IMG/VR virus record: IMGVR_UViG_3300046741_000023
Location: 1 to 32,691 of that record
Length of the DNA: 32,691 bases
Source: a virus
Reading direction: 5' to 3' (one strand)
Of the stretch, positions 1 to 32,691 are shown piece by piece. The translations under genes were made by a program, and so were the position numbers. The notes below the pieces were generated by a model. It did not search any database. It was given only the letters and a program-made list of their open reading frames with translations, and had not been told where the DNA came from. Every line of letters begins with the position of its first letter. The stretch's first letter is position 1.

Positions 1-82
1 GGGGGCTGGGGGGGGCGCGCCGGATAAAAAGCCAAACCCCCGGGCGCGCACCCCGTGTGACGTGGTCCGATGGCGCAGTGAC
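1..82. other. Non-coding left edge after the capsid gene
   Basis: This short stretch lies downstream of the capsid stop on the minus strand. It is very G/C-rich and holds two GCGCGC-type blocks (about 16-22 and 43-49) that could pair around an A-rich centre at about 25-37. It might be part of a terminator or of the gap before the next head gene, but the window edge prevents a decision. No gene start is convincing. Confidence 0.35.
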
Positions 83-1126
83 CTAAGAAGCCTTGCACTT
101 GATCAGCAGATACGGGTGGCCAGCGCTCACAACGTTACGGCCGTGGCATTGCCACTCCAGCTCTTGAGCGCGGCCGAGTACGGCATCATCCACAGTGCCG
201 TAGTAATTGATCCGAAACGCCTCGCGCTCCGTGTACAGCACACCGCCCAATTGGCTCGTGCTCATTTGCTCACAACCGATGAAAAACGTGGTGTCGTTTT
301 CGAAGCCGGCCAGCTCATCGGCTTGCATCGGCATCGCAAAGCCGAGTGCCTTGATCAAGCCTTCCACATCCGCGCTGCCGCCTCCGCTCGTGGCCGCTTG
401 CGCCAAGAACTTTGCCGACGTGAGTTGTACCGCGCGCGGGAACATGCGCGGCGGCACGAGCAACGTGGAAGGTCTTAGAAAGCGGGGCGTTCTTCCATTC
501 GGCATTTTCAGCGTAGCGATGTACGCCACAATCTTGCCGAGATTTTTGAGTGCTTCTTCGATGTTGATCGAATCATCGATCGGACATGCCCCCGGATACC
601 CGGTGGCCGGCACCGCTGCGCCGGTGAGAATGTTGCCGAAGACTCCGGCGCTTTCCTTGAAGGGGTTGTAGGGGTGATCGGCGGCAAAAAACGGCTTGCC
701 ATCGTAGGCCATGTACATCCCCGGCGTGTGCGCGTTTAGAAGCAAGTGGCTGACTTGCTCTTGCGGCCAATAGGACATGTACGCGCCAATGTCCGCGCTC
801 CACTGTGCGGAGAGCTCCATCCCACCGCCGTCGGTGTCTTCGAGCTGCGCGCGGCTAAGCTTCAAGCCGGCTCCGCTGAATTTGTTTTCGATCGTGGTGT
901 ATTGAGCCACGAGATCGTCAAAACGGATGTTGCCGCCGCTTTGCTGATCGCGGATCTGCGCCGTGGACAAGAGCCACGTGATCACATCTTTGAGCCCCGT
1001 GGTGGGGCGCGTCTTCGTGATGCGGTTCCACCAGAGGTTACTTCGAAGCCGCTCGTATTCGCGCTCCGTGATCACGGACATACGCGTCTCGAGTGACATG
1101 AGAAATGTTGGAGTCAATGCCGGCAT
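83..1126 (-). CDS. Mu gpT-like major capsid protein
   Basis: Predicted to be the major head subunit that forms the icosahedral shell. The 347-residue product has the layout of the Mu gpT family: an N-terminal helix (MPALTPTFLMSLETRMSVI), a central part with YDGKPFFAADHPYNP, and a C-terminal beta-rich part. That central motif, the product length and the place after the protease-scaffold gene are typical of Mu-like head modules. I chose the ATG at 1126 because AAGGA lies 6 bases upstream; the open frame continues to 1198, but that extension looks unlike capsid sequence. It is the last gene of the minus-strand block before the window edge, and follows the decoration-like gene by 28 bp. The family call rests on motif memory, not alignment. 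Confidence 0.85.
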   Translation of the reverse strand: MPALTPTFLMSLETRMSVITEREYERLRSNLWWNRITKTRPTTGLKDVITWLLSTAQIRDQQSGGNIRFDDLVAQYTTIENKFSGAGLKLSRAQLEDTDGGGMELSAQWSADIGAYMSYWPQEQVSHLLLNAHTPGMYMAYDGKPFFAADHPYNPFKESAGVFGNILTGAAVPATGYPGACPIDDSINIEEALKNLGKIVAYIATLKMPNGRTPRFLRPSTLLVPPRMFPRAVQLTSAKFLAQAATSGGGSADVEGLIKALGFAMPMQADELAGFENDTTFFIGCEQMSTSQLGGVLYTEREAFRINYYGTVDDAVLGRAQELEWQCHGRNVVSAGHPYLLIKCKAS

Positions 1127-1154
1127 ATTGTGTCCTTGGATCCCTTCCCCGGCT

Positions 1155-1913
1155 TCACGGGCTAACGTAGGCGTTGGCGTGCCACTTGCCGCCGACATAC
1201 GCGGCGATCACGCAATGGCGCTTGAGCGCGGTGAGTGCGGTGGTGAGCACCGCGGGGCCGGTCGCATCGCGGTATTGAACCGTGTGGCCATTGGCCACCC
1301 CGTTCGCGGTGAAGATCAACCACGTGCCTTCGGATGCCACCGCCGGCAGCGTGACAGTGGATGCGATCGCGGTGGCCGGCACCGCGATCGCGGATCCCGG
1401 CGCTGGCGAATCTGCGATCACCATGTCGCCAGCGGTGAAGGCCGGCGGGGTGACAATCGGCAACGCGCCGCCACCGCCACCACCCGCGCCACCGCCGCCG
1501 ATCGGCAGCTTTTGCACGGCCACTCCGTCAGCCGTAGCAAACGCCCAAATCCGGCCGGCAACGCAGCCATTGGCGGCAAGCGTAACCGTTTGATCGTCGG
1601 CGCAATAGGCGATCGATCCGACATTGGCGGCCGAGATGCCGCCGGCACTCGCCCACCACTCCACTTCAATTTCAACGCAAAGGTTGACATTGATCGTGGT
1701 GTCCACGGCCAGCGCCGACGCATCCACCGTCTCGGCGGCAACACCGATGATGAACAGATCGGACTCGGCATGCGCCGGCTCCACTTTGCCCGTGGAGAGA
1801 TCGATCCCGATCAGCGCGTGCTTCCAAATTTTCGCGGTACCGAATGCCACCGGGAAGCGCCGAAAAGTCCAGCGCTCGAAAGCACGCATCCGTTCCATGA
1901 TCAATGCGGTCAT
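1155..1913 (-). CDS. Capsid decoration/stabilisation-like protein with Gly hinge
   Basis: A 252-residue protein between the protease-scaffold and the capsid gene, the usual place for a head decoration (cement) protein. Residues about 30-75 (ALIGIDLSTGKVEPA, then DLFIIGVAAETVDAS) resemble the short beta-barrel pattern of DUF2190-type decoration proteins. A glycine run near residues 138-147 works as a hinge, and the C-terminal half repeats a beta-rich pattern that could be a second, surface-exposed domain. The start ATG at 1913 has AAGGAC about 10 bases upstream in almost the same leader as the capsid gene (AAGGACACAA in both). Function is inferred from position and fold pattern; a minor head protein is the main alternative. 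Confidence 0.6.
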   Translation of the reverse strand: MTALIMERMRAFERWTFRRFPVAFGTAKIWKHALIGIDLSTGKVEPAHAESDLFIIGVAAETVDASALAVDTTINVNLCVEIEVEWWASAGGISAANVGSIAYCADDQTVTLAANGCVAGRIWAFATADGVAVQKLPIGGGGAGGGGGGALPIVTPPAFTAGDMVIADSPAPGSAIAVPATAIASTVTLPAVASEGTWLIFTANGVANGHTVQYRDATGPAVLTTALTALKRHCVIAAYVGGKWHANAYVSP

Positions 1914-1955
1914 ATGGGTTGTGTCCTTGCGTTAGGCGGGGTGTTAGGCGGCCGC

Positions 1956-3470
1956 CTAGGACCGGCCGGCATCCGTGGTGATCGCGGCCGCGGGTGGCGT
2001 CTCCGGCAGCTCATCGGCCACCACGCCGAAAAACATCGTGGAGCCTTCCCGGCGGCAGCCGAATTTTTGTTGGGTAAGTCCCATGCGGCGATCCATGTCG
2101 GCCGTCTCCGAAGACGGAGCGAGCGCGGCCGGTCCTTGCGTGGAGCCGCGCGCGCTCGCAACGGTGGTGATCGGCGCGCGCTTCGCGATCGGCCCCTTCG
2201 GCAGTGTCTTGACCATGTCGCGCACCGTGGCGATCGGCGCTTTGGACAGTGCCGCTCGAAGCTCCGGTCCGAAGTCCGGCCGGCGCGCGATCAGCGTGGC
2301 GCGCTCGCGCGCTTCACCTTCGGCAGCGGCGCGCGCTTCGAGCCGGTGCACACGCGCGGCGAGCTGGAGCTCGGCGCTGGATGCCGAAGCGGTGGCGGTA
2401 CTCGCACCCGGCGCGGCCACGCTCTTTGGCTTCTTGTCGGCCGGCGGTTCATCATCATCCATCGCCGCCGGCACCGCGGCAGCGTCCGGATCCTTGTCAT
2501 CACTTTCCGCGTCCGGCTTGTCTTCGGCCGGCTCTTCGGCATCCGGCTTCGGCTCGTCTCCGTCCGGCTCTTCGTGCTTCGGCGGTTCGGCTTCGGCCAT
2601 GGCCGCAAGCGCGCGCTTCGCCGCGGATGCGTTGGCGTCTCCGCCTTTGGCCATCTTTTCGAGCATGCCCCGCGCGGTGTCGTATTCACTCTTTGCAAAC
2701 AGTCCCATGGGATCCTCACTGCTTGCGAAGGCAAGCGCTTGATCGAACGTGGCCACTCCGTCAGCAAGCCCCGCGTTCACGGCGCCATTGCCGTAAAACA
2801 CAGCACCATCGAAGCCGGCCACCGTGGCCGCCGATAGCTGCGGCCGTTGCTCGCTGATCAGCTCGAAAAATTGCGCGGCCAAACCGTCCACGTGCCGCTG
2901 TGTTTCTACGAGCTCCGCATCCGTGATCGGGGAGTCGGGATTGCCGTCCAGCTTACGCGCACCGCTTGCGACGAAAGCCACACGCAAGCCGCTTTGCGCG
3001 TTGGCCGCGGTTAGGTCCGGCCGAGAGCTCAACACACCGATTGATCCCGCGGGGCATGTATCCCCGATCACGATCACGGTGGCCGCGGTGGCGAGCGCAT
3101 ATGCCGCGCTACAAGCCTTGTCCACGTAGGCAATCAGCGGCTTGTTTGCTTTGGCTGCGTCTTCCCGAATCGCGCGCGCCGTCTCGAAGCACCCCGACGC
3201 ATCGCCGCCGGGGCTATCGAAGCGCATCACGATCGCGCGGCCATCGCTCGCGCATGCCTCATGCACGCGCGCGCGGATCGCTTCGTAACTGTCGCACCAC
3301 ATTTCATCCCGCTGGACAAGCGGACCCGAAATTTCGATCACGTCCACTTGCCCCACGCGCGCATTGGCGCGCGTGGCCGGCGCAAAAAAGAGCTCGAAAA
3401 ACGCCTTCGGATCGATCGCCAAAAGACCGTGGCGATCGAAGCGGTGCGAAGATACGGCGCGCCGGCTCAT
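1956..3470 (-). CDS. S49-family prohead protease fused to a scaffold-like C-terminal region
   Basis: Predicted maturation protease with a built-in scaffold. The 504-residue product begins with an SppA/S49-like domain (about 40-245) with FDSPGGDASG near 84-93. The likely catalytic serine is S121 in KACSAAYALA and the likely general-base lysine is K173 in GARKLDGNP; GSIGV lies near 142-146. Residues about 295-350 are acidic and Pro-rich, then a short helical segment (about 365-425) and a Pro/Thr-rich tail follow, as in Mu gpI-type proteins whose C-terminal part guides shell assembly. The ATG at 3470 overlaps the portal stop as ATGA, so I reject the longer Arg-rich N-terminal extension. The scaffold role of the tail is inference from composition and location. 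Confidence 0.85.
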   Translation of the reverse strand: MSRRAVSSHRFDRHGLLAIDPKAFFELFFAPATRANARVGQVDVIEISGPLVQRDEMWCDSYEAIRARVHEACASDGRAIVMRFDSPGGDASGCFETARAIREDAAKANKPLIAYVDKACSAAYALATAATVIVIGDTCPAGSIGVLSSRPDLTAANAQSGLRVAFVASGARKLDGNPDSPITDAELVETQRHVDGLAAQFFELISEQRPQLSAATVAGFDGAVFYGNGAVNAGLADGVATFDQALAFASSEDPMGLFAKSEYDTARGMLEKMAKGGDANASAAKRALAAMAEAEPPKHEEPDGDEPKPDAEEPAEDKPDAESDDKDPDAAAVPAAMDDDEPPADKKPKSVAAPGASTATASASSAELQLAARVHRLEARAAAEGEARERATLIARRPDFGPELRAALSKAPIATVRDMVKTLPKGPIAKRAPITTVASARGSTQGPAALAPSSETADMDRRMGLTQQKFGCRREGSTMFFGVVADELPETPPAAAITTDAGRS

Positions 3471-4888
3471 GCTGCCGCCTCCATGTCTTCGTCTTCGTAT
3501 TCGTCGGCGCTGGCGTCTTCGTCGGCGCTCGCATCTTCGGGGAGCTCGGCCGGCGCGCCTTCGGGCATCACCACCGCGCTCGCCTGTACGGTGGTATTTC
3601 CTTGGAGCGGGATCCCGAAGCGCGCGCACACCGCGGGAATATCGAGCTGTAAGCCTTGCGCCGCGAGCGCTTCGCTGATCACCTTGATCCCGTTGCCGGC
3701 AGCCACGAGCGCGTTGCCTTCGGCCGCTTTGTCTTTGGGCGGGGTAACGTCCCACTCCACGCATGCCGGCTTGTCTTCGATCGCCGCTTCCCCGAAGCGG
3801 CTTGCGACGAAAGCGGGAATCACTTGCGTGTTCAGCGTGTACGCAAGATCGTCGGCCGTGGCTTTGATCAGATCCGCGCGGATCGACTTGTGCACATCCG
3901 CGTTAGCAAAGCCGGTGCCGCCGGTGGTCGTAACTTCTTGGCCGCACACCGCAATGATCATCTCATTGTTTTGATCCGCGATCGTTTTGAGCCAGCACTC
4001 AAAGCCCCGGCCGTTGCTCTCCACGAGCTTCACGTCATAACCGGGCTTCATCCCGAAGACGGTATTCACGCCCCACGCGAGCACCGCGCGAAACCACGTA
4101 TCGCTTTGGGCTTCGCTGCCGCCTTGCGGCATCACGGCCACGCGCGCGGGGTTTGCTAGCTTGCCTTCCCAATTGTCTTTGTGAAGGTTTGCGTGCTCTT
4201 TGCGGATGTACGCGCGGCCGATGCAACGCCAGATCCCATTCACCCACGGCGCGTTTCGGCCACCGGGTGTATGTAAAACCCAGCGGCCGTCTCCCGGCGT
4301 GATCGGCAAAAGCCCCGCGGTGCTCTTGAAGTACCAGCGATTTTCGATCCAGCGATAGATCAAGAAGTGCGGCTCCAGCCGCACCATCACCGGATAGTCT
4401 CGGCCGACTACCGGCACGAGCTCTGCCACACCGCAGCCAAGTGTGATGCCGTCGGCCGCGAGCGCGGCGAGCTCACTCGGTGGGCACATCTCATCGAAGA
4501 CACTTCGTGTCTCGGCCGTATCGTGGCCAAGCTCCAGCGCCGCGATCACTTCGGGATCACCCCGGAAGGTTTTCGGCAGCCGGACAAGCCCACCGGTGCG
4601 CGTACTTAGGACACCGGAAAACACCCCGTCCGTCCGAGCCGCGCGCATGAGCTTGCCGGCCAGCTCCAGATTGCCGGCATCGGCGTCATGCTCCGCCGCT
4701 TCGAGCTGCGCCAAGTACCAGCGCGTTTGTGGGATCGTGGGGAGCTGGATCTGGCCGCCCATGCTGGCGCGCATACGGATCACTTCGGGCGAATCGAGAT
4801 CCGCATACGCTGCCGCGTGTGGCGGCGGGGCTTGGTAAGCGGAGCGGCCGAGTAGGCTGGCCGTGTATCTCGAGATCGCTTCGAACAC
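3467..4888 (-). CDS. Portal protein, Mu gp29-like (DUF935 family)
   Basis: Predicted portal subunit: a dodecameric ring through which DNA enters and leaves the head. The 473-residue length, the WYFKSTAG and WVLHTPGG segments, the IWRCIGRAYIRKEHA helix and the late FGMKPGYDVKL and MIIAVCGQEVTTTGG segments match the general form of DUF935 (Mu gp29-like) portals. The C-terminus is Asp/Glu-rich. The gene sits between the terminase/HTH pair and the protease-scaffold gene and overlaps the latter by ATGA. The first possible start is a GTG at 4888 without a visible ribosome binding site, so the exact N-terminus is uncertain. Confidence 0.88.
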   Translation of the reverse strand: MFEAISRYTASLLGRSAYQAPPPHAAAYADLDSPEVIRMRASMGGQIQLPTIPQTRWYLAQLEAAEHDADAGNLELAGKLMRAARTDGVFSGVLSTRTGGLVRLPKTFRGDPEVIAALELGHDTAETRSVFDEMCPPSELAALAADGITLGCGVAELVPVVGRDYPVMVRLEPHFLIYRWIENRWYFKSTAGLLPITPGDGRWVLHTPGGRNAPWVNGIWRCIGRAYIRKEHANLHKDNWEGKLANPARVAVMPQGGSEAQSDTWFRAVLAWGVNTVFGMKPGYDVKLVESNGRGFECWLKTIADQNNEMIIAVCGQEVTTTGGTGFANADVHKSIRADLIKATADDLAYTLNTQVIPAFVASRFGEAAIEDKPACVEWDVTPPKDKAAEGNALVAAGNGIKVISEALAAQGLQLDIPAVCARFGIPLQGNTTVQASAVVMPEGAPAELPEDASADEDASADEYEDEDMEAAA

Positions 4889-4938
4889 GCCACGCGAAGA
4901 TCCACGCGCGCGCGGCAGCCGCGGTTACGTAGTGGGCT

Positions 4939-5178
4939 TCACTCGGCCGCGAGCGGCGAAGCGGCCACGGCAGCGTCCCACCCGGCCGCCCCGATCCCAT
5001 ACAGCGCCTGCAGCTTGGCGCGCGCGGCCGGACTCGGCCGCTTGTAGCCCGAAGCCCAGTAGCTCACGGCCGGCCGCGACACGCCCACGCGCGCGGCTAC
5101 TTCGCGCTCCGTGGTGTACCGAAGCACCGCCAAGAGCGAGCGGCGGCCCCGACTGATCACGATCAGCGCCGTTGCCAT
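4939..5178 (-). CDS. Small stand-alone HTH protein, paralogous to the TerS DNA-binding domain
   Basis: A 79-residue protein made almost only of a helix-turn-helix: REVAARVGVSRPAVSYWASG at about 25-44, then a helical RAKLQALYGIGAAGWD segment. It closely resembles the N-terminal domain of the small terminase encoded just upstream (SAVSDWRSGAKVPGATARAK and YGIPLRAWS). It starts inside the end of the large terminase gene (16-bp overlap) and precedes the portal gene. It may bind the same DNA sites as TerS, regulate late genes or help packaging. The start ATG at 5178 is the first in frame after a run of unlikely sequence. The function is not known; the paralogy is visible directly. Confidence 0.75.
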   Translation of the reverse strand: MATALIVISRGRRSLLAVLRYTTEREVAARVGVSRPAVSYWASGYKRPSPAARAKLQALYGIGAAGWDAAVAASPLAAE

Positions 5179-6839
5179 ATCGAAGCTCCAGCGTAGGGAT
5201 CGATCAGCGGTGCGCCTTCGTGGCGCTGCGCGCGCTCCATGGGACTCGCGGCCGCGCGCGCGGCCGCCGAGAGCTCCGCATCCGCGCGCAGCGAGAGCGG
5301 CTCCCACGCGGCCAGCGCTGCGGCATCGTAGCGATCGGGGCTCCGGCCGATGAGCTTGCGAAGCGTGATCTTGTCCGTGACTTTCAAGCGGCCATTGGCG
5401 GCTTGCTTCCATTCGAGCGCGTGGAGCTCTTTGGAGAGCTTCGCATCTTCGAGGATCGCGCCGCCTTCGGCCATCCAGCTTTCAAGGTTCGCCGCGAGCT
5501 CATCGCGCATACGGTCGTATACGGTCGGCTTGCGCACCGCGCGATCGCTGGCGCGCATGCTCACGAGAATGAAAGCACCTTCGTGTTCATCCAGATACGC
5601 GCGCAGCTGGCCATCCAGTTGCGAGCCGATCGATCCTTCCCGATCGAAGACAACTACCGGAGTCTCGCGCGGCAGCGTGAGCGGCGGCCGCAAGAGCTGG
5701 AGCAACATGGCAAGATGCTGATCCGCACTGAGTCCTTGATAGGCTCGAAGCAAAAGCATCTTGACGCCACGGCGCGCGCAAAAGACCGTTTCGTCTCCGC
5801 TGCCGGACTCACCCGCGGGATCCAAACCGATGTACAGACACCCCGCCTCCGGCGCTTCGTACCAGCGCTTTTCACTCTCGCCGATCGCGTGAAGGGAAAA
5901 GATCTTCCCTTCTTCGTTTGTGGCGTGCTCGCCCCGGACGCGCACCCGGTACAGCGCCGACTCTTCGCCCCACTCGAGACGCTTTTCCGCGATCCACTCG
6001 CTCGTGGCCAAGCCGGGGATCACCACTTCACCGCGCATCACGTTCGGCGTGGTTTCACTCGAGACGCGGATCGTTTTGTAGTGGGCTTGTTTGCTCGTGA
6101 AGGCTTCGAAAAACTCACCGGAGTTTTTCGTACCATTGCCCATAAGCACGAGCTTCGCGCCGCCGGCTCGATTGCCTTCGATCGCTTCGAAGATGAGATC
6201 CGGGACACCGCTTGCCTCGTCTACCAAGTACAAGAGATTGGATCCGGAGATGCCGGCCACGGCTTCGGCTTCCCTACTCGTGAAGCCGACGATCTCTCGA
6301 AAGTCTCCGCTCTTGAGTCCGGTCCTTGCTAACTCGCCTTGATCACCATCGATCACGGCCGAGTGCGGACATGGCACCGGGATCGCGCGGCCGTCCGGAT
6401 CTTCGAGCTTGCATGCGAGACACCGGCCGCTACGCGCACGCAACATGCGCAGCTCGCGCCAAAGGATCTGATCGACTTGCCGCGCGGTGGTGCTGGAAAG
6501 GATCACGCGCGCATCCTGAAACGAGCAAAAAAACCAGAGTGCCAATCCCGCGATGCATGCCGACTTGCCGACTTTATGACCCGAGCACACCGCTACGCGC
6601 GGATAGTCGCGCACCGCTTCCACAATCTCGATTTGCCGCGCCCACGGCTCGAAGCCGAGCACTTCCCGAAAGAAGCCCACCGGCTCGCGTCTCCACTTCG
6701 CACTCGGGAAGCGCACCCCCGTGGCGCGCTGGACTAGCGTGCGCAAGCCGATGGATAGGTCGGCGGCAAAGGTCGCATCGGCCGGCGGCAACATGGCCGC
6801 CTTGCGCTTCGCCACTTCGATGCCGACCACGCTTGTCAT
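5163..6839 (-). CDS. Terminase large subunit (packaging ATPase/nuclease)
   Basis: Motor and headful nuclease of DNA packaging. The 558-residue product has a terminase-type Walker A, CSGHKVGKS at 85-93, a Walker B LLYLVDEAS at 202-210 and a coupling-like VLMGNGT at 231-237. The C-terminal RNase H-like nuclease shows D340 in YIGLDPAGE, D399 in VVVFDREG and D504 in SPDRYDAA, the expected acidic triad. Cysteines at 140, 143 and 157 form a small insertion that may bind zinc. The family is that of Mu gp28-type and related large terminases. The start ATG at 6839 overlaps the TerS stop by ATGA, and the HTH gene starts within the last codons. Confidence 0.93.
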   Translation of the reverse strand: MTSVVGIEVAKRKAAMLPPADATFAADLSIGLRTLVQRATGVRFPSAKWRREPVGFFREVLGFEPWARQIEIVEAVRDYPRVAVCSGHKVGKSACIAGLALWFFCSFQDARVILSSTTARQVDQILWRELRMLRARSGRCLACKLEDPDGRAIPVPCPHSAVIDGDQGELARTGLKSGDFREIVGFTSREAEAVAGISGSNLLYLVDEASGVPDLIFEAIEGNRAGGAKLVLMGNGTKNSGEFFEAFTSKQAHYKTIRVSSETTPNVMRGEVVIPGLATSEWIAEKRLEWGEESALYRVRVRGEHATNEEGKIFSLHAIGESEKRWYEAPEAGCLYIGLDPAGESGSGDETVFCARRGVKMLLLRAYQGLSADQHLAMLLQLLRPPLTLPRETPVVVFDREGSIGSQLDGQLRAYLDEHEGAFILVSMRASDRAVRKPTVYDRMRDELAANLESWMAEGGAILEDAKLSKELHALEWKQAANGRLKVTDKITLRKLIGRSPDRYDAAALAAWEPLSLRADAELSAAARAAASPMERAQRHEGAPLIDPYAGASIWQRR

Positions 6840-7423
6840 TTGTCCAGCCGTCCAATCGCATCGATCACGGCTTGCGCGGCGATCGGGTGGGGCTCCAGCG
6901 CGGCCACGATGGCGGCGCGCAGCTTGCGCCAGCTCGGATGCGCGGTGACATAGCGCGCTTCGCTGTACTCATTGGCTTGCTCCAGTTTGGCGCGCAGCGC
7001 GAGAATTTGAGACTCGGCCGTGGCGAGCTTTACGCGCTCTTGCGGGATCAAGCCTTCGGCGTTTCGTTCGCGCCGGAGGATCGCCGCGATGGCCAAACAG
7101 TCTTCGAGCGTAGTCGGGGTGTGGCCATTGCCGGCCACTTCATCCGCCGACGGCTCATCCGGCAGCGTCCCACCCGGCCGCACCGACCACGCGCGCAGGG
7201 GGATGCCGTAGCCGGCAAAGAGCTTGGCGCGCGCGGTGGCTCCGGGAACCTTTGCGCCGCTGCGCCAATCGCTCACGGCCGACTCCGATCGGAAGCCGCA
7301 CCGGCTGGCGATCGTTTCGTATGTGTCCGTAAGCTCCACGAGCCGGCGCTGGCCTTCGGTGCGGATCACCGAAGGTTGCCGGCCGGACCGTGGTGGCTCT
7401 TTATGTCCGTTGCCTTTGGCCAT
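6836..7423 (-). CDS. Terminase small subunit with N-terminal HTH
   Basis: Predicted DNA-recognition subunit of the packaging motor: 195 residues directly upstream of the large subunit, overlapping it by ATGA. Residues about 28-75 form an XRE-like helix-turn-helix ending in GYGIPLRAWS. Residues about 105-150 form a long helix (DCLAIAAILRRERN and VKLATAESQILALRAKLE), suited to ring oligomerisation, and the C-terminus is helical. This plan is common in phage small terminases. I chose the ATG at 7423; a TTG at 7441 is possible, and neither has a clear ribosome binding site. The HTH is duplicated as the 79-residue protein at 4939-5178. Confidence 0.8.
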   Translation of the reverse strand: MAKGNGHKEPPRSGRQPSVIRTEGQRRLVELTDTYETIASRCGFRSESAVSDWRSGAKVPGATARAKLFAGYGIPLRAWSVRPGGTLPDEPSADEVAGNGHTPTTLEDCLAIAAILRRERNAEGLIPQERVKLATAESQILALRAKLEQANEYSEARYVTAHPSWRKLRAAIVAALEPHPIAAQAVIDAIGRLDK

Positions 7424-7659
7424 TATCAAGACTCGTGCCAAGTCGGATATCGCGAAATCATTGAGTTTTTTGGCGTGTCCGGTTTTTGCGGCGCGGCCCC
7501 TTGGACCCTCCCATTCCCCCTTCTGTTCGATGTGGGGGCCGTTGTGGGCGACTTGAGCCCCGCGGTGGTGGGTATGGCGCCCGCCGTGGTGAGTTAGACC
7601 ATTTGCCTACCCCTGCGCACATGTGCGCATATGGCACAATAGCAAGCCATTCCGCGCGC
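7424..7659. other. Intergenic gap upstream of the terminase genes
   Basis: About 236 bp without a convincing gene, the largest gap in the minus-strand block. It contains the perfect palindrome at 7614-7629 and G/C-rich runs near 7515-7590. It may hold the promoter for the packaging/head genes and, by position next to the small terminase gene, a packaging site. I cannot identify a clear -35/-10 pair. A 68-residue frame starting at 7667 is Arg/Pro-rich and looks non-coding. Confidence 0.4.
7614..7629. promoter_or_regulatory. Perfect 16-bp palindrome upstream of terminase genes
   Basis: The sequence TGCGCACATGTGCGCA reads the same on both strands. It is the only sizeable perfect palindrome in this gap and lies about 190 bp upstream of the small terminase start. 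A dimeric HTH protein, such as TerS itself or the 79-residue paralog, could bind it. This is inference from symmetry and position. Confidence 0.4.
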
Positions 7660-8127
7660 TTACTCATTGTCAAGCGCAATCTGAGCTTCGCGCTCGATTA
7701 GGTGGCCAGCATCCCACCCGTCTTTATATGCATCACGCTTGGCCGCGCTTACGAGCGCCGCGCATTCCACCCACTGGATGGAGCTCGGCTTGTCTCGCTG
7801 GCGATCGCGCTCGTGGCACACGCGCCACGGGGTATCCACGATCCACAGCTCGCACCGCGCACCATTGCGCCGCCCCATGGCAAGCCACCTAGCGCGCTCG
7901 AAGCCCCGTAGGCTGCACGCATCCACCACGATGCTCCGGCCAGCCACAAGCGCCGCTTCGGCATGCCGCCACAGCTTCACGAAGACGGCCGCCGCGTCCG
8001 CGCTCTCGGTGCGTACAGCGTCGGCGCTCATTACGAGCGCATCCAGCCGCCTACCAAGCGCCGCGGCCAGCGTGGACTTCCCCGAAGCCGGCAATCCGCA
8101 CATGACGTGGAGCTCCGGCGGCTTCAT
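7660..8127 (-). CDS. Polynucleotide kinase-like P-loop ATPase (AAA_33 type)
   Basis: A 155-residue protein with a Walker A GLPASGKST at 11-19, a following D36 (MSADAVR) in the position of the substrate-binding aspartate of T4 Pnk-type kinases, D69 in SIVVDACS, and an Arg-rich lid (CHERDRQRD). These features fit a small nucleotide or polynucleotide 5'-kinase. There is no phosphatase domain. The start ATG at 8127 has GGAGG 4 bases upstream and overlaps the preceding stop as ATGA. It ends the run of nucleic-acid metabolism genes before the terminase gap. The substrate (DNA or RNA end, or nucleotide) cannot be read from the sequence. Confidence 0.75.
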   Translation of the reverse strand: MKPPELHVMCGLPASGKSTLAAALGRRLDALVMSADAVRTESADAAAVFVKLWRHAEAALVAGRSIVVDACSLRGFERARWLAMGRRNGARCELWIVDTPWRVCHERDRQRDKPSSIQWVECAALVSAAKRDAYKDGWDAGHLIEREAQIALDNE

Positions 8128-8420
8128 TCCGCCTCCGGTAGCCGTGGCCGATAGTGCATGAAGTGCTCGCGCGTATACGACACGAGCTGGCCGTATGCGG
8201 TGCGCGCGCAATTCCGCGCCACGGCATCGGGCGCGCCGTCCGGCAGCACATACTCACACTGCACGCGCAGCACGAGCGTTACAGCCGTGTGTCCCGGCTT
8301 TTCCGCCGGCCGCTGGACACCGATGCTTAGATCGGGATCTGGCAACGTCTCCGCCGTGAGCTTGCCTACGTGGCCAGCGCGCCGCCTCCCATGCTCCCGG
8401 AGCTCTCGAAATTGCGTCAT
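8124..8420 (-). CDS. Hypothetical small phage protein
   Basis: A 98-residue protein that I do not recognise. The N-terminus is basic (RELREHGRRRAGH), followed by a beta-rich middle (TAVTLVLRVQCEYVLP) and a helical C-terminus (ARTAYGQLVSYTREHF). It has no signal peptide or membrane segment. It overlaps the genes on both sides by ATGA, so it is clearly part of the translated chain between the 69-residue protein and the kinase-like ATPase. Confidence 0.65.
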   Translation of the reverse strand: MTQFRELREHGRRRAGHVGKLTAETLPDPDLSIGVQRPAEKPGHTAVTLVLRVQCEYVLPDGAPDAVARNCARTAYGQLVSYTREHFMHYRPRLPEAE

Positions 8421-8626
8421 GGCTTGTCCATCCCCACCGGCGGTGATTCTTCGAACATGAGCCGCCGAAACGCCTCCACCGCGCGCCTAGCACGATCCCC
8501 CGCGACCAGCGCCGCATCATCATCCCCACCCGGCTCATCGCTTGCGGCCACGGCCACGGGGCTTGTGTGCCGCACAAACGCGCAAGCGAAAGCCGCGGCA
8601 AATACGTTTTCCTCGAATGGCGTCAT
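8417..8626 (-). CDS. Hypothetical small helical protein
   Basis: A 69-residue protein that begins MTPFEENVFAAAFACAFV, has an acidic Gly/Asp stretch in the middle (DEPGGDDDAALVAGD) and a helical end (AVEAFRRLMFEE). I do not recognise a family. The ATG at 8626 is preferred over an upstream start because the upstream residues look like translated non-coding sequence, and AAGAG lies just before it. Its stop overlaps the next start by ATGA. Confidence 0.55.
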   Translation of the reverse strand: MTPFEENVFAAAFACAFVRHTSPVAVAASDEPGGDDDAALVAGDRARRAVEAFRRLMFEESPPVGMDKP

Positions 8627-8765
8627 GGCTCTTGCTTTTCCCGTTCTCGCTCTCGGTGGAACAACGCTTCCGCCACCGCCCACAGACACCACGCGCAAAT
8701 GCGCGTGGAGCCACCCAAGCGAAAGCGCCGCCTCACCGGAGACTCGCATAGGTCACATGTTTCCA

Positions 8766-9089
8766 TCACAGCGCCCCCGCCTTCCTACACATGCCAAACA
8801 GAAACAACGCGCCCAAAATCGTGAGTATGAAAAGCAGTGTGTACAGCGCATTTTGCACCGCGAGCCGATACGTGCGATCCACATCATTCGGTGTCGGCGG
8901 GACAATCGGGATCACGCTATACGGCCGCACCGCCACGTGATGCCCCGGCCCCGCGCATGTGTACTCTCCAAGCGCAAGCGGCAGCCAATCGCCGCACTTG
9001 GGACACACCATCATCTCGCTTTGCTCGGCCGCGCGCCGCTCGTCTTCGTCCACGTAACCCGGCTCTCCCGGCTGATCCCCGCTTGTCAT
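8766..9089 (-). CDS. Zinc-ribbon-like protein with a C-terminal membrane anchor
   Basis: A 107-residue protein. A CPKCG knuckle at 29-33 and C45 suggest a small, perhaps incomplete, zinc ribbon. Residues about 81-100 (ALYTLLFILTILGALFLFGM) form a single transmembrane helix followed by a short basic tail, so the zinc-binding part is probably cytoplasmic. The role is unknown; membrane association could fit lysis timing or host takeover. The start ATG at 9089 overlaps the stop of the deoxyribosyltransferase-like gene by ATGA. Confidence 0.65.
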   Translation of the reverse strand: MTSGDQPGEPGYVDEDERRAAEQSEMMVCPKCGDWLPLALGEYTCAGPGHHVAVRPYSVIPIVPPTPNDVDRTYRLAVQNALYTLLFILTILGALFLFGMCRKAGAL

Positions 9090-9643
9090 GTCACTTTCCC
9101 CTCCGTCACTAGGAAGTGCTTCGTAGCTCTCAAGAAGCTTGCCATCTTGCGCCAGCCGGCTCCGAGCTCTCGCTCCACCACCGGCAAGCCAAGCTCATGC
9201 GCGAGCCGCGCCGCTTCTGCCATGCCACTACTCACACCAAGATCGATGTACAGCGCCACCCGATCGCAGCGCCGCAGCCAAGCCAGATGCGCATTGATCC
9301 CGCGCTCACGATCGTAGTTCTCCGCATCATCCAGCACCCGCGGATACAGTAGATGGCCCAAAAACGGCGCTTCATCGTGGACAAGCGCATCGAACATGCA
9401 GCAATCCGCGTACAGCACATTCGTCATCACATCCCCGCGCAGCGGCGATTCGATGCACACGCGCGGTGTACCGCGCACCGGTGTCGGCGCGTCATCGCAC
9501 TCCATGCCGCCGAGCTGCCGCGCGCGGATCTCGCAAAGGTATGCCGCTTGCGTGAGTGCATGCACCGTGTGCACGCCGAGCTCTCGCCGCTCCGCCACAT
9601 GCCGGAGCTCCTGCGCATACGCATCCCAATTCACATTGCTCAT
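9086..9643 (-). CDS. Nucleoside 2-deoxyribosyltransferase-like protein (DUF7768-like)
   Basis: A 185-residue protein. After an N-terminal helical part (about 1-55) comes a Rossmann-like region: VCIESPLRGD, then HLLYPRVLDD, CDRVALYIDLGVSSGMAEAARLAHELGLPVV. The arrangement of a beta strand with SPLRG, a D-rich middle and a final SSGMAEA glutamate motif matches the nucleoside deoxyribosyltransferase superfamily and the phage DUF7768 group. Phage members may act in nucleotide salvage or base modification, but the reaction here is unproven. The ATG at 9643 has GGAG about 8 bases upstream and overlaps the preceding stop as ATGA. Confidence 0.7.
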   Translation of the reverse strand: MSNVNWDAYAQELRHVAERRELGVHTVHALTQAAYLCEIRARQLGGMECDDAPTPVRGTPRVCIESPLRGDVMTNVLYADCCMFDALVHDEAPFLGHLLYPRVLDDAENYDRERGINAHLAWLRRCDRVALYIDLGVSSGMAEAARLAHELGLPVVERELGAGWRKMASFLRATKHFLVTEGKVT

Positions 9644-9930
9644 GTCGGCCACTCCATCCACCCCACGCGGGGGAAGCGCTCGCAAAATGGACTCCAATCC
9701 ACTGGCCGCGGATTGCAGAAACGCCATTCCAGTCCCACGCCCGAAGCGTGGTGCGCGGCTACCACGAGAGCCTTCGCTGCGCTCTCATCGGCCGCGATCA
9801 CGGCCGCGCAAATCGTCGGTGTGTCGGTGCCGTCATCATTCAAGCGCCACCCACTGATCCACCACGGCCACATAGTAGCCGTAAAGGCAAAGGTGCCGCC
9901 GCCATACCAGCTAAGCCAAAAACGAGTCAT
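9640..9930 (-). CDS. Hypothetical Trp-rich phage protein
   Basis: A 96-residue protein rich in Trp (FWLSWYGGGTF, MWPWWISGWRL, VGLEWRFCNP, WSPFCERFP, GWMEWPT). It resembles a common type of small phage protein with a WWxSG core and an Ala-rich helix in the middle (CAAVIAADESAAKALVV), but I know no function for it. ATGA overlaps join it to the genes on both sides. There is no signal sequence or membrane helix. Confidence 0.65.
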   Translation of the reverse strand: MTRFWLSWYGGGTFAFTATMWPWWISGWRLNDDGTDTPTICAAVIAADESAAKALVVAAHHASGVGLEWRFCNPRPVDWSPFCERFPRVGWMEWPT

Positions 9931-10208
9931 GTCGCTTGCTCCACCCGCGCGCGCTCCAGCGCATACTGCATGCCGGCCACCACGCGCGTGTAGCCGTCGG
10001 CTACGCCAGTATTCCACCACGCCAGCGCGCTCACGATCGCCGCGGCCAGCTCCCGGATTACCGCGTCTCGGCTGCGCACCACTTGCCGAAGCCGCTCGTT
10101 TTCCGCTTGTAGCTTCGAGACTTGGTCTTGCTTGCTCGCGCGGTACAGCTTCGCGCTCTCCGGCCATCCATCCCAGTGATCGGCCAAGCTCTTCGGTTCA
10201 TCGCTCAT
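9927..10208 (-). CDS. Small coiled-coil phage protein
   Basis: A 93-residue protein that begins MSDEPKSLADHWDGWPESAK. A predicted coiled coil spans about residues 25-55 (QVSKLQAENERLRQVVRSRD), with a second helix after it. There is no membrane segment. ATGA overlaps link it to the glycoside hydrolase-like gene before it and the Trp-rich gene after it. Function unknown; it could be an adaptor or a DNA-binding accessory protein. Confidence 0.65.
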   Translation of the reverse strand: MSDEPKSLADHWDGWPESAKLYRASKQDQVSKLQAENERLRQVVRSRDAVIRELAAAIVSALAWWNTGVADGYTRVVAGMQYALERARVEQAT

Positions 10209-12079
10209 AGTCGCCCCCCGGTGCGCTGGATCCGCACCATCACGGCCACGATCAACGCCAGCACGAGTAGCAAGACCACCACAAGCACCACGATCCGCGT
10301 AGTACCAGTGGCGCGCACCGCCACTCCCGCGATCCAGTCTTTGCTCGCACGAGCCTTCGGCGCACTCGAGACGGCTTGTCCCACGTTATTGAACAAGCCC
10401 CACGCGCCTTTACCCTCCCAAGTCCCGTGAAGCGTATACAGGCTACACGGAGCGTTCATCTTCTCGCCAAACCTATCAAGCATGTACACATACGCATCAT
10501 AGGCTTCCGACTTGGCCGCCCACACATTGGCGTTGGTTAGGTGATGCATCCCGGCTTCATAGCAACCCAGCAATGGAATGCTGTGCGCGCGGCAATGCTG
10601 CTCTAGCGCCGTGGCGATCGGCTCTCCGTTCACCTTGGAGTCAACCTCCGAGCTCCAGCGCGAGAGCTTTTCCGCAGCGCCATCCACCCCGTTGCCGATG
10701 TACGGCGCAAGCGCGATCATATCGATCTTTTGACCGCGCGGATTCCATTGCGCGCTGGCGTACACGTTGCGCAAGGCTTGCGTGGTGAGATCCAGGTTGC
10801 CGGACTCGCTGAACACGCGGATCACCCGCGCACCCATGGCGCTCGCCCCGAATACCCCCTGATAGATCTCATATAGCTGGAGCGCCCGATACAGCTCGTG
10901 GGCAATCCCCTGATAGTACTGATTGCTTCCCGGCAAGCCTAACGCCTTCCCCGCGTCAATCGATTGCTGGAAGGCGCTAAACGAGCCATTCCATACTTCG
11001 TTGGATAGCTCCACATAGGCTTTCAAGGCTGGCGAGAGCTTCGCCTTGATCAGTGTGGCTTCTTGCAAGATGTAGTTATCATCGGCCAAGTATGGGTGTG
11101 TGAACCAACAATCAATGTTAGCTCGATTGCACAAGTCGATCTGCCATTCCACGGCAAGCCCGGTAGTGGACGCTGGCGAAGCCCCGTCTATGTAGATCTC
11201 CGCATTGCCGGGATCCGTCGGCAGCTTGCGCTGATTCCAGCTCTTGATCTTACTAAAGTTCACCGCGTTGGTGTCCATGTGCCGAAACACACTAAAACCC
11301 GATAGGTCGGCAAGGAATTGCGGCGACCAAATATCATCACCATTGGCGTAGGCCGTAGCCCACGCCACGCTGGACTTGTAGATCGCGGTCCCCGCCCACG
11401 GTGCGATAAACCACTCTTGCGTGCCGAGACTCATTTTGCCCGTGGTCGGCGGCGGCCCCGCGCTCGCCACCACCGCGAAGGCTTCACTAGGCGCATCGTG
11501 CCACGCCCCGGCGGCATCTAGGTGCGTCGCATACGCTTCCCATTGCCCCACGGGATCGCTCGCCTTGAAGCTCCGGCTTGCGTCCAGCGTGACATGCGCC
11601 CCCGGCTCCAGCCGCACATTGCTCAAGACTGGAGCGAGATCCGTAAACGGCCCCCCGCCGTGTGTCGCCCCCGGCGCGCGCGCCGCGATCCGGATCTCGC
11701 GCACCGTGATCGCACTTGTACCGGTGTTTCCGTAGCTCACCGAAGCCGTGAGCGGCGTGGCCGATCCCGCGACTACCACGCGCCGACCTAGCTCCAGCGC
11801 CGCCGATACGACAAGCCCGCCGCTTCCCGAGCCGCCACCGCCACCGATACCGCCCCGGCCACCGATACCGCTCACCCCGCCGGTACCGCCGCCTCCGCTG
11901 CCGCCCCGGCCACCGGTACCACCTACGCCACCGGTACCGCCGCCCACCCCGCCGGGATTCGGACATAGCAGCACCGGCGTACACGGCCCCGCGGTTTGCG
12001 CGTGTACGCTCCACGCAAAAGCCAGCACGGCCAGCACCGCAAACAGCCACACGAGATAACCCAAATCATCCCTTGTCAT
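10205..12079 (-). CDS. Secreted, membrane-anchored glycoside hydrolase-like protein
   Basis: A 624-residue protein. Residues 1-28 form a signal peptide (hydrophobic LVWLFAVLAVLAFAW, then VHAQ). Residues 43-88 are a Gly-rich linker; about 89-205 form an Ig-like beta domain; about 215-575 resemble clan-A glycoside hydrolases; 596-615 are a strong transmembrane helix with a basic end. The likely acid/base is E361 in ELSNEVWNG and the likely nucleophile E508 in CYEAGMHH. It probably acts outside the inner membrane, on a host polysaccharide or cell-wall/slime glycan. It is odd among replication-type genes. The ATG at 12079 overlaps the preceding stop by ATGA, with AAGGGA 8-10 bases upstream. The substrate is unknown, and a non-enzymatic glycan-binding role remains possible. 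Confidence 0.7.
   Translation of the reverse strand: MTRDDLGYLVWLFAVLAVLAFAWSVHAQTAGPCTPVLLCPNPGGVGGGTGGVGGTGGRGGSGGGGTGGVSGIGGRGGIGGGGGSGSGGLVVSAALELGRRVVVAGSATPLTASVSYGNTGTSAITVREIRIAARAPGATHGGGPFTDLAPVLSNVRLEPGAHVTLDASRSFKASDPVGQWEAYATHLDAAGAWHDAPSEAFAVVASAGPPPTTGKMSLGTQEWFIAPWAGTAIYKSSVAWATAYANGDDIWSPQFLADLSGFSVFRHMDTNAVNFSKIKSWNQRKLPTDPGNAEIYIDGASPASTTGLAVEWQIDLCNRANIDCWFTHPYLADDNYILQEATLIKAKLSPALKAYVELSNEVWNGSFSAFQQSIDAGKALGLPGSNQYYQGIAHELYRALQLYEIYQGVFGASAMGARVIRVFSESGNLDLTTQALRNVYASAQWNPRGQKIDMIALAPYIGNGVDGAAEKLSRWSSEVDSKVNGEPIATALEQHCRAHSIPLLGCYEAGMHHLTNANVWAAKSEAYDAYVYMLDRFGEKMNAPCSLYTLHGTWEGKGAWGLFNNVGQAVSSAPKARASKDWIAGVAVRATGTTRIVVLVVVLLLVLALIVAVMVRIQRTGGRL
11816..11953 (-). repeat. 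In-frame Gly-rich repeat region
   Basis: This part of the hydrolase gene encodes residues 43-88, built from short GGVGG, GGTGG, GGRGG and GGIGG units. At DNA level it is a low-complexity tract of GGTACC, GCCACC and CCGCC units. It probably makes a flexible linker between the signal peptide and the Ig-like domain, and its length may vary by slippage. Confidence 0.8.
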
Positions 12080-12357
12080 GATCGTTTCCCTTTTCGCCAG
12101 CCACCGCGCCGCTCGATTTTCTTCGGCCGCATGTCTTCGCTCCAGCGCTCCATCAAAGCGTGGAGCTTGATCAGTGTCCCCGGCCGCGTAGTGCGCTCTT
12201 TGCCCGTCTCGAGACGCTCCAGCCACGGCTCGCTTACCCCGGCCATGGCTGCGGCTTCGGGGATCGTGAGCGCCATGCTGCGCCGCCACGCGCGCCACGC
12301 GATCAGCTCTTCGGATACCCCGCGCTCCGTCCGGAGCTCTCGGCTTGATAGCGTCAT
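12076..12357 (-). CDS. Small XRE-type HTH protein
   Basis: A 93-residue protein with a helix-turn-helix at about residues 30-55: LTIPEAAAMAGVSEPWLERLETGKE, the common phage XRE/Cro pattern. The C-terminus is very basic (RPKKIERRGGWRKGKRS). It lies between the small membrane protein and the hydrolase-like gene and overlaps each by ATGA, so it may regulate that part of the block. Its target is not evident. Confidence 0.7.
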   Translation of the reverse strand: MTLSSRELRTERGVSEELIAWRAWRRSMALTIPEAAAMAGVSEPWLERLETGKERTTRPGTLIKLHALMERWSEDMRPKKIERRGGWRKGKRS

Positions 12358-12596
12358 GCTTGCCCCCGCTTTCGATTGAGCATTTTGATCAGCGCCAGCC
12401 GCTCCAGCTCTTCGGTGATCTGGTAGGACGTGCCGCCGCCGTACACCGCGCCCGCAAGCGCTAGCAGCATGCAGCCGAAGCCCGTGGGGATCGGACATGG
12501 CACAAACAAGCGCGGTCCGATGAACGGCCATAGATACGCGGCCGCGAAATACGCTCCGGCCCCGCCGGCTATCGTCCAAAGCACGTGCTTCATCAT
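12354..12596 (-). CDS. Small two-helix membrane protein
   Basis: An 80-residue protein with two hydrophobic segments, about 4-26 (HVLWTIAGGAGAYFAAAYLW) and 42-60 (FGCMLLALAGAVYGGG), and a basic C-terminus. It could be a holin-like or other inner membrane protein, but I see nothing specific. The ATG at 12596 (ATGATG, overlapping the RuvC-like stop) has GGAAGG about 10 bases upstream. It overlaps the HTH gene by ATGA. Confidence 0.6.
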   Translation of the reverse strand: MMKHVLWTIAGGAGAYFAAAYLWPFIGPRLFVPCPIPTGFGCMLLALAGAVYGGGTSYQITEELERLALIKMLNRKRGQA

Positions 12597-13270
12597 ACGG
12601 AGCCGCCTTCCGTCCACGCGCGCACCGACGCACGCATCGCGCGCTTGCCAATCGAGCGCCCCACCGGCCGCGCTTGACTCGCCCACCGGCCGATCAAAAT
12701 GGCCGGCGCTTCATCCGCGCCCACGATGCGCAGCTTCGCCCACCAGCGCGCGATCACTTGCTCATGTGCGCGCACCGCATCGCGCGGTGCGCTCGCCCAC
12801 TTGCGTCCGAGCACCACCCCCCGCCATTGATTCGGCTGGACGTAGACCACCCGCGCGCTCGCTTGCTCGGCGCATCGCCACGCGCGCAGCCACCGCTCTC
12901 GCGCTGCGCCGAGCATCGCCACGATATTCGGGCTACCGCCCCACGGCGCTTCGAGCACCATCACCACCGGCACGCGGTGCTCCGTCGAGAGCGCGCACGC
13001 ATTCGACACCACTTGCTCCACGATGGCTTCATCCAGCGTGTCCAGCTCCCCGCTACACATGTACTTGCCGCGCAGCGCGATGCTCCAGCCACTCATGCGC
13101 GCGGTGTCCACGGCCAGCACCACGGCCAGCCACGGCTTCGGCGCTGGCGTCTCCGCCTTCGCATCCCGGCTCGTGCTCCAGCGCGAGAGCGCCGACGGCG
13201 CTTCGATACCGGTGCGCGTACCGGTGAGCTCCAGCTGTACCGGAGACGCCTTATGGGTGCGCCTACGCAT
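12593..13270 (-). CDS. RuvC-like RNase H-fold nuclease
   Basis: A predicted Holliday-junction resolvase-like nuclease of 225 residues. D55 in VLAVDTARMSGW, E107 in VVMVLEAPWGG and D186 in GADEAPAILIGRW give the order and spacing of the RuvC acidic residues; VQPNQWRGVVLG resembles the phage RuvC-like VxPxxWR motif. Such enzymes can clear branched DNA before packaging. The N-terminal 45 residues are basic and Pro-rich, probably disordered. I use the ATG at 13270 (8-bp overlap with the preceding gene); an ATG at 13291 would extend it by 7 residues. Confidence 0.75.
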   Translation of the reverse strand: MRRRTHKASPVQLELTGTRTGIEAPSALSRWSTSRDAKAETPAPKPWLAVVLAVDTARMSGWSIALRGKYMCSGELDTLDEAIVEQVVSNACALSTEHRVPVVMVLEAPWGGSPNIVAMLGAARERWLRAWRCAEQASARVVYVQPNQWRGVVLGRKWASAPRDAVRAHEQVIARWWAKLRIVGADEAPAILIGRWASQARPVGRSIGKRAMRASVRAWTEGGSV

Positions 13271-13931
13271 CCGGCACCACCGCCCCGACATGCACCGCGC
13301 GCAGCTCGATTCCCCACCCGTCTAAGACTTGGCCGACACTCGCACCCCACCCCGCGCGCCGGCTCGTCTTCGGCAGCTGTCCAATTGTGTCAAGCTCATT
13401 GACCTTCCATGTAGGTCTACGTGTCTTTGCCTCACACCATTGAATCAGGTGATAGGGTGAAGCCCGATCGTCCTCACATCCGGACACGAGCGCGCTCCAC
13501 TCCTGGATCCCGAACACCACGCGCCGAAGGCGTCTCAGCGCCATCCAGACGGCTCGGCTCGTGGTGATGGTAAGAGCTAGCGGCTTGCTATCTGTCACCC
13601 CGCACAAGCTCACCGAAGCCGGCAGTAGGGGTAACAGCGAAGCGCGCAGCGCTAAGACTTCTCGGCACTCCAAAGACTGATCTTCGAGCTTCACTCTCCG
13701 GACTCCGAAGCCGACGCTAGAGAGCTCCAGACTGGTACTCACCCCCATAAGGGGTGAGTGAGTACCAGTCGGAGCTGCGGTACGGTCATATGTCCGGATA
13801 CCAGTCAGTACCGGTGTATTGGTGATCTTCGGGGGGTGATCACTTGGACGATCGGGGAGCCACTGATACCCGGTACTAAGTGGTATTTGAGTACCACTCG
13901 CGCGCTTGGTACTACTCTTGGCGCGTCTCAT
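13263..13931 (-). CDS. Unknown protein; gene contains an iteron-like region and a long hairpin
   Basis: A 222-residue protein that I do not recognise. The N-terminal 75 residues are Thr/Pro/Ser-rich and look disordered; the rest is mixed (AVWMALRRLRRVVFGIQEW, ASPYHLIQWCEAKTRRP). The gene overlaps the primase-helicase stop by ATGA, which supports the ATG at 13931. The segment coding for the N-terminus carries six GGTACT/AGTACC motifs and a 54-bp imperfect palindrome, and is visibly less GC-rich than its neighbours. This recalls lambda O, whose gene contains the replication origin; by analogy this could be a replication initiator. The analogy is inference, and the protein itself shows no O-like motif. 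Confidence 0.55.
   Translation of the reverse strand: MRRAKSSTKRASGTQIPLSTGYQWLPDRPSDHPPKITNTPVLTGIRTYDRTAAPTGTHSPLMGVSTSLELSSVGFGVRRVKLEDQSLECREVLALRASLLPLLPASVSLCGVTDSKPLALTITTSRAVWMALRRLRRVVFGIQEWSALVSGCEDDRASPYHLIQWCEAKTRRPTWKVNELDTIGQLPKTSRRAGWGASVGQVLDGWGIELRAVHVGAVVPDA
13723..13776. repeat. 54-bp imperfect inverted repeat (long hairpin)
   Basis: Left arm AGCTCC-A-GACTGGTACTCAC-CCCC pairs with a right arm whose complement reads AGCTCC, GACTGGTACTCAC, TCAC, CCCC. This gives about 23 base pairs interrupted by a one-base bulge on the left and a four-base bulge on the right, with a five-base centre. It lies inside a coding region and overlaps two of the GGTACT/AGTACC motifs. No U tract follows on the minus strand, so it does not look like a terminator. 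Confidence 0.7.
13733..13914. repeat. Iteron-like cluster of GGTACT/AGTACC motifs
   Basis: The hexamer GGTACT or its complement AGTACC occurs six times in about 180 bp: 13734, 13761, 13807, 13872, 13890 and 13908, in mixed orientation. Two close variants (GATACC at 13797 and 13865) lie between, and GTGGTA/TACCAC form an inverted pair at 13880-13897. Only about 0.1 occurrence is expected by chance in such a length. The stretch lies just downstream of the primase-helicase gene and may be a replication origin or an operator cluster. Confidence 0.5.
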
Positions 13932-16027
13932 GTTTTACCCCCTACATTGGCCAGGATCCGGTACACCTTGGCCGATCGCGGCCCCTTCACGAGCTCCAGC
14001 CGACCTTCATCGGCCAGCGCCCGAAGCACATCCAGCGCGCGGTTACGCCCCACACCGCAGCGCGCCACGATTTGGTTCGCGCTGCCGCCGGCCGTGTGGA
14101 GCCGTACCGCTTTGAGTATTCGGCTGGCGTCTCGCTCGAAGGCTTCGGACGCCTTGGCCGACTCATCGATCGGCACGGGCTTGCGCCAGCACACGCGCAC
14201 CCCCGCCGACGGCCGGCCGTCCACGGCCACATCTTCCACGCATAGCTCGAAGGCTTCGAGCTCCATGCCTTCGGCTTCGGCCGGCATCTTGACTTGCCGC
14301 ACAAGCTTCGAGCCGTCCGGCTGCGCCACGAAGTTCAGCACGCATCCGGACGCGTCATAGATCGCGCTGCTACCCCGCGCGAGCGTACGCGCATCGCCAC
14401 CGCCCCCCGGAGCCCCGGCGTTATCCTTGCGCGGCTTCGAAGCGTGATGGAGTACGAGCATGCTGCATTGCTCGCACTGCGAAACGAACGTGAGCACATC
14501 GATCGCGCTCCGGAACGAACTATCGTTTTCGTCGCTGAACGGAGCCGCCCCGCGCAGCGCATCCACGATCACGAGATCGAAGCCGGCACACGCGCGCCGA
14601 TACTCGGACTCCGCCCCCTTCTTGTCCAAGTACACCCGCGGCATCTCGACATATTCGATCCGGCCTTCGAGCTCCGCCGGATCGATGCCATGCCCAATTG
14701 CCAAACGCTGATACCGCTTGGCCGTGGCGTACAGACCTTGCTCGTAATCGATGTGTAAGACACTCATCGGTGCGCTATCGAAGTGGCCCCACACCGGCCG
14801 CCCCGTGGCCAAACACAACGCCAAGCTTTGCACCGCGATCGTTTTGGCCGATGCCCCGAAGCCGACTAACAGTGTCGGCCGCCCCGGCCCGATCTGGAGC
14901 CCCGGTACGCACCACCGCTGCGGCGGTAGCGGTGCGAAGAGCTGCGCCGTGTGGTAGCGCGGGATCATCGCACTCGGCGGCTCCGCAGCCGTCGGCTGCG
15001 CGGCCGCTGGACCCGTCTCGGCCGGCGGCCCCGGCGGTTCCCACGATTCCACCACGGTGGTGTGTGCTCCGTTCGTGTATCCGGGCTTCGTGAGCTCTCG
15101 AGTGGGACCCGACCTTCGATCCTTTTGGTAGCCGGCCGCGAAGCCACTTCGAATCGTCTTTTGCGCTTCAAGCTCCGGAAGCCCCGCTTCCATGGCCGCA
15201 GCCAAGAGCGAGCGCTTCACGTCTCCGGCATCCAGCCGATCCCCCGCCACGAGCATCCCCAAATTGAACGCCGCATCATTGAGTGCGCGATTGCGGCCGC
15301 CTTCGGCGGTGGTGCGTACGGTCTGGATCTCGCTCTCGAGAGCTCCCCGCGCCCACCGATCCGCGCGCGCCCCACCGGCCGCCGGCACGAGCGAGAGCTG
15401 CGCCGACGGCATCGCCGCCACGCGATCGCACGTATGCTCCACGATCCACTCGGTGGGCATCGGCAGCGGTACTTGGTAGCCGCTGCCGGCATGCCAGCTG
15501 TACACGTGGCCGGACTCGTGGATGCTCGGCGGAATCACCGCGAAGCCGCCTTCACCCCGGAAGTCCAAGCCCGGACCAAAGCCCCGGCCGCCTTCACCCA
15601 CACGATTGCGAAGCGGCACATCCCCGGCCGCGAAGTACACATGCCAGCCGCGCGCGGTGATCACCATCGGTGCCGCTGGTAGCGGCGGATACTTCGCCAG
15701 CGTGGCGTCCCCTTCGGCCCCGTCCACGTCCAGCACCACGACTCCGGAAGCGCGGCCGGTGAGTATGCCAATATTGGCAAGCGGAAACTCATCCAGCCGC
15801 GCGCGAATCGCGATCGGATCGCTCGTGGCTCGCTCTTTCCACCCCGCGCCGCCGAGTGGATGCTTGCCGGGATTCGGACACTCGGCATTGAAGCACGAGC
15901 AAAGTCCGGCCGTGATCCAGTGCGCGAGAGCGATGCGCACACCCCACGCTTCGGCCAGCGCCAACGCAGCCAATAGCTTCGGGGAGTCCGGAGATTCGCT
16001 CGCGAGATCCGGAGGTTGATCACCCAT
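13928..16027 (-). CDS. Bifunctional primase-polymerase with RepA-like AAA helicase domain
   Basis: A replication protein of 699 residues. Residues about 20-200 form a Prim-Pol domain: D100 and D102 in VVVLDVDG, H129 in GWHVYF, and GLDFRGEGGFAVIPPS at 153-168. Residues about 365-600 form a RecA/RepA-like ATPase (AAA_25 type) with GFGASAKT at 389-396 and Walker B DLVIVD at 484-489. Residues about 640-695 look like a winged helix. It probably primes and unwinds phage DNA. The Walker A lacks the glycine normally before the lysine. The ATG at 16027 overlaps the preceding gene by 8 bp, and the stop overlaps the next start by ATGA. Confidence 0.88.
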   Translation of the reverse strand: MGDQPPDLASESPDSPKLLAALALAEAWGVRIALAHWITAGLCSCFNAECPNPGKHPLGGAGWKERATSDPIAIRARLDEFPLANIGILTGRASGVVVLDVDGAEGDATLAKYPPLPAAPMVITARGWHVYFAAGDVPLRNRVGEGGRGFGPGLDFRGEGGFAVIPPSIHESGHVYSWHAGSGYQVPLPMPTEWIVEHTCDRVAAMPSAQLSLVPAAGGARADRWARGALESEIQTVRTTAEGGRNRALNDAAFNLGMLVAGDRLDAGDVKRSLLAAAMEAGLPELEAQKTIRSGFAAGYQKDRRSGPTRELTKPGYTNGAHTTVVESWEPPGPPAETGPAAAQPTAAEPPSAMIPRYHTAQLFAPLPPQRWCVPGLQIGPGRPTLLVGFGASAKTIAVQSLALCLATGRPVWGHFDSAPMSVLHIDYEQGLYATAKRYQRLAIGHGIDPAELEGRIEYVEMPRVYLDKKGAESEYRRACAGFDLVIVDALRGAAPFSDENDSSFRSAIDVLTFVSQCEQCSMLVLHHASKPRKDNAGAPGGGGDARTLARGSSAIYDASGCVLNFVAQPDGSKLVRQVKMPAEAEGMELEAFELCVEDVAVDGRPSAGVRVCWRKPVPIDESAKASEAFERDASRILKAVRLHTAGGSANQIVARCGVGRNRALDVLRALADEGRLELVKGPRSAKVYRILANVGGKT

Positions 16028-16274
16028 GCGTCCCCGGCGCTACGTGCGAGCAATCGGGACAACACTTGCGTTGTGTCTCCCAATAGGTGGGGCCGCATCG
16101 CTCGTACGGCGCATCGCACCCACTACACACGTTGAGCTCACGGCATGCATTGCACAACGCGAGCCACGTGGCTTCTTCGCACGCAAGCGAGCGCACATGC
16201 ACCTTGTACGCGGCTTGTCGCGCCGCACATGCGTGCTCGTGGATGCGGCGCAAATCGAGAATCGTGATCGTCAC
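16020..16274 (-). CDS. Small Cys-rich zinc-binding-like protein
   Basis: An 84-residue protein with at least nine cysteines (C16, C32, C41, C44, C50, C53, C60, C71/C72, C75), arranged as CNACREL, CSGC and CCPDC pairs plus histidines, so two zinc sites are likely. I chose the GTG at 16274 because GGGAG lies 8 bases upstream; the longer frame to 16337 adds low-quality sequence. It sits between the Cro-like and the primase genes, as early regulatory genes often do. Function unknown. Confidence 0.6.
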   Translation of the reverse strand: MTITILDLRRIHEHACAARQAAYKVHVRSLACEEATWLALCNACRELNVCSGCDAPYERCGPTYWETQRKCCPDCSHVAPGTHG

Positions 16275-16345
16275 CGGTAGGGCTCCCGGAGCTAGAGACA
16301 CGAATGCGCGCGCAGCCGACGGCTGCGCGCAAGGCACGAAGACAA

Positions 16346-16600
16346 CTACGCGGCCGCGCGCACTGCGGCCGCAGCTCGGCGCTTGCGCTTGCGCACACGC
16401 ACCCGGCGCGACTCACACAGCTCGGCAATCGAAACAACACCACGGGTCGCATCGGAGATGCGCTTGGCCACGTCGTAAAACTTGACGCGGCGATCCTGCG
16501 TTACGAGCGCGTGGATCGTTTGGTACGAAACGCCGGAGAGCAGGTGAAGCCGATACATCGCTCCACGGCCACCACGCTGGATCCACACCCGGAGTCTCAT
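16346..16600 (-). CDS. Cro-like HTH regulator, first gene of the leftward block
   Basis: An 84-residue DNA-binding protein. Residues about 15-60 (YRLHLLSGVSYQTIHALVTQ, then FYDVAKRISDATRG) resemble the Cro/YdaS-like helix-turn-helix. The C-terminus is very basic (RRVRVRKRKRRAA). It is divergent from the repressor-like gene with a 76-bp gap, the layout of a phage genetic switch. Its ATG at 16600 has no ribosome binding site; instead a -10 element (TATAGC) ends six bases before it, so its mRNA is probably leaderless. It probably acts as the lytic-side regulator. Confidence 0.7.
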   Translation of the reverse strand: MRLRVWIQRGGRGAMYRLHLLSGVSYQTIHALVTQDRRVKFYDVAKRISDATRGVVSIAELCESRRVRVRKRKRRAAAAVRAAA

Positions 16601-16606
16601 CGGCCG

Positions 16607-16635
16607 GCTATAAAGTGCACTTGATATAAAGTCAA
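16607..16635 (-). promoter_or_regulatory. Leftward (lytic) promoter with operator in the spacer
   Basis: On the minus strand: TTGACT (16630-16635), 17-bp spacer, TATAGC (16607-16612), then six bases and the ATG of the Cro-like gene. The spacer holds the operator core AAGTGCACTT (16613-16622), which abuts the -10. Binding there would block polymerase. The pattern is direct; activity is inferred. Confidence 0.65.
16609..16634. promoter_or_regulatory. Operator site 1 (core AAGTGCACTT)
   Basis: The site reads TATAAAGTGCACTTGATA with a second TATAAAGT half to its right. The ten-base core at 16613-16622 is a perfect palindrome. Related sites occur at 17911-17920, 24365-24374 and 29080-29089. The likely binder is the repressor-like protein encoded 55 bp away. 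Confidence 0.6.
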
Positions 16636-16641
16636 CGGGTA

Positions 16642-16670
16642 TTGACTAATGCTCATCCGTTGCCAGTAGT
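16642..16670 (+). promoter_or_regulatory. Rightward promoter for the repressor-like gene, probably leaderless
   Basis: TTGACT at 16642-16647, a 17-bp spacer and a weak -10 AGTAGT at 16665-16670 are followed by six bases and the GTG start at 16677. The same -35/spacer/-10/start distances occur at the Cro-like promoter on the other strand. The poor -10 suggests low basal activity. Confidence 0.45.
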
Positions 16671-16676
16671 ACCCAA

Positions 16677-17354
16677 GTGAAGCCGCACCACTTGGCCACG
16701 CATCCGGAACCGAACGTCTCCGATCCGCTTGCCGAGCACACCGTCAATCGCCGCATGTGGGCGGCTTACCTTCGCGCTGGTTACAACCGTAATACGTTCG
16801 CACCCGAGCTTGGGATCACCTACCAGGGCTTGCATTTGCTGGACGTAGGCAAGAGCACACCGAAGCTCTCCACGCTTTGCCGCGTCTCCGAGCTCACCGG
16901 CTTTACGCTCGATCAGCTCGTGTACGGCCATCACTCCCCCGGACTACAACGCATGGAAAAGCTTCTAGCCGATGATGATGTGCGCGCGGTGCTCTTTGAG
17001 ATCCGCGCCAGCACCGAACAGATCGAAGCGCTGGCCGAGTACCACCGCAGCGTGGCCGGCTCGCTCCAGCCGCTTACCCGGAGCTTCGTTTCCGCGTTTG
17101 TGGAGCGCTACGCGCTCGCGCGAAGCGAAGGCTCCGATCATCCGGTGGCCATCCAAGAAGCCAAGGCATCGGCCGTCAACGCTCGCGAGAATGCCGCAGC
17201 GGCCGCGCTCCGGCGTAACGCGCCGCCGACGGATGTGGAGCTCGAAGCCGTCGGCAAAGCGCTCAAAGCCGGCACGCTGATCGTAGCGCCCACCGCCAAG
17301 ATGAAGCGGCCGCGCCGCCGCACCCCGCGGCCGTCCAGCAATCAACGGCGGTAG
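16677..17354 (+). CDS. CI-like HTH repressor without a peptidase domain
   Basis: A 225-residue predicted repressor. The N-terminal HTH covers about residues 28-82 (FAPELGITYQGLHLLDVGKS, LCRVSELTGFTLDQLVYG), an XRE-like pattern. Residues about 90-200 are helical (MEKLLADDDVRAVLFEIRAS) and the C-terminus is basic (KMKRPRRRTPRP). I see no LexA/CI-type S24 peptidase motif, so RecA-stimulated self-cleavage is not expected. The GTG at 16677 lacks a ribosome binding site and lies six bases after a weak -10. It is divergent from the Cro-like gene and overlaps the convergent 17342-17719 gene by 13 bp. It is the best candidate for binder of the AAGTGCACTT operators. Confidence 0.75.
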   Translation: MKPHHLATHPEPNVSDPLAEHTVNRRMWAAYLRAGYNRNTFAPELGITYQGLHLLDVGKSTPKLSTLCRVSELTGFTLDQLVYGHHSPGLQRMEKLLADDDVRAVLFEIRASTEQIEALAEYHRSVAGSLQPLTRSFVSAFVERYALARSEGSDHPVAIQEAKASAVNARENAAAAALRRNAPPTDVELEAVGKALKAGTLIVAPTAKMKRPRRRTPRPSSNQRR

Positions 17355-17719
17355 TGCGCTGCGGCGTTTCTCTCGGCCGCTTCGAGCGCATCGGCTACGC
17401 ATACGGGCTTGAGTCTTATGGCCGGCTCCACGTCGCACAGCTCTTCGGCCAGCTCCGACGGAGAGATCTCGGCGGTGAGCCGCATCCGGTGGAGAATCCA
17501 CGCGCATGCGCCACGCGCCCACGCGCGCAGCTGATCCGCGCGCGGCGCTAGCTCGGCGTAGGTAAGCCGCTGGCCACATAGGCCAAGCCGGCCCGAGCTC
17601 ACACCCACGAGATCCAGCTCGAAGGTACGCACGAGCGCGCCGGGTGGGACGCGCTCGCCCGGCTCCCACCCATACAGCGCGCGGATTACAGCAGCGAGGT
17701 TTGCGGCAGTGACGGCCAT
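17342..17719 (-). CDS. Hypothetical protein convergent to the repressor gene
   Basis: A 125-residue, mostly helical protein (MAVTAANLAAVIRALYGWEPG, LRAWARGACAWILHRM, ALEAAERNAAAHYRR) of no family I recognise. It overlaps the repressor gene tail to tail by 13 bp, so it could affect repressor mRNA. No clear ribosome binding site precedes the ATG at 17719. It may be a lysogeny-linked accessory gene. Confidence 0.5.
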   Translation of the reverse strand: MAVTAANLAAVIRALYGWEPGERVPPGALVRTFELDLVGVSSGRLGLCGQRLTYAELAPRADQLRAWARGACAWILHRMRLTAEISPSELAEELCDVEPAIRLKPVCVADALEAAERNAAAHYRR

Positions 17720-17897
17720 CCCGGCGGTGTCTCACCACTCGCCCCCGGTGAACATGACCAATTCCCACAAGCCCACGATCGCCCCCCGGCGGTGTCGCTT
17801 TATTGTGGGAGCGGCAACGCCACGATCACACCTGACACACACCCCGATCGGGAGTGATCGCACAATTCAAAAAAAATCAACCTCGGAGGATTATCTG
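17720..17897. other. Intergenic region with inverted repeats
   Basis: This region separates the 17342-17719 gene from the recombination-operon promoter. It contains CGATCAC (17823-17829) and GTGATCG (17854-17860) as an inverted pair around the palindrome CCCGATCGGG (17843-17852), and a poly-A tract at 17870-17877. CCGGCGGTGTC occurs twice, near 17721 and 17789. GGAGG near 17886 looks like a ribosome binding site, but no start codon with an open frame follows at a usual distance. A minus-strand promoter for 17342-17719 should be here, but I cannot fix it. Confidence 0.4.
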
Positions 17898-17926
17898 TAG
17901 ACTTTATATAAAGTGCGCTTTATAAG
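17898..17926 (+). promoter_or_regulatory. Recombination-operon promoter with operator site 2
   Basis: TAGACT (17898-17903), a 17-bp spacer and TATAAG (17921-17926) precede the GTG at 17934 by seven bases. The spacer ends with AAGTGCGCTT (17911-17920), one base from the palindromic core, exactly abutting the -10 as in the Cro-like promoter. ACTTTATATAAAGT at 17901-17914 is a perfect palindrome. The promoter probably gives a leaderless mRNA and is repressed by the same protein as site 1. Confidence 0.65.
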
Positions 17927-17933
17927 CCCACGT

Positions 17934-18884
17934 GTGTCCATTCGAGTCCTTACGAACAGTGAAGCGAAGGCGCACCGCCGCTGTAGCCGCGAGCACCACA
18001 ACGCCTATGAGCTCGGCTTCCGGAGCGCTGGCGAAGATGCGGCCGCGCTCCGCTTCGGCACGCTGATCCACCGCGCGCTCGAAGCGTGGTGGAGAGCCCC
18101 GCGTGGGCTTGGCATTGCCGGCACGCTGCGGCTCTCCCACGCGCTCGCGACGCTGCCGCCGGACACCGACGCCTTCGATCGCGCGCGCGCCGTGGAGATG
18201 CTGCGCGGCTACGATCTTCGGTGGTGCGATGAGCCGCTGGAAACGATCGGCGTGGAGCTCGAATTCCGCGCGCCGCTGATCAACCCGGCCACCGGCCACG
18301 AGAGCCGCACCTTCGTGCTCGGCGGCAAGATCGATGCACTGGCGCTCCACCGATACGAAAACCGCATTTACATCGTGGAGCACAAAACGAGCTCCGACGA
18401 TCTCTCCCCCGGCTCCGACTACTGGCAAGTGCTCCAAGTGGATACGCAAGTCTCCACCTACTATGCCGGCGCGCGCGCTCTCGGCTTCGAGCCGGCCGGT
18501 GTGATCTACGATGTGCTGGGCAAGCCGAAGCAACGGCCGTTGCAAGCGAACAAGAGCCGCGATCAGCCGGAGAGCGCCGCCGACTACCAAGCGCGCATCC
18601 GTGAAGCCATCGCCAGCAACCCCGATCGTTACTATGTGCGCGGCACCGTGGTGCGTCTCGAGAGCGAAGAGCTAGACGCGCAGTGGGACACGTGGCAAGT
18701 GGCGCGCCTGATCCGCGAGAGCGAGCTGGCGAAGCGCTGGCCGCGCAACCCGGAGAGCTGCCGCCGCTTCGGCCGCATGTGCTCTTACTTCCCGGTGTGC
18801 TCCGGTACCGCGAGCCTAGAAGATCCCGCGCGCTATCGCCGCGCGCTGAACGTTCACGAAGAGCTTACGCCGGGGTGGCCATGA
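17934..18884 (+). CDS. Cas4/RecB-like PD-(D/E)XK nuclease with a likely Fe-S cluster
   Basis: A recombination exonuclease-like protein of 316 residues. The PD-(D/E)XK core shows D134 in GGKIDALALH and E149/K151 in YIVEHKTSS, followed by QVSTYYAGARALG. Four cysteines, C17 near the N-terminus and C276, C283, C289 near the C-terminus (CRRFGRMCSYFPVC), are spaced as in nucleases with an iron-sulfur cluster. It heads the plus-strand operon with an SSB and a Sak4-like ATPase, so it probably processes DNA ends for recombination. The start is a GTG at 17934; the upstream open frame overlaps the promoter. There is no ribosome binding site, which suggests leaderless translation. Confidence 0.85.
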   Translation: MSIRVLTNSEAKAHRRCSREHHNAYELGFRSAGEDAAALRFGTLIHRALEAWWRAPRGLGIAGTLRLSHALATLPPDTDAFDRARAVEMLRGYDLRWCDEPLETIGVELEFRAPLINPATGHESRTFVLGGKIDALALHRYENRIYIVEHKTSSDDLSPGSDYWQVLQVDTQVSTYYAGARALGFEPAGVIYDVLGKPKQRPLQANKSRDQPESAADYQARIREAIASNPDRYYVRGTVVRLESEELDAQWDTWQVARLIRESELAKRWPRNPESCRRFGRMCSYFPVCSGTASLEDPARYRRALNVHEELTPGWP

Positions 18885-19213
18885 AAGCCGCCAAGAAAGC
18901 ACGCTTCACCGCGCGCGAAGAGTACACGGCCACAACGCGCAAGCTGGCCGAAGTCCAGTCCACGCTGCGCGTTACGCTTAGCCGACAAGTGCGGGAGCTT
19001 GCCAAGCTCCAAGCGATACTCAACCGAGTGTTAGCCCTAGATACGGCGCAAGCGGATACCCTAAAGCAAAGCGCTTTTTACCGTGATGTGTTGACGTGGT
19101 TTACGTGGTGGGCGGCCAGTGAGTCCGACACCGATTACGAGAAGCTTACGCTTGCGAGAGATGCCGCCCACCGGCGCATCATGGCAACGCTTGGACTCCC
19201 GGTGCCGCCATGA
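18881..19213 (+). CDS. Small helical/coiled-coil protein
   Basis: A 110-residue protein with a basic N-terminus (MKAAKKARFTAREEY) and a long helix (TRKLAEVQSTLRVTL, VRELAKLQAILNRVL), followed by a Trp-rich segment (DVLTWFTWWAASES). It is probably soluble. It overlaps the nuclease gene and the winged-helix gene by ATGA, so it is translated with the recombination genes. I do not recognise it. Confidence 0.65.
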   Translation: MKAAKKARFTAREEYTATTRKLAEVQSTLRVTLSRQVRELAKLQAILNRVLALDTAQADTLKQSAFYRDVLTWFTWWAASESDTDYEKLTLARDAAHRRIMATLGLPVPP

Positions 19214-19518
19214 AATCGGATCGCCGCCAACTGGAGCTCCCCTATCAAGCGCACTCGCCCACGAGCGCGGCCGCGGCCGAAGCCGCAGCGCCCACCGCCC
19301 CGACCGATCGCGCGCGCATCTTGGACTTACTCCAGCGCGCCGCCCCCGACGGCTTCACGGATGAACAGATCGCACGCATGCTCCGACTCAACCCGAGCAC
19401 CGCGCGCCCCCGCCGCATCGAACTAACGGACGCGCATCTCGTACATAACTCCGGCCGTACTCACCTCACCCGCGCCAAGCGGCGCGCGGTGGTGTGGGTG
19501 GCCGCAAAGAAGGGGTGA
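19210..19518 (+). CDS. Winged-helix DNA-binding protein
   Basis: A 102-residue protein. After a disordered Ala-rich part (about 10-35) comes a compact winged helix: ARILDLLQRAAPDGFTDEQI, then LRLNPSTARPRRIELTDAHL and the wing VHNSGRTHLTRAKRRAVVWVA. This MarR-like pattern is common in small phage proteins with an unassigned role. It overlaps its upstream neighbour by ATGA and is followed four bases later by the 349-residue protein. Confidence 0.7.
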   Translation: MKSDRRQLELPYQAHSPTSAAAAEAAAPTAPTDRARILDLLQRAAPDGFTDEQIARMLRLNPSTARPRRIELTDAHLVHNSGRTHLTRAKRRAVVWVAAKKG

Positions 19519-19522
19519 TCCG

Positions 19523-20572
19523 ATGCCAGACACTTTCGCAGATCCTAGCGTGATCGAATTGCGGCTCGGTGCGCAAGAGATCATGGAGCGTGTTGACGAC
19601 ATGCTCTCGTGGGAAGCCATCGCGAGTCAGGCGGAGTTGCGTTACGAATGGAGCCATTTTATGCGCGCGGTCCCGCTCGTTTCCGTAGGTGCCGACCACT
19701 GGGGCGTATTGACTCCAACCAGCATCGAAGCGAACGAACAAGAGATCGAAGATGAAGCGACACGCAAAGAGCTGAACGCTGGCGCTTCAATGTATTACGA
19801 AGAGGCGTTGCCGGAGTTTCTTGAGACTACGTTCAGGCATAAGACTGTGCGCTATGCACAGCTCATTGAATGCGATAGGTCGAAAGAGTGCGCCGCCGGG
19901 GCAGGCACCGATCATCCGACCCTAAAAGGCGATGATGTGTCAGATCTCGAATCAACGGACGGCTGCGCGTGGCTCGGGGCAACCTATCACCTTGAATCGA
20001 TCGGTGAGGTTGGCAGTAAGTCTGCGAAGGCGTATCAGCGAGTGTGCCGCTTGCCGCAGACTGCACGGGTTTTCCTCCATCAGCATGTATTTGCTTTTGC
20101 CGACGGCCGCGCCACGAGCAACGTAACCGGCTTCGGATATTGGAATCGACGCTTTTTTGAGCTCGGCAAAAATCATGAGCGGCTTGCGAAGAAAATGGAC
20201 GGGAACAGGTTTTTCCACCCATCACTGATACAGCTTGCATCCGGCATCGCGGAATGCGTCGATCGCGCCGAAGTGTGGGGCGTCGAGCTTAGTCTCGGCG
20301 GACCACAGCGCACTGGCGTCGAGCTGCGCACCGATGCAATCGGCGCGCGCGCATTCGTGAAGCTGCTACGCACCGCGGAGACAGCAAGCGCGCGCCGCAA
20401 GTCAGTAGTCCACTGGGTGAATGAGCACATGCGCAGGCGGCGCGCAAGCGACGCAAGCGCCGAGATCTTCGTGCGCGGCCATTTGCGAGGCATGCAGAGT
20501 GTTCCGTGTGGCCGCTACCACGCCCGCATTTGGCCAGCGCAGAATCTTGTCGACAAGGCAGCGAAATCATGA
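19523..20572 (+). CDS. Hypothetical 349-residue phage protein, compositionally distinct
   Basis: A soluble, acidic protein of unknown function. The middle part has Cys and His residues (IECDRSKECAAG, DGCAWLGATYH), and the end contains HWVNEHMRRRRASDASAEIF with VRGHLRG, a pattern I have seen in small phage proteins that end VRxHLRG...I..P. It breaks the ATGA chain (four-base gap before it, own ribosome binding site near 19512, GGGGTGAT), and its base and codon use are less GC-biased than its neighbours. This suggests a more recent arrival in the operon. Its stop overlaps the next start by ATGA. Confidence 0.7.
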   Translation: MPDTFADPSVIELRLGAQEIMERVDDMLSWEAIASQAELRYEWSHFMRAVPLVSVGADHWGVLTPTSIEANEQEIEDEATRKELNAGASMYYEEALPEFLETTFRHKTVRYAQLIECDRSKECAAGAGTDHPTLKGDDVSDLESTDGCAWLGATYHLESIGEVGSKSAKAYQRVCRLPQTARVFLHQHVFAFADGRATSNVTGFGYWNRRFFELGKNHERLAKKMDGNRFFHPSLIQLASGIAECVDRAEVWGVELSLGGPQRTGVELRTDAIGARAFVKLLRTAETASARRKSVVHWVNEHMRRRRASDASAEIFVRGHLRGMQSVPCGRYHARIWPAQNLVDKAAKS

Positions 20573-21561
20573 ACGAACAAATCATCGCTACTGTCATCTC
20601 GAATGAGCCGGCCGCCGGCCGGATGTTGCTTGCTAACATCATCACCGGCCCCGTGCACAAGCCGCTGCGCGCGCTCGTGTATGGCGTGGATGGCATCGGC
20701 AAGTCTACGCTGGCCGCATCCGCCGAAGCCCCGATCTTCATCGGTGCCGAAGACGGTACGGCCACGCTCTCGGTGGCGCGCTTCCCGGAGCCGTCCAGCT
20801 GGCGTCAAGTGCTGGATGCGATCCGCGAGCTCACCAACGCCTCGCACGAGTACAAAACGCTCGTGATCGATACGCTCGATTGGTTGGAGCCACTGTGCTG
20901 GAGCCACGTGGTGGGGACCGGCCGGCGCAATCGAGACGGTACGCTGATCGAAACCATCGAAGACATACCTTACGGCCGCGGCTACTCGGCCGCGCTGGAT
21001 GAGTGGCGGCTCTTGTGCTCGCTCTTGGATACGCTTCGAGCGCGCCGGAGCATGCAAATACTCTTGATCGCGCATGCCTGGATCAAGACCTTCCGCAATC
21101 CCGAAGGGGACGATTTCGATCGCTTCGAGATCAAGCTTCACGCCAAAGCGCAAGGCTTGCTCCGTGAGTGGTGTGATGCGGTGCTCTTCGCCATGCATGA
21201 GACGTTCACGCATAAGAGCGGGAAGGGTACCGAAGCGCGCGCGAAGGGGATCAGCACCGGAGCACGGATCCTCCGCACCCAACGCACCGCCGCCTACGAT
21301 GCCAAAAATCGCTACAACCTCCCGGACTCGCTGCCGCTCGATTGGCAGTCTCTCACGGATGCCATAGCCGACGGCCAGCCGGCCACCCCCGCGGCTCTCG
21401 AGACGAGGATCGCGGCCATGCTGGCCGGCGCGGATCCCGATCTCGTGGAGCGCGTACGGCGCGCGGTACTCGCCGCGGCCGGCAACGCGATCACACTTGC
21501 ACGCATCGAAAACAAACTGTCCGCACAGCTCTCGATTCAAGGAAAGGAAAACCAGACATGA
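20569..21561 (+). CDS. RecA-like AAA ATPase, Sak4/AAA_24 type
   Basis: A predicted single-strand annealing or recombination ATPase of 330 residues. The Walker A is GVDGIGKST at 39-47, the Walker B LVIDT at 98-102, and LLIAHAWIKTF resembles sensor-like sequence. This short RecA-like core with a helical C-terminal part matches the phage AAA_24 (Sak4) proteins, which work with a phage SSB. The SSB-like gene follows at once with an ATGA overlap, and the RecB/Cas4-like nuclease lies upstream; the three genes form a recombination set. Confidence 0.85.
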   Translation: MNEQIIATVISNEPAAGRMLLANIITGPVHKPLRALVYGVDGIGKSTLAASAEAPIFIGAEDGTATLSVARFPEPSSWRQVLDAIRELTNASHEYKTLVIDTLDWLEPLCWSHVVGTGRRNRDGTLIETIEDIPYGRGYSAALDEWRLLCSLLDTLRARRSMQILLIAHAWIKTFRNPEGDDFDRFEIKLHAKAQGLLREWCDAVLFAMHETFTHKSGKGTEARAKGISTGARILRTQRTAAYDAKNRYNLPDSLPLDWQSLTDAIADGQPATPAALETRIAAMLAGADPDLVERVRRAVLAAAGNAITLARIENKLSAQLSIQGKENQT

Positions 21562-22094
21562 TCCCCGAAGGCAGCTGGAAAGCAAAAGGCGGCGCGTGGG
21601 CGATTGGCACCGCCTCCACCGGTACCGATCAAGTAGGCGTAGAAATCATCTTCCTAGAAGGTCCGGCCAAAGATGAGCGCCGCACTTGGTACGGGTATTT
21701 CACGGATGCCGCCTTCGAGCGTACGATCGAAAGCTTGCGCTTGCTCGGCTGGAAAGGCTCCGATCTCAGTGACCTAACAGGCATCGGCACCACCGAAGTC
21801 TACGCGGTGGTCGCCCACGAGCAAGATCAGCACGGAGAGATCCGCGAGCGCGTGGCGTGGATCAATGATCTCGGCGGAGTGGCGATGAGCAATCGCATGG
21901 ATGAAGGCTCCGCCAAAGCTTTCGCCGCGCGCATGCGCGGGAAGATCCTCGCGCTGGATGCCGCCGGTGGTCGCAAGCCCGGAGCCCCGGCCATGCGTCA
22001 AGCTTCGCTACCGTCTCGAGAGCCGCCGCCCACCGGAGCCGGTGGCGCGAGCCACGTCATGCCGCCCCCCGAAGACGATAACACCCCGTTTTGA
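21558..22094 (+). CDS. SSB-like single-stranded DNA-binding protein
   Basis: A 178-residue protein. Residues about 1-120 are beta-rich (WAIGTASTGTDQVGVEIIFL, TWYGYFTDAAF, YAVVAHEQD), consistent with an OB-like or DUF669-type ssDNA-binding domain. After a Pro/Gly-rich linker the protein ends in DDNTPF, matching the acidic, Phe-ended tip through which SSBs contact partners. The ATG at 21558 overlaps the Sak4-like stop; GGAAAGGAAA lies upstream. It probably supports annealing by the neighbouring ATPase. Confidence 0.78.
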   Translation: MIPEGSWKAKGGAWAIGTASTGTDQVGVEIIFLEGPAKDERRTWYGYFTDAAFERTIESLRLLGWKGSDLSDLTGIGTTEVYAVVAHEQDQHGEIRERVAWINDLGGVAMSNRMDEGSAKAFAARMRGKILALDAAGGRKPGAPAMRQASLPSREPPPTGAGGASHVMPPPEDDNTPF

Positions 22095-22103
22095 GCCGCC
22101 GCC

Positions 22104-22358
22104 ATGCCGACGATCAAGACCTACCACGTGTGGGACAGTACCGACGGACCGGACGGCGGCGCGCTCGTGGAAGCCACCACGATCGAAGCCGCCGCCGAAA
22201 ACTACGCCGAAGCCGACATGGATCGAATCGATGCCGGCGTGTACAGCTCGGCATCCGGCCACCCGCTCCGAGTGCGCGATCCCGACGGGGATGTGTGGGA
22301 GGTATGCGTGTCTCTCGATTGGCTCCCACACTTCAATGGCAAGCGTGTGCGCGTATGA
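22104..22358 (+). CDS. Small acidic hypothetical protein
   Basis: An 84-residue protein: YHVWDSTDGPDGGALVEATT, a helix with AAAENYAEADMDRID, and WEVCVSLDWLPHFNG near the end. This resembles small phage proteins with a strand-helix-strand plan and no known function. It starts nine bases after the SSB-like gene and overlaps the next gene by ATGA. Confidence 0.6.
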   Translation: MPTIKTYHVWDSTDGPDGGALVEATTIEAAAENYAEADMDRIDAGVYSSASGHPLRVRDPDGDVWEVCVSLDWLPHFNGKRVRV

Positions 22359-22558
22359 ATTCGCACGTGATCGACCGACTGATCAGCATACGCATACCTA
22401 ACCTGCAGCTCTTGGCGGCGGCCGCGTACGCGCGCGCTCGCTCCGAGTACATGGGCGGCCGCTTCGAGCGCGCCGCCTTCGATCAAGCCGTGGCCGCGTG
22501 GGCGGCTCGGGAAGCGCGCCGAGCCGTGGAGGGTAGCAATGCCGCGCTCGAAGCGTAA
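22355..22558 (+). CDS. Small helical hypothetical protein
   Basis: A 67-residue, almost fully helical protein (LISIRIPNLQLLAAAAYARA, AFDQAVAAWAAREARRA). It overlaps the 84-residue protein by ATGA and the excisionase-like gene by 20 bp. I do not recognise it. Confidence 0.55.
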   Translation: MNSHVIDRLISIRIPNLQLLAAAAYARARSEYMGGRFERAAFDQAVAAWAAREARRAVEGSNAALEA

Positions 22559-22772
22559 ACGGCCGACTCCGGCCCCGACCGGCCCCCCGCCGGAGCGCTT
22601 GCTTTCGCTGCCGGAAGTGGCCGCGCGGCTCGGCGTGAGCACAAACACGATCCGGCGGATGCGCTCGCGCGGTGAGATCCGCGTGATTCGCATCGGCAAC
22701 GCAAAGGGCTTACTGCGCGTGGCCGAGTCCGAGCTCCAGCGGCTCATGACCGAAGGCACCCCGGCCGCGTGA
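22539..22772 (+). CDS. Excisionase-like MerR/HTH protein
   Basis: A 77-residue protein with the MerR/excisionase helix-turn-helix: LSLPEVAARLGVSTNTIRRM, then IRVIRIGNAKGLLRVAESEL. The ATG at 22539 has GGAGGGT about 7 bases upstream. It is the last gene of the recombination operon, faces the integrase gene, and is followed by a strong terminator. It probably directs excision together with the integrase. Confidence 0.75.
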   Translation: MPRSKRKRPTPAPTGPPPERLLSLPEVAARLGVSTNTIRRMRSRGEIRVIRIGNAKGLLRVAESELQRLMTEGTPAA

Positions 22773-22788
22773 AGCCCCACAAACGAAG

Positions 22789-22824
22789 ACGGCCGCCCCA
22801 CACCGGGGCGGCCGTTTTGTTTTT
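22789..22824 (+). terminator. Rho-independent terminator of the recombination operon
   Basis: An 11-bp stem ACGGCCGCCCC / GGGGCGGCCGT with a five-base loop is followed by TTTTGTTTTT. Its stem shares ACGGCCGCC/GGCGGCCGT with the terminators of the small-gene array at 26351-28356. Confidence 0.9.
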
Positions 22825-22915
22825 GGCGGCAGTGTCGGGAGTGCGCCGGTGGCGCGCACACCCTGACACGCTGCGGAGCCGATCTACGGAGCCGCGTACT
22901 CCCGACACCGCCGCC
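22825..22915. repeat. Long inverted repeat between excisionase and integrase genes
   Basis: The 18-base arms GGCGGCAGTGTCGGGAGT (22825-22842) and ACTCCCGACACCGCCGCC (22898-22915) are complementary except for one base. They enclose 55 bp that contain GCGCC/GGCGC (22843-22855) and two copies of CGGAGCC. It may be a bidirectional terminator, a structured RNA or a protein-binding site for the convergent genes. Confidence 0.65.
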
Positions 22916-22935
22916 CCCTACATACCACGCGCCGC

Positions 22936-24282
22936 CTACAGCTGCGGCACGTTCTCCGGGGTAAGCCCCGGCCAGCCTTCATCCGCCACCGGCTTCACGA
23001 GCTGCATAGCGTCTTCAGTGGTGCGCACGTCATGAGAGATCTTCACCACGCCCACGTAGTGCTTCTCCGCAATCCGTGTGCTGTGTCCGAGCTGCCGCGC
23101 GCTCATGTACGGCGCAGCATCCCCGAAGATGGCAGGCGCGCATGTGAGGTATGTCCCGCAAGTACAGCGGAGTTTCTGGTAATCAAAGCTCGGCGCTTCG
23201 TACTCTTCGATCAGCTTGTGGCGCGTGTTGTACAGCGCCGCCTCCGAGCCGCCAAGGATGCTACCGCTGCGCCCCTTGTAGTTGCCGATCAGCCACGCGA
23301 GCAAAGGTGAATGCGCGGTGCTGATCGTGCGCTCCGTGAGCGTTTTGCTGACATGCGAGCGCACCGTAATCTGCAGGCATCCATCATCATCGGCGCTCAC
23401 ATCTTCCCAGCGGATGCCGAGAGCTTCGGCCGCGCGCGCACCGGTGAGCAAGATGAACAGCACCACCGACAAGAAGCGCCCGCTGTAGTCGCCGCCGTAC
23501 GGCTCCGCATCGTGCCGCCGGCAGCGGGTGAGGATCGCGCGCAGCTCGGCGGCGCGGCTAAAGCCCCGCTTGACAATCGGCTCTTTGGTACGTTTCAAGC
23601 CGGCCGCGATATCTTCGAGCGAGAGCGCCACGAGCTCCAGCGCGTGAAGCTCTTTGAGCACCGCCGAGAGCCACCGAAGCTCTTTGTTGGCGGTGGCCGG
23701 ACGGCGCGCGCCGCTGCGGCCGCACTTCTTGGCGTTGAGCTGGGTTGCCATGCGGCTCCCCGCGTAGGCGCGCAGCATGCCCCGCGAGAGCTGCCGCGTG
23801 GTGCGGAGGTTGATCGCGGGAAGCGCGCACCACCGCAAGAACATGTCACACCCGCGCCGGTACTCGGCTTGGGTGGATGCGCGCTTCGTGAGCGCCCACG
23901 TCTCGAAGTAGCGATCGAATGCCTTCGAGATCAGCGTATCGGCCGCGCGGTGGGGCGCGCTGCCGGCCGCGATATCTTCGAGCCGCCGATCCAGCTCGCG
24001 CCGCTTGCTCTTGGCGTATGCGATGCGCAGCTCGGCGTTACCGGCATGCTCGGCGGGAATGCGCTCTTGCCGAAGCTTTCCCGTCTCCGGATCCTGAAAC
24101 TGGATGCGCCAGTAGGGATTCTTGGCGCCGCGTGGTGCCAAGAGCCGCACCCCGCGGTAGCCGCTGCGGCTCGTGGCCGCGCTCGCGCGCTTGCGCTTCT
24201 TGGCCGGGGCTCCGGTGGCCGGCGCTGGCGCATCGATTCGCGCACTGTTTGATTGGTTATCGGTGGGCATCTCTGAGTCCAT
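22936..24282 (-). CDS. Tyrosine recombinase integrase
   Basis: A site-specific integrase of about 448 residues. It has an N-terminal basic part, a core-binding region (AFDRYFETWALTKRASTQAE) and a catalytic domain: Arg in LTGARAAEALGIRWED, a KLRCTCGTYL box II, LGHSTRIAEKHYVG with the catalytic tyrosine in EKHY. The residue before KLR is Q rather than the usual H, a form I associate with integrases of some GC-rich groups. I chose the ATG at 24282 (AAAGAAG upstream); a GTG at 24306 is possible. It faces the excisionase-like gene and is followed, at its start side, by an AT-rich region with an operator-like site. Confidence 0.9.
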   Translation of the reverse strand: MDSEMPTDNQSNSARIDAPAPATGAPAKKRKRASAATSRSGYRGVRLLAPRGAKNPYWRIQFQDPETGKLRQERIPAEHAGNAELRIAYAKSKRRELDRRLEDIAAGSAPHRAADTLISKAFDRYFETWALTKRASTQAEYRRGCDMFLRWCALPAINLRTTRQLSRGMLRAYAGSRMATQLNAKKCGRSGARRPATANKELRWLSAVLKELHALELVALSLEDIAAGLKRTKEPIVKRGFSRAAELRAILTRCRRHDAEPYGGDYSGRFLSVVLFILLTGARAAEALGIRWEDVSADDDGCLQITVRSHVSKTLTERTISTAHSPLLAWLIGNYKGRSGSILGGSEAALYNTRHKLIEEYEAPSFDYQKLRCTCGTYLTCAPAIFGDAAPYMSARQLGHSTRIAEKHYVGVVKISHDVRTTEDAMQLVKPVADEGWPGLTPENVPQL

Positions 24283-24306
24283 TTGGCCGCTTCTTTCCAC
24301 GTTCAC

Positions 24307-24452
24307 TTGCTCGGAAAAACGCCTATCGTTTCGAGCTATTTACGTGTAATCAATGCAGTCTATCAAGTGGACTTAGAAACAACCATACCGGACCGAGCAA
24401 TACTTACGTACCGGCGCGCCACTTTTCCCGAAAAGCAAACGATTACGCCAGC
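24307..24452. other. AT-rich region upstream of the integrase; candidate attP
   Basis: This region is clearly less GC-rich than the rest. It contains operator site 3, the inverted pair CTTTTC/GAAAAG (about 24422-24435) and TTACGTGTAATC near 24340. A phage attachment site usually lies next to the integrase gene, so this is the best candidate here. The core cannot be named without the host junction. Confidence 0.4.
24361..24377. promoter_or_regulatory. Operator-like site 3 beside the integrase
   Basis: TATCAAGTGGACTT resembles the operators in the switch (core AAGTGGACTT at 24365-24374, one mismatch from the palindrome). On the minus strand it is followed by TTGATA, which may be the -35 of the integrase promoter, so binding could affect int expression. 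No good -10 is apparent. Confidence 0.45.
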
Positions 24453-24536
24453 ATGAACCGAACAAAAAAGTACGCGCGCCCCGAAGCGCGCACCCATTTG
24501 CCGGGATTGCCGGCCGGGTGTAGACCAGCGCCATGA
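24453..24536 (+). CDS. Possible 27-residue leader peptide
   Basis: A short reading frame, MNRTKKYARPEARTHLPG..., ends with a stop that overlaps the next start as ATGA, the same coupling used by most genes here. The peptide is basic and Pro-rich. It has no clear ribosome binding site. It could serve as a translated leader for the 68-residue protein, or be chance; it also overlaps the hairpin at 24474-24491. Confidence 0.3.
   Translation: MNRTKKYARPEARTHLPGLPAGCRPAP
24464..24491 (-). terminator. Possible minus-strand terminator
   Basis: On the minus strand a GCGCGC-CCGAA-type hairpin (24474-24491, stem six pairs) is followed by TTTTTT after four bases (24464-24469). It is modest. It could stop antisense transcription running toward the integrase, since no minus-strand gene lies just upstream. 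Confidence 0.35.
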
Positions 24537-24739
24537 CCACCTACGATGAAGTGGGCGAATTCGACGCGGAAAAGTTCGAAGCGCTATTTGCGGAGCGAGA
24601 AGCCGCCGTGGACCTTCGGCTTGTGCGCGACGTGGAAGCGTGGCGCGCCTTCGTGCGCAGCCAAGAGAGCGAGCTTCGAGCGCTGGCGCGCACTCCCGAA
24701 GATGCCGAGCTCTTGATCCGGCGGATGCTCGGCCGATGA
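24533..24739 (+). CDS. Small acidic helical protein
   Basis: A 68-residue protein, mainly helical and acidic (EVGEFDAEKFEALFAEREAA, AELLIRRMLGR). It has no ribosome binding site. A -35/-10-like pair, TTGCCG-17-TAGACC, ends six bases before the ATG, the distance seen at other leaderless starts in this window; coupling to the 27-residue frame is the alternative. It overlaps the DUF3846-like gene by ATGA. I do not recognise it. Confidence 0.55.
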   Translation: MTTYDEVGEFDAEKFEALFAEREAAVDLRLVRDVEAWRAFVRSQESELRALARTPEDAELLIRRMLGR

Positions 24740-25083
24740 GCTCCACGACAATCCGAGTGCTGGTCTACCGCCCCGGAGCCCCGGCCGAAGCGCTGGACGT
24801 GGAGCACACGCTTCCGGCGCTCCAAGCGCTCGTAGGCGGCAACCTTGAAATGGTCCGGCTCCGTGGTGATGCCGTCCGGTTTCTCGGCACTGGCCAGCTC
24901 GAAGCGTACAGCCTTCGGCCGCCGCTGGTCTTGGTGTGCAACGAAGACGGCCACGACATGGGCGCACCGCGTAACCGGTGCGGCATCGTGGGGCCGTTCT
25001 TCGTGGCGCGCGCTGCCGGCTCGGAGCTCGTCTCGCTCACGGATGCCGACATAGCCGCAGCGCGCCACCTACTCGGAGACTAG
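24736..25083 (+). CDS. DUF3846-like protein
   Basis: A 115-residue protein that follows the DUF3846 pattern: VLVYRPGAPAEALDVEHTL, LQALVGGNLEMVRL, LVLVCNEDGHDMGAPRNR, GPFFVAR and SLTDADI. This domain is common in phages and plasmids; its molecular role is not settled, though the plan (a short alpha-beta domain with an NEDG/N-rich loop) is conserved. It overlaps the preceding gene by ATGA. After it come about 170 bp without a gene. Confidence 0.75.
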   Translation: MSSTTIRVLVYRPGAPAEALDVEHTLPALQALVGGNLEMVRLRGDAVRFLGTGQLEAYSLRPPLVLVCNEDGHDMGAPRNRCGIVGPFFVARAAGSELVSLTDADIAAARHLLGD

Positions 25084-25250
25084 ATGAGCGCCGATTAGCG
25101 CGCGCGGTGACAATGTGGTACAGCTTGCCCCGCGCCATGTCGTCGCACCGTGGCAAGGGTAGGACCGTGTAGGAGTCGCCCGGGAAGGTCGACAAGGCTG
25201 CCTGTCCCACGGCGGCAGCGATACCACCCGGACGGCGAACGGTGCACCTT

Positions 25251-25391
25251 TTAGAACGGAGCCCACTTGAGCGCCGCCGAGAGTAGCGCGATCACCGTAA
25301 GTCCGATGGCCACCCATTGAAGCGGCGGCATCGGTGGCCGCGCCACGAGCGAGCACAGCACCGCCACGCATAACAGGATCATTGCGAACAT
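25251..25391 (-). CDS. Possible small membrane protein
   Basis: A 46-residue reading frame (MFAMILLCVAVLCSLVARPP, then LQWVAIGLTVIALLSAALKW) with two hydrophobic segments. No ribosome binding site or promoter is visible, and a terminator lies just upstream, so expression is doubtful. I include it because the hydrophobic pattern is coherent and the gap is otherwise empty. Confidence 0.35.
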   Translation of the reverse strand: MFAMILLCVAVLCSLVARPPMPPLQWVAIGLTVIALLSAALKWAPF

Positions 25392-25408
25392 GTGCGCAGC
25401 GTACGCCC

Positions 25409-25445
25409 AAAAGCACACGGCCGCGAGAGACGTGCTCCCGCGGCC
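25409..25445 (-). terminator. Terminator after the lipoprotein gene
   Basis: On the minus strand the stem GGCCGCGGGAG / CTCTCGCGGCC (11 pairs with one G-U, five-base loop) is followed after about six bases by TTTT. It closes the unit of the 70-residue protein and the lipoprotein. Confidence 0.65.
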
Positions 25446-25476
25446 GCGCGCGTGTCGCACTCGAGATCCCCCGCGG

Positions 25477-26091
25477 CTACTGCAGGCACACCCCGATCGC
25501 GTCTTCCCCGGTGTCGGGGTGGTGGAGCCGGCAGCGATTGCCGGCCGCACACGGCCGCGGATCCGCGCAGCCGGTGGTGATGCTGCCGGAGACTTGCCAC
25601 GTGAAGTAAAAACCCCGATACGCGCTATCGCTGTAAGCGTCGCACCCGATGGTGTGGCCATCGAAGCGGCCACCGCTGATCCGGCAAAAGCGCACCGGAG
25701 CCGGAGGCGTCCCACCGGCGGCCCCGCTCGCGCCCGCACTGCCGGCGCTCCCCGCCGACGGCGCACCGGCCGCGCCCATACCAGCACCGCCGCCGGCCGC
25801 GCCCGCTGCCGGAGCTCCAGCGCTGCCGCCGGCCCCGGCTTCGGCCACCGCGCCGGCCGCCGCACCCCCGCTCCCCGCCGACGGCGCGCCGCCCGCCGGT
25901 GGGACGCTGCCGCTGCCGGCCGTCTCGTACAGCGCCGGGGGATCACGATCCGTGAACACGATCGCCGCGTCCGGCTCGCCAGCATCCGCCGCCACCGGCT
26001 CCGCTTCGAGCTCCGGCTCGGAGCCACCCCCGCCGCAGCCGACGGCGGCCACGAGCACCACGAGCGCCGCGATCACCACCGCGCGGCTCAT
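25477..26091 (-). CDS. Phage-encoded lipoprotein with Ala/Gly/Ser-rich linker
   Basis: A 204-residue protein. Residues 1-18 form a signal peptide with a lipobox (LVVLVAAVGC), so the mature N-terminus should carry lipid at the cysteine. Residues about 25-60 are acidic; about 60-130 form an Ala/Gly/Ser linker of GAGGSAGAPAAG-type units; about 131-204 form a small Cys-containing domain (VRFCRISGGRFDGHTIGCDA, DPRPCAAGNRC, IGVCLQ). Such lipoprotein style is frequent in Myxococcota. It overlaps the 70-residue gene by ATGA and shares array promoter P1. A phage lipoprotein made from a moron-like unit may alter the cell surface, for example to exclude other phages; this is inference. The binding partner is unknown. 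Confidence 0.7.
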   Translation of the reverse strand: MSRAVVIAALVVLVAAVGCGGGGSEPELEAEPVAADAGEPDAAIVFTDRDPPALYETAGSGSVPPAGGAPSAGSGGAAAGAVAEAGAGGSAGAPAAGAAGGGAGMGAAGAPSAGSAGSAGASGAAGGTPPAPVRFCRISGGRFDGHTIGCDAYSDSAYRGFYFTWQVSGSITTGCADPRPCAAGNRCRLHHPDTGEDAIGVCLQ

Positions 26092-26300
26092 GTCACCACC
26101 GCCGAGAGCGCCGTCTCGCGTACCCACGTCGCAAGCTCTTCGTGGCCGGCGCGCTCCGCCAGCGCCACGAGCTGCGCGTATTCGGCTTCCGTGCACTTCA
26201 CCGCGATCGCGCGCACTCGCCGCAGCGCGGGATCCCCCGGTTTGCGACCTTGCCCACGTCCAGCGCCACCGTGCGTATTCTTCGTTTTCGTCTTCGTCAC
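26088..26300 (-). CDS. Small ribbon-helix-helix-like protein (array gene A)
   Basis: A 70-residue protein: MTKTKTKNTHGGAGRGQGRK, then VRAIAVKCTEAEYAQLVALA and a helix HEELATWVRETAL. A basic N-terminus followed by a strand and two helices fits a ribbon-helix-helix DNA-binding protein. GTG at 26300 follows GGAGG by seven bases. The first residues (MTKTK) are shared with genes F and G because the repeated promoter module reaches into the coding sequence. It overlaps the lipoprotein gene by ATGA. Confidence 0.65.
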   Translation of the reverse strand: MTKTKTKNTHGGAGRGQGRKPGDPALRRVRAIAVKCTEAEYAQLVALAERAGHEELATWVRETALSAVVT

Positions 26301-26319
26301 TTCACAACCTCCATCACCC

Positions 26320-26348
26320 ATACTGCCGGACGGCTTGATTGCCGTCTA
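26320..26348 (-). promoter_or_regulatory. Array promoter P1
   Basis: Minus strand: TAGACG (26343-26348), 17-bp spacer with AATCAAG, CAGTAT (26320-26325). It drives gene A and the lipoprotein. The leader ends in GGAGGTTGTGAA, shared with P4 and P5. Confidence 0.65.
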
Positions 26349-26350
26349 CC

Positions 26351-26385
26351 CAAAAACAAAACGGCCGCCATTTTGTGGCGGCCGT
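26351..26385 (-). terminator. Array terminator T1 (after gene B)
   Basis: Stem ACGGCCGCC / GGCGGCCGT with a seven-base A/T-rich loop, followed on the minus strand by TTTGTTTTTG. It ends two bases before the -35 of P1. Confidence 0.88.
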
Positions 26386-26406
26386 GGTGGGCGGGGTGGG
26401 TGGGTA

Positions 26407-26628
26407 TCAGCCGGCGGCGCGCACCGCTTCGGCGGCGGCTTCGGCGGTGGCACCCCACGCGCAGCGGCCACCGGTGCGGCGCTGCGCCACGAAGCGGCGC
26501 TCCGGCGCGCGGCCATGCCAGTCGGGACCTTCGCACACTTCGATGCCGTCGGCGGTGTGCCAGCGGCCGGCGGCGGGGATGCCGAAGGCGGTGCGGCGGC
26601 TGATTACGGGGGTGAGCTTGGTGTTCAT
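26407..26628 (-). CDS. Array gene B, small hypothetical protein
   Basis: A 73-residue protein of unknown function (MNTKLTPVISRRTAFGIPAA, then WHTADGIEVCEGPDWHGRAP, RRTGGRCAWGATAEAAAEAV). Two cysteines and several Trp suggest a small beta-rich fold with a helix at the end. ATG at 26628 lies behind a purine-rich GAAAGAAG. It has its own promoter (P2) and terminator (T1). Confidence 0.6.
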   Translation of the reverse strand: MNTKLTPVISRRTAFGIPAAGRWHTADGIEVCEGPDWHGRAPERRFVAQRRTGGRCAWGATAEAAAEAVRAAG

Positions 26629-26678
26629 CTTCGGGGCTTCTTTCGTTTCCGGCTCGCACTGCGCTGCCGACAAGACTC

Positions 26679-26706
26679 ATACTAGCAAGCTCTTGATTCC
26701 GAGCAA
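26679..26706 (-). promoter_or_regulatory. Array promoter P2
   Basis: Minus strand: TTGCTC (26701-26706), 16-bp spacer with AATCAAG, TAGTAT (26679-26684). Its leader (GAGTCTTGTCGGCAGCGCAG...) is nearly identical to that of P3, forming a second leader type in the array. Confidence 0.7.
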
Positions 26707-26708
26707 CC

Positions 26709-26744
26709 CAAAAACAAGAACGGCCGCCATTTTGTGGCGGCCGT
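26709..26744 (-). terminator. Array terminator T2 (after gene C)
   Basis: Same stem ACGGCCGCC / GGCGGCCGT, ACAAAAT loop on the minus strand, then TTCTTGTTTTTG. It abuts P2. Confidence 0.88.
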
Positions 26745-26764
26745 CTCGGTGGATGTGGGCGCTG

Positions 26765-27073
26765 CTACGGTTCTTGGTTCTCCCCGGTGGTCCAATCCAC
26801 CCAACACAGTACATGCCGAGCCGGCGCGCCGAGCACCTTCACGAGCTTTGCCGACGGCTTGCGCGCTGCCGGCTCTCCGCAGTGCGCGTCTTTTTCGAGG
26901 TTACTCCGAAGACTGATCCCACATGTAATACAGAACCAAAAACCGGGATCCTCCGAAGATGCGATTCCCGGCCGCGGGGTAACCGTGAAATCTTTCCCGT
27001 TGTAAACAAACATCTCCCCGGCCACGGCCGCGCGCCGATCCTGCATTGTTGCCTTGCGTGTCTTACGTGCCAT
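26765..27073 (-). CDS. Array gene C, zinc-finger-like small protein
   Basis: A 102-residue protein. Residues about 20-35 are MFVYNGKDFTVTPRPGI, then FWFCITCGISLRSNLEKDAHC gives CxxC followed by HC, a possible zinc site, and the end is Trp-rich (CWVDWTTGE). ATG at 27073 lacks a strong ribosome binding site; an ATG ten codons later is possible. It is the second gene of the P3 unit, separated from gene D by a repeated linker hairpin. Confidence 0.6.
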   Translation of the reverse strand: MARKTRKATMQDRRAAVAGEMFVYNGKDFTVTPRPGIASSEDPGFWFCITCGISLRSNLEKDAHCGEPAARKPSAKLVKVLGAPARHVLCWVDWTTGENQEP

Positions 27074-27089
27074 CCAACGTCCACACCTT

Positions 27090-27150
27090 CCCGAGCCGAA
27101 TCAGCTCGCCTAGGTGGCGCGAGGCTTCCCCCCGCGCCACCCCGGCCAGC
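27090..27150. repeat. Linker repeat, copy 1
   Basis: A 61-bp G/C-rich repeat, about 85% identical to 27722-27781. On the minus strand it contains GGTGGCGCG / CGCGCCACC, a nine-pair hairpin without a U tract. In both places it lies between two genes of one unit and may adjust expression of the second gene. Confidence 0.7.
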
Positions 27151-27157
27151 CGGCGGC

Positions 27158-27361
27158 TCACTCCGGCAGGAGCATCCACAAGAGCGCCAAGAAGGCTTGG
27201 TGATTGTCCCATGCATCCGCGGGGCTCCACCGGGTGGTGCGCTTGCCGAGCGCGCTCTCGTACTCGCGCCAGTGGCCAGCGTAGCCGAGCGCGTTTTGGA
27301 CGTTGAGCGCCTTCAAGTAGGCGGCACTGTTTATCTCGTGACAATCTGCGTTGGTGTTCAT
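27158..27361 (-). CDS. Array gene D, small hypothetical protein
   Basis: A 67-residue protein, mostly helical (INSAAYLKALNVQNALGYAG, WREYESALGKRTTRW, AWDNHQAFLALLWMLLPE). Unknown family. ATG at 27361 follows GAAGAGAG. First gene of the P3 unit; the open frame to 27406 includes promoter-leader sequence and is not used. Confidence 0.6.
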   Translation of the reverse strand: MNTNADCHEINSAAYLKALNVQNALGYAGHWREYESALGKRTTRWSPADAWDNHQAFLALLWMLLPE

Positions 27362-27411
27362 CGTGTTTCTCTCTTCGCTTCCCGGCTCGCACTGCGCTGC
27401 CGACAAGACTC

Positions 27412-27439
27412 ATACTAGCGCGCGCTTGTTTCCGAGCAA
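27412..27439 (-). promoter_or_regulatory. Array promoter P3
   Basis: Minus strand: TTGCTC (27434-27439), 16-bp spacer with AAACAAG (one base from the common AATCAAG), TAGTAT (27412-27417). Leader as in P2. Confidence 0.68.
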
Positions 27440-27442
27440 CCC

Positions 27443-27477
27443 CAAAACAAGAACGGCCGCCATTTTGTGGCGGCCGT
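27443..27477 (-). terminator. Array terminator T3 (after gene E)
   Basis: Same 9-bp stem ACGGCCGCC / GGCGGCCGT (27453-27461 and 27469-27477), then TTCTTGTTTTGG on the minus strand. It abuts P3. Confidence 0.88.
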
Positions 27478-27496
27478 CTCGGTGGGTGTGGGCGAC

Positions 27497-27700
27497 TTAG
27501 CCCCGAAGCGCGGCATCGAAGGCGGCGCGGCGCGCGATCTCGGCGTTGCACCGCCTACACGTCACCTTGGCCGCATCCGTGGTGAAGGCGAGTGCGAGCT
27601 TGTGCATAGCCGGTGTCAAGCCCATACACAGCGGCCCGATCTCACCGTTCACATGTTCTAGGCGCATGTGAGTCTTGAACTTCGGTTTCCGGACAATCAT
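27497..27700 (-). CDS. Array gene E, small CRRC-motif protein
   Basis: A 67-residue basic protein (MIVRKPKFKTHMRLEHVNGE, then IGPLCMGLTPAMHKLALAF, AAKVTCRRCNAEIARRAAF). A single CxxC plus His residues could bind zinc in a dimer. ATG at 27700 has GGAG eight to nine bases upstream. Second gene of the P4 unit. Confidence 0.6.
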   Translation of the reverse strand: MIVRKPKFKTHMRLEHVNGEIGPLCMGLTPAMHKLALAFTTDAAKVTCRRCNAEIARRAAFDAALRG

Positions 27701-27721
27701 TACTTACGACTCCATTCGTTT

Positions 27722-27781
27722 CCCGAGCCTACCGGCTCGCCTAAGGCGGCGCGAGGTTTCCCCCGCGCCACCCCGGCCAGC
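27722..27781. repeat. Linker repeat, copy 2
   Basis: Second copy of the repeat at 27090-27150, between genes F and E. It keeps a GGCGCG / CGCGCC hairpin, though its outer pairs differ from copy 1. Confidence 0.7.
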
Positions 27782-27782
27782 G

Positions 27783-27968
27783 CTAGCCCCGGAGCGCCGC
27801 GAGCTCTCGTAGGAGCACATTCGTGCGCTCCGCCGCCGCCCACGCGCGCGCCAGACTGGCCGGCCGATCGTTGCGCGCGGCTTCCACCGCGCGGTGTTCC
27901 GCCTTCGAAGCCTTGCGCAAATCCGCCCGCACTTCCGTCTCACCGCGTACCGTCTTCGTCTTCGTCAT
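27783..27968 (-). CDS. Array gene F, small helical protein
   Basis: A 61-residue, highly charged helical protein (MTKTKTVRGETEVRADLRKA, KAEHRAVEAARNDRPASLAR, RTNVLLRELAALRG). It shares MTKTK with genes A and G. ATG at 27968 follows GGAGGTTGTGAAC. First gene of the P4 unit; unknown function. Confidence 0.6.
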   Translation of the reverse strand: MTKTKTVRGETEVRADLRKASKAEHRAVEAARNDRPASLARAWAAAERTNVLLRELAALRG

Positions 27969-27988
27969 GTTCACAACCTCCACCACTC

Positions 27989-28016
27989 ATCCTAGCGGAG
28001 TCTTGATTGGCGGCAA
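27989..28016 (-). promoter_or_regulatory. Array promoter P4
   Basis: Minus strand: TTGCCG (28011-28016), 16-bp spacer CCAATCAAGACTCCGC, TAGGAT (27989-27994). Leader GAGTGGTGGAGGTTGTGAAC is near-identical to P5. Confidence 0.72.
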
Positions 28017-28020
28017 CCCC

Positions 28021-28054
28021 AAAACAAGAACGGCCGCCATTTTGTGGCGGCCGT
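28021..28054 (-). terminator. Array terminator T4 (after gene G)
   Basis: Stem ACGGCCGCC / GGCGGCCGT (28030-28038 and 28046-28054), then TTCTTGTTTT on the minus strand. It abuts P4. Confidence 0.88.
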
Positions 28055-28072
28055 GTGGGCGGGACGGTGCGT

Positions 28073-28270
28073 CTACCGGTTCCACGGCGCGGCCGGGTTG
28101 CGCCATGCCGGCATCTCGGCCGCCGGGTGGTCCGCCATAATTTGGCGCGCTTCGGCCACCGATCGACACTCCACGGTGCTCCAGCCGCCGTCGGCATCCC
28201 CCGGCCCCCTGATCTTGAGCACGTAGCCCGCCGCCACTCGTACCGGGAGAATGATTTTTGTCTTCGTCAT
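28073..28270 (-). CDS. Array gene G, small hypothetical protein
   Basis: A 65-residue protein with a beta-rich first half (MTKTKIILPVRVAAGYVLKI, GGWSTVECRSVAEARQIM) and a Pro/Trp-rich end (MPAWRNPAAPWNR). Unknown family. ATG at 28270 follows GGAGGTTGCGAAC. Driven by P5 and ended by T4. Confidence 0.6.
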   Translation of the reverse strand: MTKTKIILPVRVAAGYVLKIRGPGDADGGWSTVECRSVAEARQIMADHPAAEMPAWRNPAAPWNR

Positions 28271-28290
28271 GTTCGCAACCTCCACCACTC

Positions 28291-28318
28291 ATCCTAGCGG
28301 AGTCTTGATTGCGTGCAA
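28291..28318 (-). promoter_or_regulatory. Array promoter P5
   Basis: Minus strand: TTGCAC (28313-28318), 16-bp spacer GCAATCAAGACTCCGC, TAGGAT (28291-28296). It differs from P4 at only a few bases. Confidence 0.72.
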
Positions 28319-28320
28319 CC

Positions 28321-28356
28321 CAAAATCAAAACGGCCGCCTCTTTCGGGGCGGCCGT
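28321..28356 (-). terminator. Array terminator T5 (after gene H)
   Basis: Stem ACGGCCGCC / GGCGGCCGT (28331-28339 and 28348-28356) with a different loop from T1-T4, then TTTTGATTTTG on the minus strand. It abuts P5. Confidence 0.85.
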
Positions 28357-28377
28357 GTGGGTGGGGCGGTGGCGCGC

Positions 28378-28587
28378 TTATACCAGGTGTGCGCTTGCGG
28401 CTTCGCCGCCCACAACCTCTAGCGGCTCCCCGGTGCCACCGGCGGCGCGAGCCGCTTTGAGTGCGTCGGCACGATGCTTGAAGGCGCGAGCCGCACCCTG
28501 CTTCGGGGTGCGCAGCCACGCGCCGCCCACGATCACGCGGAAATACGATCCACACCATTGCTCCGGAGCCACTAGAACGATTTGCAT
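28378..28587 (-). CDS. Array gene H, small hypothetical protein
   Basis: A 69-residue protein: MQIVLVAPEQWCGSYFRVIV, then RTPKQGAARAFKHRADALKA and a Gly-rich end. A strand pair followed by a helix is likely. No ribosome binding site is present; the -10 of P6 (TAGGCT) ends six bases before the ATG at 28587, so the mRNA is probably leaderless. Ended by T5. Unknown function. Confidence 0.62.
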   Translation of the reverse strand: MQIVLVAPEQWCGSYFRVIVGGAWLRTPKQGAARAFKHRADALKAARAAGGTGEPLEVVGGEAASAHLV

Positions 28588-28593
28588 AAGAAG

Positions 28594-28621
28594 AGCCTAT
28601 CACGGTCTTGATTGGCGTCTA
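28594..28621 (-). promoter_or_regulatory. Array promoter P6, leaderless
   Basis: Minus strand: TAGACG (28616-28621), 16-bp spacer with AATCAAG, TAGGCT (28594-28599), six bases, then ATG. It lacks the ribosome-binding leader of P1, P4 and P5. Confidence 0.65.
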
Positions 28622-28697
28622 CCCGAAATCAAGCTGTGCAATCATTCGGCGGCGGCCATGTGCGCAACGCAAAGGGGATCAGCTCCCTCCGCTGTAC
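28622..28697 (-). other. Short transcribed-looking unit without a clear gene
   Basis: It follows promoter P7 and begins with GGAGGGAG, a good ribosome binding site, but no open frame longer than a few codons starts at a usual distance. A decayed piece of the array terminator (GGCCGCCGCC) is visible near 28648-28657. It may be a small RNA or a unit that lost its gene. Confidence 0.4.
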
Positions 28698-28726
28698 AGC
28701 ATAGCAGCCGGCTTGATTGCTGTCAA
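28698..28726 (-). promoter_or_regulatory. Array promoter P7, orphan
   Basis: Minus strand: perfect TTGACA (28721-28726), 17-bp spacer with AATCAAG, TATGCT (28698-28703). By sequence it is the strongest of the seven, yet no convincing gene follows. The palindrome GCTGTACAGC (28691-28700) overlaps its -10 and start region. Confidence 0.68.
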
Positions 28727-28733
28727 CCCTAAA

Positions 28734-28955
28734 TCAACCCCTAAGCGCGCCCGAGGGGTGGGGCCGGCTGACCGCTCTTCCGACCACCGGGGCAGGGTAA
28801 CGCCCCGGCCATTTTGCCCCGGACGCGCCTAGGGGGTGCAACCCTAGCCCCCCGATCGTCGGCTCGCAACCACGAGCCGCCAGCACGATCATAGCGCCGG
28901 TGAGCACCGCCGCCACGAGCACGAGAACCAAGCCACCCATTGCTTCCTTGTCCAT
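28734..28955 (-). CDS. Small single-pass membrane protein
   Basis: A 73-residue protein with one hydrophobic helix at about 6-27 (AMGGLVLVLVAAVLTGAMIVLA) followed by a Cys and a Gly/Pro/Arg-rich tail. ATG at 28955 has AAGGGGA eight bases upstream. It lies between the array and the divergent plus-strand operon. The tail is of low complexity, so only the membrane part is certain. Function unknown. Confidence 0.55.
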   Translation of the reverse strand: MDKEAMGGLVLVLVAAVLTGAMIVLAARGCEPTIGGLGLHPLGASGAKWPGRYPAPVVGRAVSRPHPSGALRG

Positions 28956-29075
28956 GTGTTTCCCCTTACTGGAATCGTGATCGTCTAGCCCGAAGACGCT
29001 AGTGGCATCGGCCGGCGCGCGCTTTTCTCGTGGAGCTCCCCGCTTGCCATCTTGCCAACGTGCACTCGGCGCGTT

Positions 29076-29092
29076 TATCAAGTGCACTTACA
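29076..29092. promoter_or_regulatory. Operator-like site 4 before the 29121 operon
   Basis: TATCAAGTGCACTT, with the perfect palindromic core AAGTGCACTT at 29080-29089, matches operator site 1. It lies 32 bp before the start of the four-gene operon. No clear -35 is at the expected place, though CAGTAT at 29091-29096 could be a -10. Confidence 0.5.
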
Positions 29093-29120
29093 GTATTCAC
29101 CCAAGCCCACCGGGAGCAAG

Positions 29121-29543
29121 ATGGCACGCCCACACTTTCGCGGTACCGATACGAAAATCCAATTCGTAGCGAAGCACCTAGATCGCACGAATGCCGAGAT
29201 CGCCGCGCTCGCGGCAAAAGCCGGGATCAAGCTACCACGCAAAGATGTGTCCAAACGCCGCTGGATGCTACGCAAGCGCCACGGCATCACGAAGCCGCCG
29301 GCCGTGGCGAAGAGCGGCGCCCCACCAGCCGCCCCGAAGCACGCCCCGGCCGCGCGCGCGGCTCGGACGCACCACCGCGGCCGCGATGCCCCGATCACCG
29401 CGAGCGGGGCGCAAGCGCGCTCCAGCGCCAAGCGCGCGCAGCTCCGGCGGCTCATGCTGGATCTTGGCTATGACGAAGTCTCGGCCGCCTTCGATGAGCT
29501 CGAAGCGCTGTACACGGCGCGCACCCCGGAGTCGGAACTATGA
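29121..29543 (+). CDS. Basic helical protein, possible DNA-binding
   Basis: A 140-residue protein. The N-terminus (FRGTDTKIQFVAKHLDRTNA, EIAALAAKAGIKLPRKDVSK) looks like a helix-turn-helix of the NAEIAALAA type, then an Ala/Pro/Lys-rich linker and a C-terminal helix (QLRRLMLDLGYDEVSAAFDE). ATG at 29121 has GGGAG about six bases upstream. First gene of the plus-strand operon, next to operator site 4, which suggests repressor control. The role is unknown, perhaps regulation. Confidence 0.65.
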   Translation: MARPHFRGTDTKIQFVAKHLDRTNAEIAALAAKAGIKLPRKDVSKRRWMLRKRHGITKPPAVAKSGAPPAAPKHAPAARAARTHHRGRDAPITASGAQARSSAKRAQLRRLMLDLGYDEVSAAFDELEALYTARTPESEL

Positions 29544-29764
29544 ACGCGGTGGACATGTTCTTCGAGCGCGCGCGCCGACGGCCGGATCGGTGTGCGCTGT
29601 GCATCATGGCCAAAGCGGCGAAGCGCGTGGATCTCGTGGCACTGGATGATGCGGCTACGCGCGTGGAGCATCGGCAATTGGTACCGCTGTGCGAGCCGTG
29701 CTTAGCCGCCTATCTGAGTTACGCGGGTGATGCTGCGGCGCTGATCCCCGGGGCGAAGCCATGA
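29540..29764 (+). CDS. Small two-CxxC protein
   Basis: A 74-residue protein with CALC (about 18-21) and CEPC (about 51-54), enough for one zinc site, joined by a segment VDLVALDDAATRVEHRQLVP. It overlaps its neighbours by ATGA. Function unknown. Confidence 0.65.
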   Translation: MNAVDMFFERARRRPDRCALCIMAKAAKRVDLVALDDAATRVEHRQLVPLCEPCLAAYLSYAGDAAALIPGAKP

Positions 29765-30042
29765 TCGAAGATGAACCGGCCCCGCTGTACCAACGCGATC
29801 TCGGCAACGGTTCGGAGGTTACCGTGTGGCCGATGCTCGGCGGCAAAGCGCGCGTATGTCTCGGACCGATCGGCGGACTCGGCTACGAAGACGGCTACTG
29901 CTACGCGCGCCCACGCCAAGCCATCGCCGCGGCGATGGTGTGGAGCGGTGAAGGCGATCCGCTGGATGGATGGCACCGCCACCCGTTTAGCGGCCGTCGG
30001 CGCGAAGGCGGCGATCCGACCAAAGAGGTTGTGCGGTGGTGA
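29761..30042 (+). CDS. Small hypothetical phage protein
   Basis: A 93-residue protein with beta-type segments (GSEVTVWPMLGGKARVCLGP, GYEDGYCYARPRQAIAAAMV) and a Trp/His-rich end. The pattern VTVWPxxGGxxRVxxG is frequent in small phage genes of unknown role. ATGA overlap with the preceding gene; GTGA overlap with the next. Confidence 0.65.
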   Translation: MIEDEPAPLYQRDLGNGSEVTVWPMLGGKARVCLGPIGGLGYEDGYCYARPRQAIAAAMVWSGEGDPLDGWHRHPFSGRRREGGDPTKEVVRW

Positions 30043-30278
30043 CCGTTGCCGGCCGCATGATCAGCGGGAGCTTTGAGTGGCGCGCGCCCACGAGCGAAGA
30101 CGGCGGCCCCGCCGCACTCATCTCTTCGGTGCGCGTGCACTTCGGCCCCGCGCACGATGTAATGCAAGTGTGGATCCGCGGCGCGCTGGCCGGAGAGCTC
30201 ACGCTGCCGCCGGGAGAGTGGCACGAGATCTTGGCCATGCTCACGCTTCCGGTGAGGCGGCTCGAAGACGGCGGCTAG
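30039..30278 (+). CDS. Small beta-rich hypothetical protein
   Basis: A 79-residue protein (MISGSFEWRAPTSEDGG, VRVHFGPAHDVMQVWIRGAL, GEWHEILAMLTLP). The start is a GTG at 30039 overlapping the previous stop as GTGA; a GTG one codon earlier is equally in frame. Last gene of the plus-strand operon; its stop overlaps the convergent gene's stop by four bases. Confidence 0.6.
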   Translation: MTVAGRMISGSFEWRAPTSEDGGPAALISSVRVHFGPAHDVMQVWIRGALAGELTLPPGEWHEILAMLTLPVRRLEDGG

Positions 30279-30490
30279 CGCGAGCTCCGGTCCGGATGCG
30301 CGGGGCATGGCACCGGATACGGGAAGCCCGTGAAGCATGTACACTCGGCCGTGGGTGGAGCCGCCGGCAGTGGAAGCGGGGGCGGCGGCTCCGCCCACAG
30401 TACGCTGTAGGTGATGCCATCGCGCTCCACGAGCATCCCGCGATCATCGATCGCAATGGTGATCCCCCGGAGCTGTACACGCGCCGTCAT
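30275..30490 (-). CDS. Small Pro/Cys-rich protein
   Basis: A 71-residue protein: MTARVQLRGITIAIDDRGML, then a proline run (PPPPLPLPAAPP) and ECTCFTGFPYPVPCPAHPDR with three cysteines. The order, a short beta hairpin plus a Pro- and Cys-rich tail, is common at the ends of phage structural modules. It overlaps the 122-residue gene by ATGA. Function unknown. Confidence 0.55.
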   Translation of the reverse strand: MTARVQLRGITIAIDDRGMLVERDGITYSVLWAEPPPPLPLPAAPPTAECTCFTGFPYPVPCPAHPDRSSR

Positions 30491-30855
30491 GTCTCCCACG
30501 TATCGATCACCACGATATCCCGGAGCGGCGTGGCGAGCGCGCCGTGGTATCCCGTGCCGGCATAGTCCGGAGTGCCGACGCTAATCCACGCGTCATACAA
30601 GCCAGAGATCGCCGCATCCATCCCGCGCATTTTGTAGGCCATGACTGCCGGCGGGGGATAGCCGGCTTCGTACACTTGCCAGATTTGAGCCATAAATCTG
30701 AGTCCGAGCTGTACCGCTTCATTGTTCCACCGCGCCGTTGCGGTGTCGAGCCAGCCGCCGTTAGCTCCGTTCCACGCAAAGCCTAAGATCGGCCGCTCAT
30801 TGAGCCACGCGCTAACCGCGGTGCTTTGCCAGATGTTAGCCGCGCGATCGGTCAT
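30487..30855 (-). CDS. Hypothetical protein of the tail-side block
   Basis: A 122-residue protein rich in Trp and Tyr (NERPILGFAWNGANGGWLDT, VQLGLRFMAQIWQVYEAGYP, YDAWISVGTPDYAGTGYHGA). It follows the 341-residue protein by four bases and is probably translated together with it. The composition suits a virion protein. I do not recognise the family, and the start has no own ribosome binding site. Confidence 0.6.
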   Translation of the reverse strand: MTDRAANIWQSTAVSAWLNERPILGFAWNGANGGWLDTATARWNNEAVQLGLRFMAQIWQVYEAGYPPPAVMAYKMRGMDAAISGLYDAWISVGTPDYAGTGYHGALATPLRDIVVIDTWET

Positions 30856-30859
30856 GACG

Positions 30860-31885
30860 CTAGTTCAGGCTAACCGTAATGCCGTCCCACGGCAGCCACA
30901 CGTTGCCGGCGCAAATCCATTGCCGGCTACGGAGTGTGTCAACAAACGCGTTACGCTGTACACCGGTCCAGCGCGTGAACGTACTCCAGCCTTTCAGACC
31001 GTTAGGCGCTGGCCAAGCCGCGATCCTCCCGTACTGGATCGGCAGCGCGTCATCTTCTAGATTGAACGGATTCACGTCATTCCCATAGCTGCGGATGAGA
31101 GAAACGTTACCCGAAGTAGAATAACCGGGAGCATTTCCATCATAGGGTGACGAAGCATAGGCCATCGGATCCACGGTTACGAGATTCCCACTAACTGTAT
31201 CCATCACCGCCCACACACCGAAGTTACTAGCACCCGGAGCAACCCCCGCTGTAGTCGTATTCGGGATGGCGTGGTTGCCGCCGGTGCGGAAGCCTTCGAG
31301 GTTGAATCTGCATGCGTACCAAACATACGGATCGGGATCCTCCGGCACACTAACAACTGGATCCAGCATCAACACGGACCATACACTTGCGCCGCCGGGT
31401 GTGCGACACGCGCCAATCCAAAAGCCGTAAGGTGCGGCCGACATGGCAGCGCCTTGGAAGCGATCAAGACTTGTCAGGATTCCGGTCGAATAGAACGCGG
31501 TGCAATAGGTGGGCGCGGCATCGGTGGCGCCGCCTTGGATGTACCGTTCGTCCGTTGCCGAAGGCGTGACAGTTGCACTTGGAGCTCCACCGATGAACTT
31601 CGCTACGCGGCTGTACTTGAGACGCAAAGCCGCGGCCGCGTTGTGCTGGACCACGATCTCGCGCACCCCGTCCGGCATCGCCAGCCGCGCCCACGCGCGC
31701 GCATTGCTCCAGCCTAGCGCGCCGGCTCCGGTACCGGTGAAGATCTTCCCCGTGGCCGAGTAGCCCGCCAAGCCGTCTCCCGAAGCTTTGTAGCTCCACC
31801 CCGCGCCTACCAGCATCTCCACAAACAGTGAGAGCGCTTGCCCATAGCTCGTGGGAAGCTGATTCAATATGTACGCGTTCGGCAT
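30860..31885 (-). CDS. Putative virion/tail protein, paralog 1
   Basis: A 341-residue protein (MPNAYILNQLPTSYGQALSL, then GWSYKASGDGLAGYSATGKI). It is beta-rich, with repeated WSVLMLDP, WYACRF and GVWAVMDT segments, and lies in the block expected for tail or adsorption genes. It is clearly paralogous to the next gene: the N-terminal half is almost identical, and the C-terminal half (from about residue 195) has diverged except for GVWAVMD and GNVWLPWDGI. This pattern is expected for receptor-facing proteins but does not prove it. The gene follows paralog 2 by four bases, with no ribosome binding site. Confidence 0.65.
   Translation of the reverse strand: MPNAYILNQLPTSYGQALSLFVEMLVGAGWSYKASGDGLAGYSATGKIFTGTGAGALGWSNARAWARLAMPDGVREIVVQHNAAAALRLKYSRVAKFIGGAPSATVTPSATDERYIQGGATDAAPTYCTAFYSTGILTSLDRFQGAAMSAAPYGFWIGACRTPGGASVWSVLMLDPVVSVPEDPDPYVWYACRFNLEGFRTGGNHAIPNTTTAGVAPGASNFGVWAVMDTVSGNLVTVDPMAYASSPYDGNAPGYSTSGNVSLIRSYGNDVNPFNLEDDALPIQYGRIAAWPAPNGLKGWSTFTRWTGVQRNAFVDTLRSRQWICAGNVWLPWDGITVSLN
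31527..31643. repeat. Perfect 117-bp repeat, copy 1
   Basis: The sequence at 31527-31643 is repeated without a mismatch at 32575-32691, where the window ends, so the true repeat is probably longer. It is in-frame in both paralogs. Flanking sequence is also highly similar but no longer identical. Confidence 0.9.
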
Positions 31886-31889
31886 GTTG

Positions 31890-32691
31890 TTAGTTTAGCG
31901 GCGGCGTGATGCCGTCCCACGGCAGCCATACGTTGCCAACTGCGATCAGTTTGTAGCCGTCGGCGGTGTCATTGAACGTTGTGCGCAGTATTCCTGTCCA
32001 GCGCACAAGCGTGCTCCAGCCTTTTATGCCACGCGGTACAGTCCACCATACTGGCCGCGCGTAAAGTATCGGCAGCGGATCTTCTTTCCCATTGAACGGG
32101 TTTACAGCATATCCGCCGCCACGGAGCGTGTGCCATGTAAACGTGTTACCTCCTGTAACGTCAAAACCACCCTCAGAGATCGCCGCGCCGAGCACATTCA
32201 CATAACTTGTATAGGACAGTGGTTCTACGGTTATGAGGTTACCGCTCGTGTCCATCACGGCCCACACACCAGTGTTGATGCCGCCGGGCGCAATCCCTGC
32301 CGAGGCGGGATTTATGCCAAAGTTTCCGCCGGCACGAAACCCATCTCCGAGATATCTGGCCGCATACCAAACATACGGATCCGGATCCTCCGGCACACTA
32401 ACAACTGGATCCAGCATCAACACCGACCACGCGCTAACGGCGCTTGGCGTCTGACATGATCCGATCCAAAAGCCATACGGAGCCGTTGCGATGGCAGCGC
32501 CTTGGAAGCGCTCAACACCGGTTAGGACGCCAGTGTTATAGAACGCGGTACAATACGTAGGCGCTGCATCGGTTGCGCCGCCTTGGATGTACCGTTCGTC
32601 CGTTGCCGAAGGCGTGACAGTTGCACTTGGAGCTCCACCGATGAACTTCGCTACGCGGCTGTACTTGAGACGCAAAGCCGCGGCCGCGTTG
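31890..32691 (-). CDS. Putative virion/tail protein, paralog 2 (partial, cut by the window edge)
   Basis: The N-terminus lies outside the window; at least 267 residues are present. The segment LRLKYSRVAKFIGG to DERYIQGG is identical to paralog 1, and the downstream part is about half identical. It ends in GNVWLPWDGITPPLN, near the end of paralog 1 (GNVWLPWDGITVSLN). The two genes form a tandem duplication; more copies may lie beyond the edge. Confidence 0.65.
   Translation of the reverse strand, partial: NAAAALRLKYSRVAKFIGGAPSATVTPSATDERYIQGGATDAAPTYCTAFYNTGVLTGVERFQGAAIATAPYGFWIGSCQTPSAVSAWSVLMLDPVVSVPEDPDPYVWYAARYLGDGFRAGGNFGINPASAGIAPGGINTGVWAVMDTSGNLITVEPLSYTSYVNVLGAAISEGGFDVTGGNTFTWHTLRGGGYAVNPFNGKEDPLPILYARPVWWTVPRGIKGWSTLVRWTGILRTTFNDTADGYKLIAVGNVWLPWDGITPPLN
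32575..32691. repeat. Perfect 117-bp repeat, copy 2
   Basis: Second copy of the repeat at 31527-31643, in paralog 2, reaching the edge of the window. Confidence 0.9.

Follow-up and report, generated by a model that had tools for sequence, protein, structure and literature searches.

What does it mean that a phage genome carries a row of small genes without detectable kinship, set behind near-copies of one promoter, and what might control such a row? This question is raised by a locus in the IMG/VR record IMGVR_UViG_3300046741_000023, of which positions 1 to 32,691 (32,691 nt, the whole stretch of DNA analyzed and hereafter called the window) belong to a phage with a whole genome of 46 kb. The array layout of the window, which comprises seven modules, was also found in a syntenic relative of this phage (G3, 2 modules) and in two other phages (G1 and G5, 18 and 8 modules, respectively). 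The comparison further comprised G11, a structural relative without modules, and G12, a 107-kb phage with 14 modules that carry another operator.

Results

The seven modules of the window lie head to tail on the minus strand at 26334, 26692, 27425, 28002, 28304, 28607, and 28712 (array 26334-28737). They are real repeats, as the first-pass annotation of this DNA had proposed, with none expected by chance (0 in 100 dinucleotide shuffles), and no further module turned up in any other part of the 46-kb genome, the window included. Each consists of a 25-bp palindromic operator (TTGATT...AATCAA) centered on the -35 element and, after a spacer of 16-17 bp, a -10 element resembling TAGNAT, and this promoter geometry with a -35-centered palindrome was present in every module of the window, G3, G1, and G5. 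The palindrome arms match on average at 7.3 of 11 positions in the window, 8.5 in G3, 6.6 in G1, and 8.8 in G5, compared to 2.9 in random 25-mers. Since the palindrome spans about -46 to -22, it is positioned like a repressor site. Moreover, the start codon lies 6-7 nt past the -10 element in 25 of the 35 modules of these four phages, implying that the respective mRNAs would be leaderless. A scan of the genome collection with the operator pattern returned 27 single matches in unrelated bacteria, which were treated as chance. The stoperators of cluster A phages are 13-bp, asymmetric sites and were ruled out as a counterpart on this basis.

All genes of the array point leftward, and transcription therefore runs in the order P7/P6-H, P5-G, P4-F-E, P3-D-C, P2-B, and P1-A-lipoprotein, with all features on the minus strand. 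Module P7 (28698..28737; operator TTGATTTAGGGTTGACAGCAATCAA, -35 TTGACA, 17 bp, -10 TATGCT) lies at 28712, 105 bp upstream of P6. It had been annotated as a unit without a gene, and indeed no gene lies between the two modules; the simplest reading is that P7 and P6 are tandem promoters of gene H. In module P6 (28593..28632; operator TTGATTTCGGGTAGACGCCAATCAA, -35 TAGACG, -10 TAGGCT) an ATG follows 6 nt past the -10, so that gene H (28378..28587, 69 aa) would be read from a leaderless transcript. A terminator hairpin (28331..28356) leads into module P5 (28290..28329; -35 TTGCAC, 16 bp, -10 TAGGAT) and gene G (28073..28270, 65 aa, with a weak YCII-like match below cut-off), and a second one (28030..28054) into module P4 (27988..28027; -35 TTGCCG, 16 bp, -10 TAGGAT) with genes F (27783..27968, 61 aa) and E (27497..27700, 67 aa, weak zinc-finger-like matches below cut-offs). 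After the hairpin at 27453..27478 follow module P3 (27411..27450; -35 TTGCTC, 16 bp, -10 TAGTAT), whose leader is almost the same as that of P2, and genes D (27158..27361, 67 aa) and C (26765..27073, 102 aa). The hairpin at 26720..26745 precedes module P2 (26678..26717; -35 TTGCTC, 16 bp, -10 TAGTAT) and gene B (26407..26628, 73 aa), and the last one (26361..26385) precedes module P1 (26319..26359; operator TTGTTTTTGGGTAGACGGCAATCAA, -35 TAGACG, 17 bp, -10 CAGTAT), gene A (26088..26300, 70 aa), which encodes a predicted ribbon-helix-helix (RHH) protein, and, 3' of it, a lipoprotein-like gene (25477..26091) with a homologue at the equivalent place in G3.

The five junction hairpins, ending at 26361, 26720, 27453, 28030, and 28331, have the stem ACGGCCGCC/GGCGGCCGT in common, as had been noted. 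Four of them are identical across 25 nt, loop included, while the fifth (28331-28356) has another loop. The element that directly abuts the terminators had been taken for the -35; however, it lies 27-28 nt from the -10 and therefore cannot be the -35, which is TTGCNN, TTGACA, or TAGACG at 16-17 nt from the -10 in the window modules. The abutting element is instead the left arm of the palindrome (TTGATTT/TTGTTTT), which doubles as the U-tract of the terminator. In G1 an abutting terminator is absent at most modules. As had also been noted, the D-C and F-E units contain a repeated linker (27088-27150 vs. 27720-27781, 87.5%). Junctions were found to be copied in front of unrelated genes, with 92% identity over 123 nt in the window and 95% over 170 nt in G12.

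In agreement with the first-pass annotation, no two cassette proteins are detectably similar at E<0.01. Searches of these proteins against Pfam, PHROGs, and PADLOC were uninformative (no match at all with PADLOC), and no known anti-defence function was found among them, the one hint being a sub-threshold Lar match in G1. At the corresponding locus G3 has kept the RHH and lipoprotein genes, while one unrelated cassette replaces the others of the window. Gene B occurs in three arrays (window, G5, and G12), each time with a different operator, and two more gene families are common to other arrays; these cassette genes are thus shared between phages that are otherwise unrelated. Because of the different cassettes in G3 and the genes common to unrelated phages, the comparison of relatives did not yield the same genes in the same order, the outcome that would have spoken against exchange between junctions. 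The copied junctions before unrelated genes are likewise consistent with recombination at the junctions as a route of gene swapping, but an actual exchange event was not caught: the sole near-identical contig found (G002) is 99.97% identical to the window and circularly permuted, and was dropped as independent evidence since it represents the same phage. A capsid-based search found one relative, G11, which carries neither array nor RHH gene. Among named phages every terminase match was below 60% identity, and none matched the two cassette proteins searched.

Genes homologous to gene A, which encodes the RHH protein in the last-transcribed cassette (P1), belong to the array of G3, that of G1, at 5243-5455, and that of G5, at 25148-25399 (hmmsearch E values for the four arrays, 1e-38 to 3e-10). 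This protein was compared across the genomes, and RHH was the sole protein family that the scan found in all four palindrome-bearing genomes, whereas no RHH gene was detected in G11, which has no modules, or in G12, whose 14 modules have a different operator. In the window, G3, and G1 the gene immediately follows a module of its own, and in G5 it lies further downstream, within the terminal unit. Pfam matches of the candidate regulator were to NikA-like, MobC_2, and RHH_7, each below curated cut-offs; NikA-like was matched by three of the four members, the best of them with an E of 3e-5 that still fell short of the gathering score, and ParD gave an E of 0.15. An AlphaFold model of low confidence (pLDDT 68) has an extended N-terminus followed by two helices, and Foldseek with this weak model was uninformative. 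A profile scan of viral contigs recovered two GGA-GxG proteins, both without modules. Besides the sub-threshold Pfam matches and the weak model, several observations tell against an array controlled by the RHH protein. The half-sites of the palindrome are about 18-19 bp apart, centre to centre, while the spacing is shorter in Arc, CopG, and MetJ. The G1 module that precedes the RHH gene has one of the weakest palindromes (4/11), and other modules of G1 lie far from this gene. The co-occurrence of operator and RHH gene extends over four operator-positive lineages, two of which are mutual relatives.

Discussion

Judged from sequence comparison, we consider it reasonably likely that the array is an accessory-gene regulon of independent cassettes, which the host RNA polymerase would fire early and an RHH protein that also represses its own gene would shut off. 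Each cassette combines a sigma-70-type promoter, with the -35 in the center of an operator, and one or two small genes; five junctions also have an intrinsic terminator, the U-tract of which merges into the following operator. Upon phage entry all promoters would fire simultaneously, and the RHH protein from the P1 cassette would build up, bind the palindromes, including that of its own promoter, and thereby shut down the whole battery, while the common junctions would permit gain, loss, and reshuffling of cassettes. Host takeover or counter-defence is the probable role of the small proteins. In contrast, the earlier proposal that the genes are expressed in the lysogen finds no support, given that an operator lies over every promoter and a candidate repressor is encoded in the array; the genes may be expressed in an early burst, or the array may be repressed in the lysogen.

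The latter would apply if the palindromes were operators of an immunity repressor, RHH or other, that silences the array in the prophage until induction releases it. The C1 repressor of phage P1 is a precedent for such a many-operator prophage regulon. Similarly, the SPBRE sites and MrpR of SPbeta form a regulon of this kind (PMC10516654), and the window phage encodes a tyrosine integrase (phrog_1, E 5e-27) at a distance of 2 kb from the array. However, the operators are restricted to the accessory array, and none lies at the structural, replication, or integrase genes of the 46-kb genome. Moreover, the gene of the linked regulator belongs to the array, and a separate repressor was not identified, which makes this explanation unlikely. 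We regard it as improbable that the cassettes are independent morons, constitutive in the prophage, with repeats left over from insertion or duplication and a palindrome without regulatory role. The units of promoter, gene, and terminator, the near-identical junctions, and the variability of the locus between otherwise syntenic phages would fit such an origin, but the palindrome is retained in phages that are unrelated and differ in the flanking sequence, among them G1 with its mostly missing abutting terminators, and its sequence changes from phage to phage yet stays centered on the -35. In addition, the GC content (0.64-0.66 vs. 0.64 for the contig) does not deviate. That the conserved block is a promoter for another polymerase or an alternative sigma factor, or the site of a host regulator, instead of a phage repressor's operator appears highly improbable. 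In favor of it, the arrangement is the same in every module, and in G12, where the promoter geometry is retained, a 22-bp element without palindromic symmetry takes the place of the palindrome; the -35 and -10 elements, however, fit sigma-70, the palindrome keeps a fixed distance to the -35 but one to the -10 that differs by 1 nt, and it differs by phage and goes with the RHH gene.

The array that we interpret as an RHH-controlled regulon resembles anti-CRISPR/Aca operons, the Aca8 regulon of SIRV2, and the ESAS sites of mycobacteriophages, but is a member of none of them. Aca proteins repress via inverted repeats inside the core promoter, and the acr-aca operons (Aca1-10) share with the array such a repeat, here the 25-bp palindrome centered on the -35, a small DNA-binding protein (in the array a candidate) encoded last, and a burst followed by shut-off, which is proposed for the array (PMC9410906). 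Each of them is a single operon, however, and has an HTH regulator as well as known anti-CRISPRs, whereas the one regulator of the array would serve 2-18 separate promoters and probably has an RHH fold (sub-threshold Pfam matches), with no HTH domain among its Pfam matches. In SIRV2, small and mostly single early genes with barely any mutual similarity have one strong promoter block in common, which is virus-specific and is also borne by the regulator gene of the set, and Aca8 has been proposed to shut them off (PMC11065993). Its promoters are archaeal (TATA/BRE) and its regulator is a winged-HTH protein, in contrast to the sigma-70 promoters, RHH protein, junction intrinsic terminators, and -35-centered palindrome of these bacterial dsDNA phages. 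Likewise, the ESAS of cluster K comprise repeated SigA-like promoters overlapping an imperfect inverted repeat, as do the modules here, with a consensus that varies by subcluster, a location upstream of non-structural genes, and a suggested repression (PMC3203893, PMC11373665). The array differs in having a candidate regulator, however; ESAS are scattered sites (7 in Adephagia) for which no terminators shared at junctions were described, and they are tied to the 13-bp SAS at start codons, GGGATAGGAGCCC, which had no match here with up to 2 mismatches allowed. SPbeta has one phage repressor for many promoter operators, but this repressor, MrpR, resembles tyrosine recombinases and is the master repressor of lysis, with a 15-bp motif and sites across the prophage, while the sites here are limited to the accessory array (PMC10516654). 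Finally, a moron is likewise a gene at a variable locus that is flanked by a promoter and a terminator of its own, as are genes here with seven promoters and five junction terminators, but the array unites many in tandem with a common operator, a linked regulator, and no atypical GC.

With about 50 modules in five phages, the promoter block represents a regulatory tag for phage genes that are otherwise without similarity, and the tagged small proteins are likely co-produced to act on the host. A promoter tag of this kind can yield new anti-defence genes, as the SIRV2 study demonstrated (PMC11065993). It is possible, though rather doubtful, that the arrays form a widespread counter-defence platform of bacterial phages, in which single-gene cassettes, many of them leaderless, would join via the local operator-promoter-terminator junction and be timed by one small RHH repressor, and in which genes would move between unrelated phages and be rewired to the operator of each. 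The pairs of RHH protein and palindrome offer a way to study the joint change in specificity of a phage regulator and its many operators, and gene B, with its three different operators, provides a ready test of how a gene enters such a regulon.

Results

Seven copies of a single promoter-operator module (P1 to P7) are arranged in tandem on the minus strand of the window between positions 26,319 and 28,737, with 0 copies predicted from shuffled sequences, which bears out the series of seven near-identical promoter modules described in the first-pass annotation. No further copies were found elsewhere in the 46-kb genome. Read 5' to 3', the module has the consensus TTG[A/T]TTTnGGGT[T/A]GnnnnnAATCAA (with AAACAA in one copy), which is followed by the -10 element. 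It contains a 25-bp palindrome with the arms TTGATT/AATCAA, at position 12 of which the -35 hexamer (TTGCNN, TTGACA or TAGACG) begins, and a spacer of 16-17 nt leads to the -10 element (TAGTAT, TAGGAT, TAGGCT, TATGCT or CAGTAT). The distance between the palindrome and the -35 hexamer is constant while that between the palindrome and the -10 element varies by 1 nt, as expected for an operator superimposed on the promoter. Moreover, the array contains five intrinsic terminators, each ending where the next operator starts, and the U-tract of these junction terminators is supplied by the left operator arm. The terminator stems had earlier been described as directly abutting the next -35 element; the five abutting terminators are indeed present, but it is the operator arm that they abut, and the true -35 lies inside the palindrome.

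Within the array P5 precedes gene G, P4 genes F-E, P3 genes D-C, P2 gene B, and P1 gene A together with a lipoprotein gene. P7, previously listed as a unit without a gene, has indeed no gene of its own, but reads together with P6 as a pair of tandem promoters driving gene H on the minus strand. In agreement with the first-pass annotation, which described the genes between the modules as mutually unrelated, the cassette proteins of the window show no detectable similarity to one another, and gene A excepted, these proteins gave no informative matches in Pfam, PHROGs or PADLOC. The genes are far less alike than the junctions, which show 92% identity over 123 nt for the P2/P3 pair and 83% identity over 115 nt for the P4/P5 pair. 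Moreover, four of the hairpins are identical over 25 nt, including the loop. Such a difference between junctions and genes is a mark of recent junction copying or recombination.

The window, an IMG/VR contig of 32,691 bp, is 99.97% identical to the contig IMGVR_UViG_3300046835_000038 (46,197 bp) and circularly permuted relative to it, and both therefore represent one phage. Its gene content includes an integrase, primase, terminase, portal and capsid. Lipoproteins bearing acidic or Gly-rich linkers would fit a myxobacterial-type host, although this is a guess. The terminases of named phages are only distantly related to that of the window (<60% identity). A DUF3846 protein is encoded between the array and the integrase (24640-25083, plus strand), and a long open frame at 10205-12298 (minus strand) has a Gly-rich linker (GGVGGTGGRGG) and a hydrophobic C-terminal stretch.

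A pattern scan of viral contigs for related modules identified true modules in three further contigs. G3 (IMGVR_UViG_3300018432_000019, 45.9 kb), which is syntenic with the window (69% and 67% amino acid identity for capsid and terminase, respectively), carries two modules, of which one is abutted by a terminator; they precede a zinc-motif gene and the genes for a putative ribbon-helix-helix (RHH) protein and a lipoprotein, respectively. Two other phages, G1 (3300046791_000268, 52.6 kb) and G5 (3300048606_000120, 109.5 kb), have 18 and 8 modules, respectively; significant DNA similarity to the window was absent from G1 and limited to one 70-nt spot in G5. A fifth contig, G12 (3300043353_000042, 107.7 kb), was reached via gene B. 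Its 14 modules share the -35/16 bp/-10 geometry, but their element, AAAGTTGTTGCGTTGAAGCGAA, is a different one and non-palindromic. No modules were found in the structural relative G11 (3300046714_000400). Just beyond the G12 array (L118:9650-10965, about 47.2-48.5 kb) lie many repeats of 20-28 nt in both orientations with the core GTTACCCG, which may represent iterons or a further set of operators. A 93-aa protein encoded at 29761-30042 (plus strand) of the window has homologues inside or near the G3, G5 and G12 arrays, always on the strand opposite the array.

Among the 35 modules found in the window, G3, G1 and G5, 25 have the start codon (24 ATG, one GTG) 6-7 nt past the -10 element, at the predicted transcription start, corresponding to a predicted leaderless type. 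Most of the remaining modules have a longer leader, in several cases with a Shine-Dalgarno-like GGAGG. P6-H is the sole leaderless-type unit within the window, and in G12 both types are present.

Homologues of gene A, the candidate regulator of the array, were found in G3 (19277-19486), G1 (5243-5455) and G5 (25148-25399), and have in common with it a GGARxGAGR motif at the N terminus as well as an RHH-like region. Of the protein families built with shared genes as seeds, this was the sole one found in all four genomes with TTGATT-type palindromes, and no member was detected in either G11 or G12. In three of the phages the gene immediately follows its own module, and in the remaining one it is part of the terminal unit. 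The RHH fold of this family is putative: the profile matches are sub-threshold, and a structure prediction gave no clear answer. In the residues of the predicted strand, the window and G3 seem to be set apart from G1 and G5, in parallel to the operator differences, which is suggestive only. G3 additionally encodes a second, weaker RHH-like protein outside the array (L060:13171-13467, minus strand; E 1e-5).

Discussion

Gene B is present in the window and in both G5 and G12, in each case under the operator of the respective phage, and homologous cassette genes are likewise shared between G5 (27551) and G12 (44151) and between G1 (366) and G5 (27109). Further copies of a 170-nt junction (95% and 86%) lie ahead of different genes in G12. 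Regulon membership is thus conserved, while the operator and the neighbors change. No recombination event was caught in the arrays compared.

The presence of the palindrome at every promoter, a linked and co-controlled regulator gene, and promoters of the sigma-70 type suggest that the array genes would be expressed in an early burst that is subsequently shut off. Alternatively, the array is possibly controlled by a prophage repressor. An early burst followed by shut-off would resemble the expression of anti-CRISPR genes controlled by anti-CRISPR-associated (Aca) repressors (PMC9410906), and the scheme that was proposed for the archaeal virus SIRV2 (PMC11065993). The closest counterpart in bacterial phages are the ESAS promoter sites of mycobacteriophages, for which, however, the regulator is not known (PMC3203893, PMC11373665). 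That the cassette proteins act in counter-defense is a guess, toward which one hint is provided by a G1 cassette protein (L098:9378-9860, minus strand) with a sub-threshold match (E 1e-4) to Lar restriction-alleviation proteins.
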